This document shows, piece after piece, positions 1 through 64,000 of a DNA stretch of 64,000 nucleotides (position 1 is its first letter; the number at the start of each line of letters is the position of its first letter). The DNA comes from Enterobacter ludwigii (GTDB taxonomy: Bacteria; Pseudomonadota; Gammaproteobacteria; Enterobacterales; Enterobacteriaceae). A program made the translations under genes and the position numbers. Location of the stretch: the NCBI GenBank assembly GCA_900068845.1, contig CEFQ01000001.1:392410-456409 (forward strand), given 5' to 3'. A model generated the notes under the pieces. That model was not told the DNA's origin. It saw only the letters and a program-made list of their open reading frames with translations, and searched no databases.

Positions 1-455
1 TTGCCGCCGGTACCGGCGGTGTCACCTTTCAGGCCCGGGTCAGTTTCGGTCACTTCAGCTTCGATGAAGTTTGGCGGCTGAACAGCGATGGCTTTATCGT
101 TCCACAGGGTAACGATACAATCCGCATTGTCCTGCAACCACTTAGTTACGTCATCCAGCACTTTAGATTCGATCTGATACTGTTCGAAAGATTCTGGATG
201 CATGAAGTAGTAGAAGTCGCCGTCGTTGTAAGAGTATTGCAGCGTCATATCACGAACGTCTGCGCCTTCGGCAGAGTCAGTGGATTTGAAGGTCTTCTCA
301 ACGCGAGAACCGGTCAGCAGACGACGCATTTTTACGCGTGCAAATGCCTGGCCTTTACCCGGCTTAACGAACTCACTGGCTTCGATGGCATAAGGTTCGC
401 CTTCGAACATGATTTTAAGACCGGGACGGAAATCGTTGCTAAGATAAGTCGCCAT
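1..455 (-). CDS. efp: Elongation factor P, 3' part cut by window edge
   Basis: EF-P binds ribosomes stalled on polyproline stretches and promotes peptide bond formation. The visible 151 residues start MATYLSNDF and contain the loop [12 protein letters not shown], with Lys34 as the residue that is beta-lysylated in enterobacteria. The N-terminal KOW-like domain and most of the middle OB domain are present; the sequence runs out after [11 protein letters not shown], so the C-terminal OB domain lies left of the window. The ATG at 455 matches the family start. The gene is divergent from epmB, whose product modifies Lys34, with only about 40 bases between the two starts, so promoters must be tightly packed or overlapping. 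Identity is very secure. Confidence 0.97.
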
Positions 456-497
456 AAAGGCCCTCTGTAAATATTGAACTGGTAAATAGCCAAAAAA

Positions 498-1526
498 ATG
501 GCACACATTGTAACCCTAAATCCCCCTGTCAGAGAAGATTGGTTGCAGCAACTAGCTGATGTTGTGACCGAACCTGCTGAATTACTGCAACTTTTAGCTC
601 TTGATCAGCACGCAGATCTGGCTGAAGGTGCGGATGCGCGCAAGCTTTTCGCTTTGCGCGTTCCTCGCGCCTTCATCTCTCGCATGAAAATAGGTGATGC
701 GACAGACCCCTTGCTGCTGCAAGTACTGACCAGCCGTCAGGAATTTATAGATGCGCCAGGTTATAGCACCGATCCGCTGGATGAACAAAGCAGTGTCGTG
801 CCGGGTTTACTGCATAAGTATAGAAACCGTGCGCTGCTACTGGTAAAAGGCGGTTGTGCTGTCAATTGCCGCTACTGTTTCCGCCGCCATTTTCCGTATC
901 AGGATAACCCGGGCAATAAGCGTAACTGGCAAGCCGCCATCGATTATATCGCCGCGCATCCGGAACTGGATGAGATCATCTTCTCCGGCGGCGACCCGCT
1001 GATGGCGAAAGATCATGAATTGGCGTGGCTGGTGGCCTCGCTGGAAAAAATCCCCCATCTGAAACGCCTGCGCATCCACAGCCGCTTGCCGGTGGTGATC
1101 CCGGCGCGTATCACTGAAAGCTTGTGTCAGATTCTGGCAGACACACGTCTTCAGGTTCTGATGGTGAGCCATATCAATCATGCGCAAGAGATTGATGACG
1201 AGCTGCGTTATGGCATGCAGATGCTGAAGCGGGCGGGCGTTACGCTGCTCAATCAGAGCGTGCTGCTGCGCGGGGTGAATGATGATGCGCAGGCGCTGGC
1301 GAATCTCAGCAATGCGTTATTCGATGCGGGCATTTTGCCCTACTACCTGCATGTGCTGGATAAAGTGCAAGGCGCGGCGCACTTCTTTGTCTCGGATGAG
1401 GAAGCTCGCGGATTAGTGCGTCAGCTACTGGCGATGGTTTCAGGTTATATGGTACCGAAACTGGCGCGGGAAATCGGCGGAGAGCCAAGCAAGACGCCGC
1501 TGGATTTGCAGCTGCGTCAGGAATAA
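498..1526 (+). CDS. epmB: EF-P beta-lysylation protein EpmB (lysine 2,3-aminomutase-like radical SAM enzyme)
   Basis: EpmB (YjeK) converts alpha-lysine to (R)-beta-lysine, which EpmA attaches to EF-P Lys34. The 342-residue protein has the radical-SAM cluster motif CxxxCxxC at C120, C124 and C127 ([12 protein letters not shown]), then the SGGDPL glycine-rich SAM motif and the lysine-aminomutase core [12 protein letters not shown]. Length equals the E. coli enzyme. It faces away from efp, the substrate gene, as in E. coli. No strong Shine-Dalgarno sequence precedes the ATG at 498, but the N-terminus MAHIVTLN matches the family. A bidirectional terminator follows the stop directly. Confidence 0.97.
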
Positions 1527-1552
1527 AAAAAGCCGCAAAAGCGGCTTTTTTT
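1524..1552. terminator. Bidirectional terminator between epmB and yjeI
   Basis: Arms AGCCGC and GCGGCT around AAAA, flanked by an A-run on the left and a T-run on the right, so the hairpin can end transcription of the convergent epmB and yjeI. Confidence 0.9.
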
Positions 1553-1563
1553 AAGGCTGCGCC

Positions 1564-1911
1564 TTAAGGGCACTTATACACCTGGCCGGTCATTTTGCTG
1601 TCGAGCGGCGCGAAAGCTGACAGCAGATTTTGCGTTGGGCTGGTGGCGCCATAAATCACGTTGCCGCCCATTTCTGCCGCGCGGTTGCGCAGGTCGTTAG
1701 CCGCGCCACGCAATGAACTGCCTTCACCGCCTGAACCGCTCAGCCAGTTGCTCTGTGAGCCAGTAAGCGTTCCCAGAAGCTGACATTGACTCGCGGGTTG
1801 TTGGTCGACGAAGGTCACACGTTCGCCGCCAGCACTCAATTGATTGGAGCTGCTACAGCCCGCCAGCAGTAACGTTCCGACTGCAAGACCGAGCAAGAGG
1901 TTAATCCGCAT
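1564..1911 (-). CDS. yjeI: YjeI-type DUF4156 lipoprotein
   Basis: Small predicted outer-membrane lipoprotein of unknown function. The N-terminus MRINLLLGLAVGTLLLAGCSSS is a lipoprotein signal with lipobox LLAGC; the cysteine is at residue 18. The mature part (about 97 residues) resembles DUF4156 proteins: VTFVDQQPASQCQLLGTL, then a Gly/Ser stretch, then LRNRAAEMGGNVIYG. The start at 1911 is preferred over one 12 bases upstream because GGGGA lies about six bases before it. It sits between epmB and groL as yjeI does in E. coli; yjeJ is absent here. Confidence 0.85.
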   Translation of the reverse strand: MRINLLLGLAVGTLLLAGCSSSNQLSAGGERVTFVDQQPASQCQLLGTLTGSQSNWLSGSGGEGSSLRGAANDLRNRAAEMGGNVIYGATSPTQNLLSAFAPLDSKMTGQVYKCP

Positions 1912-2049
1912 TGTAATCCCCATTTATTATCATCAGTGTCGGGCGGCAGCGTAGCAGAAAAGCGCACTTTTTTTCTGAACATTCATTGCCCTAAACCCGT
2001 AAAGCCGAAGTATTGCGCCCTTACTTATACCCTGTTCCCCAGCAAAAGA

Positions 2050-2082
2050 AAAACCCCCGACCGTTTCCGATCGGGGGTTTTC
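2050..2082 (-). terminator. Terminator of groS-groL
   Basis: Perfect arms CCCCCGA/TCGGGGG with A-run and T-run on the two sides, 27 bases past the groL stop. Confidence 0.9.
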
Positions 2083-2108
2083 CAGATGACTTAAGCAGTC
2101 AGGGGCAA

Positions 2109-3773
<1,665 letters not shown>

Positions 3774-3807
3774 TTAAATTCGTTTCGTTCAGTGAATTAC
3801 GCGTAAA

Positions 3808-4101
3808 TTACGCTTCAACTACTGCAAGGATGTCGCTTTCGGAGATGATCAGAACTTCTTCGTTGTCGATTTTCTCGGTTTTAGCACCGTAGCCTTCGCT
3901 GAAAATCACCAGATCACCTACTTGCACGTCCAATGGCTTAACTTCACCGTTTTCCAGGATGCGGCCTTTGCCGACAGCCAGGACTTCACCGCGGGTAGAT
4001 TTACCAGCAGCTGAACCGGTCAGCACGATGCCGCCCGCTGATTTAGCTTCAACTTCTTTACGCTTGACGATGACGCGATCGTGCAATGGACGAATTTTCA
4101 T
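3808..4101 (-). CDS. groS: Co-chaperonin GroES
   Basis: The 97-residue co-chaperonin caps the GroEL ring. Sequence [18 protein letters not shown], the mobile loop with [14 protein letters not shown], and [13 protein letters not shown] at the end are typical. The start at 4101 is chosen over an upstream in-frame ATG because AAAGGAGAG lies just before it and it matches all GroES N-termini. It is transcribed from the sigma-32-type promoter at 4185-4212. Confidence 0.98.
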
Positions 4102-4184
4102 TTGATAGCTCTCCTTTGAGAAGTCCAATCATTCATTTTTTGGGTTAGAACCGGACTGCTTGGCTTCCGGCCTCGTGCTGGAAG

Positions 4185-4212
4185 AGATAGGGGCAATAAG
4201 TGGGGTTTCAAG
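4185..4212 (-). promoter_or_regulatory. Sigma-32 heat-shock promoter of groS-groL
   Basis: On the minus strand CTTGAAA (-35) is followed by a 12-base spacer and CCCCTATCT (-10), close to the RpoH consensus CTTGAA/CCCCATNT. It lies about 85 bases upstream of the groS start, as in other enterobacteria. Confidence 0.85.
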
Positions 4213-4264
4213 GGCAAAAAATATAAATATTTTCGTTTCTACAACAGATGGTGAAAAATGCAGC

Positions 4265-4287
4265 AAAAAGGCGGCTTGCGCCGCCTT
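4265..4287 (-). terminator. Terminator of fxsA
   Basis: On the minus strand GGCGGC-GCAA-GCCGCC is followed by TTTTT, 8 bases beyond the fxsA stop. Confidence 0.9.
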
Positions 4288-4294
4288 CTGAAGT

Positions 4295-4747
4295 TTATAG
4301 GTCTTTATCGTGACCAATCTTGTCCTGATCTTTCCGCTCGTATTCACCATCGACGGTGAAACCCGCGTCGGGACCTGCCCCCGGCCCGCGCCACACGCGC
4401 AGATGAGGCATCAACTTCAACGTCAGGTGCTTCTGCACCGGCGGTAACAGCAGCAGTAAACCGAGGAAGTCAGTGAAGAAACCGGGCAACAGCAGCAGGA
4501 AGCCGGAGATGATCAGCGAAACGCTCTTCGTCATCTCTGCCGCTGGGCTTTCATTGCGCGCCAGCTTCTCCTGCATCAGCCGGAAGTTCTTCATGCCCTG
4601 GTTCTTCACCAGTGACACACCAATAGCCGAGGTGAAAATCACCAGCAACATGGTGAGCAGCACGCCCAGCGCATGCGCGACCTGAATGAAGATTGAGATC
4701 TCAATCCAGGCTAAAACAAAAAAAACCAGTAACGGTATCCAGCGCAC
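4295..4747 (-). CDS. fxsA: Inner-membrane protein FxsA
   Basis: FxsA is a small membrane protein; in E. coli its overproduction relieves F-plasmid exclusion of phage T7. The 150-residue product starts VRWIPLLVFFVLAWIEISIF and carries the conserved VAHALGVLLTMLLVIFTS and KSVSLIISGFLLLLPGFFTD membrane segments, with a charged tail ending DGEYERKDQDK. A GTG start at 4747 is chosen because GAGGAG lies seven bases before it and the E. coli protein starts at this arginine-tryptophan pair. In E. coli yjeH follows between fxsA and groS; it is missing here. Confidence 0.93.
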   Translation of the reverse strand: MRWIPLLVFFVLAWIEISIFIQVAHALGVLLTMLLVIFTSAIGVSLVKNQGMKNFRLMQEKLARNESPAAEMTKSVSLIISGFLLLLPGFFTDFLGLLLLLPPVQKHLTLKLMPHLRVWRGPGAGPDAGFTVDGEYERKDQDKIGHDKDL

Positions 4748-4987
4748 AATGTGCTCCTCTTTACACCTTTCGCTACTGAGCAAAAAGGCAAAATTCTTTT
4801 AACAGAAATAAAAAGGTTGGGGCTCTTCTCGCAATTTCAACATCTGTCATTCAACAAACTGTTGATAAAAATCTGGCGATGGCGATTTCGAGACTATTCG
4901 CCTATGTACGATCAGCGCATCAACTAAAAATAAAAAAGCAACAAAAAACCTTAAAAAACAACTCATTAAAAAAATGCGAGATAGCAC

Positions 4988-6853
4988 ATGATTTTAAGCA
5001 ATGATGACAAATATTTTAACTCATTCACTGCATTCGGCTGGGGTTCAGGTTCCGATAACCGCATAGATTGGGACCGCCCTGGTAACAGTGAAGGTGAACT
5101 CGTTTCACCGCCAGTTATTTTACCGCCGATTATTAAGCCAGAACCGCCGATTGTGATGCCACCTGTTGAACGTGCCACACCCACCATCGATTACGCCTGG
5201 GATAATGCTGGCAGCAAACAGGGCAAGCTGGAACACGGCGATCTATCCGATGATAACCAACCCGTCATCCATGGTACTGCGGAGCCGGGAAGCGTTTTAC
5301 GGGTGCGCTATTACGACACTCAGGATAATGTTTTCGAAGCATTAGTGACGACTGACACCAATGGTAACTGGCAGTTGCAGACGGAACCATTAACAGAAGA
5401 CCGCTGGCGCGTGGTAGTACAATACCAGGACGGAGGATTTGAATGGACTGGCCCATTTGCTACTGGCTACTCAACTAAAGAGCAGCCCTTGAAAGCGCCA
5501 GTTATTGAGTTTTTTGAAGACAATGTAGGTAAATCTCAGGGCGAATTTTACAATGGTGCTACCACTGATGACCTCACGCCGGTGCTGCATGGAAAAACCG
5601 TGGCTAATGGTTCCGTCCTGCTGTTTGTTTCCCATTCTTCGGACGGTCCCTATGAGTTCATTGACATAGCCAGAGCTGATGAAGCAGGTAACTGGCAGGC
5701 TGAAATCGCTGGTGAAAATGGGACAACGCTGTATTTCCGTGCAGAAGATGCCGCTAAGCCAGGAACCAGTGAAACCTTCTCCATCTCCTTCCACAACGGC
5801 AATATCCAATCGGCCACAACAATAATCATTGAGACTGGTACAGCCTCTTTCGGTGATAATGCTTTCGACGTTCAAGCATTGTTAACGGAAAACGACCAGC
5901 AGCAAACGCCAGTACTAACGTCGTTTGCTGCATCGCGCATTCAGCCTGCGATCGATTACTTCTATGACAATGTAGGCTCTTCACAAGGCCAGCGTGGAAA
6001 AGGTGAAGTTTCTGATGACAAACAGCCAGTATTGCAGGGTACCGCCGAGCCCGGAGCCCACTTAACCATCATGTATTTTGATGACAATAATAACCAGGCT
6101 TATGGTAAAGCGATTGCGGATACCAATGGACACTGGCAGTTAGAAACACGCATGCTGCTGGAAGGGACCTGGCATGCGCGTGTTGCATATGCAGAAACGC
6201 CAACGACCTGGTCTAACGATTTCCACTTTGGCTATTCACCGGTTGATCCACAGCCAGAGAAAACCACCACCATCGAAAGTTTTTCTGATGATTTCGGCAA
6301 AATTAGAGGCGATTTTCAAAGTGGTGCAGCCACTGACGATCGTTACCCTGTGCTGCATGGCACCACCACACCAGGCAGCAATGTCTATATTCAGCTTTCC
6401 CTGAATTCAGCTGATCATTTTGAATTAGCTGGTTCCGTTAAGGCCGACGCCAATGGCAACTGGGAGTTTGATGCTTTTGGCTTCTATGGCTATACCGCCT
6501 ATTACCGCGCCAGCACTAACAACGATGGCAACTGGAGTGACGTATTCTCCATCGCTTATAAGCAGAATGCCGATCAGTTGAGTAAAACCTCTGCCATTAA
6601 TACCCTAGCCTTTGATGATCAAGGCGAAGCATCATTAGGAATCGATGCGCTGTTGGCACTTGAAACGGGAGATCTGTTTAGTTCATCGGCTGAAAATATC
6701 AGTGAAAATGACGCGAAACTGGATTTTGATGATATTGCACAAGCGCTTTATCAGGAACTGCCGGTTGGAAAAGGTGTTGAGATTGATTCTGGCTCAATTA
6801 ACAATGAGTTAGAATTTATTTTTTCACACAACACACAGTGGCTAGCCGCTTAA
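4988..6853 (+). CDS. Ig-like repeat protein, possibly type I-secreted
   Basis: A 621-residue acidic protein with no signal peptide and no membrane segment. After an N-terminal part and a proline-rich linker (about residues 36-58) come four Ig-like repeats of about 100 residues (roughly 64-162, 168-268, 318-417, 424-525). They share xIDYxxDNVGxxQG at the front, DDxxPVLxGT in the middle and TNGNWQ near the end. Repeats 1 and 3 resemble each other and 2 and 4 resemble each other, so a two-domain unit was duplicated. The C-terminal 90 residues (LALETGDLFSSS, FDDIAQAL) resemble the acidic tails of type I secretion substrates; that is inference, and no transporter genes are nearby. It lies between fxsA and aspA, which are adjacent in E. 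coli. Shine-Dalgarno is weak. Confidence 0.7.
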   Translation: MILSNDDKYFNSFTAFGWGSGSDNRIDWDRPGNSEGELVSPPVILPPIIKPEPPIVMPPVERATPTIDYAWDNAGSKQGKLEHGDLSDDNQPVIHGTAEPGSVLRVRYYDTQDNVFEALVTTDTNGNWQLQTEPLTEDRWRVVVQYQDGGFEWTGPFATGYSTKEQPLKAPVIEFFEDNVGKSQGEFYNGATTDDLTPVLHGKTVANGSVLLFVSHSSDGPYEFIDIARADEAGNWQAEIAGENGTTLYFRAEDAAKPGTSETFSISFHNGNIQSATTIIIETGTASFGDNAFDVQALLTENDQQQTPVLTSFAASRIQPAIDYFYDNVGSSQGQRGKGEVSDDKQPVLQGTAEPGAHLTIMYFDDNNNQAYGKAIADTNGHWQLETRMLLEGTWHARVAYAETPTTWSNDFHFGYSPVDPQPEKTTTIESFSDDFGKIRGDFQSGAATDDRYPVLHGTTTPGSNVYIQLSLNSADHFELAGSVKADANGNWEFDAFGFYGYTAYYRASTNNDGNWSDVFSIAYKQNADQLSKTSAINTLAFDDQGEASLGIDALLALETGDLFSSSAENISENDAKLDFDDIAQALYQELPVGKGVEIDSGSINNELEFIFSHNTQWLAA

Positions 6854-6863
6854 AAAACCCCTG

Positions 6864-6895
6864 ACATCAGCTGCCTGGTGCAGCTGATGTTTCTA
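6864..6895 (+). terminator. Hairpin terminator after the Ig-like repeat gene
   Basis: Perfect 11-bp arms ACATCAGCTGC/GCAGCTGATGT just past the stop. The T-run is short (TTTCT), so termination may be partial. Confidence 0.65.
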
Positions 6896-6943
6896 CATTA
6901 ATTTCTTTGCATACTTGCCATTCGCCGTGCCGCGATTTACTTT

Positions 6944-6959
6944 TGTAACAAAATTCACA
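6944..6959 (+). promoter_or_regulatory. Predicted CRP site upstream of aspA
   Basis: TGTAACAAAATTCACA matches TGTGA-N6-TCACA with one mismatch, about 180 bases before the aspA start. E. coli aspA is known to be under catabolite control; binding here is inferred from sequence only. Confidence 0.5.
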
Positions 6960-7141
6960 TTTTTTCAACATGCAACTGCCGAAAATCCTGCTTAACGCGA
7001 TCTGCATTCGTGCTTTTTTGCGGAATCAGAATAGGATCGTGCTCGCGCGATCAAAGACAGATAAAATGTCGGTTCTGATGCTCTACGACAAAATAAAACA
7101 CATCATTCCTGATGGTTAGCGGCCACAACAAGAAGGTTATC

Positions 7142-8578
7142 ATGGCGAACAACATTCGTATCGAAGAAGACCTGTTAGGTATGCGCGAAGTACCGGCGGA
7201 TGCCTATTACGGCGTTCACACTCTGCGTGCGATAGAAAATTTTTACATTAGCAACAGCAAAATCAGCGACATACCGGAATTCGTGCGCGGTATGGTGATG
7301 GTGAAGAAAGCAGCCGCGCTCGCCAATAAAGAGCTGCAGACAATCCCGCGTAATATCGCAAACACCATTATTCAGGCTTGTGATGAAGTGCTGAATAACG
7401 GCAAATGCATGGATCAGTTCCCGGTTGACGTCTATCAGGGCGGCGCGGGCACCTCGGTCAACATGAACACCAACGAAGTGCTGGCTAACATCGGTCTGGA
7501 GCTAATGGGCCACCAGAAGGGCGAATATCAGTACCTCAATCCCAACGATCATGTGAATAAGTGTCAGTCGACCAACGACGCTTATCCCACCGGTTTCCGC
7601 ATCGCGGTTTATGCCTCAATCCTGAAACTGCTCGATGGCATTAGCCAGCTGAGCGAAGGTTTCCAGCGTAAAGCGGTCGAGTTTGAAAATATCCTGAAAA
7701 TGGGCCGTACTCAGCTGCAGGATGCGGTGCCAATGACACTCGGCCAGGAGTTCCACGCCTTTAATGTACTGCTGAATGAAGAGACCCGCAGCATTCTGCG
7801 TACCGCCGAACTGCTGCTGGAAGTGAACCTTGGCGCCACCGCCATTGGTACACGTCTCAACACGCCGGATGGCTATCAGCAGTTGGCGGTACAGCGCCTG
7901 GCAGAAGTGAGTAATCTGCCAGTGGTGCCCGCAGAAGATCTGATTGAAGCCACCTCCGACTGCGGCGCGTACGTGATGGTGCACTCGGCGCTGAAACGTC
8001 TGGCGGTAAAACTGTCGAAGATCTGTAACGACCTGCGCCTGCTCTCTTCCGGTCCCCGCGCGGGCCTGAATGAAATTAACCTGCCAGAACTGCAAGCCGG
8101 TTCATCCATCATGCCCGCTAAAGTGAATCCGGTCGTACCGGAAGTGGTGAATCAGGTGTGTTTCAAAGTGATCGGTAATGACATCACCGTCACCATGGCG
8201 TCAGAAGCGGGTCAGCTGCAGCTCAACGTGATGGAGCCCGTGATTGGCCAGGCGCTGTTCGAGTCAATTAGCATTCTGACTAACGCGTGCTTCAACCTGC
8301 TGGAAAAATGCGTTAATGGCATCACCGCCAATAAAGCGGTGTGCGAAGCGTACGTATTCAACTCAATTGGTATCGTCACTTACCTCAACCCGTACATCGG
8401 CCATCACAACGGCGATATCGTCGGGAAAATTTGTGCCGAAACCGGTAAGAGCGTGCGTGAAGTGGTGCTGGAGCGCGGCTTGCTGACGGAAACTGAACTG
8501 GACGATATCTTCTCCATCCAGAACCTGATGCATCCAACCTACAAAGCCAAACGCTACACCGACGAAAACGAACAGTAA
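7142..8578 (+). CDS. aspA: Aspartate ammonia-lyase
   Basis: Aspartase reversibly deaminates L-aspartate to fumarate and ammonia in the cytoplasm, feeding anaerobic fumarate respiration. The 478-residue protein is near-identical in pattern to E. coli AspA. It has the fumarase/aspartase signature [11 protein letters not shown] near residue 320, which carries the catalytic-serine loop, plus [10 protein letters not shown] and [16 protein letters not shown]. The start at 7142 ([13 protein letters not shown]) is chosen over an in-frame GTG/ATG extension because AAGG lies just upstream and the family begins here. It is followed by its own terminator and then dcuA, which exchanges the product and substrate. 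Confidence 0.98.
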
Positions 8579-8599
8579 TCCGCTCCAGATCACGTTGCC

Positions 8600-8635
8600 A
8601 AAAGCACGCCCGTATACAATGCGGCGTGCTTTTTT
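8600..8635 (+). terminator. Terminator between aspA and dcuA
   Basis: Arms AAAAGCACGC and GCGTGCTTTT with a T-run; in E. coli too, dcuA has transcription partly independent of aspA. Confidence 0.85.
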
Positions 8636-8695
8636 CATTTTGGCGGCGACAACGTTAAGGGTCGGGATTTCTCCGCGGCTCAGGGAGTGGAACGA

Positions 8696-9997
8696 ATGGT
8701 AGTAGTAGAACTGATTATTGTGCTGCTGGCGATCTGGCTCGGTGCGCGTCTTGGCGGCATCGGCATTGGTTTCGCGGGCGGTTTAGGCGTGCTGGCGCTG
8801 ACGCTGATTTGCGGCTTAAAGCCTGGTGCAATTCCCTTCGACGTGATCGAAATTATCATGGCGGTGATTGCCGCGATTGCCGCGATGCAGATCGCTGGCG
8901 GTCTGGATTATCTGGTGGGATTAGCGGAACGCCTGCTGCGCCGCCATCCGCGCTACGTCACCTTCCTCGCGCCGCTGGTCACTTATATGATGACGCTGCT
9001 GGCCGGTACCGGTCACACCGCGTTCTCCACCTTGCCGGTGATTGCCGAAGTCGCAAAAGAGCAAGGCGTGCGCCCTTCGCGTCCGCTCTCGATTGCGGTA
9101 GTGGCGTCGCAGATTGCTATCACGGCCTCGCCGCTCTCGGCGGCGGTGGTGTTCTTCGCCTCCATCCTTGAACCGCGCGGCGTGAGCTATTTGGCGCTGC
9201 TGGGCGTGGCGATTCCTTCCACCATGGCGGCGATCTTCTGCGCGGCCATCATCACCAGCTTCCTGGGTAAAGAGTTAAAAGATGATGAGGTCTATCAGGC
9301 ACGTCTGGCCAAAGGAGAAGTGAAACTGCGCGGTGAGCAGGTTTACGACATTAAACCGGGTGCGAAGCGCGCCGTGTTGCTGTTCCTGATCGGCATCGCC
9401 GCCGTGGTGCTTTACGCCACCGCCATCAGCGACAGCGTTGGCCTCATCAGTAACCCGGTGCTGCCACGCAACGAGGCCATCGTGGTGTTTATGCTGACCG
9501 TTGCCACACTGATTTGCCTGACCTGCAAAGTCGATACCGGAGAAATTCTCAGTGCCAGTACCTTTAAATCTGGCATGAGCGCCTGTATCTGCGTGATGGG
9601 CGTGGCATGGCTCGGCGATACCTTCGTCAAAGCGCACCTCAACGATATCCAGGCGCTAGCCGGTGACATGCTGCAAGGTTATCCGTGGATGCTGGCGCTG
9701 GTGCTGTTCTTCGCCGCCACGCTACTCTATTCGCAGGCCGCAACCACCAAAGCCCTGATGCCTGCCGCGCTGATGCTCGGCGTCTCGCCGCTGGCGGCAG
9801 TGGCTTCATTTGCGGCGGTTTCCGCCCTATTTGTGCTGCCGACCTATCCTACGCTGTTGGCCGCGGTGGAAATGGATGACACAGGTTCAACCCGTATCGG
9901 CAAGTTTGTCTTTAACCACTCCTTTATTATTCCCGGCGTGTTGGCAATTGCCTTCTCAGTGGCGTTTGGCTTCCTGTTTGGTAGCCTGATCCTGTAG
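8696..9997 (+). CDS. dcuA: Anaerobic C4-dicarboxylate transporter DcuA
   Basis: Inner-membrane exchanger of aspartate, malate, fumarate and succinate. The 433-residue length equals E. coli DcuA. About ten hydrophobic segments are visible, beginning [20 protein letters not shown] and ending [20 protein letters not shown], with the family motifs [31 protein letters not shown] and [14 protein letters not shown]. The ATG at 8696 is preferred over the GTG nine bases upstream: AGGGAG is better placed and the protein then begins at the family position. cutA, which separates dcuA and dsbD in E. coli, is not present. Confidence 0.95.
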
Positions 9998-10080
9998 CGC
10001 CGTTACATCCTGAAAACCTTGTGGCGAAGCGGTCGTGCTATTATCGCGACCTATTCGCCACCGGAGCTCATTCATTCGCT

Positions 10081-11781
10081 ATGGCTGCACGACTCTTTCG
10101 CCTTGCCGGCTTTTGCCTGGCGCTGGTTTTCTGCCTTTCGGCACAAGCCTCTCTCTTCTCGCCGAACAACAACAGCCGCTTTGTGCCGGTTGATCAGGCC
10201 TTTAGCTTTGATTTCGCTCAGCAGGGGAATCGGCTGACGCTGAGTTGGAAAGTGAAGGATGGCTACTATCTCTATCGCCAGCAAATTCACGTCACGCCAC
10301 ACAAAGCGCAGATTGCCCCGCTCACGTTGCCGCCGGGCCAGCCGCATGAAGATGAATTCTACGGTAAAAGCGAAATCTACCCGCAGGATCTGCAGTGGCC
10401 GATTACGCTGCGTCAGGCTGATGCCGGCGCGACCGTCACCGTAACCTATCAAGGCTGCGCTGCCGCCGGATTCTGCTATCCGCCCGAAACCCGCAGTGTG
10501 CCGCTCAGCGCAGTTGCCGCCAATCAGGATGTAGCCGCGACCAGCGCGCAGCCAACGAATCACAGCACGCCGCTGCCGTTTTCCCCGCTTTGGGCGCTGC
10601 TGATTGGTATTGGCGTCGCTTTCACGCCGTGCGTATTGCCGATGTATCCGCTGATCTCCAGCATCATCTTAGGTGGCCCGCGCCGCTATTCGATGGGACG
10701 GCTGTTCGCGCTGGCGATGGTGTATGTGCAGGGCATGGCGCTGACGTATACCGTGCTTGGTATGGTCGTTGCGGCGGCCGGATTACGCTTCCAGGCAGCG
10801 CTGCAGCATCCTTACGTGTTAATGGGATTGTCGACGCTGTTTATCATGCTGGCGCTCTCGATGTTTGGCCTGTTCCCGCTGCAATTGCCTTCCGCCTTGC
10901 AAACGCGACTCACGTTGTGGAGCAACCGCCAGCAAGGTGGATCGCTGCCTGGCGTATTTATGATGGGCGCACTGGCGGGGTTGATCTGTTCGCCCTGCAC
11001 CACCGCACCGCTCAGCGCCATTCTGCTGTACATCGCCCAGAGCGGTAATCTGTGGGCCGGGGCCGGCACGCTGTGGCTGTATGCCTTCGGTATGGGGCTA
11101 CCGTTGATTGCTGTAACGATGTTTGGTAACAAGCTGCTGCCGAAAAGCGGGCCATGGATGCAAACCGTTAAAGAAGGTTTTGGTTTTGTGATTTTGGCGC
11201 TGCCGGTATTCCTGCTGGAACGGGTGATGGGCGATCTCTGGGGCCTGCGCCTGTGGAGCCTGCTCGGCGTGGCATTTTTTGCCTGGGCGTTCAGCCTCAG
11301 CCTGCGCGCTAGCGGTAAATGGCGCGTGCTGCAGATCATCATGCTCGCCGCCGCGCTGGTCAGTGCTCGCCCGTTACAGGATTGGGCGTTTGGTAGCAGC
11401 AACAGCGCGCAAGCTGTGGCGCATTTGCCGTTCCAGGCCATCGCCAGCAGCGAGCAGCTTGATAACGCACTGCAGCAGGCGCAAGGTCACATCACCATGG
11501 TCGATTTATACGCCGATTGGTGCGTAGCCTGCAAAGAGTTCGAGAAATACACCTTTAGCGATGCGGGCGTGCGTAACGCATTGAGTCAGGTACAACTGCT
11601 GCAAGCCAATGTCACCGCCAATAACGCACAGGACAACGCGCTGTTGCAGCATCTGCAGGTTTTAGGCTTGCCGACCATTCTGTTCTTCGATGCGCAAGGC
11701 AAAGAGATTCCCGATTCGCGTGTCACTGGCTTCCTCAACGCCGCCGATTTCCGTGCGCATTTGCACAATGTGTCGCGTTAA
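10081..11781 (+). CDS. dsbD: Thiol:disulfide interchange protein DsbD
   Basis: DsbD moves electrons from cytoplasmic thioredoxin across the inner membrane to periplasmic DsbC, DsbG and CcmG. The 566-residue protein has a signal peptide ([19 protein letters not shown] then SAQA), an N-terminal immunoglobulin-like periplasmic domain with the pair CAAAGFC, eight membrane segments with [10 protein letters not shown] and [10 protein letters not shown] holding the two buried cysteines, and a C-terminal thioredoxin-like domain with WCVAC (about residues 480-484). The start at 10081 is chosen because the signal peptide begins there; an in-frame GTG lies 60 bases upstream and the Shine-Dalgarno GGAG is unusually distant (14 bases). 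Confidence 0.95.
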
Positions 11782-11847
11782 ACGACACTGTCTGCAGGAC
11801 ACTGCCCGTTCGTCCGCGAGCGGGCCCGCATTCCAGAGGAGAGTCAC

Positions 11848-12426
11848 TTGCAACGTGAACAAATACTCGAGCATGCGCTGAATGTGCTCGAACAAAGCGG
11901 CCTGGCCGCCACCACCTCTTTAACCCAGCTTGCTGGCGAAACCGGACTTGAAGCCGAGCAGTTGACGCGTTTCTGGCCCGATCGTGATGCCTTGCTGTAT
12001 GACGCGCTGCGCTATCATGGCCAGCAAATTGACAGCTGGCGCCGCCAGGTTCAGCTCGATGAACATCTTAGTGCCGAACAAAAGCTGCTGGCGCGCTATC
12101 AGGTGCTGAGCGAATACGTCAGTAAAGGCCGCTTCCCTGGCTGTTTGTTTATTGCCGCCTGCAGTTTCTATCCGCAATCCGATCATCCGGTACATCAGTT
12201 AGCTGAACAGCAAAAGCGCAGCTCCTGGCAGTTTACCCACGAAATCCTGGTCGATTTGGCATTAGATAATCCCACCATGGTGGCCGATCAGATGGAGCTG
12301 ATTCTGGAAGGTTGTCTGAGCAAACTGCTGGTGAAACGTAACGTTCAGGATGTCGCCACCGCGCGGCGTCTGGCGGAAGATGTGCTCGGCATCGCGCTGT
12401 GTCGCCAGAACGGTGCGCTGGCGTAG
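11848..12426 (+). CDS. yjdC: TetR/AcrR-family regulator YjdC
   Basis: A 192-residue transcription regulator with an N-terminal helix-turn-helix (about residues 1-50, [27 protein letters not shown] region) and a C-terminal ligand domain containing [14 protein letters not shown] and [14 protein letters not shown]. It resembles E. coli YjdC throughout, and follows dsbD as there. The start is a TTG at 11848 preceded by GAGGAG; no ATG is available before the helix-turn-helix. Targets are unknown. Confidence 0.88.
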
Positions 12427-12447
12427 TCTTTTCGCTCATCTTGTCTG

Positions 12448-12484
12448 AAAAGCAAGCAATCAATCACGATTGCTACGCTTTTTT
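12448..12484 (+). terminator. Terminator of yjdC
   Basis: Nested arms AAAGC..AGCAATC and GATTGCT..GCTTTTTT, 20 bases past the yjdC stop. Confidence 0.85.
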
Positions 12485-12534
12485 GACGAAAGCCGTTGAC
12501 GGCTGTGAGCCATTAGGGTTTAATGCGCCCCGTT

Positions 12535-12610
12535 GCCCGGATAGCTCAGTCGGTAGAGCAGGGGATTGAAAATCCCCGTGTCCGTGGTTCGATTCCGCGT
12601 CCGGGCACCA
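12535..12610 (+). tRNA. pheU: tRNA-Phe (GAA)
   Basis: 76 bases with acceptor arms GCCCGGA/TCCGGGC, D-loop AGCTCAGTCGGTAGAGCA, anticodon loop TTGAAAA (GAA), T-arm GTGGTTCGATTCCGC, and an encoded CCA end. It follows yjdC, as pheU does in enterobacteria, the attachment site used by SPI-7. The intact 3' end is therefore the likely attL of the element to its right. Confidence 0.97.
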
Positions 12611-12735
12611 TACATCGAAGCACACTGGTTAGAAGTGAGATCTCTAACGGGTGTCTAAACGAAGATGGTGTTCAAAGCAACGGTGACTGCATTTGCAGAT
12701 GCATCATCCAAGATTGAACATAAAAATCTTCAAGA

Positions 12736-12765
12736 AAGGGTATCAGTTAGCGCTGATGCCCTTTT
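12736..12765 (+). terminator. Hairpin terminator downstream of tRNA-Phe
   Basis: Arms AAGGG.ATCAG / CTGAT.CCCTT with TTTT, about 125 bases past the tRNA. It may end the tRNA transcript or insulate the element. Confidence 0.6.
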
Positions 12766-12965
12766 CTCGTTGGCGTAAATAATTGCAATCATTGTAGTGT
12801 CTGTCAATCAAACCTCACTTTTTTAAATATTTATTATTATACTCATCAGCGATTAGAATCATGTTCACGGCATGCTTAAAACTTTCCCGTCAAATTTTGT
12901 ATTGCTAAACTCTAACCCGCTTACCGCCTCATACATCCCCATTTCGCTAAGGAGGTGAGTAAACT

Positions 12966-13130
12966 ATGGTTGTAGGGTTGGCATCGCACCCGGCAGGTTA
13001 TCGATTCAAAATAGCCAAAGCTACATGGGAACGAAATAAGCCGTTAGCTAACAACACTCACTGGCCTATCTACCTTCGGCGTCAGCTTTGCTTGACCGTC
13101 AGCGTACTCACAATTCTGATCAGGTCGTGA
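12966..13130 (+). CDS. Possible 54-residue protein with a near-perfect Shine-Dalgarno
   Basis: An ATG at 12966 is preceded by AAGGAGGTGAG with about eight bases spacing, one of the strongest ribosome sites in the window. The frame stays open for 54 codons (MVVGLASHPAGYRFKIAK at the start, LTVSVLTILIRS at the end). The product is basic (many K and R) with a short hydrophobic C-terminus. I recognise no family. No promoter or neighbour in the same direction is evident, so expression is uncertain; the ribosome site is the only real evidence. Confidence 0.35.
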   Translation: MVVGLASHPAGYRFKIAKATWERNKPLANNTHWPIYLRRQLCLTVSVLTILIRS

Positions 13131-13238
13131 AATAGGCGATTATGTCTAGGCCGCCAAGATTACTATTTAACTAAAACATAGGAGCACTACGATTGACTCA
13201 ATAGTGCGCCCACAATTGATGTCTTGGATCATTAGAGG

Positions 13239-13529
13239 TCAGTAATCACCGTACTCAACACCATGCATGTCACAGTAAATCTTACTAGGAAAAGTAGGGT
13301 TAGTGCATCCATTGATAGAACATCCCTCAACGCATTGTGGGATCATTCCATTATCAAAATGCCAACGTTGTTTTTCTGATAGACTGCTGAGACCTTTCTC
13401 TTTTATCTGTCGGTAAATTCCCCGCTCAATTTCACTCATCGCTCCATCTTCATACAAGGTTTCCAATCTCTTCATAATCTCATCCAGCGGCAGTTTTGAT
13501 GCTTCATCAAGAAAAAAAGGATTTGTCAT
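13239..13529 (-). CDS. Hypothetical 96-residue protein with C-terminal cysteine/histidine cluster
   Basis: The N-terminal half is charged and helical (LDEIMKRLETLYEDGAMSEIER), the C-terminal 35 residues carry CVEGC, NGC, and YCDMH, a spacing that could bind zinc. No family is recognised. The ribosome site before the ATG is weak. It is the first clear gene right of tRNA-Phe and stands alone on the minus strand. Function unknown. Confidence 0.55.
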   Translation of the reverse strand: MTNPFFLDEASKLPLDEIMKRLETLYEDGAMSEIERGIYRQIKEKGLSSLSEKQRWHFDNGMIPQCVEGCSINGCTNPTFPSKIYCDMHGVEYGDY

Positions 13530-13898
13530 TATACTTGCCCAATTTATATTAAATATTCACAGTGATTGATGCCCTGCATAACAGGGTGTTTTAGCTAAAA
13601 ACATGGTATTAATTTCTTCAAATATAAAAGCCCATTGATGACCTGAATTAGCACGGCTTTCATTTTCATCGCCTAAAGCAGTTAATTAAGAGTCAACTCC
13701 CGCTTAACGCTTGAGACATTCGACACGCATCATTGCTTAAGCAATTGCAAATATGTCATTTAATAAGCACATCTTGCCCCTTCTCTTGACTAGCCGGCAG
13801 ACCCTAAACGCATCCCTGCGCGATTTGGCGAAGTTTAGCGCCCTTATAGACTAGATGATTAGGGCTGACGACCCGACAGGTAGGGTGAGCCCAAGCTG
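13530..13898. other. Intergenic stretch, no gene seen
   Basis: AT-rich, with a small hairpin GCCCTG-CATAA-CAGGGT followed by GTTTT near 13572-13592. Nothing else could be supported. Confidence 0.5.
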
Positions 13899-14351
13899 TT
13901 AATCATCCTCCTCGTCATCGTGTGTTTCGTCATCATGATCAACATAGAAGTCGTTGTCGTAATCAGAAGACTGGGAGGCCTTTATGACTTCTTCTGCACC
14001 CACATCCTGAAGTGTGCTATCGAGAGTATCCAAGTCGCCCACCGCTTCTTGGAATTTTTCATTCACTTCAGTAGCAGGAATTTTACCCTCGGCCAGGTCT
14101 TCCAACATCTGAATTGCGGCGTCCACACCAGGCGCATCATCTTTTACGCGCAGCGCTTCCTCACCCAACGGGATGTCATCCAGAGGTATCGTGCGCGTGC
14201 TATCGATGTCGATACCACGTTCATCCTCTAGTCTGATACGCGCGGCATTATTGATGCCATCAGCGATATCAATGAACTCCTCAGCGGTCTCTTTCAGCGA
14301 TTGGGCCCGCTCCAGTGCATCATCAATGTCTTGTGCTGTTATGTTACTCAT
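13899..14351 (-). CDS. Very acidic 150-residue protein, possible DNA mimic
   Basis: The protein is dominated by aspartate and glutamate, with few lysines or arginines, and ends in an almost pure acidic tail (YVDHDDETHDDEEDD). Secondary structure looks mostly helical. The start at 14351 (MSNITAQDIDD) has AAGGTGG six bases upstream. Strongly acidic small proteins in mobile elements can act as DNA mimics that inhibit restriction enzymes (Ocr, ArdA); that role is only inferred from charge and from the location near a restriction-modification pair. I know no named family for it. Confidence 0.65.
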   Translation of the reverse strand: MSNITAQDIDDALERAQSLKETAEEFIDIADGINNAARIRLEDERGIDIDSTRTIPLDDIPLGEEALRVKDDAPGVDAAIQMLEDLAEGKIPATEVNEKFQEAVGDLDTLDSTLQDVGAEEVIKASQSSDYDNDFYVDHDDETHDDEEDD

Positions 14352-14699
14352 GGCTACCACCTTTTCTGAATGCGAGGCGACAATCCTCGCCGAAAAGAGA
14401 GTAAAGCAGACTGAATGTGAAAATCAAGATATATATAAAATCTTGTAAGTTGATTTTTTATGTTTAAAAAATTCATTATTTTGTCTATTTGACAAGTTAA
14501 TTGTTGAATTATTTTTATTTTATTCAATTAAAATCAAGGTTATGAAAAAAATTCCACCAAATTTTGTAGAGTGATATCATTTCAGATGAGGCATGATCAT
14601 CTCGTAGATGAAAAAAACACCTTTTGACAATTTTGCTAAGGCTGAGCGGCGAAAAAAAATAATCACAAACTCTCATCAACACTTTTCTTAGAGGCCCAA
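14352..14699. promoter_or_regulatory. AT-rich divergent intergenic region
   Basis: Separates the acidic protein gene (minus) and the 535-residue protein gene (plus). It is very AT-rich (long runs of A and T at 14440-14560) and must contain both promoters; AT content suggests H-NS-type silencing, which is inference. Confidence 0.4.
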
Positions 14700-16307
14700 A
14701 TGCACCAAAACCTATTCAGAACATTTCTCTCTGGCGCAGCCGTCCCCTTTCCGAACATATATGATGCAGTCAGTGAGCAGTTGCTCTTACTCATCCTTAA
14801 AGCCCGGCAGCTGAATGAAGAGCCTGAATACAGTAAATGGTTTGATGAGCAGCATCAGGTGCTCACAATGCTGCAAGCCCAGAGTGAAAAAATTAACAAA
14901 ATTTACTCATCGAATAATCTGGTGCTAAATTTTAAGGAGCCTAAGCAGGACAGTCTCTTGGATGCACTGATTTTCATGCATCAAATCTACACAGGTTTTG
15001 ATGAGGGAAAGGTCAGCCTTAAGACATGGGGAGAAATGAATCGGCAGCCTTCAGAGTCGGGATTTCGCAATGCGAAACAAAACACTCTTCGTGAGGCATT
15101 TATTCATGATGATTTGTTTAGCATCCTAACAGAGGGGCCGACACATTGCCCGCCGATTCCTCCTCAGGTACGACAAGGCTATTGCCATCAGGATCTTTCC
15201 ATTGCGCACTCTTGCAGTAGCGAGCTTATTTCCCGATTAAACGATTTCCATAAGATTGATTCGCTACCGATACTCGCTGAGGCAATCTACAACTTAATTA
15301 CTAACTTGCACCACGCCAGGATAACTGTTCCCGAATGCCTGTCCGAATTTGAAAAAGTGCACAGCGGAATGTTGGTAGGGGAAAGGAGAGAAAGCTATGT
15401 TTTTAAAGAAATTATCAAATTAATCAATGATGAAGGGCGAAAACAGTTCATAGAAAGAATTGCTGAGAAGTGTGAGCCTCAGTATGCCGACTACTTGTTG
15501 GATCAATTTGTAAGAGTCTATGCCTCGGACATTATGCAATGGTTCGCTAAACTTCAGATTTACTTTAAATCTGCAGAATCAACGCCATTTGACTGGAAAT
15601 TCACAACTGTTGACGTTGATACCTGCCTCACTTCAGAAGGGGAAGAGCAGAAGCCGACCGTGGCATGGGACAGCAGCTATTGCCAAATTTCAATCAAGCG
15701 AGACACTCTCCTGAAACTTATCCAGACCTACGCATTGCATGATGCAGCCGATTCTCTGGCAGACTGCCTACTGCGTATTTATGGTCAGCCAGCAGAAGTT
15801 ATGTTCAAAGATAAAGGCGCGGTTCCTGCAGTCTCCGACGCCGAACGTCAAGTCTACAATTCAAACAGCTATCACTTTTACACTATTCATCAAGGCAATT
15901 TTCAGAAGAGTATAGGTATTTTACAATCATTTGAAAAATGGCATGAAAATAATAAATCGCTTCTGATTAGCCACAAAAAAACACGTATTGAGCGCGTTGA
16001 TGTTCAAGTTCGTCTGGCAGGATTGAGGTGCTATGACCTGAAAATGGGCATCCCCGACGGTAATAGATTGAAAGTAAAAGACGGCATTTATGATCTGGTA
16101 AAAAATGACAGCAGGCTACGCTTTGAAAACTCGATCAGTGATGTCTCACTTCAAAGATACCATTCTCAAGTAAAAAGAATTATCGATAAAGATATAGATG
16201 ATTTGCTGCTGAGCCAGAGAAAAAATAATTCTAAAACACCATTTAGTGGCGCATCACATGCTATAAAGCCTTTGTGGAGCAAGTGCAAAATCCTTCAGGT
16301 AGAATAG
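14700..16307 (+). CDS. Uncharacterised 535-residue protein
   Basis: I do not recognise the family. The sequence is soluble, without signal peptide or membrane segment; the N-terminal 240 residues look helical (AVSEQLLLLILKARQL, SLDDALIFMHQ-like pattern) and the central part contains FERIAEKCEPQYADYLLDQFVRVY-like helices. The C-terminal third is basic (KKTRIERVDVQVRLAGLRCYD, QRYHSQVKRIIDKD). No Walker, nuclease or protease motif is obvious. AGAGG precedes the ATG. It sits alone between the acidic protein and a restriction-modification pair, a typical place for defence or anti-defence cargo, but no function can be assigned. Confidence 0.7.
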   Translation: MHQNLFRTFLSGAAVPFPNIYDAVSEQLLLLILKARQLNEEPEYSKWFDEQHQVLTMLQAQSEKINKIYSSNNLVLNFKEPKQDSLLDALIFMHQIYTGFDEGKVSLKTWGEMNRQPSESGFRNAKQNTLREAFIHDDLFSILTEGPTHCPPIPPQVRQGYCHQDLSIAHSCSSELISRLNDFHKIDSLPILAEAIYNLITNLHHARITVPECLSEFEKVHSGMLVGERRESYVFKEIIKLINDEGRKQFIERIAEKCEPQYADYLLDQFVRVYASDIMQWFAKLQIYFKSAESTPFDWKFTTVDVDTCLTSEGEEQKPTVAWDSSYCQISIKRDTLLKLIQTYALHDAADSLADCLLRIYGQPAEVMFKDKGAVPAVSDAERQVYNSNSYHFYTIHQGNFQKSIGILQSFEKWHENNKSLLISHKKTRIERVDVQVRLAGLRCYDLKMGIPDGNRLKVKDGIYDLVKNDSRLRFENSISDVSLQRYHSQVKRIIDKDIDDLLLSQRKNNSKTPFSGASHAIKPLWSKCKILQVE

Positions 16308-17049
16308 ACTGTATGGTTGGATGGATCTTTGTAAGGGATTATTCGAGTCAATTGAGGCTCGGAAAATTAAAAAATGTATTGTGAAATTCATAGGCTCACT
16401 AGTAACTCACAGAGCCTTACACCGTTAGCAACAATATATTCGCTGTCCGATTATCTTTTGAAGCTTTAGTCCAAAGTGTTTAACTCAATACTGCTGTTGT
16501 CATCGAACACAAGCCCCCGGGTTCAGAACGAGATAAGGCTGCCCGATAATATCGGAAAGCCTTAATGGTGTTTATCTTATTGATTTAGAATAACATTATT
16601 GGCTTATAAACAGACCAGCACCCATCTAAGTAACGTGCGGCGAAGTTCCTGATACCCCCATCTGGCTATTGAAAACTGCGAATTTCAACTTATTGCGTTT
16701 AACAGATCTCAGGTGACGCGTGCTTGCCACTTCAAGATTTTAATTCAATGGGTTAAAGGGGATTGAGGATCATTCAAAAAACAAAACCTACCATTCATTA
16801 TATACCCAGCTGTAAGTTACTCGATGCATTGTATCGCGGTGTTGCTAACAGGCCATCTCTTTAAGTTAACGCTTTCATGTTGCCGAAAGAAGCCATGGAA
16901 GCCTTTAGATATCCTTGAAGAGATTAATCAACAATAAACATATGGATACTCTGTGTATGTAACTGACTGATTCAAATTGACTTGCTGAGAGTAAGTGCCT
17001 GCCTGCTCACTTTATGGGATAATAGGCATATGAAAACGGGAGAGATCAA
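16308..17049. other. 740-base stretch without a recognisable gene
   Basis: No open frame with a credible ribosome site was seen in either strand. Base composition is moderate. The right end must hold the promoter of the methyltransferase gene; GGGAGAG directly precedes its GTG. Confidence 0.5.
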
Positions 17050-18189
17050 GTGAACATAATACCGATTCGAGGTGCGTCCCAGTGGACCGCGCTGGAATTC
17101 TTTGCGGGTATCGGACTGGCCAGAGCTGGAATGGAACAAGCGGGAATTAAGACTGTTTGGGCTAACGATTATGACCTGAACAAAAAATCAATGTATGAAG
17201 GTCATTGGAAATCTCACGAGCTTTTGCTTGCAAACATTCATGCTCTGAAAGGCGAAGACTTACCATCTGCAGATGTAGCTTGGGCTTCCTCACCCTGCAC
17301 GGATCTCAGTCTGGCAGGAAAGCGTGTTGGGCTGAGAGGAGGCCGTGAATCATCCGCCTTTTTTGGTTTTACTGACTTGATTGCAGGTATGTGCCACAGG
17401 CGACCAGAAGTACTCATTCTTGAAAACGTCATAGGTCTTGCCTCCTCTCATAACAGAGAAGATTTGAGAGCTGCGGTAAAGGAGTTTAATGCTCTGGGCT
17501 ATGCCGTGGATGCTATCACGCTTGATGCTCGACGTTTTGTGCCACAGTCTCGGCCCCGCCTTTTTCTGATCGGAGCAAAAAATCCGATTGATGGAGGTGA
17601 ACAGGATACTTGCCTAAGACCGGATTGGCTTTCTTGGTTGCACAAAGATCCAGAAGTACGAACGTTTATGATGCCTTTACCCAAAGCTCCTGATCTTTTG
17701 AGCCAGGGCCTCACACTCGAAATCGAGGCCATGTCAGATAGTGATCCGCGTTGGTGGACTGCTGATAAAGTGGCACTTTTTAAGGAGTCGATGGCAGCGG
17801 TTCAGCGTGAAAGATTAGAACATTTTGTAGCTTTGAAGAGCATAACCGCACGCACTGCCTATCGTCGTACTCGTAATGGCATTCCAGTATGGGAAATGAG
17901 AGCTGAAGATATTTCCGGATGTTTACGCACGCCGAGAGGTGGCTCATCCAAGCAGGCTGTTGTAGTCATGGGCCAAGATTCGCTAAAAATACGGTGGATG
18001 ACCGGTTTGGAATACTCACGTCTGATGGGCGCAGGCTGGTACACCCTGGAAAATTTGCGTGACTCTCAAATTCAATATGGATTTGGTGATGCTGTTGCTG
18101 TCCCTGTTGTAGGCTGGGTTGCCAAGCATATGATTCTGCCTCACCTTGAAGCGGCAAAGATATCACAGGGAATAAAAGTGAATGAGTAA
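17050..18189 (+). CDS. DNA (cytosine-5) methyltransferase of a type II restriction-modification system
   Basis: Transfers methyl from SAM to C5 of cytosine in a specific site and protects it from the partner nuclease. The 379 residues contain motif I ALEFFAGIGLARAG, motif IV SPCTDLSLAG with the catalytic cysteine, motif VI ILENVIG, motif VIII VPQSRPRLFLIG and motif X YGFGDAVAVPVVGW. The target-recognition region (about residues 190-310) is short. The start is a GTG at 17050 with GGGAGAG six bases upstream. It overlaps the nuclease gene by 8 bases, so the two are translated together. Specificity cannot be read from sequence. Confidence 0.93.
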   Translation: MNIIPIRGASQWTALEFFAGIGLARAGMEQAGIKTVWANDYDLNKKSMYEGHWKSHELLLANIHALKGEDLPSADVAWASSPCTDLSLAGKRVGLRGGRESSAFFGFTDLIAGMCHRRPEVLILENVIGLASSHNREDLRAAVKEFNALGYAVDAITLDARRFVPQSRPRLFLIGAKNPIDGGEQDTCLRPDWLSWLHKDPEVRTFMMPLPKAPDLLSQGLTLEIEAMSDSDPRWWTADKVALFKESMAAVQRERLEHFVALKSITARTAYRRTRNGIPVWEMRAEDISGCLRTPRGGSSKQAVVVMGQDSLKIRWMTGLEYSRLMGAGWYTLENLRDSQIQYGFGDAVAVPVVGWVAKHMILPHLEAAKISQGIKVNE

Positions 18190-19174
18190 ATTGAGTTCCA
18201 GTGAAGCATACCTCGCAGCAGCAAAATCGTGGTACGAAGGTGAACGAGCAAAAAGTGGCTCGATCAATACTAACGTGATGAATGCGGGGCTAATTGTCTC
18301 CCGTATGATGGCCGATGGCATGCCTATCACTGACGAAAGATTGTACAGTGAGGGGAAGAGCCAAGTGCGAGGGCTCAGCGGACCGACGATATCGAAAATC
18401 TTGGAACAGAATGGCGAGACTCGCCTTTTCACCCGAGAAGGAGGACGCACTTCTCGGGGGACCATTTTTCTTGCTGCCGCTTTTCGGGATGTGCTCAACA
18501 ACACATATGCTTTAGTTAGCGAACCAATCGATGAAAAAATGACTTCTAACCAGCTTGAAGCGTTTTTCACGCAATGTGTACGTTTAGATTACTTTGATAA
18601 GCAAAGAATTACGGTTGAACTGGACTACAGCAAACCCGTTTCTTCCGTAGTCAGCGATATTCTGAAGGCAGCTGCAGAGCGTTCTGACAAACCCACGGGT
18701 GCAGTATTACAGCATCTTATTGGTGCTAAACTACAGCTGCGTTTTCCCGATGTTAAAATCGGTAATGACAGAGCGAATGCTGCTGATCTGCACACTGATC
18801 GGGAGGGTGATTTCCAGGTGGGTACAACCGCATTCCATGTTACTACCGCTCCTATGGAGAAGTTAATTTCCCGCTGCGCTGAAAATAAGCGTGCAGGTTA
18901 TAGGCCTGTTATCCTAACACTTGAAAGCAAAGTTATTGCTGCGCGCCAGATGGCCGATAACGTTGGTATGTCAGAGCAAATTGCCGTCCAGGCAGCAGAA
19001 ACCTTCATCGGAAATAATATTGAAGAGATTGCTATCTATGACGGCGATAAAATCCGTGAGGGTCTGGCAAGACTTATACGGACTTATAACTCCCGTATAA
19101 ATGCTATAGAGATCGACAAGTCTCTTATGATTGATGAACCTCGCTGGATCGTTAACATTCTCTCCAGTTCCTGA
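18182..19174 (+). CDS. DUF4928-type restriction endonuclease
   Basis: A 330-residue protein whose pattern (start MSKLSSSEAYLAAAKSWYEGER, middle VLQHLIGAKLQLRFPDVKIGNDRAN, then DREGDFQVGTTAFHVTTAP) matches the DUF4928 family that accompanies C5 methyltransferases. The segment D..DFQVGTTAFHV could be a PD-(D/E)XK-like core in which the usual lysine is not obvious. The start ATG overlaps the methyltransferase stop, indicating one transcript. It would cut the unmethylated site recognised by the partner. Family assignment is from memory and reasonably secure; the active site is not. Confidence 0.82.
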   Translation: MSKLSSSEAYLAAAKSWYEGERAKSGSINTNVMNAGLIVSRMMADGMPITDERLYSEGKSQVRGLSGPTISKILEQNGETRLFTREGGRTSRGTIFLAAAFRDVLNNTYALVSEPIDEKMTSNQLEAFFTQCVRLDYFDKQRITVELDYSKPVSSVVSDILKAAAERSDKPTGAVLQHLIGAKLQLRFPDVKIGNDRANAADLHTDREGDFQVGTTAFHVTTAPMEKLISRCAENKRAGYRPVILTLESKVIAARQMADNVGMSEQIAVQAAETFIGNNIEEIAIYDGDKIREGLARLIRTYNSRINAIEIDKSLMIDEPRWIVNILSSS

Positions 19175-19223
19175 GATACCTGAGGTCGGCAAGATTAACA
19201 TAGCGTCATTCGTGCCGAAATAC

Positions 19224-20228
19224 TTATGTAACTGAATGCTTATCTAAATATAGCCCCAGTTCGGATTCCAACGTTCTGCACGTTACGTCCAAATTAATAT
19301 CGATATATCCCATCGTTGTTGTAATACTCCTGTGCCCAAGTAATCCTTTAACCATCTGTAGATTTCTATCTGGTGACTTCATTAATTCAGTCGCTAATGT
19401 ATGTCTAAAACGATGAGGAGAAACAGCAAAGCCGCATTCTTTGGATAATCGTCGGAAAAATGATTTTACCGGCTGTAATGTTGCAACTGGTGGTAGCTTC
19501 TCCCTTTCCTTCTCCGTCCAAAGAAACCTATTTACATCAAAAATAGCGCTGGTTGACTCGGCACCATTTTCAATTGCTCGGCTAATCAGCAGTTGAAGCT
19601 GGGGTTTTAAGGGGCCAACGATGGGAACGCGCCATTCTCTATGTGTTTTACTGCCATCAAGGCGCAACTCGATCCAGTTCTCGTCAATATTAATGTCCAT
19701 CAACCTCACATGCATCAATTGGTTCACGCGCATGCCGGTATAACGCAAAGTGTCCAAAACTGTGGTCCAGAACCATGCCGGATGCAAGGCACAGCGCTTC
19801 ATCTCAGCTATGGAAAGCTCAGTGTCCAAATCAATGTGCTGCTGCATCAGCAGATAGACACGGGTCAACTGTGGCTTAGATAAAGTCTTTTTACGCTTAT
19901 TATCAGCCCGGACTAAAACCTCATTGAAAGGGTTTTCAATCTGAGGGATGAGATTCGCTTTCATGGCATAATTTAGGATGGCTCGCATGTGCGCCACTTT
20001 GTTATTCCAGGTAACCGCTGACGACCCCTCGACGTTAATTACATGCCGTCGCCATTCCTGAACGTCGCGGCGAGTTATCTCGCCGAGCTTCTTATCAAGA
20101 CCGTAGTATTTCCTAAATCCGTTAACTACTTTTCGATAACTCCACTCCGTGTGAGGGCGAAGAAATTTTACGAAAAAATATTCATCCAACAACGAATCCC
20201 AGCTTGTATTGGTATCAACCTGACTCAT
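19224..20228 (-). CDS. Tyrosine recombinase, likely the ICE integrase
   Basis: The 334-residue protein has an N-terminal SAM-like core-binding domain (WDSLLDEYFFVKFLRPHTEWSY) and a catalytic domain with Arg in LRYTGMRVNQL, a Lys in the beta hairpin (DGSKTHREWRV), the box SPHRFRHTLATEL, GHRSITTTMGY with the nucleophilic tyrosine. All expected catalytic residues are present. The start at 20228 (MSQVDTNTSW) has AAGGAAAGG upstream. It follows the TraI_2 gene on the same strand, the usual relaxase-integrase order of this ICE class, so it is the best candidate for integration at tRNA-Phe, although 6.6 kb of cargo separates it from the tRNA. Confidence 0.88.
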   Translation of the reverse strand: MSQVDTNTSWDSLLDEYFFVKFLRPHTEWSYRKVVNGFRKYYGLDKKLGEITRRDVQEWRRHVINVEGSSAVTWNNKVAHMRAILNYAMKANLIPQIENPFNEVLVRADNKRKKTLSKPQLTRVYLLMQQHIDLDTELSIAEMKRCALHPAWFWTTVLDTLRYTGMRVNQLMHVRLMDINIDENWIELRLDGSKTHREWRVPIVGPLKPQLQLLISRAIENGAESTSAIFDVNRFLWTEKEREKLPPVATLQPVKSFFRRLSKECGFAVSPHRFRHTLATELMKSPDRNLQMVKGLLGHRSITTTMGYIDINLDVTCRTLESELGLYLDKHSVT

Positions 20229-20251
20229 AACCTTTCCTTCGATCAGCAATT

Positions 20252-20275
20252 AAAAATACTGCCCAAAGGGCAGTA
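20252..20275 (-). terminator. Terminator between the TraI_2 gene and the integrase
   Basis: Perfect arms TACTGCCC/GGGCAGTA around AAA, followed on the minus strand by ATTTTTAA. It lies in the 77-base gap, so integrase expression probably depends on read-through or its own start close by. Confidence 0.75.
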
Positions 20276-20305
20276 GCTCTCCTCCATACACCTTCCAGAA
20301 AAGCG

Positions 20306-21790
20306 TCAGTGAACCACAAGAAACTGACTGTCATCCGGCACATCAGAACTACGGATGATCATCGTGGATTTGACCAGATAGCCTTTCACACGTTTGTAAG
20401 GGCCGTTACGGTCGGCACTGTTGTAGAGAGTGGCAAACGTAAAACGTTTACCGTTGTTACGCCGATGTCGGTTAAGTCTTTCAAACCCTGCCTGAACGTT
20501 CTCACGCTCATCAGCAGACTGACCGGTTTGCTTCAGATATCGATAAAATATGCCCGGTACAAGCAGGAAAACAAAACCAGCGACCAGTTGCACGCGTGAA
20601 TCTGCTTCATTGCACGCTATCGTTCCATTTTCGAGACCCTCAACCAGCCAAGACCAAAATGTCTCGCCGATCTGTTTCTTAGAAATCTGTGAGGTCATCT
20701 CAGGTGTTACGGGGATCGATTTTGGATCAAGCGGCTGCGTTTGATAACAATTGCTGACGTATTTTTGGTCACTTTCGGAAGATCCGTAGGTCGACATCTC
20801 AGCACAATCAGAATTGCTCGCTGATATCCGACTACCATTCTGGATGTAAAATTCATTTATATCAGTGCCATGATCGATTTTCTTTAATTCGTTGGAACTG
20901 TTTTCTATTTCACCTCCAATTAAATGGCTAATTTTCATAACATCACTTTGACTAAAGTATTCCTCGTAAACAGCGTCGTCATACTGCCCTGTAGGGATTT
21001 CAGCGGAAAATTCACTCGCCATTTTCGGATGTAAATTTGGATTTATTTGCTCCAAATTTCGGACGTCATCTAATTCGGCTGATAATAATTGCGCCTGCAC
21101 TTTGTTGATTAATGCATGGACCTGTTTTTCTGTTGAATTGATTCCGGCCAGCTCAAGAAATAGGCAATCCCGCGCATTGGGCTGATTTTCCAGCCAATTT
21201 AACGCGATTTTAGGCAACATTGAGACAGTGAATGCGAGTCTGATAACACTGTCTTTAGCTGCTACTTCGGAATGCGTGGTTATTCTGAATCGATATTGCT
21301 TATCCGGCGCAATCGAAATGGGCTGCCAGATATGCCCATCTTCCAGTTCAGCTTCGATGTAGAGCAACTCGGGAACGTGCCAGTAAAGCGCAAGCCAGAA
21401 CACCACACAGTTCCAGTAACTGGACTGCGCAGCCTGATCTTCAGGTGCAGCATGGGCTGGGAGTACCATCCCATTAGATAACTTCAGCATAGTGACGGTC
21501 TGCTGCAGAGTGAGATCCAGCAATCCACCGACCTTGTTCCAGCCGGTGATCCGCGCGGCAGGTAAGTTTTGAAAACGTTCGGCAAGGTTTTGCAGTGGTT
21601 CCAGACAAAATTCGTCATAGGCAGATTTAGACAGCAACGAGCTCTGCCAGATCTTCTTGAGCAGTGCCTGGCGTGTTGACGTGCCGAGCAAAGACTGGTG
21701 TTTTTGCGGTTTGAAGTAGCCTTCTCGTTTAGCCGGTAATGAAGGCTTAAAATTGTTGCGTCTGAACTTGTTTTGTAATTTTGAGAACAT
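20306..21790 (-). CDS. TraI_2-family relaxase homologue lacking the HD-type ligands
   Basis: MobH relaxases of this ICE class nick oriT and lead DNA into the recipient. The 494 residues keep the fold: an N-terminal TraI_2 region (about 1-230) with YDEFCLEPLQNLAERFQNLPA, VLPAHAAPEDQA, and a C-terminal winged-helix TraI_2_C region (about 365-494, GETFWSWLVEGLENG, RVQLVAGFVFLLVPGIFYRYLK). In the family as I know it, LPAs is followed by HHS..GGLL.H and later by HD.GK. Here the first reads ITGWNKVGGLLDLTL and the second LALYWHVPELL, so the metal-binding histidines and aspartate are gone. The Shine-Dalgarno GGAGGTG is excellent. The middle (240-360) is a Ser/Asn-rich linker. It may be a non-catalytic paralogue or a decayed relaxase. 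Confidence 0.8.
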   Translation of the reverse strand: MFSKLQNKFRRNNFKPSLPAKREGYFKPQKHQSLLGTSTRQALLKKIWQSSLLSKSAYDEFCLEPLQNLAERFQNLPAARITGWNKVGGLLDLTLQQTVTMLKLSNGMVLPAHAAPEDQAAQSSYWNCVVFWLALYWHVPELLYIEAELEDGHIWQPISIAPDKQYRFRITTHSEVAAKDSVIRLAFTVSMLPKIALNWLENQPNARDCLFLELAGINSTEKQVHALINKVQAQLLSAELDDVRNLEQINPNLHPKMASEFSAEIPTGQYDDAVYEEYFSQSDVMKISHLIGGEIENSSNELKKIDHGTDINEFYIQNGSRISASNSDCAEMSTYGSSESDQKYVSNCYQTQPLDPKSIPVTPEMTSQISKKQIGETFWSWLVEGLENGTIACNEADSRVQLVAGFVFLLVPGIFYRYLKQTGQSADERENVQAGFERLNRHRRNNGKRFTFATLYNSADRNGPYKRVKGYLVKSTMIIRSSDVPDDSQFLVVH

Positions 21791-21882
21791 GATTCACCTC
21801 CAGATCGGAGGCACTATCGTTCCAGTCAGCAAGTAATCACAGCCTAAAATCATTTTTGGAAAATGCGATTAAATTGCTCACT

Positions 21883-21913
21883 AAAAAAGAAACCATCCCC
21901 GAAGAGATGGTTT
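21883..21913 (-). terminator. Terminator of ardC
   Basis: Arms AAACCATC/GATGGTTT with CTTTTTT on the minus strand, directly after the ardC stop. Confidence 0.85.
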
Positions 21914-21918
21914 TGGTT

Positions 21919-22905
21919 TCAGGCGGCGTCTCCTTCAGCCTCTTCGCTAAGAGACTTCAAAAGGTACTCTGATGCTTCACGCGCCATACGGCTTGCGCGG
22001 AACAATGCCTTCTTATCTGACTTCAATATAGTCAACCAGTGATCGATATAGCTGTCATGCTGCACTTCACCATACACGCCCAAATGTGCGCACAGGAAGG
22101 CACTACCCAGTTCAGCAATCAACTCTTCGAACGCATAAACCGGATCGCCAAATCGACGTGTAGTTGAAGTGATCCCTTCACGGTTTAAACGCTTAACATG
22201 ACCGCTGGAATGTACCAGCTCATGCAACAGCGTTGACCAGTAATCCGCGCTGGTAAAAAACTGCGACGTTTTCGGTAAGACGATCCGATCAGCAGCAGAA
22301 TTGTAGTACGCGCGATTTTGTTCAACTGAAGTCACTTGCACGCCTGAAGCGTTTAGTATTTCAATTATCTGACTATGCGTGTCAGCGTCCAACTCGTCAT
22401 CATCCTGACAATCCAGTTTTATGGTGTGTGTTGGTTCAACCGATTCGGGCAACTCATCGCATTGCTGCACGTTAAACAGCGGGATGCTGCGTAACATTAT
22501 GCGTTGCTCCATTACCGGTTCGCCTTGCGCATTTCTGCGTGTCTGGCCCGCTTTGTCAGTGGACTCCACCTCAAATGGTTTGAAGAAAACTGCGATGGTT
22601 GATTTCTCACCCTTGCGAACATGACCACCAAGCGCTTGCGCCTGTTTCCATGTCAGCCAACGATTGGACTGAAAGCCTTGCTCCTCGGCAGCTAACCACA
22701 ACAGCATGATGTTTACGCCGTTGTAGTGGCGACGAGTCGCAGCGTTGGATGGTATGGGTGATTCAGTGGACCGCTTACTGTCTCGCCAAGGATTGCGCCA
22801 GGGTAAAACACCGCGCTCAATCGAATCGACGATTTTGTCGGTGACTTGCTGGTAGAGGTCAACTTGGTTGGTTTGTGACTTACGGGATTTGCGTTTGATC
22901 GGCAT
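21919..22905 (-). CDS. ardC: ArdC-like antirestriction protein (ssDNA-binding, zincin-like)
   Basis: ArdC proteins bind single-stranded DNA and protect incoming DNA from restriction after conjugation. The 328 residues have the ArdC N-terminal domain (about 10-140: YQQVTDKIVDSIERGVLPWRNPW, HYNGVNIMLLWL, GEKSTIAVFFK) and a C-terminal metallopeptidase-like domain with HELVHSSGH, matching HExxH, plus E further on. The start at 22905 (MPIKRKSRKS) has AAGGA upstream. A palindrome lies in front of it (22922-22957). The position near the leading end fits early expression in the recipient. Confidence 0.9.
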   Translation of the reverse strand: MPIKRKSRKSQTNQVDLYQQVTDKIVDSIERGVLPWRNPWRDSKRSTESPIPSNAATRRHYNGVNIMLLWLAAEEQGFQSNRWLTWKQAQALGGHVRKGEKSTIAVFFKPFEVESTDKAGQTRRNAQGEPVMEQRIMLRSIPLFNVQQCDELPESVEPTHTIKLDCQDDDELDADTHSQIIEILNASGVQVTSVEQNRAYYNSAADRIVLPKTSQFFTSADYWSTLLHELVHSSGHVKRLNREGITSTTRRFGDPVYAFEELIAELGSAFLCAHLGVYGEVQHDSYIDHWLTILKSDKKALFRASRMAREASEYLLKSLSEEAEGDAA

Positions 22906-22921
22906 GGGATATTCCTTACGT

Positions 22922-22957
22922 GGCGTATCCCTTCCCTTAATGGCGAAGTGATACGCC
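22922..22957. promoter_or_regulatory. Inverted repeat upstream of ardC, possible operator
   Basis: GGCGTATC and GATACGCC, perfect 8-bp arms separated by 20 bases, directly before the ardC ribosome site. No protein is assigned to it; a stem in single-stranded DNA could also act as a promoter. Confidence 0.5.
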
Positions 22958-23019
22958 ACTGGGCAGGTTGAAAATGAGGGTGATTACTCGGGGTTATTGA
23001 GGATTGCTTCAGGTATTGT

Positions 23020-23406
23020 CTATTGGCCACCTAAGTGCTTAGTTAGCCACTCCTGAACATCAAGCCATTCTGCAAGCGTGCCATCCGATGAGATGTCATA
23101 GCAGCCGATGCAGAATCGATGTGCCAGTAGTAGTGTGGCTTTCACCATAAAGTCATAAGGCCGGTCTGGTGACCAGTTGAACGATGTCTTGCAGAATTCG
23201 CTGCCAGATGAATGTTGGCCAAGGAAGAAACTTTCATACTCAAGATCTTCCTTCTCTTCGCCGTTAAAAGAGATAGCGGGTTGTCGAATACCGCTTTGTA
23301 CGATCAGATCTGCGGGCTGCAGCAGTGGATAGCGGCCATCGCTGGTGCAAAGCACCAACGGTTGCTTATAGCCGGGAACATGTCGGTTTTGTATTATCAA
23401 AAACAC
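23020..23406 (-). CDS. Hypothetical 128-residue ICE protein
   Basis: Open frame starting at a GTG at 23406 with no good ribosome site; product contains PLLQPADLIVQSGIRQ, FNWSPDRPYDFMVKATLLLAHRF and a tryptophan-rich C-terminus (LAEWLDVQEWLTKHL). No family or motif is recognised. It lies upstream of ardC on the same strand, 115 bases away. The start is uncertain and the frame could begin further inside. Confidence 0.55.
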   Translation of the reverse strand: MFLIIQNRHVPGYKQPLVLCTSDGRYPLLQPADLIVQSGIRQPAISFNGEEKEDLEYESFFLGQHSSGSEFCKTSFNWSPDRPYDFMVKATLLLAHRFCIGCYDISSDGTLAEWLDVQEWLTKHLGGQ

Positions 23407-23415
23407 GTTTGATAG

Positions 23416-23601
23416 CTATACGGTTAAGAGTAACCACTGATCGTTAGGAACAGATTTCAGTTGGGTGTAGCAATGGCAATAGCCCCTGGGTAAATCCTCC
23501 AGATGTAAAAAAAAGGGGGATTTATCCGCTAACGGGAGTAAATCCCCGTCAGGGTGGGTAATGCGTGCCGTTAAGCGAGGTGATGAGAGAACCTTGACCA
23601 T
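23416..23601 (-). CDS. Possible 61-residue protein
   Basis: Short frame ending 10 bases before the start of the previous gene, which suggests coupling; product begins MVKVLSSPRLTARITHPDGDL. No Shine-Dalgarno and no family recognised, so it may not be translated. Confidence 0.25.
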   Translation of the reverse strand: MVKVLSSPRLTARITHPDGDLLPLADKSPFFLHLEDLPRGYCHCYTQLKSVPNDQWLLLTV

Positions 23602-23735
23602 CTAAGATGGCACCCGCTGTAAAGGTGTGCGGGTATGGGGACCACCAGTTGGCGCTTCTTTCAGGCCCGTGAAGCTTTGCTTGTTATCTATAAGTTACAC
23701 ATTATATTGGCTGTAAGCAATTTAAGGATTATATA
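23602..23735 (+). ncRNA. Structured intergenic element sharing a TTTCAGG core with two other ICE sites
   Basis: Contains ACCCGC..GCGGGT and a segment GACCACC.....CTTTCAGG...GAAGCTTTGCTTGTT that aligns with 27641-27692 (GACCGCC.....CTTTCAGG...GGGCTTTGTTGGTT). Related tandem copies occur at 57784-57870. Location beside an antirestriction gene fits the STAXI RNA motif (named for Ssb, topoisomerase, antirestriction, XerDC integrase), but I cannot run the Rfam model. Confidence 0.3.
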
Positions 23736-25208
23736 ATGATATTGGATATTAAATACGATTCTCAAACGATACCACTGAGATCTTCGCTTGGCAGGCAGTT
23801 TTCGATTTTCGACATTGACTCACTTACTCTTGTTATAGGAAAAAATGGATCTGGAAAAACCGAGCTTTTAAAAAGCATAGCCTCAGAAATAAGCAGTTCA
23901 GGATTTAATGATTTTGGAAGTAAGTGTGAGATTAATTTTGATAATGGTGATGAAAAAGAAAAGTTAAGATGGGGGTGTGTATATTACACTCCAGTACCTT
24001 ATCAACCTGAGTTTAAAAATAAAAAAAGGTTTGCAAATGCATCATTAATAGATAGAAAATCTATATTAACAGAGGGGTTGGATGAGCAAAAAGAGATAAT
24101 TGAGGATTTTGGAATAGAGGTGAACTTTAAGGCCGTTGCAGGCGTTAATATCAGACCGATCCTTGGTAGCATAATTTCCACTGCAGTTGCAAACTTGTCG
24201 CTAAAAACAAGGCCGGGTTGTTATTTTTTTTCTAAATTTAAATCATTTAATCAATACGTGGAAATTATAAGGGATCATAACTCTTTATTAGAAAACTTTG
24301 ATGAACATAGTCGGTTACGCTCTAAAATAAAAGGCGAGGCTCAGGAGGAAATAATAAAATGGCTGAGTAGTAACTTTAGCAAGTATCAAATTATTGCTTT
24401 TTTCATCCTGCTGAGCACCTTCGTAAGGGGAATTAATAGCACTAAAAACAAAAGGGCATTAAAATTATTTGTACTATTTTTTGGTGAGGAAAGTGAGTCC
24501 AGGAAACTTATAAAGCCAAAGGATTATGATGATTTTACTGCTGAGCACCACAAAATAACAGAATTCCTTTATGAATGTAGAGATAGTTATGACTATGATT
24601 GGTTAAATGATTTAAGTATAGATCTAAAAAAACATTCCCACATAAAACATTTGCATGATGGACTCTTGGATAGATATTTTAAATTAAGATTCTCCAGTAT
24701 GAGTTCTGGGGAGTTGGCTGTAATCAATCAGCTGACTTCTATAGCTGAAAAAATAAATGAATTAAAAGATTTAGGTTGTCAAAGGATATTATTGTTAATA
24801 GACGAAGGAGATGCATTTCTACATTTGGAGTGGCAAAGACTCTATATTTTTCAACTAAATAAATTACTTGGAAAAATAAAATTAAAGTGCAATATTGATT
24901 GTCTTCAAGTAATAATGGCTACTCACTCACCATTGCTTGCGACAGATGTTCCCAAAGAATACGTATTTTCTTTAGATAAGGAAAAAAAACCTAAGTTTGC
25001 TTTCGCTTCACCAATGCATATGTTATTTAATGATTCTTTCGGAACAGCAACCATTGGGGAATTTGCAACTCAAAAGATTAATGAAGCCTATATCCACTTT
25101 TCAAATGGACAACAAAGTGAAAGTGATTACATTATTCTAAAGTGTATTGACAGTGAAGTTCTTAAGCAAGAGTTTGAGCGTCAATTTGATATAGGGCTGA
25201 ATGAGTGA
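23736..25208 (+). CDS. AAA/ABC-type ATPase of a Septu-like two-gene defence module
   Basis: A 490-residue ATPase with Walker A GKNGSGKT (35-42), the ABC-like signature FSSMSSGELA, Walker B RILLLIDEGDAFLH and a following ATHSPLLATDVP switch. This layout matches the AAA_15/AAA_21 ATPases called PtuA in Septu and Septu-like modules, where the ATPase activates an HNH nuclease. The next gene is an HNH nuclease overlapping by 4 bases. The DNA is markedly AT-rich compared with the ICE backbone, so the pair was acquired as cargo. It lacks an adjacent reverse transcriptase, so it is not a retron. Confidence 0.82.
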   Translation: MILDIKYDSQTIPLRSSLGRQFSIFDIDSLTLVIGKNGSGKTELLKSIASEISSSGFNDFGSKCEINFDNGDEKEKLRWGCVYYTPVPYQPEFKNKKRFANASLIDRKSILTEGLDEQKEIIEDFGIEVNFKAVAGVNIRPILGSIISTAVANLSLKTRPGCYFFSKFKSFNQYVEIIRDHNSLLENFDEHSRLRSKIKGEAQEEIIKWLSSNFSKYQIIAFFILLSTFVRGINSTKNKRALKLFVLFFGEESESRKLIKPKDYDDFTAEHHKITEFLYECRDSYDYDWLNDLSIDLKKHSHIKHLHDGLLDRYFKLRFSSMSSGELAVINQLTSIAEKINELKDLGCQRILLLIDEGDAFLHLEWQRLYIFQLNKLLGKIKLKCNIDCLQVIMATHSPLLATDVPKEYVFSLDKEKKPKFAFASPMHMLFNDSFGTATIGEFATQKINEAYIHFSNGQQSESDYIILKCIDSEVLKQEFERQFDIGLNE

Positions 25209-26110
25209 TAATTTCTATGCCAAGTAATTGGAAGGCTATTGAGCCTCAACACTTAACGTATATTAATAATATTTTATTAAAATATTTTCGTGCGTGCGAT
25301 GTTTATTGTGGCCCACCCAATTACACTTATTTCTTTTTGAAGCAAACTCAAGCGATGATAACTTCATGCTCTTTAGATGATTACAAAAAAAGCATTGAGA
25401 TTCTTAAAAGTGAAATTCTAATGCGAGATGATACTTATTTTGAAAATCGCCTTATAAGTGACTTAAAGGAAATCATAAATTATGATAAATTCTCTGACAA
25501 ACTAAAACCCTATAATGCATACTCTTTGTGTGCAAACTCAAAACTTAAGACATGTCCATACTGCAATCACGCATATTCAATTACAACTGATGAAACAGGG
25601 CGCGGGTTTAGGCCTTCTTTAGATCATTTTTTTGATAAGTCGCGCTATCCACATTTAGGGTTGTCATTGTATAATCTTATCCCATCATGCTCTAGCTGTA
25701 ATTCAAGTCTAAAGAACACCTTTGATTTCCATGAAAAGGACTATCTTCATCCATTTTTTGATAATGAAAAAATTCAATTTAAGTTGTCTGCTTTAAAAAA
25801 AATCCTTCCGGAGGATATTGTCAACTCCCCATTAAATGAAATGAAAATATCAGTGATAACCTCAGGGAGTAAAGCTAGAAATTCTGAAGGGGTTTTCCTT
25901 ATTGAGGAGAGGTATCAGTTTTTCATTAAAGAGGCTAAAGCCTTTGCGTTGGCAAAAATAGATTTTGATGAGCAGATAAAGAGGCATGGTTTATATATAT
26001 CAAGGAACATGAATGAGAGCGTATCACTTCGATTTGACAAAAGAAATTATAAGAATGAGATGCTGGGGCGTTTATTTAAAGATTTGCAAATACAATTCAC
26101 TCTAAATTAA
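25205..26110 (+). CDS. HNH endonuclease of the Septu-like module (PtuB-like)
   Basis: The 301-residue protein has a zinc-supported HNH core: CPYC (C117, C120), DHFFDKSRYPH with the catalytic DH at 140-141, then LYNLIPSCSSCNSSLKN giving the N and a second CxxC pair (162, 165). This spacing is that of PtuB-type HNH proteins. An upstream GTG overlaps the ATPase stop; an ATG 12 bases further (MPSNWKAIEPQ) is an equally possible start. The C-terminal 130 residues show no motif. The predicted role is cutting DNA when the partner ATPase senses infection. Its stop overlaps the stop of the convergent integrase-like gene. Confidence 0.82.
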   Translation: MIISMPSNWKAIEPQHLTYINNILLKYFRACDVYCGPPNYTYFFLKQTQAMITSCSLDDYKKSIEILKSEILMRDDTYFENRLISDLKEIINYDKFSDKLKPYNAYSLCANSKLKTCPYCNHAYSITTDETGRGFRPSLDHFFDKSRYPHLGLSLYNLIPSCSSCNSSLKNTFDFHEKDYLHPFFDNEKIQFKLSALKKILPEDIVNSPLNEMKISVITSGSKARNSEGVFLIEERYQFFIKEAKAFALAKIDFDEQIKRHGLYISRNMNESVSLRFDKRNYKNEMLGRLFKDLQIQFTLN

Positions 26111-27000
26111 TTATTTATATTGTAGGTTGTACGAACGTAGTTGCCTCGACCATCTCCATGCCCCAAATCCATCGAAACCATTGCCTCAGCTTCTTTCCTG
26201 CTGAGGCCATTTTTCATATGCCACTCTGTAGCCTCTAGCGAATACGCATATCTCAGGCTATGCGGTGCTTCTTTGCCCGTTAGCCCGGCATCCTTAGCAA
26301 CATTTCTGTAGCGATTGATCGCGCTCCTTAGCCCAGCTTTATCGACTAACTTGCCACCATTTTCTGATGCGTAAGCTACCGCTGCATTCAAAATGCGCAC
26401 CAGCTCATCACGCCTGACGACCGTCGTATCTCTCGGTCTGCCGCCCTTAGTTCCAAACACAACGCGCAACCGTTCATCCCCGCGCGCCAGCGCCTGCTGC
26501 CACGTCTTAAGTGATTTCGCCGACTGCACAGCTTCTTCCGTTCGCAGTCCGAGATAACGCGCAATTTCCATCGCCAACGCGACACCTTCGTCTTTACTGC
26601 GTACGAGGGCGAGCGCCTCGTGAAAGCGCTCGTCCGTAATTGCCGTCTTTGATCCGGCTCGACTGGCACCTGAAAGGTTGAGCGCATCGTTACTCAACTT
26701 TTCATGCTTCGGATCGGCCAGTTTAGTTCTACCTGCAGTATTTAGAATCGCGCGCAGCGCCGACATTTCGTTCTGAAGCGTGCGTTTTGAAATATCATCC
26801 GTGAGGCGGCTACGCACGTAATGCTCGATGTGATGGGTCTTGATATGGTTCACGTCCCTGATCTGGATGTTGAGTTTCAGCATCTGCTCAGCCAGCCGTG
26901 CTGCTATACGCGAACGATCGGCAACGGTTTTGAAACTGCCTCCAGATTGTCTGGCCAGTGTCACCAGCTGTTTACTGAACTGCTTGTTTCCTCGCGACAT
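26107..27000 (-). CDS. Integrase_1-family tyrosine recombinase-like protein
   Basis: A 297-residue protein with the Phage_int_SAM_2 N-terminal domain (residues 1-95, FSKQLVTLARQSGGSFKTVADR) and the Integrase_1 C-terminal domain: Arg in ARYLGLRTEEAVQ, then APHSLRYAYSLEA, and GHGDGRGNYVRTTYNINN at the very end with the candidate nucleophile tyrosine. Such proteins are common in ICEs of this class and in plasmids; their recombination targets are mostly unknown. The start at 27000 has GGAGG close upstream. It is separate from the main integrase, so the element has two recombinase genes. Confidence 0.82.
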   Translation of the reverse strand: MSRGNKQFSKQLVTLARQSGGSFKTVADRSRIAARLAEQMLKLNIQIRDVNHIKTHHIEHYVRSRLTDDISKRTLQNEMSALRAILNTAGRTKLADPKHEKLSNDALNLSGASRAGSKTAITDERFHEALALVRSKDEGVALAMEIARYLGLRTEEAVQSAKSLKTWQQALARGDERLRVVFGTKGGRPRDTTVVRRDELVRILNAAVAYASENGGKLVDKAGLRSAINRYRNVAKDAGLTGKEAPHSLRYAYSLEATEWHMKNGLSRKEAEAMVSMDLGHGDGRGNYVRTTYNINN

Positions 27001-27828
27001 ACATCCTCCAAAAAACATCTCTACCCCGACGGCACGGTTTCAGGTTGCGCTTCCTGCGTCTCAGCGGATATCTGTGCATCGGGGCGGCGAAATGTTGAGT
27101 TGTTGCGAGGTCCCCACAGCTCTCAGAGCTGATCGCGGCTAATGCCGGTTCCTGATTTCTCAGGACGCCTCCGTCCGTCAGGTTCGCTGACGTCGCCTTG
27201 ATATCGCGTTGATTTCCTCCTCAGATAAGTTGCCAACGTTCACTGCATGTTGGGGTGGTTGATGGTTGTAATAACGGACTACGTGTTGGTCAGACGGTAA
27301 GCGTCGTAGCAGAAGGCCGTATTACGTGGTGTTGACGTATACGCTCTGCGCGCGTCACTTGATTGTCGCTACGCGCCAACGCAAGTGACGCCGCGCAGCT
27401 TCTGCCTGTATTTGCGAGGTTCGTTCGTCGCCAAATGTTCCAAATGTCGGAAACGATCACGCAAACTGGCTGTGCGTAGTAGCTTGTATCGATGAGATGA
27501 AGTTGATTGAACCGTAGTGATGTAGTGGAAACCTTGGACGTTTCTTTTGCCCGCTACTTGCAAAGGTTGAGTAGCTTTGCCGGTTATCCCGGATGCAGCC
27601 GCCATATGGCGTTTCTCACAGGCTGCTGAAACTTTCGCTGATGACCGCCGCTGGGGTGCCCCTTTCAGGTCATGGGGGGCTTTGTTGGTTGCGTAAACAA
27701 CTAAGGCAACGGATAAAACTTAGCAAGTGCGGTCTTTGAGGTCAAATTTTCAAAGTGATTTGGAGTTGAAAAAATGAGCAAAAAAGTTAATGCTTACTGT
27801 ATATATTTAAATCAGCGATGGAGGCTGT
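27001..27828. other. 830-base non-coding stretch with several hairpins
   Basis: No credible gene; a 78-residue minus-strand frame (27369-27605) has no ribosome site. Notable structures are CGTCAG-CTGACG near 27175-27192, a long hairpin with GCGTCACTTG (27352-27361) and CAAGTGACGC (27382-27391) whose stem continues outwards with one bulge, and ATGACC/GGTCAT (27641-27646/27668-27673) enclosing GGGG/CCCC. The last belongs to the TTTCAGG-core element family seen at 23640 and 57784. The region could hold an oriT, a small RNA or regulatory sites. Confidence 0.45.
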
Positions 27829-28194
27829 ATGCCGAAAAATTCATATCGCAATGGGATGAAAATTGGTGGAGCAGCCAGAGCAACGATTACTTTTCTCGTT
27901 AGCATTAGACATCACATGTTAGCTATAGCGGGCCAATCAGCATGGAAAAAAAATTTGGCGAGCATGCTATTTATTGGAAGCATTTTTGTCTTCATTGGTT
28001 TGGTATCATCTGCTCTTTATTATGCTATCGGTATCGTTGGGCCGGTGATCCTTTTATTAATCGCAATTGCTCTACCAAAAGCCTACTCTTCATCAAGTGA
28101 CGATGATGATAACAACTATAGTTTTAACGATGGTTATCGTGATGGGCCGGAAGGTTATGGATACTATTCTGGTGGCTACAAGGTTGATGATTAA
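27829..28194 (+). CDS. DUF3742-like ICE membrane protein
   Basis: The 121 residues contain an early basic part, one long hydrophobic region (MLFIGSIFVFIGLVSSALYYAIGIVGPVILLLIAIAL, probably two membrane segments) and a tail FNDGYRDGPEGYGYYSGGYKVDD, which matches the ending typical of DUF3742 proteins. DUF3742 genes normally follow traG in the same direction; here it lies on the opposite strand, with two cargo genes between it and traG, so the segment may have been inverted. GGAGG precedes the ATG. Confidence 0.65.
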   Translation: MPKNSYRNGMKIGGAARATITFLVSIRHHMLAIAGQSAWKKNLASMLFIGSIFVFIGLVSSALYYAIGIVGPVILLLIAIALPKAYSSSSDDDDNNYSFNDGYRDGPEGYGYYSGGYKVDD

Positions 28195-28280
28195 AAAAAT
28201 CAAGTGTTATTGATTCATTCAAGGTAAACTCAATTGCATTAGAACTGTTCCTCCTCCTTTAAAAATCATTAGGAATAAAA

Positions 28281-28613
28281 ATGAGCGTATCTATTTATTA
28301 CACGGCTAGTAAAAACTCTGCTTTAACCTCAAATGAGCGTGAAAAGATTAAATCCATCGTAGATAGATTTAATAATGATTACGCTTACAAAGATGGGGCT
28401 GAGGAACTATCATTTTATAGTCAACCCTCACCAGGTTATACATTGGAAGGTGCAACAAAGCTGCCAATTCATGATGAAGATATACTGATTGAAACTGTTG
28501 AGCATTGGCTGCTTGCTTTAACCGAAGTCAAGCTTGCATTACCGGAAACTAATTGGTCCGTTAGTATTGATGCAGATGAAGCATCTTGGGTTAACAACCG
28601 CTGGGAGATGTAA
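28281..28613 (+). CDS. Hypothetical 110-residue acidic protein
   Basis: AGGA lies well before the ATG. The product begins MSVSIYYTASKNSALTSNER, and has many acidic residues with WLLALTEVKLALPETNWSVSIDADE near its end. No family recognised. The compact single-domain size and solitary position next to a nuclease-like gene are compatible with an immunity or anti-defence protein, but nothing in the sequence shows this. Confidence 0.55.
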   Translation: MSVSIYYTASKNSALTSNEREKIKSIVDRFNNDYAYKDGAEELSFYSQPSPGYTLEGATKLPIHDEDILIETVEHWLLALTEVKLALPETNWSVSIDADEASWVNNRWEM

Positions 28614-28781
28614 AACTACCATCTGATAATATTTTTTAAAAAGTCGGAGTGAACATTTCAAATTGATCTCCGATTTGATTTCAAAAGAGGCGATTTAAAT
28701 CAGCACATCAACCAAATGCTTAAGTTCTCACTTTCTTTGCCGATAACAAATAAACGCACTTGGGGATTAGGAAGGGAAATA

Positions 28782-29522
28782 ATGAAGGACGTTTCAAAAT
28801 ACAAGAAATCTTTAGATATGGCTAAGTTCTATGTATATGCCTTTTATGACATGGACGATGAGTTCAAAAAGCCTTTTTACATTGGGAAAGGAAAGTCAGA
28901 ACGTTGCCTTGACCATATAAAACGTCCCGACGACTCTCCGAAGTCAGAACGCATTAAAGCGCTCTTGGAGCGTAAGAGTCTGGGGATTGATATTCTTCGC
29001 CACGGCATGGATGAGCCAACAGCCAAACTTGTTGAAGCAACATGTATTGATCTCTTGGGTGTTGGAGAACTGACTAATAAAGTTCGTGGAAGCAGCTCTC
29101 TGATGGGGCGAATCACGCTTGATGAACTACAACATTTACTACTTAAAGAAGAGACCGAAATCGCTCATGAACACGCCGGGCTCGCTTTTCTTCTCAATAG
29201 CACCTATAAGTCAGGCATGAGCCCACTAGAATTATATGAGTCTACACGTGGGGTTTGGGCAAACATTCCTAAAGACGATAACCTTAAATTTGCTTATGCA
29301 ACTTATGGCGGGCTCATTATGGAAGTCTACGAAATTCATAGTTGGGTGAAGGCAGGTATTCAACAATATTTCACTCGTGATCTAGATATTCCTGCAGATA
29401 CGAATCGTTTTGAATTTGTTGGGCGAATTGCAGCTAAAGAAGTTCGAGAATTGTACGTTGGAAAACTGATAAAAAAGCCGCGTAGCCACGGCAGTCCCTT
29501 TGTAAAAGTTGGTGTTGTCTGA
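28782..29522 (+). CDS. GIY-YIG nuclease-domain protein (LEM3-like subfamily)
   Basis: The 246-residue protein has a GIY-YIG domain at the N-terminus: FYVYAFYD then KPFYIGKGKSERCLDHI, with R (ERC), and a later E in VEATCIDLLG. The arrangement resembles the LEM-3-like/COG3680 branch, in which the first motif is xVYxFxD and the second YIGKGxGxR. The remaining 130 residues have no known domain. The start at 28782 (MKDVSKYKKS) has GAAGGGA upstream; the longer frame start lacks one. It may cut nucleic acid as a stand-alone defence or homing enzyme; the target is unknown. Confidence 0.75.
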   Translation: MKDVSKYKKSLDMAKFYVYAFYDMDDEFKKPFYIGKGKSERCLDHIKRPDDSPKSERIKALLERKSLGIDILRHGMDEPTAKLVEATCIDLLGVGELTNKVRGSSSLMGRITLDELQHLLLKEETEIAHEHAGLAFLLNSTYKSGMSPLELYESTRGVWANIPKDDNLKFAYATYGGLIMEVYEIHSWVKAGIQQYFTRDLDIPADTNRFEFVGRIAAKEVRELYVGKLIKKPRSHGSPFVKVGVV

Positions 29523-29591
29523 ATTATTTATTAAAAGTTAAATTGTTGTGATTATGAGTTATTTAGCTTAACGACAATTTATACATATAAA

Positions 29592-29622
29592 GATGGCAAG
29601 CAAGATAAATGAACTTGCCATC
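29592..29622. terminator. Hairpin between traG and the GIY-YIG gene
   Basis: Perfect 9-bp arms GATGGCAAG/CTTGCCATC, followed by TTTATAT on the minus strand, 12 bases past the traG stop; it ends the transfer operon and may serve the convergent gene too. Confidence 0.7.
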
Positions 29623-29634
29623 AGATAGATATTT

Positions 29635-31152
29635 TCACTTGCCTCTTCCTAAACCATTTGAAACAGACTCCCCAGCTTTCCCTGCTGCACCCTGCACATT
29701 CTTGGCCCCATTTGAAAACATCTCAGCCATCCCGCCAACTCTGATCCCAGCCCAGCCAAACGCCGCCATCCACAACGCAGGCAGCACAATAAACATCGCT
29801 CCCATAACAAAGTTCATAATCAAATCATCAGAGCTGTTCTGGAACCCAGCAGCATTCCAGCGGCTATGCGTATCAGAACTATAAAGCGCTTCCATTAACC
29901 AGCTGTCCAGCCAACGCGCCAGTTTCCACCAGAACGTCAGAAAATTAAGTGCGAACACCACAAAGCTGATAGTAATAACGGTTTTGAACTCATAACTGCC
30001 AAACGCCAATATCAATGGAAGCATTACGTAGATCGCCATTAATAACAGCGCCTGCACCATCGGTAATGCCTGGCGCATCGCATCAAACGCCGGAAACGCA
30101 GCCAAGCTGCCTAAAGACATTCCCGCAATCCCGCCAATGCGGCTGGCGGAGTTATCCAGTGTGAAATCGGCATTGCCGCCATAACCGGCATAGGTGCGGC
30201 CATTCTGCGAAACGGTCAAACTCTCCGGGCTTACCAGGCGTCGAACAATGCTCTCTGTATATTCAGCGTTGTCCTTGCCCATCATTTTTAGCGCAGCAGA
30301 CATGCGCAGCCACATGCCAGGAGATGCCTGATCGACTACGCGCGCCTCAAGCCCGGTATCGGCGCTGGACCACCATTCGCGGCAGGTTGGGTAGCCGCCA
30401 CGCCCGGTGTCTGGTCTGCCGCTGTCGCGGCTCTCGTTCCACGGGAATGAGGCGCGCGGTGTCTTGGATTGCAGCTGATCGTAATAGCCGCTGCCGTTCA
30501 AAAAGGTGCTGCTGCCCAGCCATTCAACATCGCGCAGCGCGTCTTCTTCTTTCGTTTGCCCCTGATCCTGCTGCTTCCACAGATAGAGCGCCAGCGCATA
30601 GCAATCGTTGGTGAAGTCCTGCAGCTCGGCGGCTAGCGACGGATTGCTGATCCGCGTGTGCTGCACTTCAAAGCGCAGCTGACGTAAATCCGGGCGGCAG
30701 GGAATGGTGGCCACAGCTGCCTGAGTGATGCCTTTAGATAGCTTGTGCATCAGCACCCACCAGATTGGTGCTGCTGCCGTTTGCCCGTCCATGCTGCTGA
30801 TAATTGTCGAATAGCCGCTTTCATCCGGCGCTTTGGGCGTCCAGGTACCGCAGCTCTTGGAGCGGGATTCATCGTATTGAATGCTATCGAGGCTGACGTT
30901 GATGATGGGCAGGCAACAAACCAGCATCACAAAAAACGCGCTGTAGAGCGCGTTCTCGATACGCGGCAGTGACAGCTTGCCTTTGTTGCCCTCGTCATCA
31001 CCTTCTTCACGCACCTTGAGCCAGATACCCACTACTTTGAATACCAGCGGTAGCGCGAACAGGCCGGTGGCGATCAGCAGATTCCAGATGCCGTTATTGA
31101 TGATCCAACCCAGCAGAGTGAGGAAAAATTCCAGATAGCTGTTCGTCGTCAT
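29635..31152 (-). CDS. traG: TraG N-terminal domain protein (mating-pair formation, GI-type T4SS)
   Basis: A 505-residue inner-membrane protein needed for mating-pair stabilisation in this ICE class. Membrane segments are near the N-terminus (LEFFLTLLGWIINNGIWNLL, GLFALPLVFKVVGIWL) and cluster around residues 355-480 (ALLLMAIYVMLPLILAFGSY, TVITISFVVFALNFLTFWW, FVMGAMFIVLPALWMAAFGW). The periplasmic loop between carries cysteines (CRPDLRQ, CREWW). The start at 31152 (MTTNSYLEFF) overlaps the stop of the preceding gene by one base (TGATG). It is the last gene of the transfer operon. Confidence 0.88.
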   Translation of the reverse strand: MTTNSYLEFFLTLLGWIINNGIWNLLIATGLFALPLVFKVVGIWLKVREEGDDEGNKGKLSLPRIENALYSAFFVMLVCCLPIINVSLDSIQYDESRSKSCGTWTPKAPDESGYSTIISSMDGQTAAAPIWWVLMHKLSKGITQAAVATIPCRPDLRQLRFEVQHTRISNPSLAAELQDFTNDCYALALYLWKQQDQGQTKEEDALRDVEWLGSSTFLNGSGYYDQLQSKTPRASFPWNESRDSGRPDTGRGGYPTCREWWSSADTGLEARVVDQASPGMWLRMSAALKMMGKDNAEYTESIVRRLVSPESLTVSQNGRTYAGYGGNADFTLDNSASRIGGIAGMSLGSLAAFPAFDAMRQALPMVQALLLMAIYVMLPLILAFGSYEFKTVITISFVVFALNFLTFWWKLARWLDSWLMEALYSSDTHSRWNAAGFQNSSDDLIMNFVMGAMFIVLPALWMAAFGWAGIRVGGMAEMFSNGAKNVQGAAGKAGESVSNGLGRGK

Positions 31153-31472
31153 CAGTGGCCTCCCGTTGAGGCATAAAGTACCCATTCCATAATGGCGATA
31201 TAGAGCACACCAATACCGCCGATGCGCAGAATGGCACGCCGCCACACGGGATCTGATTTCTTGCGCTGCCAGCACTTGAAGGTGAAGTAAGCCGTCACCG
31301 CATAAATGATCAGCCGCCACGCCAGCCAGAGCACCCATGTTTTTTCAAACCAACGCATCAACAGTTCCAGTGCATCTGGCGACTGGCTAACAGACAACAA
31401 CGTCGCAATCACCACGCAGAAAATGGCTGTGAATGACACCATGCAGGCGAGAACCTTCAGGAATTTACGCAT
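31152..31472 (-). CDS. Small membrane protein of the transfer operon
   Basis: The 106 residues begin MRKFLKVLACMVSFTAIFCVVIATLL and contain three to four hydrophobic segments (LWLAWRLIIYAVTAYFTF, IGGIGVLYIAIMEWVLYAS). GGAGGAG stands six bases before the ATG, and its stop overlaps the traG start. Position between TIGR03755 and traG is where GI-type ICEs carry a small membrane protein; the exact role is unknown. Confidence 0.75.
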   Translation of the reverse strand: MRKFLKVLACMVSFTAIFCVVIATLLSVSQSPDALELLMRWFEKTWVLWLAWRLIIYAVTAYFTFKCWQRKKSDPVWRRAILRIGGIGVLYIAIMEWVLYASTGGH

Positions 31473-31473
31473 C

Positions 31474-32889
31474 TCACTCCTCCCCGGATGGTGCGGATAG
31501 CTGATTGAAGCGCGAATCGGTGTTTTCATGCGGCTGGCGCTGCGGGTTTGTTGTGGCGCGATTGTTCTCGCGGTCGATGATGGTCAGCACGGAGTTACGC
31601 GCCAACTCGCGCTTCAGTTCCATTTCATTCTTGAGCGCATTGATTTCCCGATCGAGCGATTCAACGCGGCGATCGCCTTCCTGCAGCGCTTCAGGCATGG
31701 CGGCTGCATTCGGTTCAGATTGGCCGGTCACAATCATCCGACGCATCAGCAGCGCGGTTTCAACCGTGTCTGCCATCGCCAGTTCACCCGCCAGACGGCC
31801 AACCAGCGCCGCGTTGTCCGGATCACGTTGCAGCGCTTTTATCACGCCGCTGGTGATCGCTAGGCTGCCGGTGCGCAGTTTTGCCAGGTTCTCGGCGTTC
31901 GGCTTCTCCGCGCCATTAACCAGCTTCACCAGTTGCTCGCCGTTGATGCGCGTGGCTTCTTCCAGCATCGGTGAAAAGCCGGTTCCGGCGACGCTTGCGC
32001 CAGGTTGCTGATCGATATCGCCATCGGTGCATTGTGCGGCATCTTTACAGGTGCGAATCGAGCGATCGCCAAGCACTTTAACCACCGCTGCGGCGGCTTC
32101 TTCGGAGCTGGAGAACTTACCGCAGCTGCCACCCGTGCAGCTGTCGCCGCTGACGCTGCCGGTGCTGTTAACCGGCAGATTATTCATCATGTTATAGCCA
32201 GCGGCAGACAGGTCATGAGTCGGGCGAATCGCGCGCTGGCCGCGACCGCCGCGCTTTTCACCGCCGACCCAGTTGCTGCCGGATTCGCCCGTCACTTTTT
32301 CTCCGGCATCGTTCACGCGTATCGCATCCGCATCGCCGCTGTTTACCAGCTTTTTGTACTCGTCCATCGCGGCCTGCTGCGTCCACTTGCTGGAGTCGGA
32401 GAAATCCACCATGCGCTTCGCCATGTTCTGGCAATTGAGCTGAGCTTTGTCGAATGCCACATTGGCCTGCAACACGCCGTTGGTCAGCATTTCATACAGG
32501 CCGGGATTGGCTCGCTGGATTACCATCGCGGGCAAGCTGGCCACTGCGCCGGTTGCGCCCTGAACCACATCGCCCATCAGGTTTTTGAAGCCGTTGGTCA
32601 TCCCATTGAGCTGATTGCCGACAGTGGTTTTCAGGTCGAAGTTGCCGCACTGCAGATCTGAGCTCCAGCCGACATCCAAACCCAGCTTACGCATGTTGCT
32701 GCGCGTCGCCGGTTGCGAAATCACTGAACCGCCGCCGAGGGTATAAAACAGCTTGTCAGAAACCGCGCCGCTGGCGCTCTTGCCATAACCCATGCTGCTG
32801 TCCTGAACCTGCGGCAGTGAAACATCAAACGCCTGAGCGCTGGTTGCAAGCAGCAACGCAGACGCCGTAAACCAGATCCGCGCGATCAT
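31474..32889 (-). CDS. TIGR03755-family ICE secretion protein
   Basis: A 471-residue exported protein of the Tfc secretion system, with signal peptide MIARIWFTASALLLATSAQA, cysteines in the mature part (LQCGNFDLKT, DSCTGGSCGKF, RTCKDAAQC) that may form periplasmic disulfides, and a helical C-terminal half rich in charged residues (EINALKNEMELKRELARNS). Its start overlaps the TIGR03756 stop by 4 bases (ATGA). By position and the paired neighbour it plays the part of TraH-type proteins in pilus assembly; that equivalence is inference. Confidence 0.87.
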   Translation of the reverse strand: MIARIWFTASALLLATSAQAFDVSLPQVQDSSMGYGKSASGAVSDKLFYTLGGGSVISQPATRSNMRKLGLDVGWSSDLQCGNFDLKTTVGNQLNGMTNGFKNLMGDVVQGATGAVASLPAMVIQRANPGLYEMLTNGVLQANVAFDKAQLNCQNMAKRMVDFSDSSKWTQQAAMDEYKKLVNSGDADAIRVNDAGEKVTGESGSNWVGGEKRGGRGQRAIRPTHDLSAAGYNMMNNLPVNSTGSVSGDSCTGGSCGKFSSSEEAAAAVVKVLGDRSIRTCKDAAQCTDGDIDQQPGASVAGTGFSPMLEEATRINGEQLVKLVNGAEKPNAENLAKLRTGSLAITSGVIKALQRDPDNAALVGRLAGELAMADTVETALLMRRMIVTGQSEPNAAAMPEALQEGDRRVESLDREINALKNEMELKRELARNSVLTIIDRENNRATTNPQRQPHENTDSRFNQLSAPSGEE

Positions 32890-33848
32890 GATTCACCTCC
32901 AAAATTGGTACTGTAAAGGAAGGTCTGGCCGCGACGCTTGCAGCAGCTGTAGGGCTGCCAGAGCGCAAAGGCTTGATTGCCATCAACGGCTACAGTGAAG
33001 TCGCCGTCCGGGAATACGGCGCAGGTTTCGCTGAGTTGCGGTGAGAGCCGCTGCCATTTGTGATTCTTAAAGCCGGTGTTCTCTTCGACCGGACCGGGCG
33101 GCCAGTAGCCGGGAGACGGATTACCTTTAAGGGTCTGATAGACGTGTGGCTGGCCGGTACGAGTAATAATGTCGGCGACCCGCTGCGCCACCACGGCGGC
33201 GGCTTTGTCGTCGTCGGTCTGAGTGACAAAGCCCGATCGCGGATAGATGTTGCCCCACATGTTGGCCGTTGCCTGGCTGCCGATTTCGCGCATGCCTGGC
33301 ACCAGTGCTTCCGGGTAAAGCGATTCCGGTATGCCGCTACGCCATGCCAGCGTATCTAGCGTGCTGAGTAAGTAGGGATTCAGTGGCGTCGCTGCGCTCT
33401 TGCAGGAGTAGCCGGAGATGCTGCCGCCAATCAGCGAAGTAGCCGGATGGCCAATTGCGTCAGCGTATTTGAAATGCAGATTGGTTTTGCGCTTACCAGG
33501 CGCTTTCAGCTCCTCATTGCCGCCACCGGCTGGCACGCCGTACATACCGTTTTCAAGCCCGCTAGCCGTCTGGCTTACAAATGCCATCTCCTTCCAGGGA
33601 TTCGCGCCGGGTTGGGCATACGCCGACACCACGGCTTCCGGGATAAAGTGCGTTACTTTGACCGATGTGCGCACCTTGCAGCCCCACGGCGTACAGAACA
33701 ACCAGTAACAGATGCCGCTGACTCGCCAGCTGATGCAGGATGGCGAGATCGCGCTTCCGATGATCTGCGCGCTGGTGATCGCCGATTCAGCTACCGGTTG
33801 CATCGCGGCGAACAGCAGCGCGGTAGTGGCCAGCTTCGCGCGCGTCAT
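32886..33848 (-). CDS. TIGR03756-family ICE protein (TraU-like)
   Basis: A 320-residue exported protein with signal sequence (LATTALLFAAMQPVAESA) and many cysteines: PSCISWRVSGICYWLFCTPWGC in the N-terminal half and PYSCCKRRGQ near the end. The cysteine-rich tract resembles TraU of F-type systems. Overlaps TIGR03757 and TIGR03755 by 4 bases each, so these are translationally coupled. Part of the outer pilus-assembly complex by family. Confidence 0.88.
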   Translation of the reverse strand: MTRAKLATTALLFAAMQPVAESAITSAQIIGSAISPSCISWRVSGICYWLFCTPWGCKVRTSVKVTHFIPEAVVSAYAQPGANPWKEMAFVSQTASGLENGMYGVPAGGGNEELKAPGKRKTNLHFKYADAIGHPATSLIGGSISGYSCKSAATPLNPYLLSTLDTLAWRSGIPESLYPEALVPGMREIGSQATANMWGNIYPRSGFVTQTDDDKAAAVVAQRVADIITRTGQPHVYQTLKGNPSPGYWPPGPVEENTGFKNHKWQRLSPQLSETCAVFPDGDFTVAVDGNQAFALWQPYSCCKRRGQTFLYSTNFGGES

Positions 33849-34237
33849 GGATGGCCACCTTGCGCCCGGATGTTTTTCGCCAGGTCCACATCGGTGGTGC
33901 CATATACAACGTCCACATCATCGAAGACCACCGCCGGATATTTTTCAATTCCCAACTTCCACGCCGCGATAACGCCGCGCCAGGCTTCCACCAACTGCTG
34001 CTGTTGATCCGCGCTCATGCGCTGCAGGCCGCTTTTGGCATCCTGCGCAGCAGCTACTGGTTCACTGCTGAGCTGGCCAAACATTGCATTCTGTTGCCGA
34101 TCGGGCGCATCGAGAAACACTATGCGCGTATCGGCATCAGCATTAATGGCCGGATGGTTAGACGTGGTGAACACAGTAATGGCGGCAAAACCGGGAGATA
34201 TTGAGCAAAGGAAAAAGAGTGGGATCAGCGACTTCAT
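33845..34237 (-). CDS. TIGR03757-family ICE protein
   Basis: A 130-residue exported protein: signal peptide MKSLIPLFFLCSISPGFA, then ITVFTTSNHPAINADADTRIVFLDAP and the conserved end YPAVVFDDVDVVYGTTDVDLA, which is typical of the family (a thioredoxin-like, TrbC-type domain). It begins the TIGR03757/56/55 coupled set. The catalytic cysteines of thioredoxins are absent. Confidence 0.88.
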   Translation of the reverse strand: MKSLIPLFFLCSISPGFAAITVFTTSNHPAINADADTRIVFLDAPDRQQNAMFGQLSSEPVAAAQDAKSGLQRMSADQQQQLVEAWRGVIAAWKLGIEKYPAVVFDDVDVVYGTTDVDLAKNIRAQGGHP

Positions 34238-34453
34238 CAGACTTACTCCACAAAATGAGAGAAGCCATAACGGTGCGCCGGATGTGAATCGAGTACAGCA
34301 AACAACTCTGTGTCGGGCAGCGGGATTAAATGTCCCCGGCCCGAAAGGGTGCAGAACAACTACGCCAGGTAAGTGTAACCTTCGGGTCGGGGACGGTGCA
34401 GACTATGCAAATTTTGGCACGACTTCACAAGCGAGAGTGCTCCGAAACAGGCG

Positions 34454-34858
34454 TCATTTCGTGTGCTTTGCTGAAAGTTTATGCGCCAGATAAAGCTGGA
34501 GATACAACAGATCGGCGGCGTCTACAACAGTCATGTACCAACGCGGATGGTGATAGTCATCCTCCGTTGGCCAGCTAAGGTGACTATTCACTGTAATAAG
34601 CAGATCAATCGAGCTGCACAGCTTACCTTTGAAGTGCAGCGCGAGGCAGGAACGACTGCCGACGCGCTGCGGATGGCTGGTGATTTTTACGGGCGGATTC
34701 ACGCGCGAACGGATTTCGCCACACAGCCTGTCGAGCAGCACCAAATCGCTGGCGAGAATTTCCGGTTCGCCCTGCGGCATCAGCGTGAACAGCGTACGCG
34801 CCGCCTTGAGGGAAATCGTGGTGGTAATGCGGAGAATGGGATATTTGAGTTCCAGCAT
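34454..34858 (-). CDS. Hypothetical 134-residue protein after traC
   Basis: Begins MLELKYPILRITTTISLKAARTLF with GGGAG before the ATG, 12 bases after the traC stop, so it belongs to the transfer operon. The sequence looks soluble and mixed alpha/beta, with LASDLVLLDRLCGEI and a short histidine stretch (YHHPRWYMTVVD). No family recognised; the following 216 bases before TIGR03757 hold no gene I can support. Confidence 0.6.
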   Translation of the reverse strand: MLELKYPILRITTTISLKAARTLFTLMPQGEPEILASDLVLLDRLCGEIRSRVNPPVKITSHPQRVGSRSCLALHFKGKLCSSIDLLITVNSHLSWPTEDDYHHPRWYMTVVDAADLLYLQLYLAHKLSAKHTK

Positions 34859-34870
34859 AAAGCTCCCGGT

Positions 34871-37675
34871 TTAAGCGGCGGCTGACTTGAGGCCGCGCGC
34901 CGCATCAAGCTGGCTCGCAACGATCACTGCAGCTTCCAGCTCACTGCAGTTATGCAGCTTCATCAGTTTGCGGCGTTCGGCTTTTTCCTCTTTCTCGGTC
35001 ATGCCGAGAGCGAGGTACAGGCTGGGTGGCACGGCCCGGAACAACGCTTCAGTTTTCTTCGACAGCACCACACCTTCGGTGTAGCAGCGCGGCAGCTTGC
35101 TGGCGGAAAGCAGCACCGATTTTTGCTCATCGCTCAGCTTCTTAAAGCGCGCGATTTGTTCCACTTCATCAGGCGGCATCGTCAGGCACAGCCACCATTC
35201 AGCCATGTTCAGCATCTTCTCGGCGATGTCTGGGTAATCCGCCAGGTTCTGCGTCGCCATCCACAGCCAGGCACCGAGCTTACGCCACATCTTGACCACT
35301 TTTGTCATGTACGGCGACAGCAGCGGATTGGTGGTGGTGATGTGCGCTTCATCGATGGCAAAGACGATTTCGCGGTCGAGATACTGATCGCGCTCGGCGA
35401 TGTTGTTGATGGTGTTCACCAGGGAAACCATCGCCAGCGCCATCTGCGCGCCATAGTTCTCGCGCGCCAGCGTACCCAAATCGATCAGTGTGACATCGGC
35501 TTCCGGCCAAGGTGTACCGGGGCGGTTAAACAGCTCGCCTTCAAATCCGCTGGTAAACATCGACATCGCACCGGCCATCTCATCGGCGCGCGCACGGCGG
35601 CGCTCAGTCAACAGTGGCTGGCCGCTGCTGTCCACGCTGTTATCGCGGGCGATAGCAAACAGCGCGGTCTGCAGATCTTCAGCAATCATCTGGCGCGATT
35701 CGTCGTAGCTGGTCTGAGCCGCCATCATAATGGCTTCACGGATCAGGCCACGGTCAGAGCGTGTTAACCGTTCCTCTTCGCGCTTTTCGCCACCGGTGAT
35801 CATCATGCGCGCGGCGATTTCCATCTCGCCGAGAATGTCGCGCTGTTCATCACCGTCGTCTTCATCGGCGTCCGGGATATCGGCTTCGTTGAGTTGTAGC
35901 TGTTCAGGCTTGAGGTCGAGCAGCTGATGCGCATCGGCGAACAGCGCCAGGCTGACGCCACAGCCGGGACGAATGCTGATTTTATTCACCGTCAGGCCAA
36001 GGCTTTCGCAATAGTCTGCATACAGGCCAAACGAGTTACCGGCTTCAGCAATAAACAGACGTGGGCGATGAATGGCCATTAACTGGGAAAGTGTTGCGCA
36101 CAACGTGGCAGACTTGCCCGCGCCGGTTGGTCCGAACAGCAGCATATGTGCGTTCTGTGTTCGATCCTGTTTATTCATCGGGTCGAACGTCAGCGGCTCA
36201 CCGCCGCGATTGAAGAAGCTGAAGCCGGGATGACCGCTGCCGGTCGCGCGGCCAGTCACTGGCAGCAGACCCGCCAGATGTTGCACCCACGTCAGTCGCG
36301 TATACCAGTGACGGCGATCTTTCTGCGGGTTAAAGCACATCGGCAGCGCGCGCAGCCAGGTGTTCAGCGGGGAAACGTTGTATTCCGGTCGCACCGGCTG
36401 CAGGCCAGCGGTAAGCAGCACCGCCGACATATTTTGCTGGCGTCGGTTGAGGTCGGCCAGGTCGTCGCCGCGCAGCATAAAAGTCAGCGCGCCGCGATAC
36501 AGCTTGTGACGGCGACCAAGATACTCTTTCACTTCTCGCACATCCTCGCGCACGCGCCCGGATTCGGTGTTTTCACCCACAGCGTTTTTGGCCAACTTAA
36601 TGAAGTCGTTTTCCAGCACGTCCTGCGGCTGGGAAACGATGGTCAGTGAAACCACCGTGCCTTCGGGCAGCAAATCCATCAGCGCGTTGATGTGCTCGCC
36701 GCGTGCCATTTCGCCAGTCAGCATGCCTGGCTCGGGCGGGCGGCGCAGACGCTCGATGGCGATCGCGCGATGCGGCTTGTCGTCGAACCACCACACACCA
36801 TTTTCCACGTCTGAACGCGGCGGCGTGTACCACAGCGTTTCGGCAAAATCGTTAGTCATCGGCAGCTCGCCAGCTTGCGCATCATGATGCTTCGCGGCGG
36901 CATAAAACGCTTCTTTGCTCAGGCCGTGCTGCGGATCGGGATTGAACAGGCGCAGCAGCCATTCATGAATTTGTGCGCCGGTCTGGCGCTGACAGGCAAC
37001 ACCTGATGCGCCAAGTGATGCCGCCAGCCGGTCACAAACCTGATTCAGCATGGTGACGGGCGGCAGTGCATGAACGTCTTTGACACCTTTGGCGGCGCCT
37101 GGCACCCAACGATAAATCACCATGCGCGTGCGGCGCTGCTGCCCGCGCCACGGCTGGCCAGTGACCAGCGTGTCGCGGAACAAGCCCGTTGGAATGGCGA
37201 TGTCCCGCAAATGACGCTCAGTTTCACCCAGCCAGGCGTTGGTGAATTCCGTGCCGCGCGCCCAGGGTTTTACATACTCTTTGACCGTGTTCAGATAGGG
37301 CGAGGGATCGTCTTCATCCTGGCAAAAGAACTGCACCACCCACGGCGAGATGTCGTCTTCTTCCAGGCTGTCCTGCAGCGCATCTTCCACCTGATCGCGG
37401 ATTTCCTCCAGGCGCGCGGCGGTGCGCCCCTCGGATGAAATCGGCGTGATGGTATAAACCGCGCCGACCGAAACGCCATCATCAAGCAGCAGGCATTTAT
37501 CTTCCGGCAGATATTCAGCCCACGGCAGGTAATCAATGATGGAGGGTTTGGTATGATACAGCGCCGCTTCATCCTGCACCGTCATTTTGCCAGGACGCGG
37601 CAGTGGCTGCGGCTGGCTGCTTTCAGGGATGTTGCTGGTTTCTGAGACGGCCTTTTTAAACAGGGAAAATTTCAT
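34871..37675 (-). CDS. traC: Conjugative ATPase TraC/VirB4 (TIGR03744)
   Basis: The 934-residue motor energises pilus assembly at the inner membrane. An N-terminal TraC-like domain (about 40-400) is followed by the ATPase domain with Walker A GPTGAGKS (515-522), an acidic insert rich in D and E near 600 (DADEDDGDEQRD) and Walker B REIVFAIDEAH. The C-terminal RFKKLSDEQKSVL and ALGMTEKEEKAERRK are typical. The start overlaps the stop of the TIGR03751 lipoprotein by one base. Length is normal for the family. Confidence 0.94.
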   Translation of the reverse strand: MKFSLFKKAVSETSNIPESSQPQPLPRPGKMTVQDEAALYHTKPSIIDYLPWAEYLPEDKCLLLDDGVSVGAVYTITPISSEGRTAARLEEIRDQVEDALQDSLEEDDISPWVVQFFCQDEDDPSPYLNTVKEYVKPWARGTEFTNAWLGETERHLRDIAIPTGLFRDTLVTGQPWRGQQRRTRMVIYRWVPGAAKGVKDVHALPPVTMLNQVCDRLAASLGASGVACQRQTGAQIHEWLLRLFNPDPQHGLSKEAFYAAAKHHDAQAGELPMTNDFAETLWYTPPRSDVENGVWWFDDKPHRAIAIERLRRPPEPGMLTGEMARGEHINALMDLLPEGTVVSLTIVSQPQDVLENDFIKLAKNAVGENTESGRVREDVREVKEYLGRRHKLYRGALTFMLRGDDLADLNRRQQNMSAVLLTAGLQPVRPEYNVSPLNTWLRALPMCFNPQKDRRHWYTRLTWVQHLAGLLPVTGRATGSGHPGFSFFNRGGEPLTFDPMNKQDRTQNAHMLLFGPTGAGKSATLCATLSQLMAIHRPRLFIAEAGNSFGLYADYCESLGLTVNKISIRPGCGVSLALFADAHQLLDLKPEQLQLNEADIPDADEDDGDEQRDILGEMEIAARMMITGGEKREEERLTRSDRGLIREAIMMAAQTSYDESRQMIAEDLQTALFAIARDNSVDSSGQPLLTERRRARADEMAGAMSMFTSGFEGELFNRPGTPWPEADVTLIDLGTLARENYGAQMALAMVSLVNTINNIAERDQYLDREIVFAIDEAHITTTNPLLSPYMTKVVKMWRKLGAWLWMATQNLADYPDIAEKMLNMAEWWLCLTMPPDEVEQIARFKKLSDEQKSVLLSASKLPRCYTEGVVLSKKTEALFRAVPPSLYLALGMTEKEEKAERRKLMKLHNCSELEAAVIVASQLDAARGLKSAAA

Positions 37676-38088
37676 TACAGATCCTCCGTGCGCTCACCCG
37701 GCAAGGCGTACTGCACCTGGCTGTAAAACGGAAACACCGTGCTGTAGCCGGGAACCGGCGAGTTGCCACCGGCAAGATGCGGAAACACGTACATCACCAT
37801 GTCGGGATTTGGCAGGCGCGGGAACTGCTGCGTGATCTCGCTTTCCTGCGTGCGGCTGTATGAATGGTCGAGTTTGTCGGCACGCTGATCTTCCGTTTCA
37901 CTCAGCGGGCGGCGCAGTGCTTCACGTCCCTGCGCACCGCGCTGAGCCGAACCGCTTGCGCCTTTGCCTTGCCATAGCTCCAGCATGTTGCTGTCGCCTG
38001 CTGGCAGCATTTCATCTTTCGACGTGCTGCAGCCTGAAATGACCGACACCAGCGCGGCGAACGCGACCGGCATAAATACTCTGTTCAT
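37675..38088 (-). CDS. TIGR03751-family conjugal transfer lipoprotein
   Basis: A 137-residue lipoprotein (signal MNRVFMPVAFAALVSV, lipobox VISGC). The mature part has the family pattern LPAGDSNMLELWQGKG and FPRLPNPDMVMYVFPHLA....PVPGYSTVFPFY. It plays a VirB7-like role as an outer-membrane anchor of the channel by analogy. The start at 38088 is preferred over the TTG six bases upstream since GGGGA is well placed. Confidence 0.88.
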   Translation of the reverse strand: MNRVFMPVAFAALVSVISGCSTSKDEMLPAGDSNMLELWQGKGASGSAQRGAQGREALRRPLSETEDQRADKLDHSYSRTQESEITQQFPRLPNPDMVMYVFPHLAGGNSPVPGYSTVFPFYSQVQYALPGERTEDL

Positions 38089-38099
38089 TCGCAATCCCC

Positions 38100-39590
38100 T
38101 TAGTCCAGCCCGATACGCGCGGCATTACCCGGCACGCTGAAGTCGTAACGCACCTTGCGGCCTTTATCTTCGTAATCGATCGCCAGCTGCTGCGTGATGT
38201 GAACGGCGAGATTTGCGCCGGGCGGTACATATACCGCGTCGAACGTCTGGCCATAACGCTGTTTCACCCACTCGGAAACATCACCGACGCCACCGGCAAT
38301 CGCTTTGCCCATCGCGGCCTGTCCGGCATCACCGGTGAGCGTGGAGGTCACGCCGCCGTAGGCGTTGGTTTGTCCGGTACGCTGATTTTCGTTGAGCGCT
38401 TCACCGGCAGCGGCTGCGCCGGAAAGTGCGAAGAGCGTTGGCAGGTAAGTTGATGCGTTAGATTTACGCGTGCCGCTGATGCAGGGAATACCGGCTTCAT
38501 CCGAGATCCAGCCAATGCCGCCGTCCTGCTTCTTGCCGCCATCCTGACCGTTGCTCTTGCCGTTGTTATCCGGGCGCGGCAGCGTGCGCACCCGGCCATC
38601 GCTGAAGACGAAGGTGATCGAGTTCACCTGGCCGCGCACGCAGGAGAGCGTCCAGTCGCCAGACGCGGTGCCGGAGACAATCGCGCCTTCCACATCAGGC
38701 AGTTCGATACCGTTGGCCGTCAGGTTGTCGCGGCCAATCAGCACTTTGAACGGATAAGGATCGGTGACGGTGCCATTAATCGGCACGCGGCCCAGCAGGG
38801 CAGTCATGCCTTTGCTGCCAATCAGCGTGGAGTTTTCCGGCAGCGTATAAACTGGCTCGGTGCTTTCCTCTTCTTTCTGGCTATTGGAGTAGCCTTTCAC
38901 CTTCTGCTCGTAATTGATTTTACTCTTACTCAGCGCGTTATCGCCGAGGAACGATGTCGGGAATCCACCGATTGCCGCTTTGCCGTCAGCGGGAGCTGAA
39001 CCCGCGTCCGTGCCGCCGCTGCGCTGGTCGCTGGGTGAAACCCACATCACGCCATCGTTAGTGTTGCCACTGGCAACATCATCCATACCGAGCCCCAGTG
39101 GAATATCGCTGTTGTTCTGATCCTGCTTATCAGACGCCATGCGCTTGGCCAGCTGGTTGCTCAGCTCCTGTACTTTGCTGGTCAGGGTTTGCTGTTCCAG
39201 CTGCAGCTGCTGGCGGCGGTCTTCGGCGAGTTTCTGGTAATTCGCTACGGCTTCATTGACCTGGCCAGCAACGTTCTGGTTACGCGTGCGCAGGCGATCG
39301 TTCTCTTTCACCAGGTTGAGGTTCTGGCGGTCCAACGTTTCCTGCTTACCTCGAATAGTTTTCAGCGTGCCAACCAGCGTGCGCAACGTGTCTTCCGGCG
39401 TATCACCCTCGACGCCCAGCGCCTTAAGTTCGGCAGGCGTCAAATCAGCCAGCGCTTTGGGCTTTTCTGGCGTGGCGCTGGTTTTCTCCGTCTCGTTTTT
39501 GATGCTGCAACTTTTCATGCCCACCGCGACGCCCGCGAGCAGGAAGACCGGCACCAGCACTTTGACCAGCGTGTTCGATTTAATTTGCAT
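38100..39590 (-). CDS. TIGR03752-family protein (TraB/VirB10-like)
   Basis: A 496-residue protein anchored by an N-terminal membrane segment (VLVPVFLLAGVAVGM) with a long coiled coil (about residues 70-150, KQETLDRQNLNLVKENDRLRT region) and a C-terminal beta domain (KVLIGRDNLTANGIELPDVEGAIVSG) like VirB10, spanning inner to outer membrane. It overlaps the TIGR03749 gene by 11 bases. One copy of the ICE 15-bp palindrome lies in its coding sequence (39063-39077), translated VASGN. Confidence 0.9.
   Translation of the reverse strand: MQIKSNTLVKVLVPVFLLAGVAVGMKSCSIKNETEKTSATPEKPKALADLTPAELKALGVEGDTPEDTLRTLVGTLKTIRGKQETLDRQNLNLVKENDRLRTRNQNVAGQVNEAVANYQKLAEDRRQQLQLEQQTLTSKVQELSNQLAKRMASDKQDQNNSDIPLGLGMDDVASGNTNDGVMWVSPSDQRSGGTDAGSAPADGKAAIGGFPTSFLGDNALSKSKINYEQKVKGYSNSQKEEESTEPVYTLPENSTLIGSKGMTALLGRVPINGTVTDPYPFKVLIGRDNLTANGIELPDVEGAIVSGTASGDWTLSCVRGQVNSITFVFSDGRVRTLPRPDNNGKSNGQDGGKKQDGGIGWISDEAGIPCISGTRKSNASTYLPTLFALSGAAAAGEALNENQRTGQTNAYGGVTSTLTGDAGQAAMGKAIAGGVGDVSEWVKQRYGQTFDAVYVPPGANLAVHITQQLAIDYEDKGRKVRYDFSVPGNAARIGLD
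39063..39077. promoter_or_regulatory. Palindrome GTTGCCACTGGCAAC, copy in the TIGR03752 gene
   Basis: Perfect match to the 15-bp palindrome found seven times in the element. Here the coding strand reads it in frame as VASGN, as in parB. Confidence 0.7.
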
Positions 39591-40443
39591 GGTGTTTACC
39601 TCGCGCTTTGCGGCTCACCTTCGCTTCAGGAATCAATGCGTTTTCGGGGCGCGAATCCATCACCAGGTAAAGCATGGTGGTGTCTTCAGGCGTGCCAACT
39701 AAACCGAGGAAACGGTGCTGGAAAGTGGCGGAGACAAACTTGCCCTGCAGCGAGCGGGGATCGAGAACGATTTTACGACTGGTCATGTTGCGCACGCGGA
39801 ACGCCACCACGTTCTGACTTTGCACTGCCCATGCGGCGATAGGCTGGATCTCTAACGGTTCGGCGGGATAAAGCGTGGTAACGCGGCTGGGTAGATGCAG
39901 CGGCAGTGAACGCACACCGGGAACCGGCTCAACCGTGCGCAGCGGCGCATACAATCGCTGCGACGCGTAACGTGTAAGCAGCACCGGCAGCGGCGCAGAA
40001 TAACTGACTTTCTTCTCTTCTTTGGCGGCTTCAGCTTGCTCAGCACTGGCTTCAGCCTCGCTGTCGCCAGCTTCATAAACCAGCTTTACCGGCTCGGCAG
40101 AGCCTTTCGCGCCTGCGGTGACATCGAGCATGATGATCTCGCCGTTCTCCACATCTTGCAGCTGGACGCGGGTCTGGGAAAACGCTTCGTTCGCTTTCAG
40201 GTACACCGCGCCGCCGGTGCTTTGCACGCGCAGCTTGCCCTTCAGCGCTGGCGCGATACCGACGCGCACGTTTTTATCAACGAATACCACGCGCTCCTGG
40301 CCAACCTTTAACGTGACCTGTAACGGGATGCGCTCCCACTTCATCAACTCAACCGCCTGAACCGGATCCGGCATAAGTGTTGCCACTGGCAACACTGCGA
40401 ACATCAGCCTGCAGGCAACATGCAATCTGGTGAGCGTATTCAT
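39580..40443 (-). CDS. TIGR03749-family protein (TraK/VirB9-like)
   Basis: A 287-residue exported protein (signal LHVACRLMFAVLPVATLMPDPVQA) with the beta-rich pattern VELMKWERIPLQVTLKVGQERVVFVDKNVRVGI near the mature N-terminus and VVAFRVRNMTSRKIVLDPRSLQG near the C-terminus, as expected for the VirB9/TraK-type secretin-like component. The stop and start of neighbours overlap on both sides. A copy of the ICE palindrome (40379-40393) falls in the signal-peptide codons, in a different frame from the one in parB. Confidence 0.9.
   Translation of the reverse strand: MNTLTRLHVACRLMFAVLPVATLMPDPVQAVELMKWERIPLQVTLKVGQERVVFVDKNVRVGIAPALKGKLRVQSTGGAVYLKANEAFSQTRVQLQDVENGEIIMLDVTAGAKGSAEPVKLVYEAGDSEAEASAEQAEAAKEEKKVSYSAPLPVLLTRYASQRLYAPLRTVEPVPGVRSLPLHLPSRVTTLYPAEPLEIQPIAAWAVQSQNVVAFRVRNMTSRKIVLDPRSLQGKFVSATFQHRFLGLVGTPEDTTMLYLVMDSRPENALIPEAKVSRKARGKHHAN
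40379..40393. promoter_or_regulatory. Palindrome GTTGCCACTGGCAAC, copy in the TIGR03749 gene
   Basis: Perfect 15-bp palindrome. The coding strand reads it as part of LPVAT, a different frame from the parB copies, so amino-acid selection does not explain its conservation. Confidence 0.75.
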
Positions 40444-41099
40444 TAAAACATCCCCTTATGCTCAGGCTTAGGTGCAGGCGGCGCGGCTTCGAGTCGTTGT
40501 GGCACGCCGTCGTAGCAATCCAGCGCCAGACCAAACTGATTGGTTTCGGGATCGCCATTCCAACGCGTGACCTTCATTGGGTAGCGCACCATCGCACGCT
40601 TAACCGGCTCGGTATGGAAATACTCGTCGGCCACCAAATCCAGCCGCGCGACCCAGTTGTCACGATCGCGCACTGTGACACTTTTGGTGCTGTAGCCGCG
40701 CTCGGGGATTTCGTACACCACGCGCACGCGGTCAATCAGCTCGTTGCGGTTGGTGCGCTCGGTGGCATCTCTTTCCAGAAAGTCTTTGCAGCCCGGCGTC
40801 AGGTAAGGCGACAGCGCCCGAATTTTGGCGGGATAATCAACCTCACCGTTTTTTGGCCAGGCATTCAGCTGCTGGAAGATATAGAAGGCAAAGGCGTAAA
40901 CCGATGACGGCGGCACTTCCCACCAAGGGCGCGTGCTGCCGGTGCGTAAATCTGGCGGGTTATGAATGGTCATGCTGCGCGGCGCGAGCATCCAGCCAGA
41001 TGACGTTATCAACACCAACAGAATGAGGAAAGCGCAGGCGATGCGCAGTGATTTGATGTGCTGATCGCTGCGTTGAATAGCATTGCGGAACTGGCTCAT
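40443..41099 (-). CDS. TIGR03746-family protein (TraE/VirB8-like)
   Basis: A 218-residue inner-membrane protein with one N-terminal segment (IACAFLILLVLITSSGWMLA) and a periplasmic domain with NPPDLRTGSTRPWWEVPPSSVYAFAF-type sequence, characteristic of DUF2895. It would bridge the inner membrane and the outer channel. Overlaps TIGR03750 by 4 bases and TIGR03749 by one. Confidence 0.9.
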   Translation of the reverse strand: MSQFRNAIQRSDQHIKSLRIACAFLILLVLITSSGWMLAPRSMTIHNPPDLRTGSTRPWWEVPPSSVYAFAFYIFQQLNAWPKNGEVDYPAKIRALSPYLTPGCKDFLERDATERTNRNELIDRVRVVYEIPERGYSTKSVTVRDRDNWVARLDLVADEYFHTEPVKRAMVRYPMKVTRWNGDPETNQFGLALDCYDGVPQRLEAAPPAPKPEHKGMF

Positions 41100-41458
41100 T
41101 TTCCGGCTCCCTTCGGTGTACGGCGCAGAGTCCAGCTGTGTGAGCTGATGATGAGAGAACGGTCGCCATAGCCCATCCGGCGCTTCTTCTCCTCCAGCCG
41201 CTGCCAGATGTAGTTTTCTGGCTTGCCGCGTTTAAGGCGGGCCATCCAGCGCCCGCCAAACGCAATGAGTAGCAGCGGCATGAGCAGCATCCCGGTCGGG
41301 ATGATGACCCAGCCAACCAGTGGAAAAAACGGCAGACACACCACACCTCCAACCGCTAATCCAATCAATGCCGCCAGCCCCAGTTCCGGCGTGGTGAAAC
41401 CGCGAAACACGACAGGTTCGGCATTCAGTCGATCGGGCAGGAAACGGATGGTCCGCAT
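41096..41458 (-). CDS. TIGR03750-family membrane protein (DUF3487)
   Basis: A 120-residue protein starting MRTIRFLPDRLNAEPVVFRG, the family hallmark, followed by two membrane segments (ELGLAALIGLAVGGVVCLPF, GWVIIPTGMLLMPLLLIAF) and a basic tail. Resembles TraL/VirB3-type subunits in size and position. The start at 41458 is chosen because all homologues begin at this MxxIxFLPDRLN sequence. Confidence 0.9.
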   Translation of the reverse strand: MRTIRFLPDRLNAEPVVFRGFTTPELGLAALIGLAVGGVVCLPFFPLVGWVIIPTGMLLMPLLLIAFGGRWMARLKRGKPENYIWQRLEEKKRRMGYGDRSLIISSHSWTLRRTPKGAGK

Positions 41459-41468
41459 GCTTATCCCC

Positions 41469-41846
41469 TTACAGAATGATTTCGGCAGACTGACCGAGCA
41501 GCCAGATAGTCGCGACCAGCAGCACAACACCGGTTGCGACGATGGAGCCAAACTTGGTCCAGGTGGCGCGCTCGTTGCGCACTTCAACGAATGTATGCAC
41601 CGCGCTGGTTGCGACGTTGATGAATGCCACGGCACAGACCAGAAGACCGGCGAACACGATGAAGTCCTGCGCATAGCCTTTGATCTGGCCCATCAATCCG
41701 GTGCCGCCGCTAGATTCCGGCGCTTCAACCGAAGGCAAATCGGCCAGCGCCGGTTTGCAGGACAACCAGGCCAGAATCAACCCGGAACCCAGACGCATGA
41801 CCTGACGGTCTTTAAAACGAGACAGGCGAACAAACTTTGATTTCAT
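41469..41846 (-). CDS. TIGR03745-family protein (DUF2976)
   Basis: A 125-residue membrane protein, with signal-like N-terminus and two hydrophobic segments (DFIVFAGLLVCAVAFINVA, FGSIVATGVVLLVATIWLLG). Small size and topology suggest a prepilin or VirB2-like subunit. The start at 41846 (MKSKFVRLSRFKDRQ) has GAGGAAT upstream; a longer frame of 10 codons lacks a ribosome site. Confidence 0.88.
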   Translation of the reverse strand: MKSKFVRLSRFKDRQVMRLGSGLILAWLSCKPALADLPSVEAPESSGGTGLMGQIKGYAQDFIVFAGLLVCAVAFINVATSAVHTFVEVRNERATWTKFGSIVATGVVLLVATIWLLGQSAEIIL

Positions 41847-41892
41847 GGAACATTCCTCTTTGACGGGTAAAGGCACTTCGAAAATGTCTGCG

Positions 41893-42135
41893 TTAACTGG
41901 CGAACATCCAGATGCAGACGATCAGTAAAGCCACAGAACGGATAACAAATCGGGCAAGCGCGGCATCCCGAACTTTGGTATTTGCCCAGCCATGCCAGAC
42001 ATCTACCGCCGCCCATGCTGCCCAGAGAAACAGCACGCACAGTAGTAGCCCAACGGACACCAGGTACAGAACGCTAATATCGATGTTGCCGGATGCCGTT
42101 TTAAACGCGTTGATCTGCGCGGCAGTCATCGCCAT
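41893..42135 (-). CDS. TIGR03758-family membrane protein (DUF3262)
   Basis: An 80-residue protein with two membrane segments (ISVLYLVSVGLLLCVLFLWAAWAAV, FVIRSVALLIVCIWMF), the size and pattern of the TIGR03758 family. It overlaps the RAQPRD gene by 10 bases and precedes TIGR03745 by 46 bases, the conserved order in these ICEs. Possibly a pilin-like component. Confidence 0.88.
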   Translation of the reverse strand: MAMTAAQINAFKTASGNIDISVLYLVSVGLLLCVLFLWAAWAAVDVWHGWANTKVRDAALARFVIRSVALLIVCIWMFAS

Positions 42136-42434
42136 AGCGGACGGCCTCGCGTGTAGTCACCGCTGACCTTGCCGTAATCCAGCGGCTGCGCGCGGGAAGG
42201 CTGCGTGTAGCGGTCAATGCCAGCACGCATGGTGTTGAGGTCTTCGTTGGCTTTCTTGTAGTCGAACAGGTAGCGGCGGCGGTTATTGGGGTCAGACTGC
42301 GCGGCCACGGTGCGGGCACGGTCGAGAGAGAGCTGGACTTGGTCGAGTAGACGTTGGGTGGTGGCGAGTTCGTCAAACTCATTTGCAAAACATATATTTG
42401 AAACTGCGAGCACACTGAATATAAAGCATTTCAT
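42126..42434 (-). CDS. RAQPRD-family ICE protein
   Basis: A 102-residue exported protein (signal MKCFIFSVLAVSNICFA), helical middle (LDQVQLSLDRARTVAAQSDPNNRRRYLFDY) and the family motif as SRAQPLDYGKVSGDYTRGRP, where RAQPRD is RAQPLD. It is the first gene of the second half of the transfer operon, next to the inserted cargo pair; its ribosome site is weak. Confidence 0.87.
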   Translation of the reverse strand: MKCFIFSVLAVSNICFANEFDELATTQRLLDQVQLSLDRARTVAAQSDPNNRRRYLFDYKKANEDLNTMRAGIDRYTQPSRAQPLDYGKVSGDYTRGRPLWR

Positions 42435-42542
42435 TCCAACACAACCTCTAATGGGTAAGGTAGGTTGAATGATGCGTTACTTAATGAGTTTATAAATCAA
42501 AATAATAGTAATCAACACTCTTAAATTTAGTTTAAGAAACGA

Positions 42543-42577
42543 AACCCGTCAGCATTCAATGAAAGCTAACGGGGGTT
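42543..42577 (-). terminator. Terminator-like hairpin after the PRTase-like gene
   Basis: Arms AACCCGTcAGC / GCTaACGGGGGTT, directly after the cassette's last stop on the minus strand; T-run poor (GTTTCGTTT). It may separate cargo from the transfer operon. Confidence 0.5.
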
Positions 42578-42586
42578 ACTTATAAT

Positions 42587-44806
42587 TTAACTGACTAACT
42601 TGCTGTTAATTGCCAACATAAAGCCAGCGAGTTCACCTTTGATAGGTGGTTCGATATTTAAAGTTTTTTGGATTAGATCCACATAATGCTCTTTCCTAAG
42701 TTGTAACTTACCTGTGGCTAAAGCCGCAGCGAATTCTAATGAGGCATACCCGAATGGATGCTCATGCCTCGAGAAAATTTTATATAAAAATTCACTCATC
42801 AACATGCTTAAGTCAGCATTAGACCTGTAATCTAACTCTGACGGCAAACTAGCTCTTAGTATACAAGCTTGAAGAATGTCATCATTAAATCGAAGGAAGT
42901 TCTCAGGAGATAGAACCACGGATTGATAATTACTAGGACTCAAGCATAAGTCTTGCTCCGTATATTCTCTTGCGGCTTGAAGAACTGAGGAAATAGTCAT
43001 CAAAACTACAGACTGCTTAATTTTTGATATTTCACTATCTAATTTTTTATCAAAGAAAACAAAGCCAGAGGTTAATTCAAGATTGCCCCCATTTGTTCTA
43101 GGTAAAAGCCTGTTAAACGAGGATGCTATGACTTCTTCAAGCTGGTCCATTATCTCGTTGACTTCATCTTCTTCTTGAGGATCTTCAGATAACTTTGGTT
43201 TAGTTTGAACTTCAGCAAGATACTCTGGTAGAGCATCCCAAGCAGCAGAGTTAATATCCGGCCCCAGTGGTAATACATTCCAGACGGAAAAGTTGTAATC
43301 CCTATCTGTAGCGTTCTTTATCAAAAATAGACGAAGTTTTTTCCAAGCACTGTTGCTTTGAGGTATTCCTACTCCTACCAAAAAATGTCTAGGAATAACA
43401 TAATCTTCAAACTCTCTGAGATCTCTGCTAATTTGCCGTAATTCACCACCATCTCCACAAAATGCCGAAACAATAAGCACCCCATTGCAGTCTTTCAATG
43501 TATCTTCATTTAACTGTGATGATTCTAATATTAATATATCAGAGCTGTTTTTTCTAATCTCATCAATAATTAACTTTACCTTTTCTGCAAGATGATGAGA
43601 TGCACCATCATTTTTGAAAACGATAAGATTTACAGAGGAGGATAGTGACCACTTTAATTCCTTTTCAAGCCACTCATTGAAATTATCGCATGCGAGTAAA
43701 TTCTCGGCCCTAAGGCTTATTAATGGTGTTTTGTTAATGGCATCTAATCGTCCATTTATATCATTAACACCATCAATAGCAAAAGTATCGAGAACATCCT
43801 TTAATGCACTAGGCCTGTGTTTATAGCTAATAGTTATCTGTTTTGGGGGTTTTGCTTTATAAGTAAACTGCTCACCTACAAGCTCTATCTCAGTTTCATA
43901 ATTATACGATGAATTAACTTTATGCAAAAAATCACTATCTTTCCTAAGCGTTACTAAGGTTAAACATAAATCTTTTCTTTGCTCTATATCTATTAAGGTA
44001 ATAATCCTACTGTTTTTAAAACCTTTATCGAGCAATATGCTAGCCATACTTCCGGATGTTGAAGCGGAAATGATTGCCACGTCAAGCTCAGCTGGGCGTG
44101 ACAATTTCTCAATTCCTTCATAAGAGTGAAAGTTTTTAATGGTGGCTTTCGAATTTGAAAAATCTAAAGCCTCTCTCACTAGAGAGTAGATTCCCATGGA
44201 ATCGATATAAACTGAATTTATTGATGACCATGAAATTTGAGGGTGGACTAAGCAAAGTCCTCTTCCTACAAATTGAATTTCAGCTTCATTACAAGCAATT
44301 TCTTTAGTTTGTATAAAAAGGTTGAGGATCTTTCCTGAAGGATGTTTAAATTTATGACCAGAGGGAGCATTGTGTAAAACATCATTCTTTTCCGCCAGTT
44401 CTAAAATACCTTTTCTGTAAAATTCAGAAAGATCTTTGTTGGAGGGGACAAAAAAATCATTCTTTGATGATAAGGATTTATTCATCTCAAACCCATCGCA
44501 ATTCATCTGAATGAAATAGAAAAACTTAGTGTATATGTGTTTTTTTCTGCTTAATCGAGTGAATAATATTTCTTTTTGATTGTTGTCATTCCAAGCATTA
44601 TTAATGTCTTCGCTAAGAGATTGCGTGTAATAAACTACTATAGCATCAGGAATGGTGTCGCATTCTGTGAGGGCTAATGTAATCGCAGAGAAAAAGTCTG
44701 TTGTGTCCTTCAGGCATGAGTCAGAAAGATAAACACAAAGTAGATCTATAGTATGAGAGGATATTTTCTTTTGAAAATTAAAATAGAAGAGATTGTCCAC
44801 TTTCAT
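42587..44806 (-). CDS. 739-residue protein with a phosphoribosyltransferase-like region, second gene of a cargo pair
   Basis: No signal peptide or membrane segment. Residues about 145-275 have the order of a type I phosphoribosyltransferase: FKHPSGKILNLFIQTKEI, then VYIDSMGIYSLVREAL, then DVAIISASTSGSMASILLDKG, where AIISASTSG would be the PRPP-binding loop. The acidic pair usual in that loop is not seen, so catalysis is doubtful. Residues 380-500 hold a second alpha/beta unit (IDEIRKNSSDILILESSQ, NGVLIVSAFCGDGGEL), and the end is helical. It overlaps the preceding GHKL ATPase gene by 29 bases, so the two act together. AT-rich relative to its neighbours. The fold assignment is tentative. Confidence 0.6.
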   Translation of the reverse strand: MKVDNLFYFNFQKKISSHTIDLLCVYLSDSCLKDTTDFFSAITLALTECDTIPDAIVVYYTQSLSEDINNAWNDNNQKEILFTRLSRKKHIYTKFFYFIQMNCDGFEMNKSLSSKNDFFVPSNKDLSEFYRKGILELAEKNDVLHNAPSGHKFKHPSGKILNLFIQTKEIACNEAEIQFVGRGLCLVHPQISWSSINSVYIDSMGIYSLVREALDFSNSKATIKNFHSYEGIEKLSRPAELDVAIISASTSGSMASILLDKGFKNSRIITLIDIEQRKDLCLTLVTLRKDSDFLHKVNSSYNYETEIELVGEQFTYKAKPPKQITISYKHRPSALKDVLDTFAIDGVNDINGRLDAINKTPLISLRAENLLACDNFNEWLEKELKWSLSSSVNLIVFKNDGASHHLAEKVKLIIDEIRKNSSDILILESSQLNEDTLKDCNGVLIVSAFCGDGGELRQISRDLREFEDYVIPRHFLVGVGIPQSNSAWKKLRLFLIKNATDRDYNFSVWNVLPLGPDINSAAWDALPEYLAEVQTKPKLSEDPQEEDEVNEIMDQLEEVIASSFNRLLPRTNGGNLELTSGFVFFDKKLDSEISKIKQSVVLMTISSVLQAAREYTEQDLCLSPSNYQSVVLSPENFLRFNDDILQACILRASLPSELDYRSNADLSMLMSEFLYKIFSRHEHPFGYASLEFAAALATGKLQLRKEHYVDLIQKTLNIEPPIKGELAGFMLAINSKLVS

Positions 44807-45959
44807 TCCTTAAAGGCACTAAAATTGACACGACTGTTCCAACGGCGAGTTCAAGGTTATCTTGAGACCAACAATCAAAGTTCATTAACTCATTATCGTT
44901 AAATAGCTTACTCTGGTTATCGAATCTATTACCTTTAAAACAATTGAATATACAGTGCCTCCCAGTCCTTATTCTAATCAAACCACCAATTCTTTGTAGC
45001 TGGGATAATACTGTAGGGTATCCATTCCCAGCCCCACTTTGATTTTTAGAGGTGAAATTCTTCTTTAGGCAAGTCAGAAGAGCTTCTTTTTCATCACTTC
45101 TATTTCCTTCGTAAAATTTCTTACCAAATGCACGACCAGTTATACCTGGCCCTGTATCAAAAAAACTCAACTGAATACATTTAACTTTTTCTATCCCTGA
45201 TTTAGCTTCAGTAATGGAATTGAAATACTCGGTCAATCTTTCATTGGAATCGTAATCATTTTCAAGGACAAAAGATTGTAAGTTAATGTAGGAAGCGATC
45301 ATACCTTCAACATGACTACTAAGCCGCATACCATTTGTATCTACCCTTGCATGCTCCTGAGTGTTTTTAAATAACTCACAAGTAAAGACACCAAAACCAC
45401 GTAGAAGCTCTGCATCAAGTTTATGAAAATCATCGACTGCTATAAATTTCAATATATCAGTCAAGGATTTACTCATAGCGGAACTATTTTTTACAGCTGA
45501 AGAGTCTCGAGTTGAAAATAGCTGTGAAAGATATTGTATATCTGCCCCACTAATGCAGCACAGGTCAATTATCCTGCCTTTAACAACATTAGGATAATTT
45601 TGATTGTCAGTACTGACCATTTTATCAACTGCATATTGTAGAGCTCTCCGGCGACTTACCGAAACCCCACCTAATTTAATAGAGGTATTTAAGCGAATTG
45701 CGGTTAAAGCTGGTGCATAACTACATAGACTTTCTAGACTATTATCAAGATTACTTCCTCCATAAAGATGAAGTGTTTTATCTTGAGAATTTCTAGCAAT
45801 AGTGACTAAAGCTTGTAACCGAGATGCATCCCTAATTGCACCATGTCTCTTATTAATTTCTTCAATTGAAATCCTTTGTACTACTCCCTCATTGGCTAGT
45901 CGTATTGCTTCTTCAACATCCTGAAGCGTTACCAACGATATGTCGCGAGTATTGGTCAT
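44778..45959 (-). CDS. GHKL (histidine-kinase-like) ATPase, first gene of a cargo pair
   Basis: A 393-residue protein with the three boxes of GHKL ATPases in the C-terminal half: N-box ELFKNTQEHA (195-204), G1 box DTGPGI (268-273), and G2 box GAGNGY (309-314), then LSQLQRIGGLIRIRTG. There is no phospho-acceptor histidine domain and no receiver domain, so it is not an ordinary sensor kinase; GyrB/MORC/HSP90-type ATPases and several defence ATPases share this fold. The N-terminal 180 residues resemble no domain I know. The gene is read together with the 739-residue partner. It is inserted between TIGR03747 and RAQPRD, splitting the transfer operon. Confidence 0.78.
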   Translation of the reverse strand: MTNTRDISLVTLQDVEEAIRLANEGVVQRISIEEINKRHGAIRDASRLQALVTIARNSQDKTLHLYGGSNLDNSLESLCSYAPALTAIRLNTSIKLGGVSVSRRRALQYAVDKMVSTDNQNYPNVVKGRIIDLCCISGADIQYLSQLFSTRDSSAVKNSSAMSKSLTDILKFIAVDDFHKLDAELLRGFGVFTCELFKNTQEHARVDTNGMRLSSHVEGMIASYINLQSFVLENDYDSNERLTEYFNSITEAKSGIEKVKCIQLSFFDTGPGITGRAFGKKFYEGNRSDEKEALLTCLKKNFTSKNQSGAGNGYPTVLSQLQRIGGLIRIRTGRHCIFNCFKGNRFDNQSKLFNDNELMNFDCWSQDNLELAVGTVVSILVPLRNESGQSLLF

Positions 45960-46216
45960 TCGGCGATCCCATGTAAGTAATTAGTGGCAAAAAAGAGATT
46001 TGTGTAAGTTGTTTTCTTTTAACAGCATATCTGCCTTAGTGATTGCATTTCATTAGTAACTGTCAGCTCACGAAGAATATACATGTAGGTTAAAACTCAA
46101 TCAATAAACTTAACTCATTGAATATTAGCATCTAATTCTTTCCCTGCCGCGCCGCCACTGCGGCTTGCCTGCTGACGACAGCGCACAAAGTCGAGCTTTG
46201 TACGCTGCCGTCCAGC

Positions 46217-46981
46217 TTACAGGTACTTCTTAAATGATGCCGTCAGCACCGCCAGCGCCATTCCTAACATCAACGCTGCAGGTAACAAGAGCAGATTTGG
46301 GTACACAGCCGATGGCCACGACAGATACACCATGCAAGGCACATTGAACGCGGGTTTAACGAAGCGTTTCGCATGATGATAAACAAAGCTGGATTCATAT
46401 GCCGCGCCATAGCGCCGCAAATCTCGCCGCCCCAGACCATCAACCACCGCGACGAGCACCACCATCAGAAACAGCGGTATTGATAACACCAGAATCGTCA
46501 CGCGGATCAGCGTCACCACAGCAACATAAACTGTTGCCAGCAAATACTCCTGCAGTGCCGATGCCAGCCAGCGGCTACCGGCACTCAACCCGGCAGCAAC
46601 TGAATTGCCGCCGCTTTCCATTGCCTGATTTTGCTGGGCAATCCATCCCTGCAGGCCGCTATCGACAACCATCCACTGATAAACCTGTGTTACCCAGGCA
46701 GTGACTGTCACCGTAGGCTGTGACAGCAGCAGGCTGCGCGTGAACTCAGTAGAGAGATAGCCGCTCTCGATCTGCATTACCTGCTGGCTATGCGCTGCGC
46801 CTTGTTCTGGCCAGAAGAAAGCAATGCCGACGTACTCCATTACCAGACTGAAAAACAGCGACGCCAGCAGCATGCCAATCAACTTCCACGGCCATCCCCA
46901 TAACAGATTAAACAGAAAACCATGCTCTTTAGGCTGCTGAACACGCGCTGGCGGTGCCGTGGTGTTTGATGGTGGCATCAT
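46217..46981 (-). CDS. TIGR03747-family ICE membrane protein
   Basis: A 254-residue inner-membrane protein with four segments (LIGMLLASLFFSLVMEYVGIAFF, AVVTLIRVTILVLSIPLFLMVVLVAVV, AVYPNLLLLPAALMLGMALAVL) and the family sequence FVYHHAKRFVKPAFNVPCMVYLSWP. It overlaps traD by 4 bases. The 257 bases between it and the downstream cargo hold only a small hairpin (ACAAAG/CTTTGT), no gene. Confidence 0.88.
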   Translation of the reverse strand: MMPPSNTTAPPARVQQPKEHGFLFNLLWGWPWKLIGMLLASLFFSLVMEYVGIAFFWPEQGAAHSQQVMQIESGYLSTEFTRSLLLSQPTVTVTAWVTQVYQWMVVDSGLQGWIAQQNQAMESGGNSVAAGLSAGSRWLASALQEYLLATVYVAVVTLIRVTILVLSIPLFLMVVLVAVVDGLGRRDLRRYGAAYESSFVYHHAKRFVKPAFNVPCMVYLSWPSAVYPNLLLLPAALMLGMALAVLTASFKKYL

Positions 46982-49062
46982 TCACCTCCCGGCGGTTCTG
47001 CGCCAGCAGCACCAGACCACCAGGCTTCACTGGTGCGGTAATTGCGGCGCATTTCAGCCGCGATCTTCTGCAGGCTTTCGGGCATCAAATCGGTTTTATC
47101 AGCAGCAGGCAGCGGCATGCGAATCTTCCATAGCTGGCCACCTTCCAGCAGCGCGAACGCCTGGCCCTTGGGCAGATTGATGATGTCAGCAGGAGTGAGC
47201 ATCGGCGTTTTAACCATGCTTACGCGATCCTGAGTGTTAGAGGTGAAATCAGTGCCTTGCTCTTGATTGGTAATATCGGTGTAGCCCGAAACCAGCGTTT
47301 TGGAGTACACATCCACTTCAGGCAACTGGCTGGTTAGCAGCTCGGCTGTGCGGTTTTCACGAACGCGCAGCATGATCAGCGTGTTGAAGTTGCCCGTGAC
47401 CTGCGCGGCTTTGGCGCTACTACCAATGCGCGCCTCGATGTCAGAAATCGTTTGGGTGTACGCCGTCACCTCGATGCCCGCGCCGCCGCCTTTGTTAATT
47501 AGCGGAATAAACTCATCACCCATCAGTTCATTGAACTCGTCGCAGTGCAGGCTGATTGGCAGCTTGCCTTCTCCATTCTCAGGAAGGCCATCATTGATGC
47601 CGTGCTTGTAGATATGCCCAGCGATACTCACCAAATCAGCGAACATACTGTTGCCAACGGCAGCACCCACCTCACTGTCAGAGAGCGCATCCAGACCGAC
47701 ATAAACGATGCCGCGCTGGCGAATCACCTGTTGCCAGTCGAAAATCGGGCGCGGATCGTCAAGGTCTTCATAGTCAGGTGAAAGCAGCGCCGCCGTTTTG
47801 CCGGTGGTGAGTTTTTCCAGTAACGGCAGTAATGATGCGACGATTTTATCGAAGTAGGTACGGTCATAACGTACTGCCGAGCGCAGCCCTTCAAGAATGG
47901 GATCATAGAGCTTTTTACCGGCTTCAGAACTCAGCGCCAGTTCCATTGCCCAAATGCGCGTGGCGTTTGATTGCCCCTGCATATTGCGCGGCAAATCCTT
48001 CTCCTTCAGCACATTGCTGCCATTCTCTATTTTACTGCGCAGCTCCGGCAGATGCTTATCAATCAAATGTTCCACGTAGCGCTGATAGAGCTCGCCGATA
48101 TTGGTGACGTAGCGAAGAATCAGCGAGTAATCGGGGCGCTGGCCAAGCGCGACCAGCGCACGCGTCACGATGTTCACGAACCGCCAGGCGAACTCGCGAA
48201 ACGCGGCGCTGTTACCTTCAGCGCCTAATTGACCGGCGATGCGCGAAGCCACTTCCGACACGCGCCCGAAGCGGCCAACCGCGTTGTAACGAGCCGAGAT
48301 CTCTGGCCAGCCAAGATGGAAAACGTGGAAGTCATCCTGACGACCGACGCGGTGCGCTTCAGCCCACATGCGTTTTAGCAAATCGGCATCGCCTTTGGGA
48401 TCGAAGACGATGGTGATATTGCCGCGCCGAATATCCTGCGTAACCAGCAACTCCTCCAGCCGTGTTTTGCCCACGCGCGTGGTGCCAACGACTAACGTAT
48501 GCCCAACGCGCTCTCGGAGATCCATTGATACATCGCGCTCATTCGGTTCAATGCCGTGCAGCGCCGGATTGCCGCCAACCGGTGGCAGCGGGCGAACCGG
48601 ATTCAGCGGCGTATCAGCTGAAATCATTGATGACAGCCAGGGCAGAGAATGCTCGCACGCGCGCTCAAGCCTGCGCGCGTACTGATGGACCTTAGCTGGC
48701 TGTACATATTTTTCGACTTCAGGACGACGCGTATCGAGCAGGCGCTGAGTATGTTTTTGCTGCCACAGAAAACCTTTCCCCAGGAACAGCCGGTGATTAC
48801 TTACCGGCACCTGGTGGCTGGTCATCACATAGCGCGGCAAGCGGCGTAGATTTCGGCGATACCTGATCACCTGGCATCCCTGACGAGCACGAACGGCGGC
48901 CAGCACCGCAAAGCCGATAGCGGTGACATAACTCACCGATGGCGACAGCGCGACAGCCCAGGGCGCTGCAACGCAAACGTAGCTGGCGGTAGCGGCTACC
49001 AGCGTTGTGTTGAACTCAACTGCGGGACGCAGTAGCGCTTCAATAACATAGCGATCGCTCAT
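46978..49062 (-). CDS. traD: Type IV coupling protein TraD (TIGR03743/SXT_TraD class)
   Basis: Couples the relaxosome to the secretion channel and pumps DNA. The 694 residues have two N-terminal membrane segments (about 20-58), Walker A GTTRVGKT (193-200), IVFDPKGDADLLKRMW, a Walker B-like ISLHCDEFNELMG, and VTAYTQTISDIEARIG. All family blocks are intact. The ATG at 49062 is 25 bases after the stop of a small membrane protein gene. Confidence 0.95.
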   Translation of the reverse strand: MSDRYVIEALLRPAVEFNTTLVAATASYVCVAAPWAVALSPSVSYVTAIGFAVLAAVRARQGCQVIRYRRNLRRLPRYVMTSHQVPVSNHRLFLGKGFLWQQKHTQRLLDTRRPEVEKYVQPAKVHQYARRLERACEHSLPWLSSMISADTPLNPVRPLPPVGGNPALHGIEPNERDVSMDLRERVGHTLVVGTTRVGKTRLEELLVTQDIRRGNITIVFDPKGDADLLKRMWAEAHRVGRQDDFHVFHLGWPEISARYNAVGRFGRVSEVASRIAGQLGAEGNSAAFREFAWRFVNIVTRALVALGQRPDYSLILRYVTNIGELYQRYVEHLIDKHLPELRSKIENGSNVLKEKDLPRNMQGQSNATRIWAMELALSSEAGKKLYDPILEGLRSAVRYDRTYFDKIVASLLPLLEKLTTGKTAALLSPDYEDLDDPRPIFDWQQVIRQRGIVYVGLDALSDSEVGAAVGNSMFADLVSIAGHIYKHGINDGLPENGEGKLPISLHCDEFNELMGDEFIPLINKGGGAGIEVTAYTQTISDIEARIGSSAKAAQVTGNFNTLIMLRVRENRTAELLTSQLPEVDVYSKTLVSGYTDITNQEQGTDFTSNTQDRVSMVKTPMLTPADIINLPKGQAFALLEGGQLWKIRMPLPAADKTDLMPESLQKIAAEMRRNYRTSEAWWSGAAGAEPPGGE

Positions 49063-49087
49063 AGCAGTGACTCACTTTTGGCAGGAT

Positions 49088-49225
49088 TCAGGCGTGCTGT
49101 GCGTGGGGGTGATGCAGATTGCGCCAATACCAGTAAGCGCGCAGCAGAGCCAGAAAAAGGATGAAGAACAAAGGAAGGAGCATCAGCGCTGCGTGGGGAA
49201 TTCCATGCAATCCGGCAAATCCCAT
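49088..49225 (-). CDS. 45-residue membrane protein between TIGR03765 and traD
   Basis: Too short for routine prediction. The ATG overlaps the TIGR03765 stop (TGATG), giving MGFAGLHGIPHAALMLLPLF followed by FILFLALLRAYWYW and a His-rich end (HHPHAQHA). One membrane segment. It is in the operon direction and fills the otherwise empty 160-base gap. No family recognised, though small membrane proteins occur at this place in related ICEs. Confidence 0.65.
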   Translation of the reverse strand: MGFAGLHGIPHAALMLLPLFFILFLALLRAYWYWRNLHHPHAQHA

Positions 49226-49731
49226 CACTGGGCTGAAACCTGCTGGCTCAGTGAATGTTCGGTGATCAGCACCGGGTAATGTTCCAACTTGAGGCGGCGC
49301 GCCAAATCGCTACCTGATACCGGTGCGAGCTGCAGATCGGGCGCAATCTGACGCAGCTGCTGCAAGGATGCCGAGCTGCTTACGTTGACCACCATCCCAA
49401 CTGCACCACGACGGCTGAGCAGTTCAGCGTTGCGTGATAGCCATTCCTGCGATTGAGCATCATCGCCAACCAGAAACAGCGCACCAATTCCTGGCAGTTT
49501 CAGCGCGCGCGGCTCAATGATGCCGGGAGTGAGTTCAGATGTTGCCACTGGCAACACTGAACTTTCACTGTAATCAGGTTGGATTGACTGCTGTTGCGGC
49601 TGAGGCTCAGCGTTGATTCCTTCATAGAACGGCGCTGCCGATTTGCCGCCGAGATCAGCGATAACGTTGAGTTCCGCATGTGAGAGAAATGGCAGCGCGG
49701 CGATCGCGCCAGCCAGCATCAATTTTTTCAT
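49225..49731 (-). CDS. TIGR03765-family ICE protein (PFL_4695)
   Basis: A 168-residue exported protein: signal MKKLMLAGAIAALPFLSHA, then LNVIADLGGKSAAPFYEGIN and a C-terminal thioredoxin-like part RGAVGMVVNVSSSASLQQLRQIAPDLQLAPVSGSDLARRLKLEHYPVLIT. Overlaps the transglycosylase gene by 4 bases. It contains one ICE palindrome copy (49541-49555). Confidence 0.9.
   Translation of the reverse strand: MKKLMLAGAIAALPFLSHAELNVIADLGGKSAAPFYEGINAEPQPQQQSIQPDYSESSVLPVATSELTPGIIEPRALKLPGIGALFLVGDDAQSQEWLSRNAELLSRRGAVGMVVNVSSSASLQQLRQIAPDLQLAPVSGSDLARRLKLEHYPVLITEHSLSQQVSAQ
49541..49555. promoter_or_regulatory. Palindrome GTTGCCACTGGCAAC, copy in the TIGR03765 gene
   Basis: Perfect 15-bp palindrome; the coding strand reads it as LPVAT, not VASGN as in parB. 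Confidence 0.75.
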
Positions 49732-50363
49732 TGCTGCCTCCGGGGTTCTGTCCAGATGATTTCGGTTGAAGATGTTTGATTACTCGCGAGATTGGCAGGA
49801 GCCTGCGTTGCGATTGGCCGGGATTGAATTGGCGAGAGTGAGGCCAACTTTTCGCTGACAATCTGCCGATAGCGCGCAGCCGGTTTACCGCCAGCCGGAT
49901 GGTGATAGCAGCCAGCCGCTTTCAACCAACTGCCGGGGCTGCGTTCCCAGCACTCGCGAAGAATGCGCGCCGCTGCGTTCAGGTTGAGATAAGGATCAAA
50001 CGCATCCCACGTTGAACTGAAGCGATGGCCATTCCAGCCGAGATTGACCTGTGCAATGCCGACATCGATTCTTTTAAGCGGATGGATTTTCATAAACTGC
50101 TGCAGCGCCTGCCAGGCAGCTTGTCGGCTTTCATAGCGATAGCCTTTACCCGCAACGTTGATTGTCCAGGGCCAAGGGCGCGTGCCGTGTGGCAGCTGGC
50201 GCGATGATTCAGCCAACGCCAGCGAGTAAAGCGACTCAGCTGGAACGCCATGCTGCAGAGCGACTTTCTGATAACCCGACGGCACGCTTTGCATGCTGGT
50301 TGACGCCACAGAGCTGGCGGCACTCAGCAACAACGCGACGGTTAGAACGCTGCTATATGCCAT
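49728..50363 (-). CDS. Lytic transglycosylase (SLT domain) of the T4SS
   Basis: A 211-residue exported enzyme (signal MAYSSVLTVALLLSAASSVAS) that opens peptidoglycan for the channel. The SLT fold is shown by VPAESLYSLALAESSRQLP with the catalytic Glu in ALAESS, DVGIAQVNLGWN and NLNAAARILRECWE. VirB1-type role. It overlaps TIGR03759 by 22 bases and TIGR03765 by 4. Confidence 0.92.
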   Translation of the reverse strand: MAYSSVLTVALLLSAASSVASTSMQSVPSGYQKVALQHGVPAESLYSLALAESSRQLPHGTRPWPWTINVAGKGYRYESRQAAWQALQQFMKIHPLKRIDVGIAQVNLGWNGHRFSSTWDAFDPYLNLNAAARILRECWERSPGSWLKAAGCYHHPAGGKPAARYRQIVSEKLASLSPIQSRPIATQAPANLASNQTSSTEIIWTEPRRQQ

Positions 50364-51055
50364 CCGCTTTCCCCCTGCTGCAGAAGGACCGGCATGATTC
50401 CGTTGCCGTAGCGCATCCAGCGGCCTGCATCGTGGTTTAGGGTGATGCGGCGTTCGCGGACTTGTTCGGCGGGAATGCGGTGCTGTTGTGCCCAGTTACG
50501 GAGTTTCTGATCGCTGCCTTCACTATCGACAAGATAGATATCAACGGGACGTTTATCGGCGAGAACAGCTGAGAGTCTGGCATCGCAGCGCTGGCAATCT
50601 GCTTCGCGCACGAACAACGCGAGGCGACCTCCGGAGTCGTGTGCGATACCGGCGGCGTTGCCCATATTCACCGGCAGCATATTTGGCATCAGGCGTTTCC
50701 AGGCAGCATCCACTTCGCGCTGGAATTTGAGCTCTTTTTCGGTGCGCTCGTATTCTTGTTTAACCCAGAGTTCGGCGTAATGGCGGCGCTCAGCGTCGTT
50801 GCGGGCTTCAATACCGAGAATACTTACCGGGTCGAGGTTAGGAGACTGCACTCCTCTTAATCCATTTTTAATGGACTTGAATTTTTCAAACTCCTCTTTA
50901 GTAATTCCCCATGATGAAAAAGCAAACTCATATTCATTCTTAGAGCTTAAATCATAATTCAATTCAGTGTCATAGGTTGATGATTCGATATTTTTACTTG
51001 CAAAAGTTAAAGTAGGGATTGAAATACATGAGATTAGATAAATAATTAATTTCAT
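50342..51055 (-). CDS. TIGR03759-family ICE protein (PFL_4693)
   Basis: The 237-residue exported protein (signal MKLIIYLISCISIPTLTFA) has the family pattern WGITKEEFEKFKSIKNGLRGVQSP, DPVSILGIEARNDAERRHYAELWVKQE, RLALFVREADCQRCDARL and a C-terminal thioredoxin-like region. It is the first gene of the transfer operon; its N-terminal codons are more AT-rich than the rest, at the junction with the cargo cassette. Confidence 0.92.
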   Translation of the reverse strand: MKLIIYLISCISIPTLTFASKNIESSTYDTELNYDLSSKNEYEFAFSSWGITKEEFEKFKSIKNGLRGVQSPNLDPVSILGIEARNDAERRHYAELWVKQEYERTEKELKFQREVDAAWKRLMPNMLPVNMGNAAGIAHDSGGRLALFVREADCQRCDARLSAVLADKRPVDIYLVDSEGSDQKLRNWAQQHRIPAEQVRERRITLNHDAGRWMRYGNGIMPVLLQQGESGWHIAAF

Positions 51056-51200
51056 AGATTGGTCTCAAGTTAAATGCATTTTAACAGCATGAGCCTGAGA
51101 TTGTTTAATGTTAATGGTTTAATGATTTTTAATTGAAAAGGTTTTTTGCAAGTTCCTATTCAGTAAGGCAAGGCATAAAACCTTGCCCTATAGTTTTACT

Positions 51201-52148
51201 TCAGAAAATTTCTGTTAGCCTTGAATTTTCGTTTAAGTCTGATTTGAATAATCGCCATTCAGACTTGTCAATCACTGTTGAACAATATTTTTCTGCCAAG
51301 GAAAAAAATGACTTGGCGATAATATTAAGCTCAGAGATCATTTCGCTTATTTTTTCATCTTGATCCTTTCCATAAGAAAGGAAAATTGAATCCCTTTCTA
51401 GTACTTTTCCTTTAAATCTTTGAACACATGATAGAAAATTGACGTCAAACTGTGATAAAACATCATCTCTATATTCTTGTGCTATCTTCTTTCTAAAGTT
51501 AGTTAATTGATTATCTTGGAAGTATTTGCTAGCTAGCATGTTTTCTTTTTCATGCTCTGCATAATAATTCGCAGTGCCATTTAAGTAGGATAATAAACCT
51601 CCTTTGGCTTGCTCACGATCTCTAGCAACGTTGTTTAATGTATGAGTGTTTCCTGAACGTGACTTTGCAATAAAATTATCAACATTACTTTCTGTTAAAT
51701 TTTTCACTTGGATGTTGAAAGGGTAAGGAATTATGCTTGTTGACTCCACAAAATCAAACCACCAGGAATTAACTTGATCATCAGCTGGATAAGATGCTTT
51801 AAAGCAAGTCAACATTGCTTTTGCAGAATTAATAATGCAATCACTCCATGCAAAAACACATACTTTTGATATATCGCTTGGAAACATTACACATTCAGAA
51901 ATTGAATTAAGTGCGACTAGTGAATGCTGAGCCATAAATAATGATTCAAACACTCTATTCGTTTCGGAAAACGAATGATTCACATTATGCACTGTCGATT
52001 TGACGCATGGAAAAACCTCAGTGTCGATTTGATTGGGACAAGATATTGCCAAACAATGAATCCAGTTAACTGTGCCCATGAATGCAAATTCTGGACTGAA
52101 ATTTTGATTTTCTTGGATCAACCTACTTAGGAGCCATCTTTTCATCAT
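51201..52148 (-). CDS. Uncharacterised helical protein, last gene of the MBL-protease-helicase cassette
   Basis: About 315 residues, no signal peptide, no recognised motif. The sequence looks largely alpha-helical (ETNRVFESLFMAQHSLVAL, FRKKIAQEYRDDVLSQFDVNF) and contains a conserved-looking WSDCIINSAKAML and WWFDFVE. AAGGA lies before two adjacent ATGs at 52148/52145; a longer frame overlaps the helicase stop but lacks a ribosome site. It ends about 145 bases before the transfer operon. Its close coupling to the helicase gene suggests a shared complex. It does not resemble HamA (DUF1837), the usual partner of helicases in Hachiman. Confidence 0.65.
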   Translation of the reverse strand: MMKRWLLSRLIQENQNFSPEFAFMGTVNWIHCLAISCPNQIDTEVFPCVKSTVHNVNHSFSETNRVFESLFMAQHSLVALNSISECVMFPSDISKVCVFAWSDCIINSAKAMLTCFKASYPADDQVNSWWFDFVESTSIIPYPFNIQVKNLTESNVDNFIAKSRSGNTHTLNNVARDREQAKGGLLSYLNGTANYYAEHEKENMLASKYFQDNQLTNFRKKIAQEYRDDVLSQFDVNFLSCVQRFKGKVLERDSIFLSYGKDQDEKISEMISELNIIAKSFFSLAEKYCSTVIDKSEWRLFKSDLNENSRLTEIF

Positions 52149-52155
52149 ATTATCC

Positions 52156-54345
52156 TTATAAAAATTCAATGCTATTTTTTAACATGTAAAGTTCAGAACG
52201 TTTTAGATTGGGGATGTTTTCAGCTTTGTGCTTTTTAATTTTCTCCATAGCTTCATCAAAACTATCCCCTTCTTTAACGTGCCATAATTGATTCGCTTTA
52301 AGTGATAATGATATCGGAATCCCATACTCTTCAAGAGTCATTAAGGCAGGTATCGTATTCATACTTTCTACACGTGAAATGAAATATTTATAGTTGCCAG
52401 GTTGATAGCCAAACCTCTTAAATATTTCACTTTGTATATTATTGATTGCATTAATGATAAGAGGGTAGTAGTGTCCTATTATCTTCCTTCTGAAATCAAA
52501 GTTTCTTAACACGGCATCATCAATTGTAAAGTCAGCATTTTCTTCGCTGAAATATTCGAAATCCATGTCAATATTGTCTTTTAAATCCTCGTCCTTTAAT
52601 ATTGAAACTATTTTTCTTGTGAGCTGAACGTCATTTTTAATTGCACCAGAAGCAAAACTTTTAATTCTAAAGTACTTTTCAGCCATTTTATTTAAATGGC
52701 CTAATTGTGTACTTGATGGCATATTATTCCAACTCATTAATCTATGCCAAGTTTGGAAGTTGGTTATTAGATCGCGTGCAAATTCAAGCTGTTCTTCGGG
52801 AGGTATTCCAGAGTTTTTGACTAACACATCTATGCTGAGATCATTCTGTTCGAAATACTTGTTGAGCCTCCCTTTTACACTTTCAGTGTATGGTTCATCA
52901 TAATGAAGTAATAGGGAGTCATTAACATTTTCACTGTTGGAAATTATAGGAATGTCGATCTGGTTTAGGCTATCATTCGGTTTTTCACCAAAGAAGAAGA
53001 CATTACCTACAAAGTGCTCAAACATTCTACCACTTCGACCTGCTATATTATTATATGAAAATGCATCTAGCTTTTCTCTTCTGGTAATGCAATCATCATA
53101 AATCACTATATTTTTTGCGTTAGTATTAACTCCCTCAATCAAGGTTGAAGTGCAAACCAATATATTAATTTCTTTGCGATTAAATAAATCCACAAATAAA
53201 GAAGCTATTGAGCGAGGAAGTTTCGCATGATGTGAACATATGCCATTCAAAATAATATCTGACTGCGACCATTCAGGATGGAATGTATCCTTAAGCCAAC
53301 GTGAGAGATCATTTAATAAAGGTGAGTCTTTCACTTCAACCAATTCACTTATTTTTTTTGCAACTTGGCTAGCTCTCTTAGGTGACTTGCAATATATTAT
53401 TGTTTGCTGGTTATGAGATAATGATAAAACATACTTCAGATAAGTATCACGCTGTATGTCTTTTAGTTCATCACTTCCAGTAGATAACGGGAATATTTGC
53501 TCATTAGTTGCAACTGTAATAAATTCGTTTTCATCAATGTATCTGCATTTTAACTTATTAAGTGTTAAAGGATTTATTCCTTTAATATTGGGACCAAGAA
53601 GGTAAAAGAAATCACATTTATTGAGAAGTTTTTTAAATGCTATGTTAAGACGAGAACCTCTCTCATCATCAACCTTGTATGGTGATAACTTATAAAATTC
53701 ATCAACAACAAAGAAATCTATTTTAGGAAAATCCTCCTTTTCAATGACCCGCTCTTGAGTAAAAAGAAAAATGTTTCTATCAGACTGCTGCTGACTGACT
53801 TGAGTTACTATTTTATATTTTCCCTTCCCAGGTCTATCCAAAGTATATTTATGGAACTTTTTCTTGAGCTCATCAATTAATGATATGGTGGGCACGACAA
53901 TTACAATATTATCCAGAGCATCAGAAGATATTAAAGACTCTACAAGCAATGTCTTTCCGAAACTTGTTGGAGCACTTAGAATTATGCTTTGTCTTTCTTC
54001 AAGTAATTTATACACCTGAAGTTGTTTTATATGAAATACTTTATCAAAACCATCTTCGTTTTTTATCCCCGAAGATAAAACCGACTTCTTAATCGAAGAT
54101 TCTAGGCTTTCATTGAATGCTACGTAAGGATATAATCCTCTGGCTTCAACAAGCTTGTCTAAGATATGGCTATAGTCGCCAAAAATTTTCTTTTTTTCAA
54201 GGCATCGAATTAATAAGTCCTGTACTTCTTTTTCGTTCAAATGACTATTGTGTAATTCAATTAACCCTAATAAATACTCCTTTGGATTTAGGGTGTTACT
54301 TTCAAGTTCTGCTCTCAGTTTTGATACATCATATGCTTTAATCAT
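52156..54345 (-). CDS. Ski2-like superfamily 2 helicase
   Basis: The 729-residue protein has Walker A SAPTSFGKT (124-132), motif Ia VVPTISLIDEL, motif II VVDEFYKL (213-220), motif III-like LLGPNIKG, motif V LVCTSTLIEGVNT and motif VI IAGRSGRMF. The DEFY motif II and the LIEGVNT/AGRSGR pair are seen in Ski2-like helicases of phage-defence modules. No nuclease domain is fused. AAGG precedes the ATG, which overlaps the protease stop by 8 bases. Strongly AT-rich. It would move along or remodel nucleic acid; whether RNA or DNA cannot be told. Confidence 0.85.
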   Translation of the reverse strand: MIKAYDVSKLRAELESNTLNPKEYLLGLIELHNSHLNEKEVQDLLIRCLEKKKIFGDYSHILDKLVEARGLYPYVAFNESLESSIKKSVLSSGIKNEDGFDKVFHIKQLQVYKLLEERQSIILSAPTSFGKTLLVESLISSDALDNIVIVVPTISLIDELKKKFHKYTLDRPGKGKYKIVTQVSQQQSDRNIFLFTQERVIEKEDFPKIDFFVVDEFYKLSPYKVDDERGSRLNIAFKKLLNKCDFFYLLGPNIKGINPLTLNKLKCRYIDENEFITVATNEQIFPLSTGSDELKDIQRDTYLKYVLSLSHNQQTIIYCKSPKRASQVAKKISELVEVKDSPLLNDLSRWLKDTFHPEWSQSDIILNGICSHHAKLPRSIASLFVDLFNRKEINILVCTSTLIEGVNTNAKNIVIYDDCITRREKLDAFSYNNIAGRSGRMFEHFVGNVFFFGEKPNDSLNQIDIPIISNSENVNDSLLLHYDEPYTESVKGRLNKYFEQNDLSIDVLVKNSGIPPEEQLEFARDLITNFQTWHRLMSWNNMPSSTQLGHLNKMAEKYFRIKSFASGAIKNDVQLTRKIVSILKDEDLKDNIDMDFEYFSEENADFTIDDAVLRNFDFRRKIIGHYYPLIINAINNIQSEIFKRFGYQPGNYKYFISRVESMNTIPALMTLEEYGIPISLSLKANQLWHVKEGDSFDEAMEKIKKHKAENIPNLKRSELYMLKNSIEFL

Positions 54346-55789
54346 TTAATACCTTCATAAAGCTATTCATTAAATTTTCGAAATTTCCTAATGGGAATAT
54401 AAAAAGTCTAACGTTTATATCTTCTATAAATCCATGGTTATAGCAATTTATAAATTGCTTGTGATTTAAGTTCATGGAATCAATGAATTCAGATTCAAAT
54501 CGTTCCTCATTGTAATTACTTATGATGGCATCTTCATAGCAAATGAATACGGGAAGTATTATTTTATCAACGCGCTTATTTAATGGGATGCTGTTATTTC
54601 CTAAATCCTTTAGCTTCTCATATTGCGGCCAATCTTTATCAGCTTTATTAATTATAATTGCATAGCGCTCTGATAAGTTATTTAGCGTTATCATTTTTAC
54701 TAGAATGTCTGTTACTTGCTTTATAGCATCTGACGCCGAAGTATTGAAACTTGATGACCCCAGCCACAACTCTACTTTCCCTTTATTAACTACAACATGT
54801 GAGCAGCTAGGTACAACTTCATCATCAATTGAGAAAATTTTATTCACAATTGGTATGGTTTTATAATTTTTTCTGATGGCTATATGCAATAACAAATCTA
54901 GAAAAAGATTGTCATTTCTGACTTTAAAGTGTTTTTTAGCTAATTTATTTGCAGACCATCTCTTGTTTTTGTAACCTCCCCATTCATTTGAAGGTATCAC
55001 ATATTCTGCTAACCATTCACAAGCTATTTCCGAAAACTCCTCTTCATTCCATTGATTAAAGCTAAAGTTAACGCCCAACCCTTTAGTTGATGGTGTTAAA
55101 TTGTTTATTTCATGTACAACATGAAAAGGAGCTTCTGGAGTTTCCATTGGTATGTAGTCAATTTCTTCTTTTGAACTAACATCAATAGCTAATTTGGTTT
55201 TCTCTATTATTCTAGGAATAATAGACTCAAATGAAACACAGTAAAGTGTAGTGTTCTTCTGCTGGAAAAGAACAATTCCAACTATACTTGATTTGTAATA
55301 CAGTGGTGACCCTGATATACCTTGATAATTAGATATGAGGTTTTTCTTGCATTGCATTATTTCATAGCAGTAGTCGGTGCTAGATGTTGTTCTCAAATCT
55401 AAAGCGATTTCGGAATGAAATTTCGATGGGAGATTTCTCTTTTCTAATGGATAACCATATCCAAATACCTCGTCCCCTTCCTTAAGGTCACAGATCCCTA
55501 TATCAATTGATAAAGGCAAAACCCCAGGCGCACAATTGAATAGTGCAAAATCATATTTATCGTCTGAGTAAAGGTGTGTTAAAAAAATTCCATTTTGATG
55601 CGCATAATCATCTGCTGATAAATACAGGATATAACTTGCCCCATCGCACTCTTTAATAAAGTGTTCTGCTGTAATTATTATTTGAGAGGTAATGGCAAAC
55701 GCAGTAGCTCTAGATTTAATTTCTCCTGAGCTATCATACAACGTAATGATATACGAATTTACCTTGTAATCATTCTCTGTGCCATTCAT
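54338..55789 (-). CDS. Trypsin-like serine protease
   Basis: The 483-residue protein starts with a chymotrypsin-fold protease domain (1-200): His43 in IITAEHFI, Asp80 in KYDFALFNC, and Ser159 in YQGISGSPLYY form the triad, with S1 region VGIVLFQQ after it. The C-terminal 280 residues carry no known domain and have an aromatic N-terminal part (WNEEEFSEIACEWLAEYV, a possible effector-associated helical domain). No signal peptide, so it acts in the cytoplasm, as the protease of AVAST type I does. Start overlaps the MBL stop by 4 bases. Confidence 0.82.
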   Translation of the reverse strand: MNGTENDYKVNSYIITLYDSSGEIKSRATAFAITSQIIITAEHFIKECDGASYILYLSADDYAHQNGIFLTHLYSDDKYDFALFNCAPGVLPLSIDIGICDLKEGDEVFGYGYPLEKRNLPSKFHSEIALDLRTTSSTDYCYEIMQCKKNLISNYQGISGSPLYYKSSIVGIVLFQQKNTTLYCVSFESIIPRIIEKTKLAIDVSSKEEIDYIPMETPEAPFHVVHEINNLTPSTKGLGVNFSFNQWNEEEFSEIACEWLAEYVIPSNEWGGYKNKRWSANKLAKKHFKVRNDNLFLDLLLHIAIRKNYKTIPIVNKIFSIDDEVVPSCSHVVVNKGKVELWLGSSSFNTSASDAIKQVTDILVKMITLNNLSERYAIIINKADKDWPQYEKLKDLGNNSIPLNKRVDKIILPVFICYEDAIISNYNEERFESEFIDSMNLNHKQFINCYNHGFIEDINVRLFIFPLGNFENLMNSFMKVLND

Positions 55790-56928
55790 AAGGAGAGAGC
55801 TCCTTTATGATTGAAAGTTATTTTCTTATCGCCTATAGAATCAAACAAGCCATAGTCAATGTGTTCTGATTTGCTATTGAAATGAAAGTTAACCTCATCA
55901 CACTTTGAGAAATATACTATTCGAGCTAATGTTTCAATGTCTGGATGAGAGTACTTTGAATTGTCAGTACTGAATAAATAGTTCTTAGTAATAAGGCGTG
56001 AAATAAGTTCTTTGTTTAGGTTTTTTTTACTACCATGATGTGATACTTTTACTGCATCCACCTTAAGCTCAGATATTTTATTTTCATCCATCCATTCAAT
56101 GACTGTTTCGCTCGTAGTATCACCTAACATCAGTATGCTTTTTTCGTGTGCTTTTACCAAAACACATATACTGCTCTTATTTGCAAGCGACTGATCCGCG
56201 ATATATTTAGAGTTAGCAATTGAAATAAGAGTATCCTTCTCCGAAGACGAAATATACCCACTCAATTCATCATCATCGTCTGATTTCAAACTATCAATAT
56301 ATTTTTCAAAAGCTGCCGCATGCTGTTTAGTTAATGAACTGTTTTTTATTTTGTTAGTCTTTAGTTCATTATCCCAATTTGATTTTAATTTCTTAATCGT
56401 TTTTAAACTTGGGCCTATAACTGTGATGTTAAAATTTAATATATCAAAGTTATCAATTGACTCCCTACAAATGACTTTTCCATTCACAATGTCATTTACC
56501 GGGTATTTGAATTTTTTCAAAAGATAAGATAGGCCAGTGCCTTCGCTATAACCGATTTCCTGAGATTCATCAGAATCTGAATAGTATGATTCTAAACTAA
56601 CAAATTCATGCTGATTTTCATTGCTTTCATTTATGTCACACTCAAAAATTTGTTCCACACCATTAAAAAATATCCTTTCAATTTTAAGGATTTTTGGCTT
56701 TGAATGTTCTTTGTTATCGTCAATAAGCCTTATTACGCCCCCGATGTGATCATTATCTAAATGCGTAACAAACAGCGCATTAATTTGGTCTAATGAATGA
56801 ATATTTTCACACCAGAGTCCATATGATGAAGCCGTTCCTCCATCAAACAAAATGTTATTACTTCCCGAAGTAAGTAAAATACAGTCCCCATATCCTGCGG
56901 GGTGAAGTCGTACATCTAGGCTACTCAT
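55786..56928 (-). CDS. Metallo-beta-lactamase-fold hydrolase (ComEC/Rec2-like)
   Basis: The 380-residue protein opens with VRLHPAGYGDCILLTSGSNNILFDGG, the typical MBL strand pair, then the metal motif THLDNDHIGG (HxDxDH, residues 56-61), later LMLGDTTSE and VKVSHHGSKKN, and TDNSKYSHPD. HxDxDH in place of HxHxDH is the pattern of ComEC-like nucleases/hydrolases and of MBL proteins in defence loci. No membrane segments. The start at 56928 (MSSLDVRLHP) has GGAG seven bases upstream; the longer frame does not. It is the first gene of the four-gene AT-rich cassette. Confidence 0.85.
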   Translation of the reverse strand: MSSLDVRLHPAGYGDCILLTSGSNNILFDGGTASSYGLWCENIHSLDQINALFVTHLDNDHIGGVIRLIDDNKEHSKPKILKIERIFFNGVEQIFECDINESNENQHEFVSLESYYSDSDESQEIGYSEGTGLSYLLKKFKYPVNDIVNGKVICRESIDNFDILNFNITVIGPSLKTIKKLKSNWDNELKTNKIKNSSLTKQHAAAFEKYIDSLKSDDDDELSGYISSSEKDTLISIANSKYIADQSLANKSSICVLVKAHEKSILMLGDTTSETVIEWMDENKISELKVDAVKVSHHGSKKNLNKELISRLITKNYLFSTDNSKYSHPDIETLARIVYFSKCDEVNFHFNSKSEHIDYGLFDSIGDKKITFNHKGALSL

Positions 56929-57072
56929 TGCCAAGCTCCGTTGAGGTATTAGCAAAAAGTTAAGGCATTGTCATCGTTAAGTCATCTGAAAAATGATCTC
57001 ATTAGTCTTTCCTGATTTAATAATGCTCTTGTTAATTTCATTAAAAATCAATTAAATCAATCACTAAAATAG

Positions 57073-57105
57073 AAAAGCCCCTTTCGTGAAATGAAAGGGG
57101 CTTTT
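57073..57105. terminator. Terminator after the STY4534-type gene
   Basis: Arms AAAAGCCCCTTTC/GAAAGGGGCTTTT, A-run and T-run on both sides; ends the STY4534 transcript and insulates the MBL cassette. Confidence 0.9.
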
Positions 57106-57110
57106 ATGAT

Positions 57111-57602
57111 TTAGAAAGAATTTTCTACATAATCATTAGCAGATTTGCGATTAGTCGGAAGACCAACATCTGCTTTCTCTGACTTATAAACCATCGCCTG
57201 ACCAATCTTGATCCAATCGACCTTAATCAGTCTGGCTTTCAGGCTAACCCGCTGTTCGCCTGCATGATCACCTTTGTTGAGCGTGAAAATGTCAGACGTC
57301 AGGTTGCTGAGAGTAAAACCAAGTAGCACTTTCTGGTCCTCGTCTACGGCTTTCTGGCAGCGGCTTATAAGATCCGTTGCTTCCTTACCGGCGACAGTGG
57401 CATCAAAGCGCACGTAGGTAGGGTTGTCAGTGGGGCCGCTCAGCGCATTAATCACCACGCTGAGGAAGCTGCCAGTGAGGGTTTCAATTCTGCGAATGTT
57501 GCTCAGATAACCTAGGCCCTTGATGTTGAGATTGAAGTATTCCGCTTTGGTAGAAGTGGTGTTGGTGTTGTTTGCAGCGTTGTTGGTAGTGGTAGCAGTC
57601 AT
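57111..57602 (-). CDS. STY4534-family ICE protein (DUF3577, SSB-like)
   Basis: A 163-residue protein; the first 20 residues are Asn/Thr-rich, then YFNLNIKGLGYLSNIRRIET and VRFDATVAGKEATDLISRCQKAV, the DUF3577 pattern regarded as a single-strand-binding-like OB fold. It belongs to the maintenance module. The start at 57602 has GGAGTAAAC upstream; the annotated longer frame does not. Upstream lies a 340-base region with hairpins that might regulate it. Confidence 0.88.
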   Translation of the reverse strand: MTATTTNNAANNTNTTSTKAEYFNLNIKGLGYLSNIRRIETLTGSFLSVVINALSGPTDNPTYVRFDATVAGKEATDLISRCQKAVDEDQKVLLGFTLSNLTSDIFTLNKGDHAGEQRVSLKARLIKVDWIKIGQAMVYKSEKADVGLPTNRKSANDYVENSF

Positions 57603-58216
57603 GATGTTTACTCCAGGAGTGGGAAATAGTGACGGAGAAACATTCATCCCTGACGGATAAATGCTTTTCGTCAGGAAGCGCGGATAGCTATGCCGCGCTG
57701 GCTGGTCAGTACAAAAAACCTCATCACACAGGTGACATCCGCATTAAGAGGTTGAGCGGATCGACCACTGCAAAAGCAGCACTTCTCTCAGGTCATGAAG
57801 TTTTAGGTGGCAACCGCGTAAGCGTCTCTCTCAGGCTGCTGAAACATTGGCTGGTTGTTGAGACAACAACAATAATGCCGTTCCAGTGTCCTGCCGCTAA
57901 AAGCGGATGTCAGCGATAAAGTAGTTTTGCGGAGATGAAAATAAAAAAGCGCCAGCAATTGCCAGCGCTCAGGGCCTGCACGCAGACCGGTGGTGTATTC
58001 GTTACTCCGGGAGTTGAAGCTCCGGCGCGGTTTTCACGGAGGGCGTGCGCCTTACAGACCAAATCGGATGTGCGGTGATTTGCCTGCCGGACTGATGATT
58101 TTCTGTCCCCGTAAAAGACATCCAACCATCCCGCAGTCACGGGGTGCTACATCGAAGCCTGTTAACCTTATCAGCATCGCTGAGGACATAAAAGGCTTTG
58201 CTGAAGCGCCAGAAAG
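57603..58216. other. Non-coding stretch with hairpins and a tandem TTTCAGG-like element
   Basis: Contains a hairpin CCTGACG/CGTCAGG (57649-57655/57669-57675), two related units beginning TCTCTCAGG at 57784 and 57827 (43 bases apart) and the terminator at 57943-57969. The frames of 96, 132 and 76 residues seen here have no ribosome site and no family. The tandem units resemble those at 23640 and 27610 and may be STAXI-like. Confidence 0.5.
57943..57969 (-). terminator. Terminator of the maintenance-gene transcript
   Basis: On the minus strand AGCGC-TGGCAATTGCTG-GCGCT (inner part also pairs) is followed by TTTTTT, about 250 bases beyond the DUF1845 stop. Confidence 0.75.
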
Positions 58217-58939
58217 TTATTCAGAAGCTTCACTATTTTCCGCCAGCTTTTTCAGGTTCGGTGAAAAGGTGGAGAGCATTTTCCCCGTCATCACCTCAAG
58301 ATCAACGTCGCCCAGCAACTTGACAGCTTCGCTGGCAATCACCGTCTTTTGCTCCAGATCGGCGCGCGTTACGGCGAACGAACGGTAATGCTGCGCGACG
58401 CCATACACTTTACGCACCAGATGGCCGCCATTGCTGAGCATTTCATCGCGCTCTTTGCCGCTGATGAGGCCGTAATGAGATGCCTGAAACACCTTCATCG
58501 CCAGCTGATCGTAACCAACCAGCAGCCATACGCAGCGATACCCCAGCGGCGTGCGGCTGAAGACGCCAATATTGAGCGGCGACACCGACGATACATCCGT
58601 CAATGAGATCCGCGCGGGGATATCTTTGAGCGTCGCCTCCAGCTCATCCACTAATTTCTGAATCTCTGTAGTCGCTAAATCCAGCGCGTTCTCCAGCTTC
58701 AGCAGCGCCATATCTGCATAAGGATTGTCGCCCTCAGCGTCACGGCTCATCAAACCGGCGCGCTGAATTACGCGCGGCATGCTGAGTATTTGTGGCCTGC
58801 CACGTTCACGCAGATCATCAGGTTGGCGTCTGCGGCCTTCCCATAATCGAATCGCATAATGCGAGTGCAGTTCAATGGTCAAAGAGGAGCGTAACGCGCC
58901 CGCTTTGGCCGTATCGGTTTCGTTCTTTTCTTCAGCCAT
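58217..58939 (-). CDS. PFL_4669/TIGR03761-family ICE protein (DUF1845)
   Basis: A 240-residue protein starting MAEEKNETDTAKAGALRSSLTIELHSHYAIRLWEGRR, then LRERGRPQILSMPRVIQRAG and LLVGYDQLAMKVFQASHYGLISG, the conserved blocks of the family. Function unknown. It belongs to the maintenance operon between STY4528 and STY4534. The start at 58939 has GGAG five bases before it. Confidence 0.88.
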   Translation of the reverse strand: MAEEKNETDTAKAGALRSSLTIELHSHYAIRLWEGRRRQPDDLRERGRPQILSMPRVIQRAGLMSRDAEGDNPYADMALLKLENALDLATTEIQKLVDELEATLKDIPARISLTDVSSVSPLNIGVFSRTPLGYRCVWLLVGYDQLAMKVFQASHYGLISGKERDEMLSNGGHLVRKVYGVAQHYRSFAVTRADLEQKTVIASEAVKLLGDVDLEVMTGKMLSTFSPNLKKLAENSEASE

Positions 58940-59039
58940 TTCCCACTCCATATAGTTGATGATGCTTCGCCAGTTTTCAGGAGCGTTGAGGCAACATCTA
59001 TCGTAAAACCATTCACACAACTGCCAGTTATCTGGCTCG

Positions 59040-60224
59040 TCAGCTGTTAAGGCGTTGGCGTATCGATTGCACGATCCCGGCGATGTCAGCGGCGGAGCGG
59101 GATGCTCTCGTCGCTGGTTCAGGTTGTGACTGTTTGGTCGGTGCGGTGACAGGCGGCGAATCAGCAACGTGAGTGAACTGCCCGATTCTCACTTTTTTGA
59201 TAATCGCCAGCAGCCATCCGGTTGGATTCTGGATTGAACCGGCATCGAGATTCTGGCCAAGTTGGTGAAGCAGCTGCTGCGTCTGCTCAGTGGGCAACGC
59301 TGCCAGCCGGTGTTCAAGCATGGCGAGATCTTCCTGGCTGAAACGCTGCCGGTAGCGTTCGGGGATGATTTCCGATGGTGGTGCAGCCGGTGTATACGTG
59401 TTTTTTTTCACACCTTGTGTAAAACAACGTACGTTACCGTTCGGATTCCGAACTCCGGGCCGAAGCCTTGGTATCAGCGAGGGTTCGGAAACCGAACTCA
59501 GTGAATTTGAATGCGCCGGTATAATGGGTTCGGCTTCCGAACTCAGTGTTTTTATACCCGGTTCGGAAACCGAATCCGGGGAGATGAGCTTCCTGGCTGC
59601 GGTCATTTCCTGTGGCGTTTGTGGTTTGCCCAGACGACTTTCGATCTGGCTAATATGGCTTTTGCAGTGACGCATCTGCGGGTCATTTTTGATTTCATCC
59701 AGCACCTGCAACGCGGTTTGCTTGATGGTTTTATTGCCGCTGCGGCACGCTTCAGCGACGGTATCGAGCCACGCCGGGCCCATGATTTCGGCGTCACAGC
59801 AGGTTAGCGGTTCATCGTGTTGCGCATAGATATTGCCGCGCACGCGGCCTTGATCGTCACGAACGCGCTTGCACAGGCTGAGCCAGCCGGTAAGTCGCAG
59901 CATCATCAGCACGCGGCTGACCGTTTCGCGCGACGCCTTGCCTTTATGCGGGGAAGCGAGCTGCAACTGCAGTTCGTCATAACTGGGAAACACTGCGCCG
60001 TGGTTCTGCTGCGCGTACAGCCTGATCATCATCCACGCCATTTTATCGAGCGGTGAGAGCCGCGTATCAAGCAGCAGCTGGCGCGGGTATGCATCCTGCA
60101 CATTGCCGAGATAGAGCAAACCACTGCGCAGCTGCGAGACGCCATCGTCGCTGGACTTTTCCGCCAGGCGCGCCTGCATTTTTTCCATCGTGAAAGCGAT
60201 TAAGCTGTCAGAGGGGAGATTCAT
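59040..60224 (-). CDS. STY4528-family replication-related protein
   Basis: The 394-residue protein has an N-terminal winged-helix-like DNA-binding region (LSPLDKMAWMMIRLYAQQNHG, PSYDELQLQLASPHKGKASRETVSRVLMMLRLTGWLSL, residues 55-115), a helical middle, a variable linker (225-275) rich in SVSEP-type sequence, and a C-terminal helical end. It is linked to replication or maintenance of SPI-7-type islands. The linker codons contain four TTCGGNNNCCGAA palindromes. AAAGGA precedes the ATG. Confidence 0.87.
   Translation of the reverse strand: MNLPSDSLIAFTMEKMQARLAEKSSDDGVSQLRSGLLYLGNVQDAYPRQLLLDTRLSPLDKMAWMMIRLYAQQNHGAVFPSYDELQLQLASPHKGKASRETVSRVLMMLRLTGWLSLCKRVRDDQGRVRGNIYAQHDEPLTCCDAEIMGPAWLDTVAEACRSGNKTIKQTALQVLDEIKNDPQMRHCKSHISQIESRLGKPQTPQEMTAARKLISPDSVSEPGIKTLSSEAEPIIPAHSNSLSSVSEPSLIPRLRPGVRNPNGNVRCFTQGVKKNTYTPAAPPSEIIPERYRQRFSQEDLAMLEHRLAALPTEQTQQLLHQLGQNLDAGSIQNPTGWLLAIIKKVRIGQFTHVADSPPVTAPTKQSQPEPATRASRSAADIAGIVQSIRQRLNS
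59440..59574. repeat. Four TTCGGNNNCCGAA palindromes, iteron-like, inside the STY4528 gene
   Basis: Copies at 59440-59452, 59484-59496, 59529-59541 and 59562-59574, starts 44, 45 and 33 bases apart (about 4, 4 and 3 helical turns of 11). Centres differ (ATT, AAA, CTT, AAA), the arms are perfect in all four. Three lie in the same reading frame, the leftmost in another, so the DNA rather than the protein is conserved. Likely binding sites for the gene's own product or a host factor; origin of replication is a hypothesis. Confidence 0.8.
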
Positions 60225-60314
60225 GTCATTTCCTTTTGCCGCCGATCGCTATGTGCCATCGGGTGAATGCTGTTATTGCTGCACCCCGCGCGGGGTACAG
60301 AGTGACAACACTCG

Positions 60315-60569
60315 CTATTTCCAGATCGCCTTGCTGTATCTCTCATGCGTCATCAGCTCCCAGTCTTTGCCGCTGTTTTTGCTTAGCAGTCGCCAGAACA
60401 GGCCAATGTCGATTTTGAGATAGTCCGCTCCGTTCGCTTTGATGCGCGTGAAGTTGTTCTTACCGCACCGGAACAGCGTCAGTTGCCTCACCGCTTTACG
60501 GCGGCAGGGCTCTGGCACATTGACCGGTGCGACAAGTCCTTCAGTCAGCGTCTGGTTGCGTTGACTCAT
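60315..60569 (-). CDS. Small 84-residue maintenance-operon protein
   Basis: Its ATG overlaps the preceding DUF2857 frame's stop (ATGA), so it is translated in the operon. Product: basic, with GLVAPVNVPEPCRRKAVRQLTLFRCG and WRLLSKNSGKDWELM. No family is recognised. Lies 90 bases before STY4528. Confidence 0.6.
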   Translation of the reverse strand: MSQRNQTLTEGLVAPVNVPEPCRRKAVRQLTLFRCGKNNFTRIKANGADYLKIDIGLFWRLLSKNSGKDWELMTHERYSKAIWK

Positions 60570-61160
60570 GCCATCTTCCGCATTGCTGCGGGCTCTGGCT
60601 TTTTGTTGCTGTGCCAGCCATGCACGGCGTGCCAGATAGCGGTTAACGACAAATCCATCTGTTCAGCGCACAGCATCATCACGTCGAGGCCATCGGCGCT
60701 GTCGGGATCGTCAATGCTGGCTTTCTGCCACTTGCGCCAGATCTCGGCGTTGTCCTCGTCGTTGAGCACCACGCCGCGCCCCTTGCGCACTTCGATACCG
60801 GCCATGCGGCGGCGAGCGGCGAGCGGCGACTTCCACTGTGGAAAGGCCAAAGTAGTGCTGCATCAACTCGATAGAGCCGTTGAGCGCCAGCGCGCGATCG
60901 ATGCGCTGCAGGCGTCTTTGCTCGCGCCGTGCCTGCTGCAACATCAGTGAAAGGTTTTCGTGGTGGATGCGGAAAGTCAGCACCGATACCGGGCTGTTCA
61001 TCAGGTAGTGCAGGTCTTCAATGGTGAGGCCATGAAGCATCTGCATCTCTTCTGGCATCAAACCCAGCGCTTCGCAGCGGCGGATGTAGCCTGACTTGAG
61101 TTCCATCACTAACTGGGTAAGCAGGCCGTTGGTGGCCTGAGACAAGCTGTTACTCATCAT
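60566..61160 (-). pseudogene. DUF2857 (STY4526-like) gene split by a +1 frameshift in a heptamer repeat
   Basis: The 5' frame (61160 leftwards) gives LTQLVMELKSGYIRRCEALGLMPEEMQMLHGLTIEDLHYL....LQHYFGLSTVEVAARR, and the 3' frame (to 60566) continues the family sequence with RRMAGIEVRKGRGVVLNDEDNAEIWRKWQ....TAIWHAVHGWH. The two join exactly at three perfect GCGGCGA heptamers (60809-60829); deleting one copy restores a continuous frame of about 195 residues, the family's size. As read, translation ends in a wrong-frame tail. It may be a true mutation, slippage-driven on/off switching, or a read error. Confidence 0.85.
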
Positions 61161-61205
61161 CGTGATCTCCGGTTTTCAGTAATCTCAATCGACTAAACAT
61201 GCCGC

Positions 61206-62732
61206 TCAGCTCTGGCGCTGCAGCTCGCGCAGCCGCCGCAACGTGCGGATTAACTTCATGAAGGTTTGGGTAAGGGCATCATCAAAACGCGGCGCGGCAT
61301 CGCTGCTGCCGATCAGCAGCTCGCGCATCAGGTCAGGTAAGTCTTCATCGCATGCGCCGCCAGCCAGCGAGGAAAGCAGGCATGAAATCGGCGAGGCGCT
61401 GAGCTCTTCGTCAATGCGATAGCCCGCCGAGTCAGCACTGTTATCCGGTATGACGGCTTCTCCATCGCTATCCGAATCGGACAGCTCAAAGGCAAGGCGA
61501 AAGGCGATATTTCGCAGGTGATCGGCGTCATCCTGCAGAGTTGGGATGGACCAGAAATCCGGGGCGGCTGATTGAGTGTTGCCACTGGCAACAGAAGAAA
61601 CCGCCCCGGAAGTGTTGCCAGTGGCAACAGTAGAACCCGGCTCGGAGGTGTTGCCAGTGGCAACAGTGGAATGCGGTTCGGAAGTGTTGCCACTGGCAAC
61701 ACCTGGTGCGGTTGGTGGTGGCGTTGGCTTGCGAACCGGCGCAGGCGCGCGCGGTGCTGCTTCCGGTTCAGGTTGCTGGTTCTGCTGCTGCAGCTGCGGT
61801 GCAACCGGTTCAGGTTCGCCAAACAGCTGGCGACGGTTTTGCTCACTAGGATCAAGCTCAATCAGCCAGCGGTCGTAGTTCAGCGATGGATGCGGCAACG
61901 CGCTGACCAGTTCGCCGATAAACTCGTCGCGGAACATCTCCAGCGACCAGCTCTCCGGCGAATTAAAATGCGGGCACACTTTGGTCATCACGTTTTCAAA
62001 CGTCACTTCCGGTTTGGCTTCAGCCGCATGGTGATTCCATAATTTCTCGGCATCGCTGCGCAGTACCAACAGCGCGTTGATCTGCGGACGACCAAGACCC
62101 GACTCCAGCAACGCCGGTAAATGTGGATAGAGATGACGGACGCAACTGTCCATACGGCTCAGGCTGGAGTAACTAACCGGATAGCCTTGATCTGTCAGCG
62201 CCGTGGCCAGTTCACGCAATGAAACCGCTTTGCCCGATTCATCTTCAATGATTTGGCGGGCGTTGCGGATGCCGATCGCTTTCTCGATAAAGCTCAGCTC
62301 GCCGCGCAGCTCGTTTTCAGCCAGATGGCCAATCACGCATTTGATGCGACCAGGCCACGGTTTGAACAGGCAATGCACGCGGTAGAAATGTTCGCTATGC
62401 GTCTCTGCCCACAGCTCACTCAGCGCCTGGTAACGCGTGTTTCCGCCGTCGCTGAAGATGTAAGAGCCGGGATTATCGGGATCGAGCGTGACTTTCGGCA
62501 CGGTATCGAGGCCGCGCGCGCGAATCGATGCCTTGATGTCATCAAAGCGTGGATTGCGGCTGGTTCGTGGGTTATCTGGATTGGGGCGCAACTGGTCCAG
62601 CGTCAGCACCATTGGCATTTCGCTGCCTAGCGCATCTGGCGTTGCCACGGTTAATGTTGCCTCTGCCTGACGACCGCGTTTTAAAAGCGCATCTGTGAGG
62701 TCGGTAGTGCGCTGTTTTGCCATCGCTGTCAT
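61206..62732 (-). CDS. parB: ICE ParB-family partition protein
   Basis: A 508-residue protein with the ParB N-terminal block (LTLDQLRPNPDNPR, FDDIKASIRARGLDTVPKV, DGGNTRYQAL, HLAENELRGELSFIEKAIGIRNA), a helix-turn-helix (VSLRELATALTDQGYPVSYSSLSRM), and a long variable C-terminal half. Residues about 345-385 are four repeats of a 12-residue unit (VASGNT-SEPHST type) encoded by 36-base repeats, each carrying the 15-bp palindrome. It overlaps dnaB by 4 bases. GGAGG precedes the ATG. The ParB-family assignment is secure; what it binds is not known. Confidence 0.92.
   Translation of the reverse strand: MTAMAKQRTTDLTDALLKRGRQAEATLTVATPDALGSEMPMVLTLDQLRPNPDNPRTSRNPRFDDIKASIRARGLDTVPKVTLDPDNPGSYIFSDGGNTRYQALSELWAETHSEHFYRVHCLFKPWPGRIKCVIGHLAENELRGELSFIEKAIGIRNARQIIEDESGKAVSLRELATALTDQGYPVSYSSLSRMDSCVRHLYPHLPALLESGLGRPQINALLVLRSDAEKLWNHHAAEAKPEVTFENVMTKVCPHFNSPESWSLEMFRDEFIGELVSALPHPSLNYDRWLIELDPSEQNRRQLFGEPEPVAPQLQQQNQQPEPEAAPRAPAPVRKPTPPPTAPGVASGNTSEPHSTVATGNTSEPGSTVATGNTSGAVSSVASGNTQSAAPDFWSIPTLQDDADHLRNIAFRLAFELSDSDSDGEAVIPDNSADSAGYRIDEELSASPISCLLSSLAGGACDEDLPDLMRELLIGSSDAAPRFDDALTQTFMKLIRTLRRLRELQRQS
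61578..61700. repeat. Four tandem 36-bp repeats, each with the palindrome GTTGCCASTGGCAAC
   Basis: Palindrome starts at 61578, 61614, 61650 and 61686, exactly 36 bp apart, all four copies intact (centre alternating CAC/CAG). The flanks between copies vary (AGAAGAAACC, AGTAGAACCC, AGTGGAATGC), so the palindromes are conserved beyond the repeat unit. This is the only cluster; three single copies occur in transfer genes. Likely binding array for the ICE ParB (parS-like). Confidence 0.8.
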
Positions 62733-64000
62733 GCCTGAGCCCTCCCATAACCGAAGTGATAGGAGTTGTTTTCACCATTTGAAAAGCGCGTGTAGCGGCC
62801 ATCATAGACGGTTTTGACGGTGCCGATAGGGCCCTGGCGTTGCTTGCCGATGATGATTTCGGCGATGCCTTTTTCGGTGGAGTTCTCGTTATAAACTTCA
62901 TCACGGTAGATGAAGAGAATCAGGTCGGCGTCCTGTTCCAGCGCACCAGAATCACGCAGATCGCCGTTGTTTGGCCGCTTGTTGGGGCGTGATTCAACCT
63001 GACGATTTAGCTGGGATAGCGCGACCAGCGGACATTTCAGCTCTTTGGCCAGCGCCTTCAGGCAACGCGAAATCTCTGATATCTCTTGCGTGCGGTTCTC
63101 CTGCTCAGGCGCGCGCATCAGCTGCAGGTAATCGACCAGAATCAGGCTCGGTTGCCCGTATTTGCGGATGTAACGCCGCGCGCGGGCACGCAACAGCGCC
63201 GGGGTCTGGTCACTGTTTTCATCGATGATCAGCCGATCTTTCCAGGCAGTGACGCGCTCCATCGCCATGCTGATTCTGACCCAGCATTCATCATCGAGCT
63301 GGCCGCTGCGCAGCAAATTCAGCTCAACCTGACCCAGCATCGCAACCAGCCGCATCATCAGCTGCTCAGCGGGCATTTCCAGGCTGAAGAAGAAGACTAA
63401 ATTGCTCTCCAGCGCATCCAGCGCCGATTCGCACATCGCTAAGGCCAGCGCCGTTTTACCCATCGAAGGACGCGCGGCCAGCAGAATTAAATCGCCTGCC
63501 TGCAAACCACACGTCATTTGGTCGAGTTCTCGAAAGCCCGACGGCGTGCCGGTAATGCCATTGCCGCCAGTCGTCTCTTCTAAGCGGGTAAGCAGCTGCG
63601 ACATGCCATCGAGAACCGTGATTTCCTGGTGCTGGCGCGCATGGCCTTTTTCGGCCAGGTTGAACAGCTGGCTTTCGGCGACTTCGGTGATGTTGCTGGC
63701 GGCAGCGTTGGGAAGCTGCACATCGCGCGTAAGTTGGTTGCCAAGCAGATACAACTGACGCAGCTGGCTTTTTTCGGCGATTATCCGCGCGTAGGCGAGG
63801 ATGTTGGCGGCGCTCGGCGTGTTCTTGCTCAGCTCGGCGAGGTAAGCAAATCCGCCGCATTGATCGATGATGTTGTGACGCTCCAGCAGCTCGCTGAGTG
63901 TGATCAAGTCGAACGGATTGTTGCCTTTGGCCAGCTCGTCGATACCTTTGAAAATCGCGCGATGCGGACCGGAGAAGAAGTCTTCGCGTTGAATCAGCGT
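62729..64000 (-). CDS. dnaB: Replicative helicase DnaB, ICE copy, 5' end beyond window
   Basis: The visible 423 residues lack the first part of the N-terminal domain, which lies to the right (the frame stays open to the window edge: TLIQREDFFSGPHRAIFKGIDEL). Walker A ARPSMGKT, Walker B SLILVDYLQLM and the arginine finger region KQRQGPIGTVKTVYDGRYTRF are present, so it is a complete RecA-like DnaB domain. It overlaps parB by 4 bases. ICEs of this class carry such a helicase as a maintenance gene next to parA. Confidence 0.95.
   Translation of the reverse strand, partial: TLIQREDFFSGPHRAIFKGIDELAKGNNPFDLITLSELLERHNIIDQCGGFAYLAELSKNTPSAANILAYARIIAEKSQLRQLYLLGNQLTRDVQLPNAAASNITEVAESQLFNLAEKGHARQHQEITVLDGMSQLLTRLEETTGGNGITGTPSGFRELDQMTCGLQAGDLILLAARPSMGKTALALAMCESALDALESNLVFFFSLEMPAEQLMMRLVAMLGQVELNLLRSGQLDDECWVRISMAMERVTAWKDRLIIDENSDQTPALLRARARRYIRKYGQPSLILVDYLQLMRAPEQENRTQEISEISRCLKALAKELKCPLVALSQLNRQVESRPNKRPNNGDLRDSGALEQDADLILFIYRDEVYNENSTEKGIAEIIIGKQRQGPIGTVKTVYDGRYTRFSNGENNSYHFGYGRAQA

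Follow-up and report, generated by a model that had tools for sequence, protein, structure and literature searches.

PRTase effectors are known in type III retrons (PMC12548924), and the defence protein VcSduA has a GHKL domain that precedes a nuclease (PMC12137116). A further entry, PDC-M65 of PADLOC, consists of two adjacent genes on the same strand; its status is that of a candidate only and it has no described function. The locus presented here lies in a 64,000-nucleotide stretch of Enterobacter ludwigii DNA (the window) and belongs to this last entry. Gene A (44778-45959, minus strand) encodes a predicted GHKL ATPase of 393 residues, and gene B (42587-44806, minus strand) a protein of 739 residues; the end of A overlaps the start of B by 29 bases (44778-44806). 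Lengths, strands, coordinates and overlap are exactly those of a first-pass annotation of this DNA, which had described A as fused by overlap to a PRTase-like protein: the genes do overlap, but the proteins are separate. A matches PDC-M65A over residues 34-385 (E 7e-29; profile positions 38-395 of 398) and B matches PDC-M65B over residues 5-721 (E 5.2e-66; profile positions 3-746 of 763), and the two genes have the adjacent, same-strand layout of the entry. Since both matches are nearly full length, the pair is the catalogued phage-defence candidate PDC-M65, from which we found no difference, and the locus is a further member of a catalogued but uncharacterised candidate. The annotation knew of no characterised pair of this kind. 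The literature searched likewise gave no characterised GHKL/PRTase pair, but both genes were already held by PADLOC. That literature, mostly non-subscription, also lacked the label PDC-M65, and the pair may have been validated under another name. Neither Pfam nor NCBIfam has a family for A or B, the pair has no match in PHROGs, B relatives are absent from phage records, and a search of E. coli genomes for relatives gave no match.

Plasmids, viral contigs and species genomes supplied the relatives of B. Where A is a single intact ORF (84 loci), it always precedes B on the same strand. The genes overlap in 54 of these loci, by 1-91 bases when the longest ORFs are used to set the starts and most often by 4 bases, and are separated by 0-29 bp in another 29, so that 83/84 are spaced within 30 bp, across phyla. 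The exception (L006, 6429-9923) has a 138-residue ORF between A and B, in the place expected for the N-terminal part of B. Outside the 84 are four loci in which B lies so near the end of its contig that A would not fit, and three (L034, L080 and L091) with A in two ORFs. When 398 proteobacterial genomes were searched with A, five full-length matches were found, that in the window's own genome included, each with B adjoining. The corresponding search with B gave six matches, those five and one divergent B, all with an adjoining GHKL gene. The distance matrices of A and B are correlated (r = 0.89; the highest value in 2000 permutations was 0.10). A and B are obligately linked and travel together more than chance would allow; the outcome that the annotation had named as contrary to its reading, that the two genes do not travel together in other genomes, did not occur in the genome-neighbourhood search. 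We consider it probable that the two proteins form a physical complex. A few copies are broken: B is split after its N domain in L006 and carries a frame break in another genome (G492:C2:6382-8522), and these, like the three loci with a divided A, reflect either real decay or assembly error.

The AlphaFold model of B is confident (pLDDT 90.8, pTM 0.84) and divides the protein into an N-terminal domain (1-121), two PRTase-like domains, D1 (122-330) and D2 (331-515), and a helical C-terminal domain (516-739). The modelled D2, of which residues 332-515 are encoded by 43262-43813 on the minus strand (coordinates derived from the start of B at 44806), has a type I PRTase fold. All 50 of the VIA matches listed for it are PRTases, the best of those listed being orotate PRTase 4rv4 (Z 12.9, rmsd 4.7, 178 residues aligned), and the fold is common to orotate, adenine and hypoxanthine PRTases and PyrR (Z 11-13). 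The profiles of D1 and D2 align with a score of 36.3 over 118 columns, and 60 shuffles gave at most 17.3; D1 is thus homologous to D2, and B contains a tandem duplication in which D1 is, as judged from these profiles, the diverged copy. Against the HPRT, OPRT and PRPP synthetase families the D1 and D2 profiles reached about 1% or less, and against single PRTase sequences at most 24%. Because these matches to ordinary PRTases are low, the basis for assigning D2 is its predicted fold together with a sister clade described below, and for assigning D1 its homology to D2. A PDB sequence search with the B profile gave chance-level matches only, and a Pfam scan of 63 B homologues found no family common to more than one member. 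The PRTase relationship proposed in the annotation for residues 380-500 is therefore supported by the predicted fold and that for residues 140-280 by profile homology to D2; a fold model with no such relationship, which the annotation had held would count against it, was not obtained.

Three further resemblances of B were considered. The ISASTSG loop of D1 resembles the SxSG of SIS domains, but the hhalign probability is below 1% and an SIS reading was dropped. A hairpin in D1, F-x-x-P-S-G-x-H, is no more than suggestive of the F-T-L-K-S-G-R-K-S of OPRT; the score of D1 against OPRT, 18.6, lies below the best of 60 shuffles (27.4). Membership in PRTase-CE (PF24390) was rejected, with no Pfam match at E<=1 and an hhalign probability of at most 1.1%. 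B has in common with PRTase-CE and the type III retron effectors a PRTase-type domain in a conflict system, but lacks profile similarity to PRTase-CE, and its partner is a GHKL protein where theirs is a reverse transcriptase.

The acidic pair of the PRPP loop comprises the residues that hold the ribose. In place of the usual DD-x-x-x-T-G, D2 has VSAFCGDGG: positions 447 and 448 are mostly A, S or G and in none of 77 homologues D or E, with the loop glycine, Gly453, retained in 74 of the 77. With the acidic pair gone, pseudo-PRTase is a fitter name for the PDC-M65 family than the PRTase-like of the annotation, and from its sequence B is probably not an active PRTase. B differs from type I PRTases also in its two tandem copies and its additional N- and C-terminal domains. 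B has eleven invariant residues: D202, S247 and F314 in D1, R464 in D2, and R613, R639, D642, Q646, A647, E657 and E691 in the C-terminal domain. Together with the missing acids, this distribution indicates that the conserved chemistry of B seems to sit in D1 and the C-terminal domain and not at the canonical PRPP site.

Two pairs with the two-gene layout of PDC-M65 form a sister clade. In one (G366, locus L276) a divergent B (601-2748) shares 4 bases with a GHKL gene that is also divergent, the pair spanning 601-3842. The other is on megaplasmid pHG1 of Cupriavidus necator H16 (L281; 4626-5765 and 5773-8043), where it adjoins an AVAST type 1 (Avs1) locus. The sister B proteins match the PDC-M65 B profile with a probability of 99.8% (D1 99%, D2 95%, C-terminal domain 92%) and the sister A proteins match the A profile with 99.6%, so that by profile, over the greater part of their length, the proteins are members of one family. 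PADLOC detected B of the first pair weakly and did not detect its A. Both sister B proteins carry a textbook PRPP motif in D2, FLDDVFITGARG and LIIDDVAYGSER, and retain D202 and S247 of D1; in the pHG1 protein the DD is at residues 486-487. The DD motif is support for the PRTase assignment that does not depend on the model, and the comparison suggests a loss of the acidic pair within the PDC-M65 family proper, in which the signatures of D1 and the C-terminal domain were kept. With one clade that has the pair and one that lacks it, nature offers an experiment in the passage from a nucleotide enzyme to a sensor or new effector. Neither the reading of B as a tandem pseudo-PRTase nor the sister clade with the intact motif was found described in the literature searched.

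These same residues bear on the strongest alternative, that B is still an enzyme, whose D1 or altered D2 uses different residues to transfer or hydrolyse a phosphoribosyl, glycosyl or nucleotide group and which would act as a nucleotide-depleting toxin activated by A. The invariance of D202, S247 and F314 in 77/77 relatives and the retention of the first two in a clade whose D2 still has its DD motif would fit such an enzyme, as would the PRTase effectors of type III retrons (PMC12548924). We nevertheless think it unlikely, given an acidic residue at neither of the two PRPP-loop positions in any of the 77, no similarity of B to PRTase-CE, and no known enzyme motif that could be recognised in B.

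The AlphaFold model of A is also confident (pLDDT 91.8, pTM 0.92). Behind an N-terminal alpha/beta domain (about residues 1-125), residues 127-386 of the model resemble GHKL domains; the best VIA match is SpoIIAB (Z 9.6, rmsd 3.4, 139 residues aligned), followed by histidine-kinase catalytic domains and these by gyrase. The N box (E195-L-F-K-N199), G1 box (D268-T-G-P-G272) and G2 box (G311-N-G313) are intact, as the annotation had it, and N199, D268, G270, G272, G311 and G313 are invariant in 71/71 homologues. Glu four residues before the N-box Asn is the hydrolytic residue of GHKL ATPases such as gyrase B, Hsp90 and MutL; at position 195, 65 of the 71 homologues have Glu and six have Gln. A is, on the model, a GHKL ATPase with a Bergerat fold. 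With Pfam HATPase_c the window's A has no match, and 14 of the 71 homologues match (best E 4.8e-5); a PDB sequence search with the A profile gave weak matches to CheA and histidine kinases. That A is without histidine-phosphorelay parts was also borne out, with no HisKA, HPt or REC domain in A or B (Pfam, E<=1); A thus differs from histidine kinases in having no phosphoacceptor domain or receiver partner at that threshold. From the SpoIIAB/RsbW anti-sigma kinases, which include its closest structural match, it differs in its partner and in the additional N-terminal domain of about 125 residues. The sequence of that domain gives a passing impression of STAS, but the Pfam scan of A homologues gave no STAS match. 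GHKL-type Shedu proteins (VcSduA, paraMORC3) likewise place a GHKL ATPase in a phage-defence protein (PMC12137116), but there it is fused to a PD-(D/E)xK nuclease, whereas A has a gene of its own and a PRTase-like partner.

In a second alternative A would be a machine of the gyrase B, MutL, MORC or Top6 kind that clamps DNA or chromatin, and foreign DNA would be recognised by B as its structural or regulatory subunit. In the Foldseek list for A the top places do go to gyrase B, ParE and MORC, all weakly, the N-box Glu is that of GHKL hydrolases, and in the defence protein VcSduA a GHKL domain stands before a nuclease (PMC12137116). We regard this as improbable, however, with SpoIIAB and the kinases placed above gyrase by VIA and neither A nor B having a recognised transducer, Toprim or nuclease domain.

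The pair lies between the genes for the ICE membrane protein TIGR03747 (46217-46981, minus strand, E 1e-92), at the upstream edge of the cargo site, and an ICE protein of the RAQPRD family (42126-42434, minus strand, E 6e-26), at its downstream edge; an NCBIfam search of the window places a TraD gene beyond these edges. The G+C content is about 35-37% over 43-46 kb and about 54-59% in most flanking transfer genes, in agreement with the earlier view, drawn from composition, of the pair as foreign cargo. A promoter and terminator scan gave chance-level results. In congeners of the element, the gap between TIGR03747 and RAQPRD either has almost no content (0.42-0.45 kb; L250 and L252) or is filled with different cargo of 1.6-6.8 kb. 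Two of them (L255 and L257) have a TIGR03747 97% identical to that of the window, yet carry unrelated AT-rich cargo. At the TIGR03747 edge of the gap we found PDC-S32 in L257, a relative of RTasHEPN in L255 and, in L253, a Hachiman HamAB pair, for which 9 kb of sequence did not extend to the RAQPRD end. The gap between TraD/TIGR03747 and RAQPRD has been published as defence 'GI-Hotspot 8' (PMC12629846). The annotation was thus right to place the insertion inside the transfer operon, between these two genes, but no conserved operon is broken, the site being a recurrent cargo hotspot. The variable cargo and the published hotspot make the insertion ordinary for the site and argue for defence cargo, and the pair is foreign, exchangeable cargo of the ICE. 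Another occupant of the same site, in L256 (1328-4442, minus strand), consists of genes for 837 and 193 residues without a PADLOC match and is possibly a further system.

At least four other known or candidate defence loci are present in the window. A Hachiman locus (51201-56955, minus strand) belongs to the same element and comprises the HamB helicase (52156-54345), a trypsin-like protease fused to HamA (54338-55789), which matches the PADLOC HamA model PDLC00169 end to end, and, upstream of HamA, a metallo-beta-lactamase-fold protein (55786-56955) like LmuA, Avs1a and RTasMBL; a 322-residue protein downstream had no match in Pfam, PADLOC or PHROGs. On the plus strand are an ATPase/HNH-like pair with a 4-base overlap (23736-26110), closest to PADLOC PDC-M62A/B and Septu PtuAB and in a region of 32-33% G+C (24-26 kb), a type II restriction-modification pair of cytosine methyltransferase and restriction enzyme with strong PADLOC matches (17050-19174), and a PD-T4-3-like protein (28716-29522, E 3.6e-23). 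The neighbourhoods of the relatives were counted within about 10 kb of the pair, 1.3 Mb of flanks overall. HsdM was found in 11 loci, HsdR in six, an OLD-type nuclease in five and two kinds of recombinase in five each; Qat is near the pair in L008, and in three Bacteroidota loci A begins 35 bp downstream of an HsdR-like gene. A set of 200 proteobacterial genomes, each a few Mb in size, contains some 114 HsdM, which puts the expectation for the flanks at about 0.2 and the enrichment at about 50-fold, with thresholds and hosts imperfectly matched. Most immediate neighbours of the pair were not recognised as defence genes. We consider a defence function likely.

An overlapping two-gene unit within a mobile element might also serve to stabilise the ICE as a toxin-antitoxin or addiction module, any defence being no more than a side effect; we give this little credence, the pair being far larger than usual modules and also chromosomal across phyla, after type I restriction-modification genes and amid defence genes. 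Least probable of all is that A, whose best structural match is SpoIIAB (Z 9.6), is a kinase of that type, which would phosphorylate B or some host factor as part of a signalling switch that has nothing to do with phage, as the genomic context is that of defence and no sigma-factor or STAS partner gene is conserved among the neighbours.

Given what was computed (obligate pairing, ATPase motifs, a PRTase fold, its duplication, the loss of the acidic pair and the defence context), our preferred reading, to which we assign a probability of about 0.55, is that the pair is an ATP-gated two-protein defence complex carried as ICE cargo, in which A drives a pseudo-PRTase scaffold, B. The pair would be an exchangeable anti-phage or anti-mobile-element cassette. 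A would bind B as an ATP-driven GHKL switch, and infection would change its nucleotide state or dimerisation, so that B is released or rearranged; that A gates B in this manner is, on balance, what we favour. B would be a duplicated PRTase scaffold whose PRPP chemistry was lost in the PDC-M65 family. The D1 pocket (D202, S247-A-S-T-S-G, E312-x-F314) would bind or attack a nucleotide-type ligand jointly with residues of the helical C-terminal domain (R613, R639, N641-D642, Q646, E657 and E691), although we propose only tentatively that B acts on or senses such a ligand. The most likely outcome would be that the infected cell is stopped, that is, an abortive response.

More speculatively, PDC-M65 may stand for a new biochemical class of immunity, in which a GHKL ATP switch controls a tandem PRTase-fold protein, the clade with the intact motif being a nucleotide-consuming effector and the larger clade a pseudo-enzyme, which either serves as sensor of a nucleotide signal induced by phage or works through an active site newly formed in D1 and the C-terminal domain. 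If the pair is protective, it would be, to our knowledge, the first characterised defence with a GHKL switch driving a PRTase-fold partner. The published hotspot and an element with several other defence loci make a direct phage test cheap. The genome of the window also holds a second, fragmented TIGR03747 gene (G000:C4:263439-264110), so a degraded second copy of the ICE may exist there.
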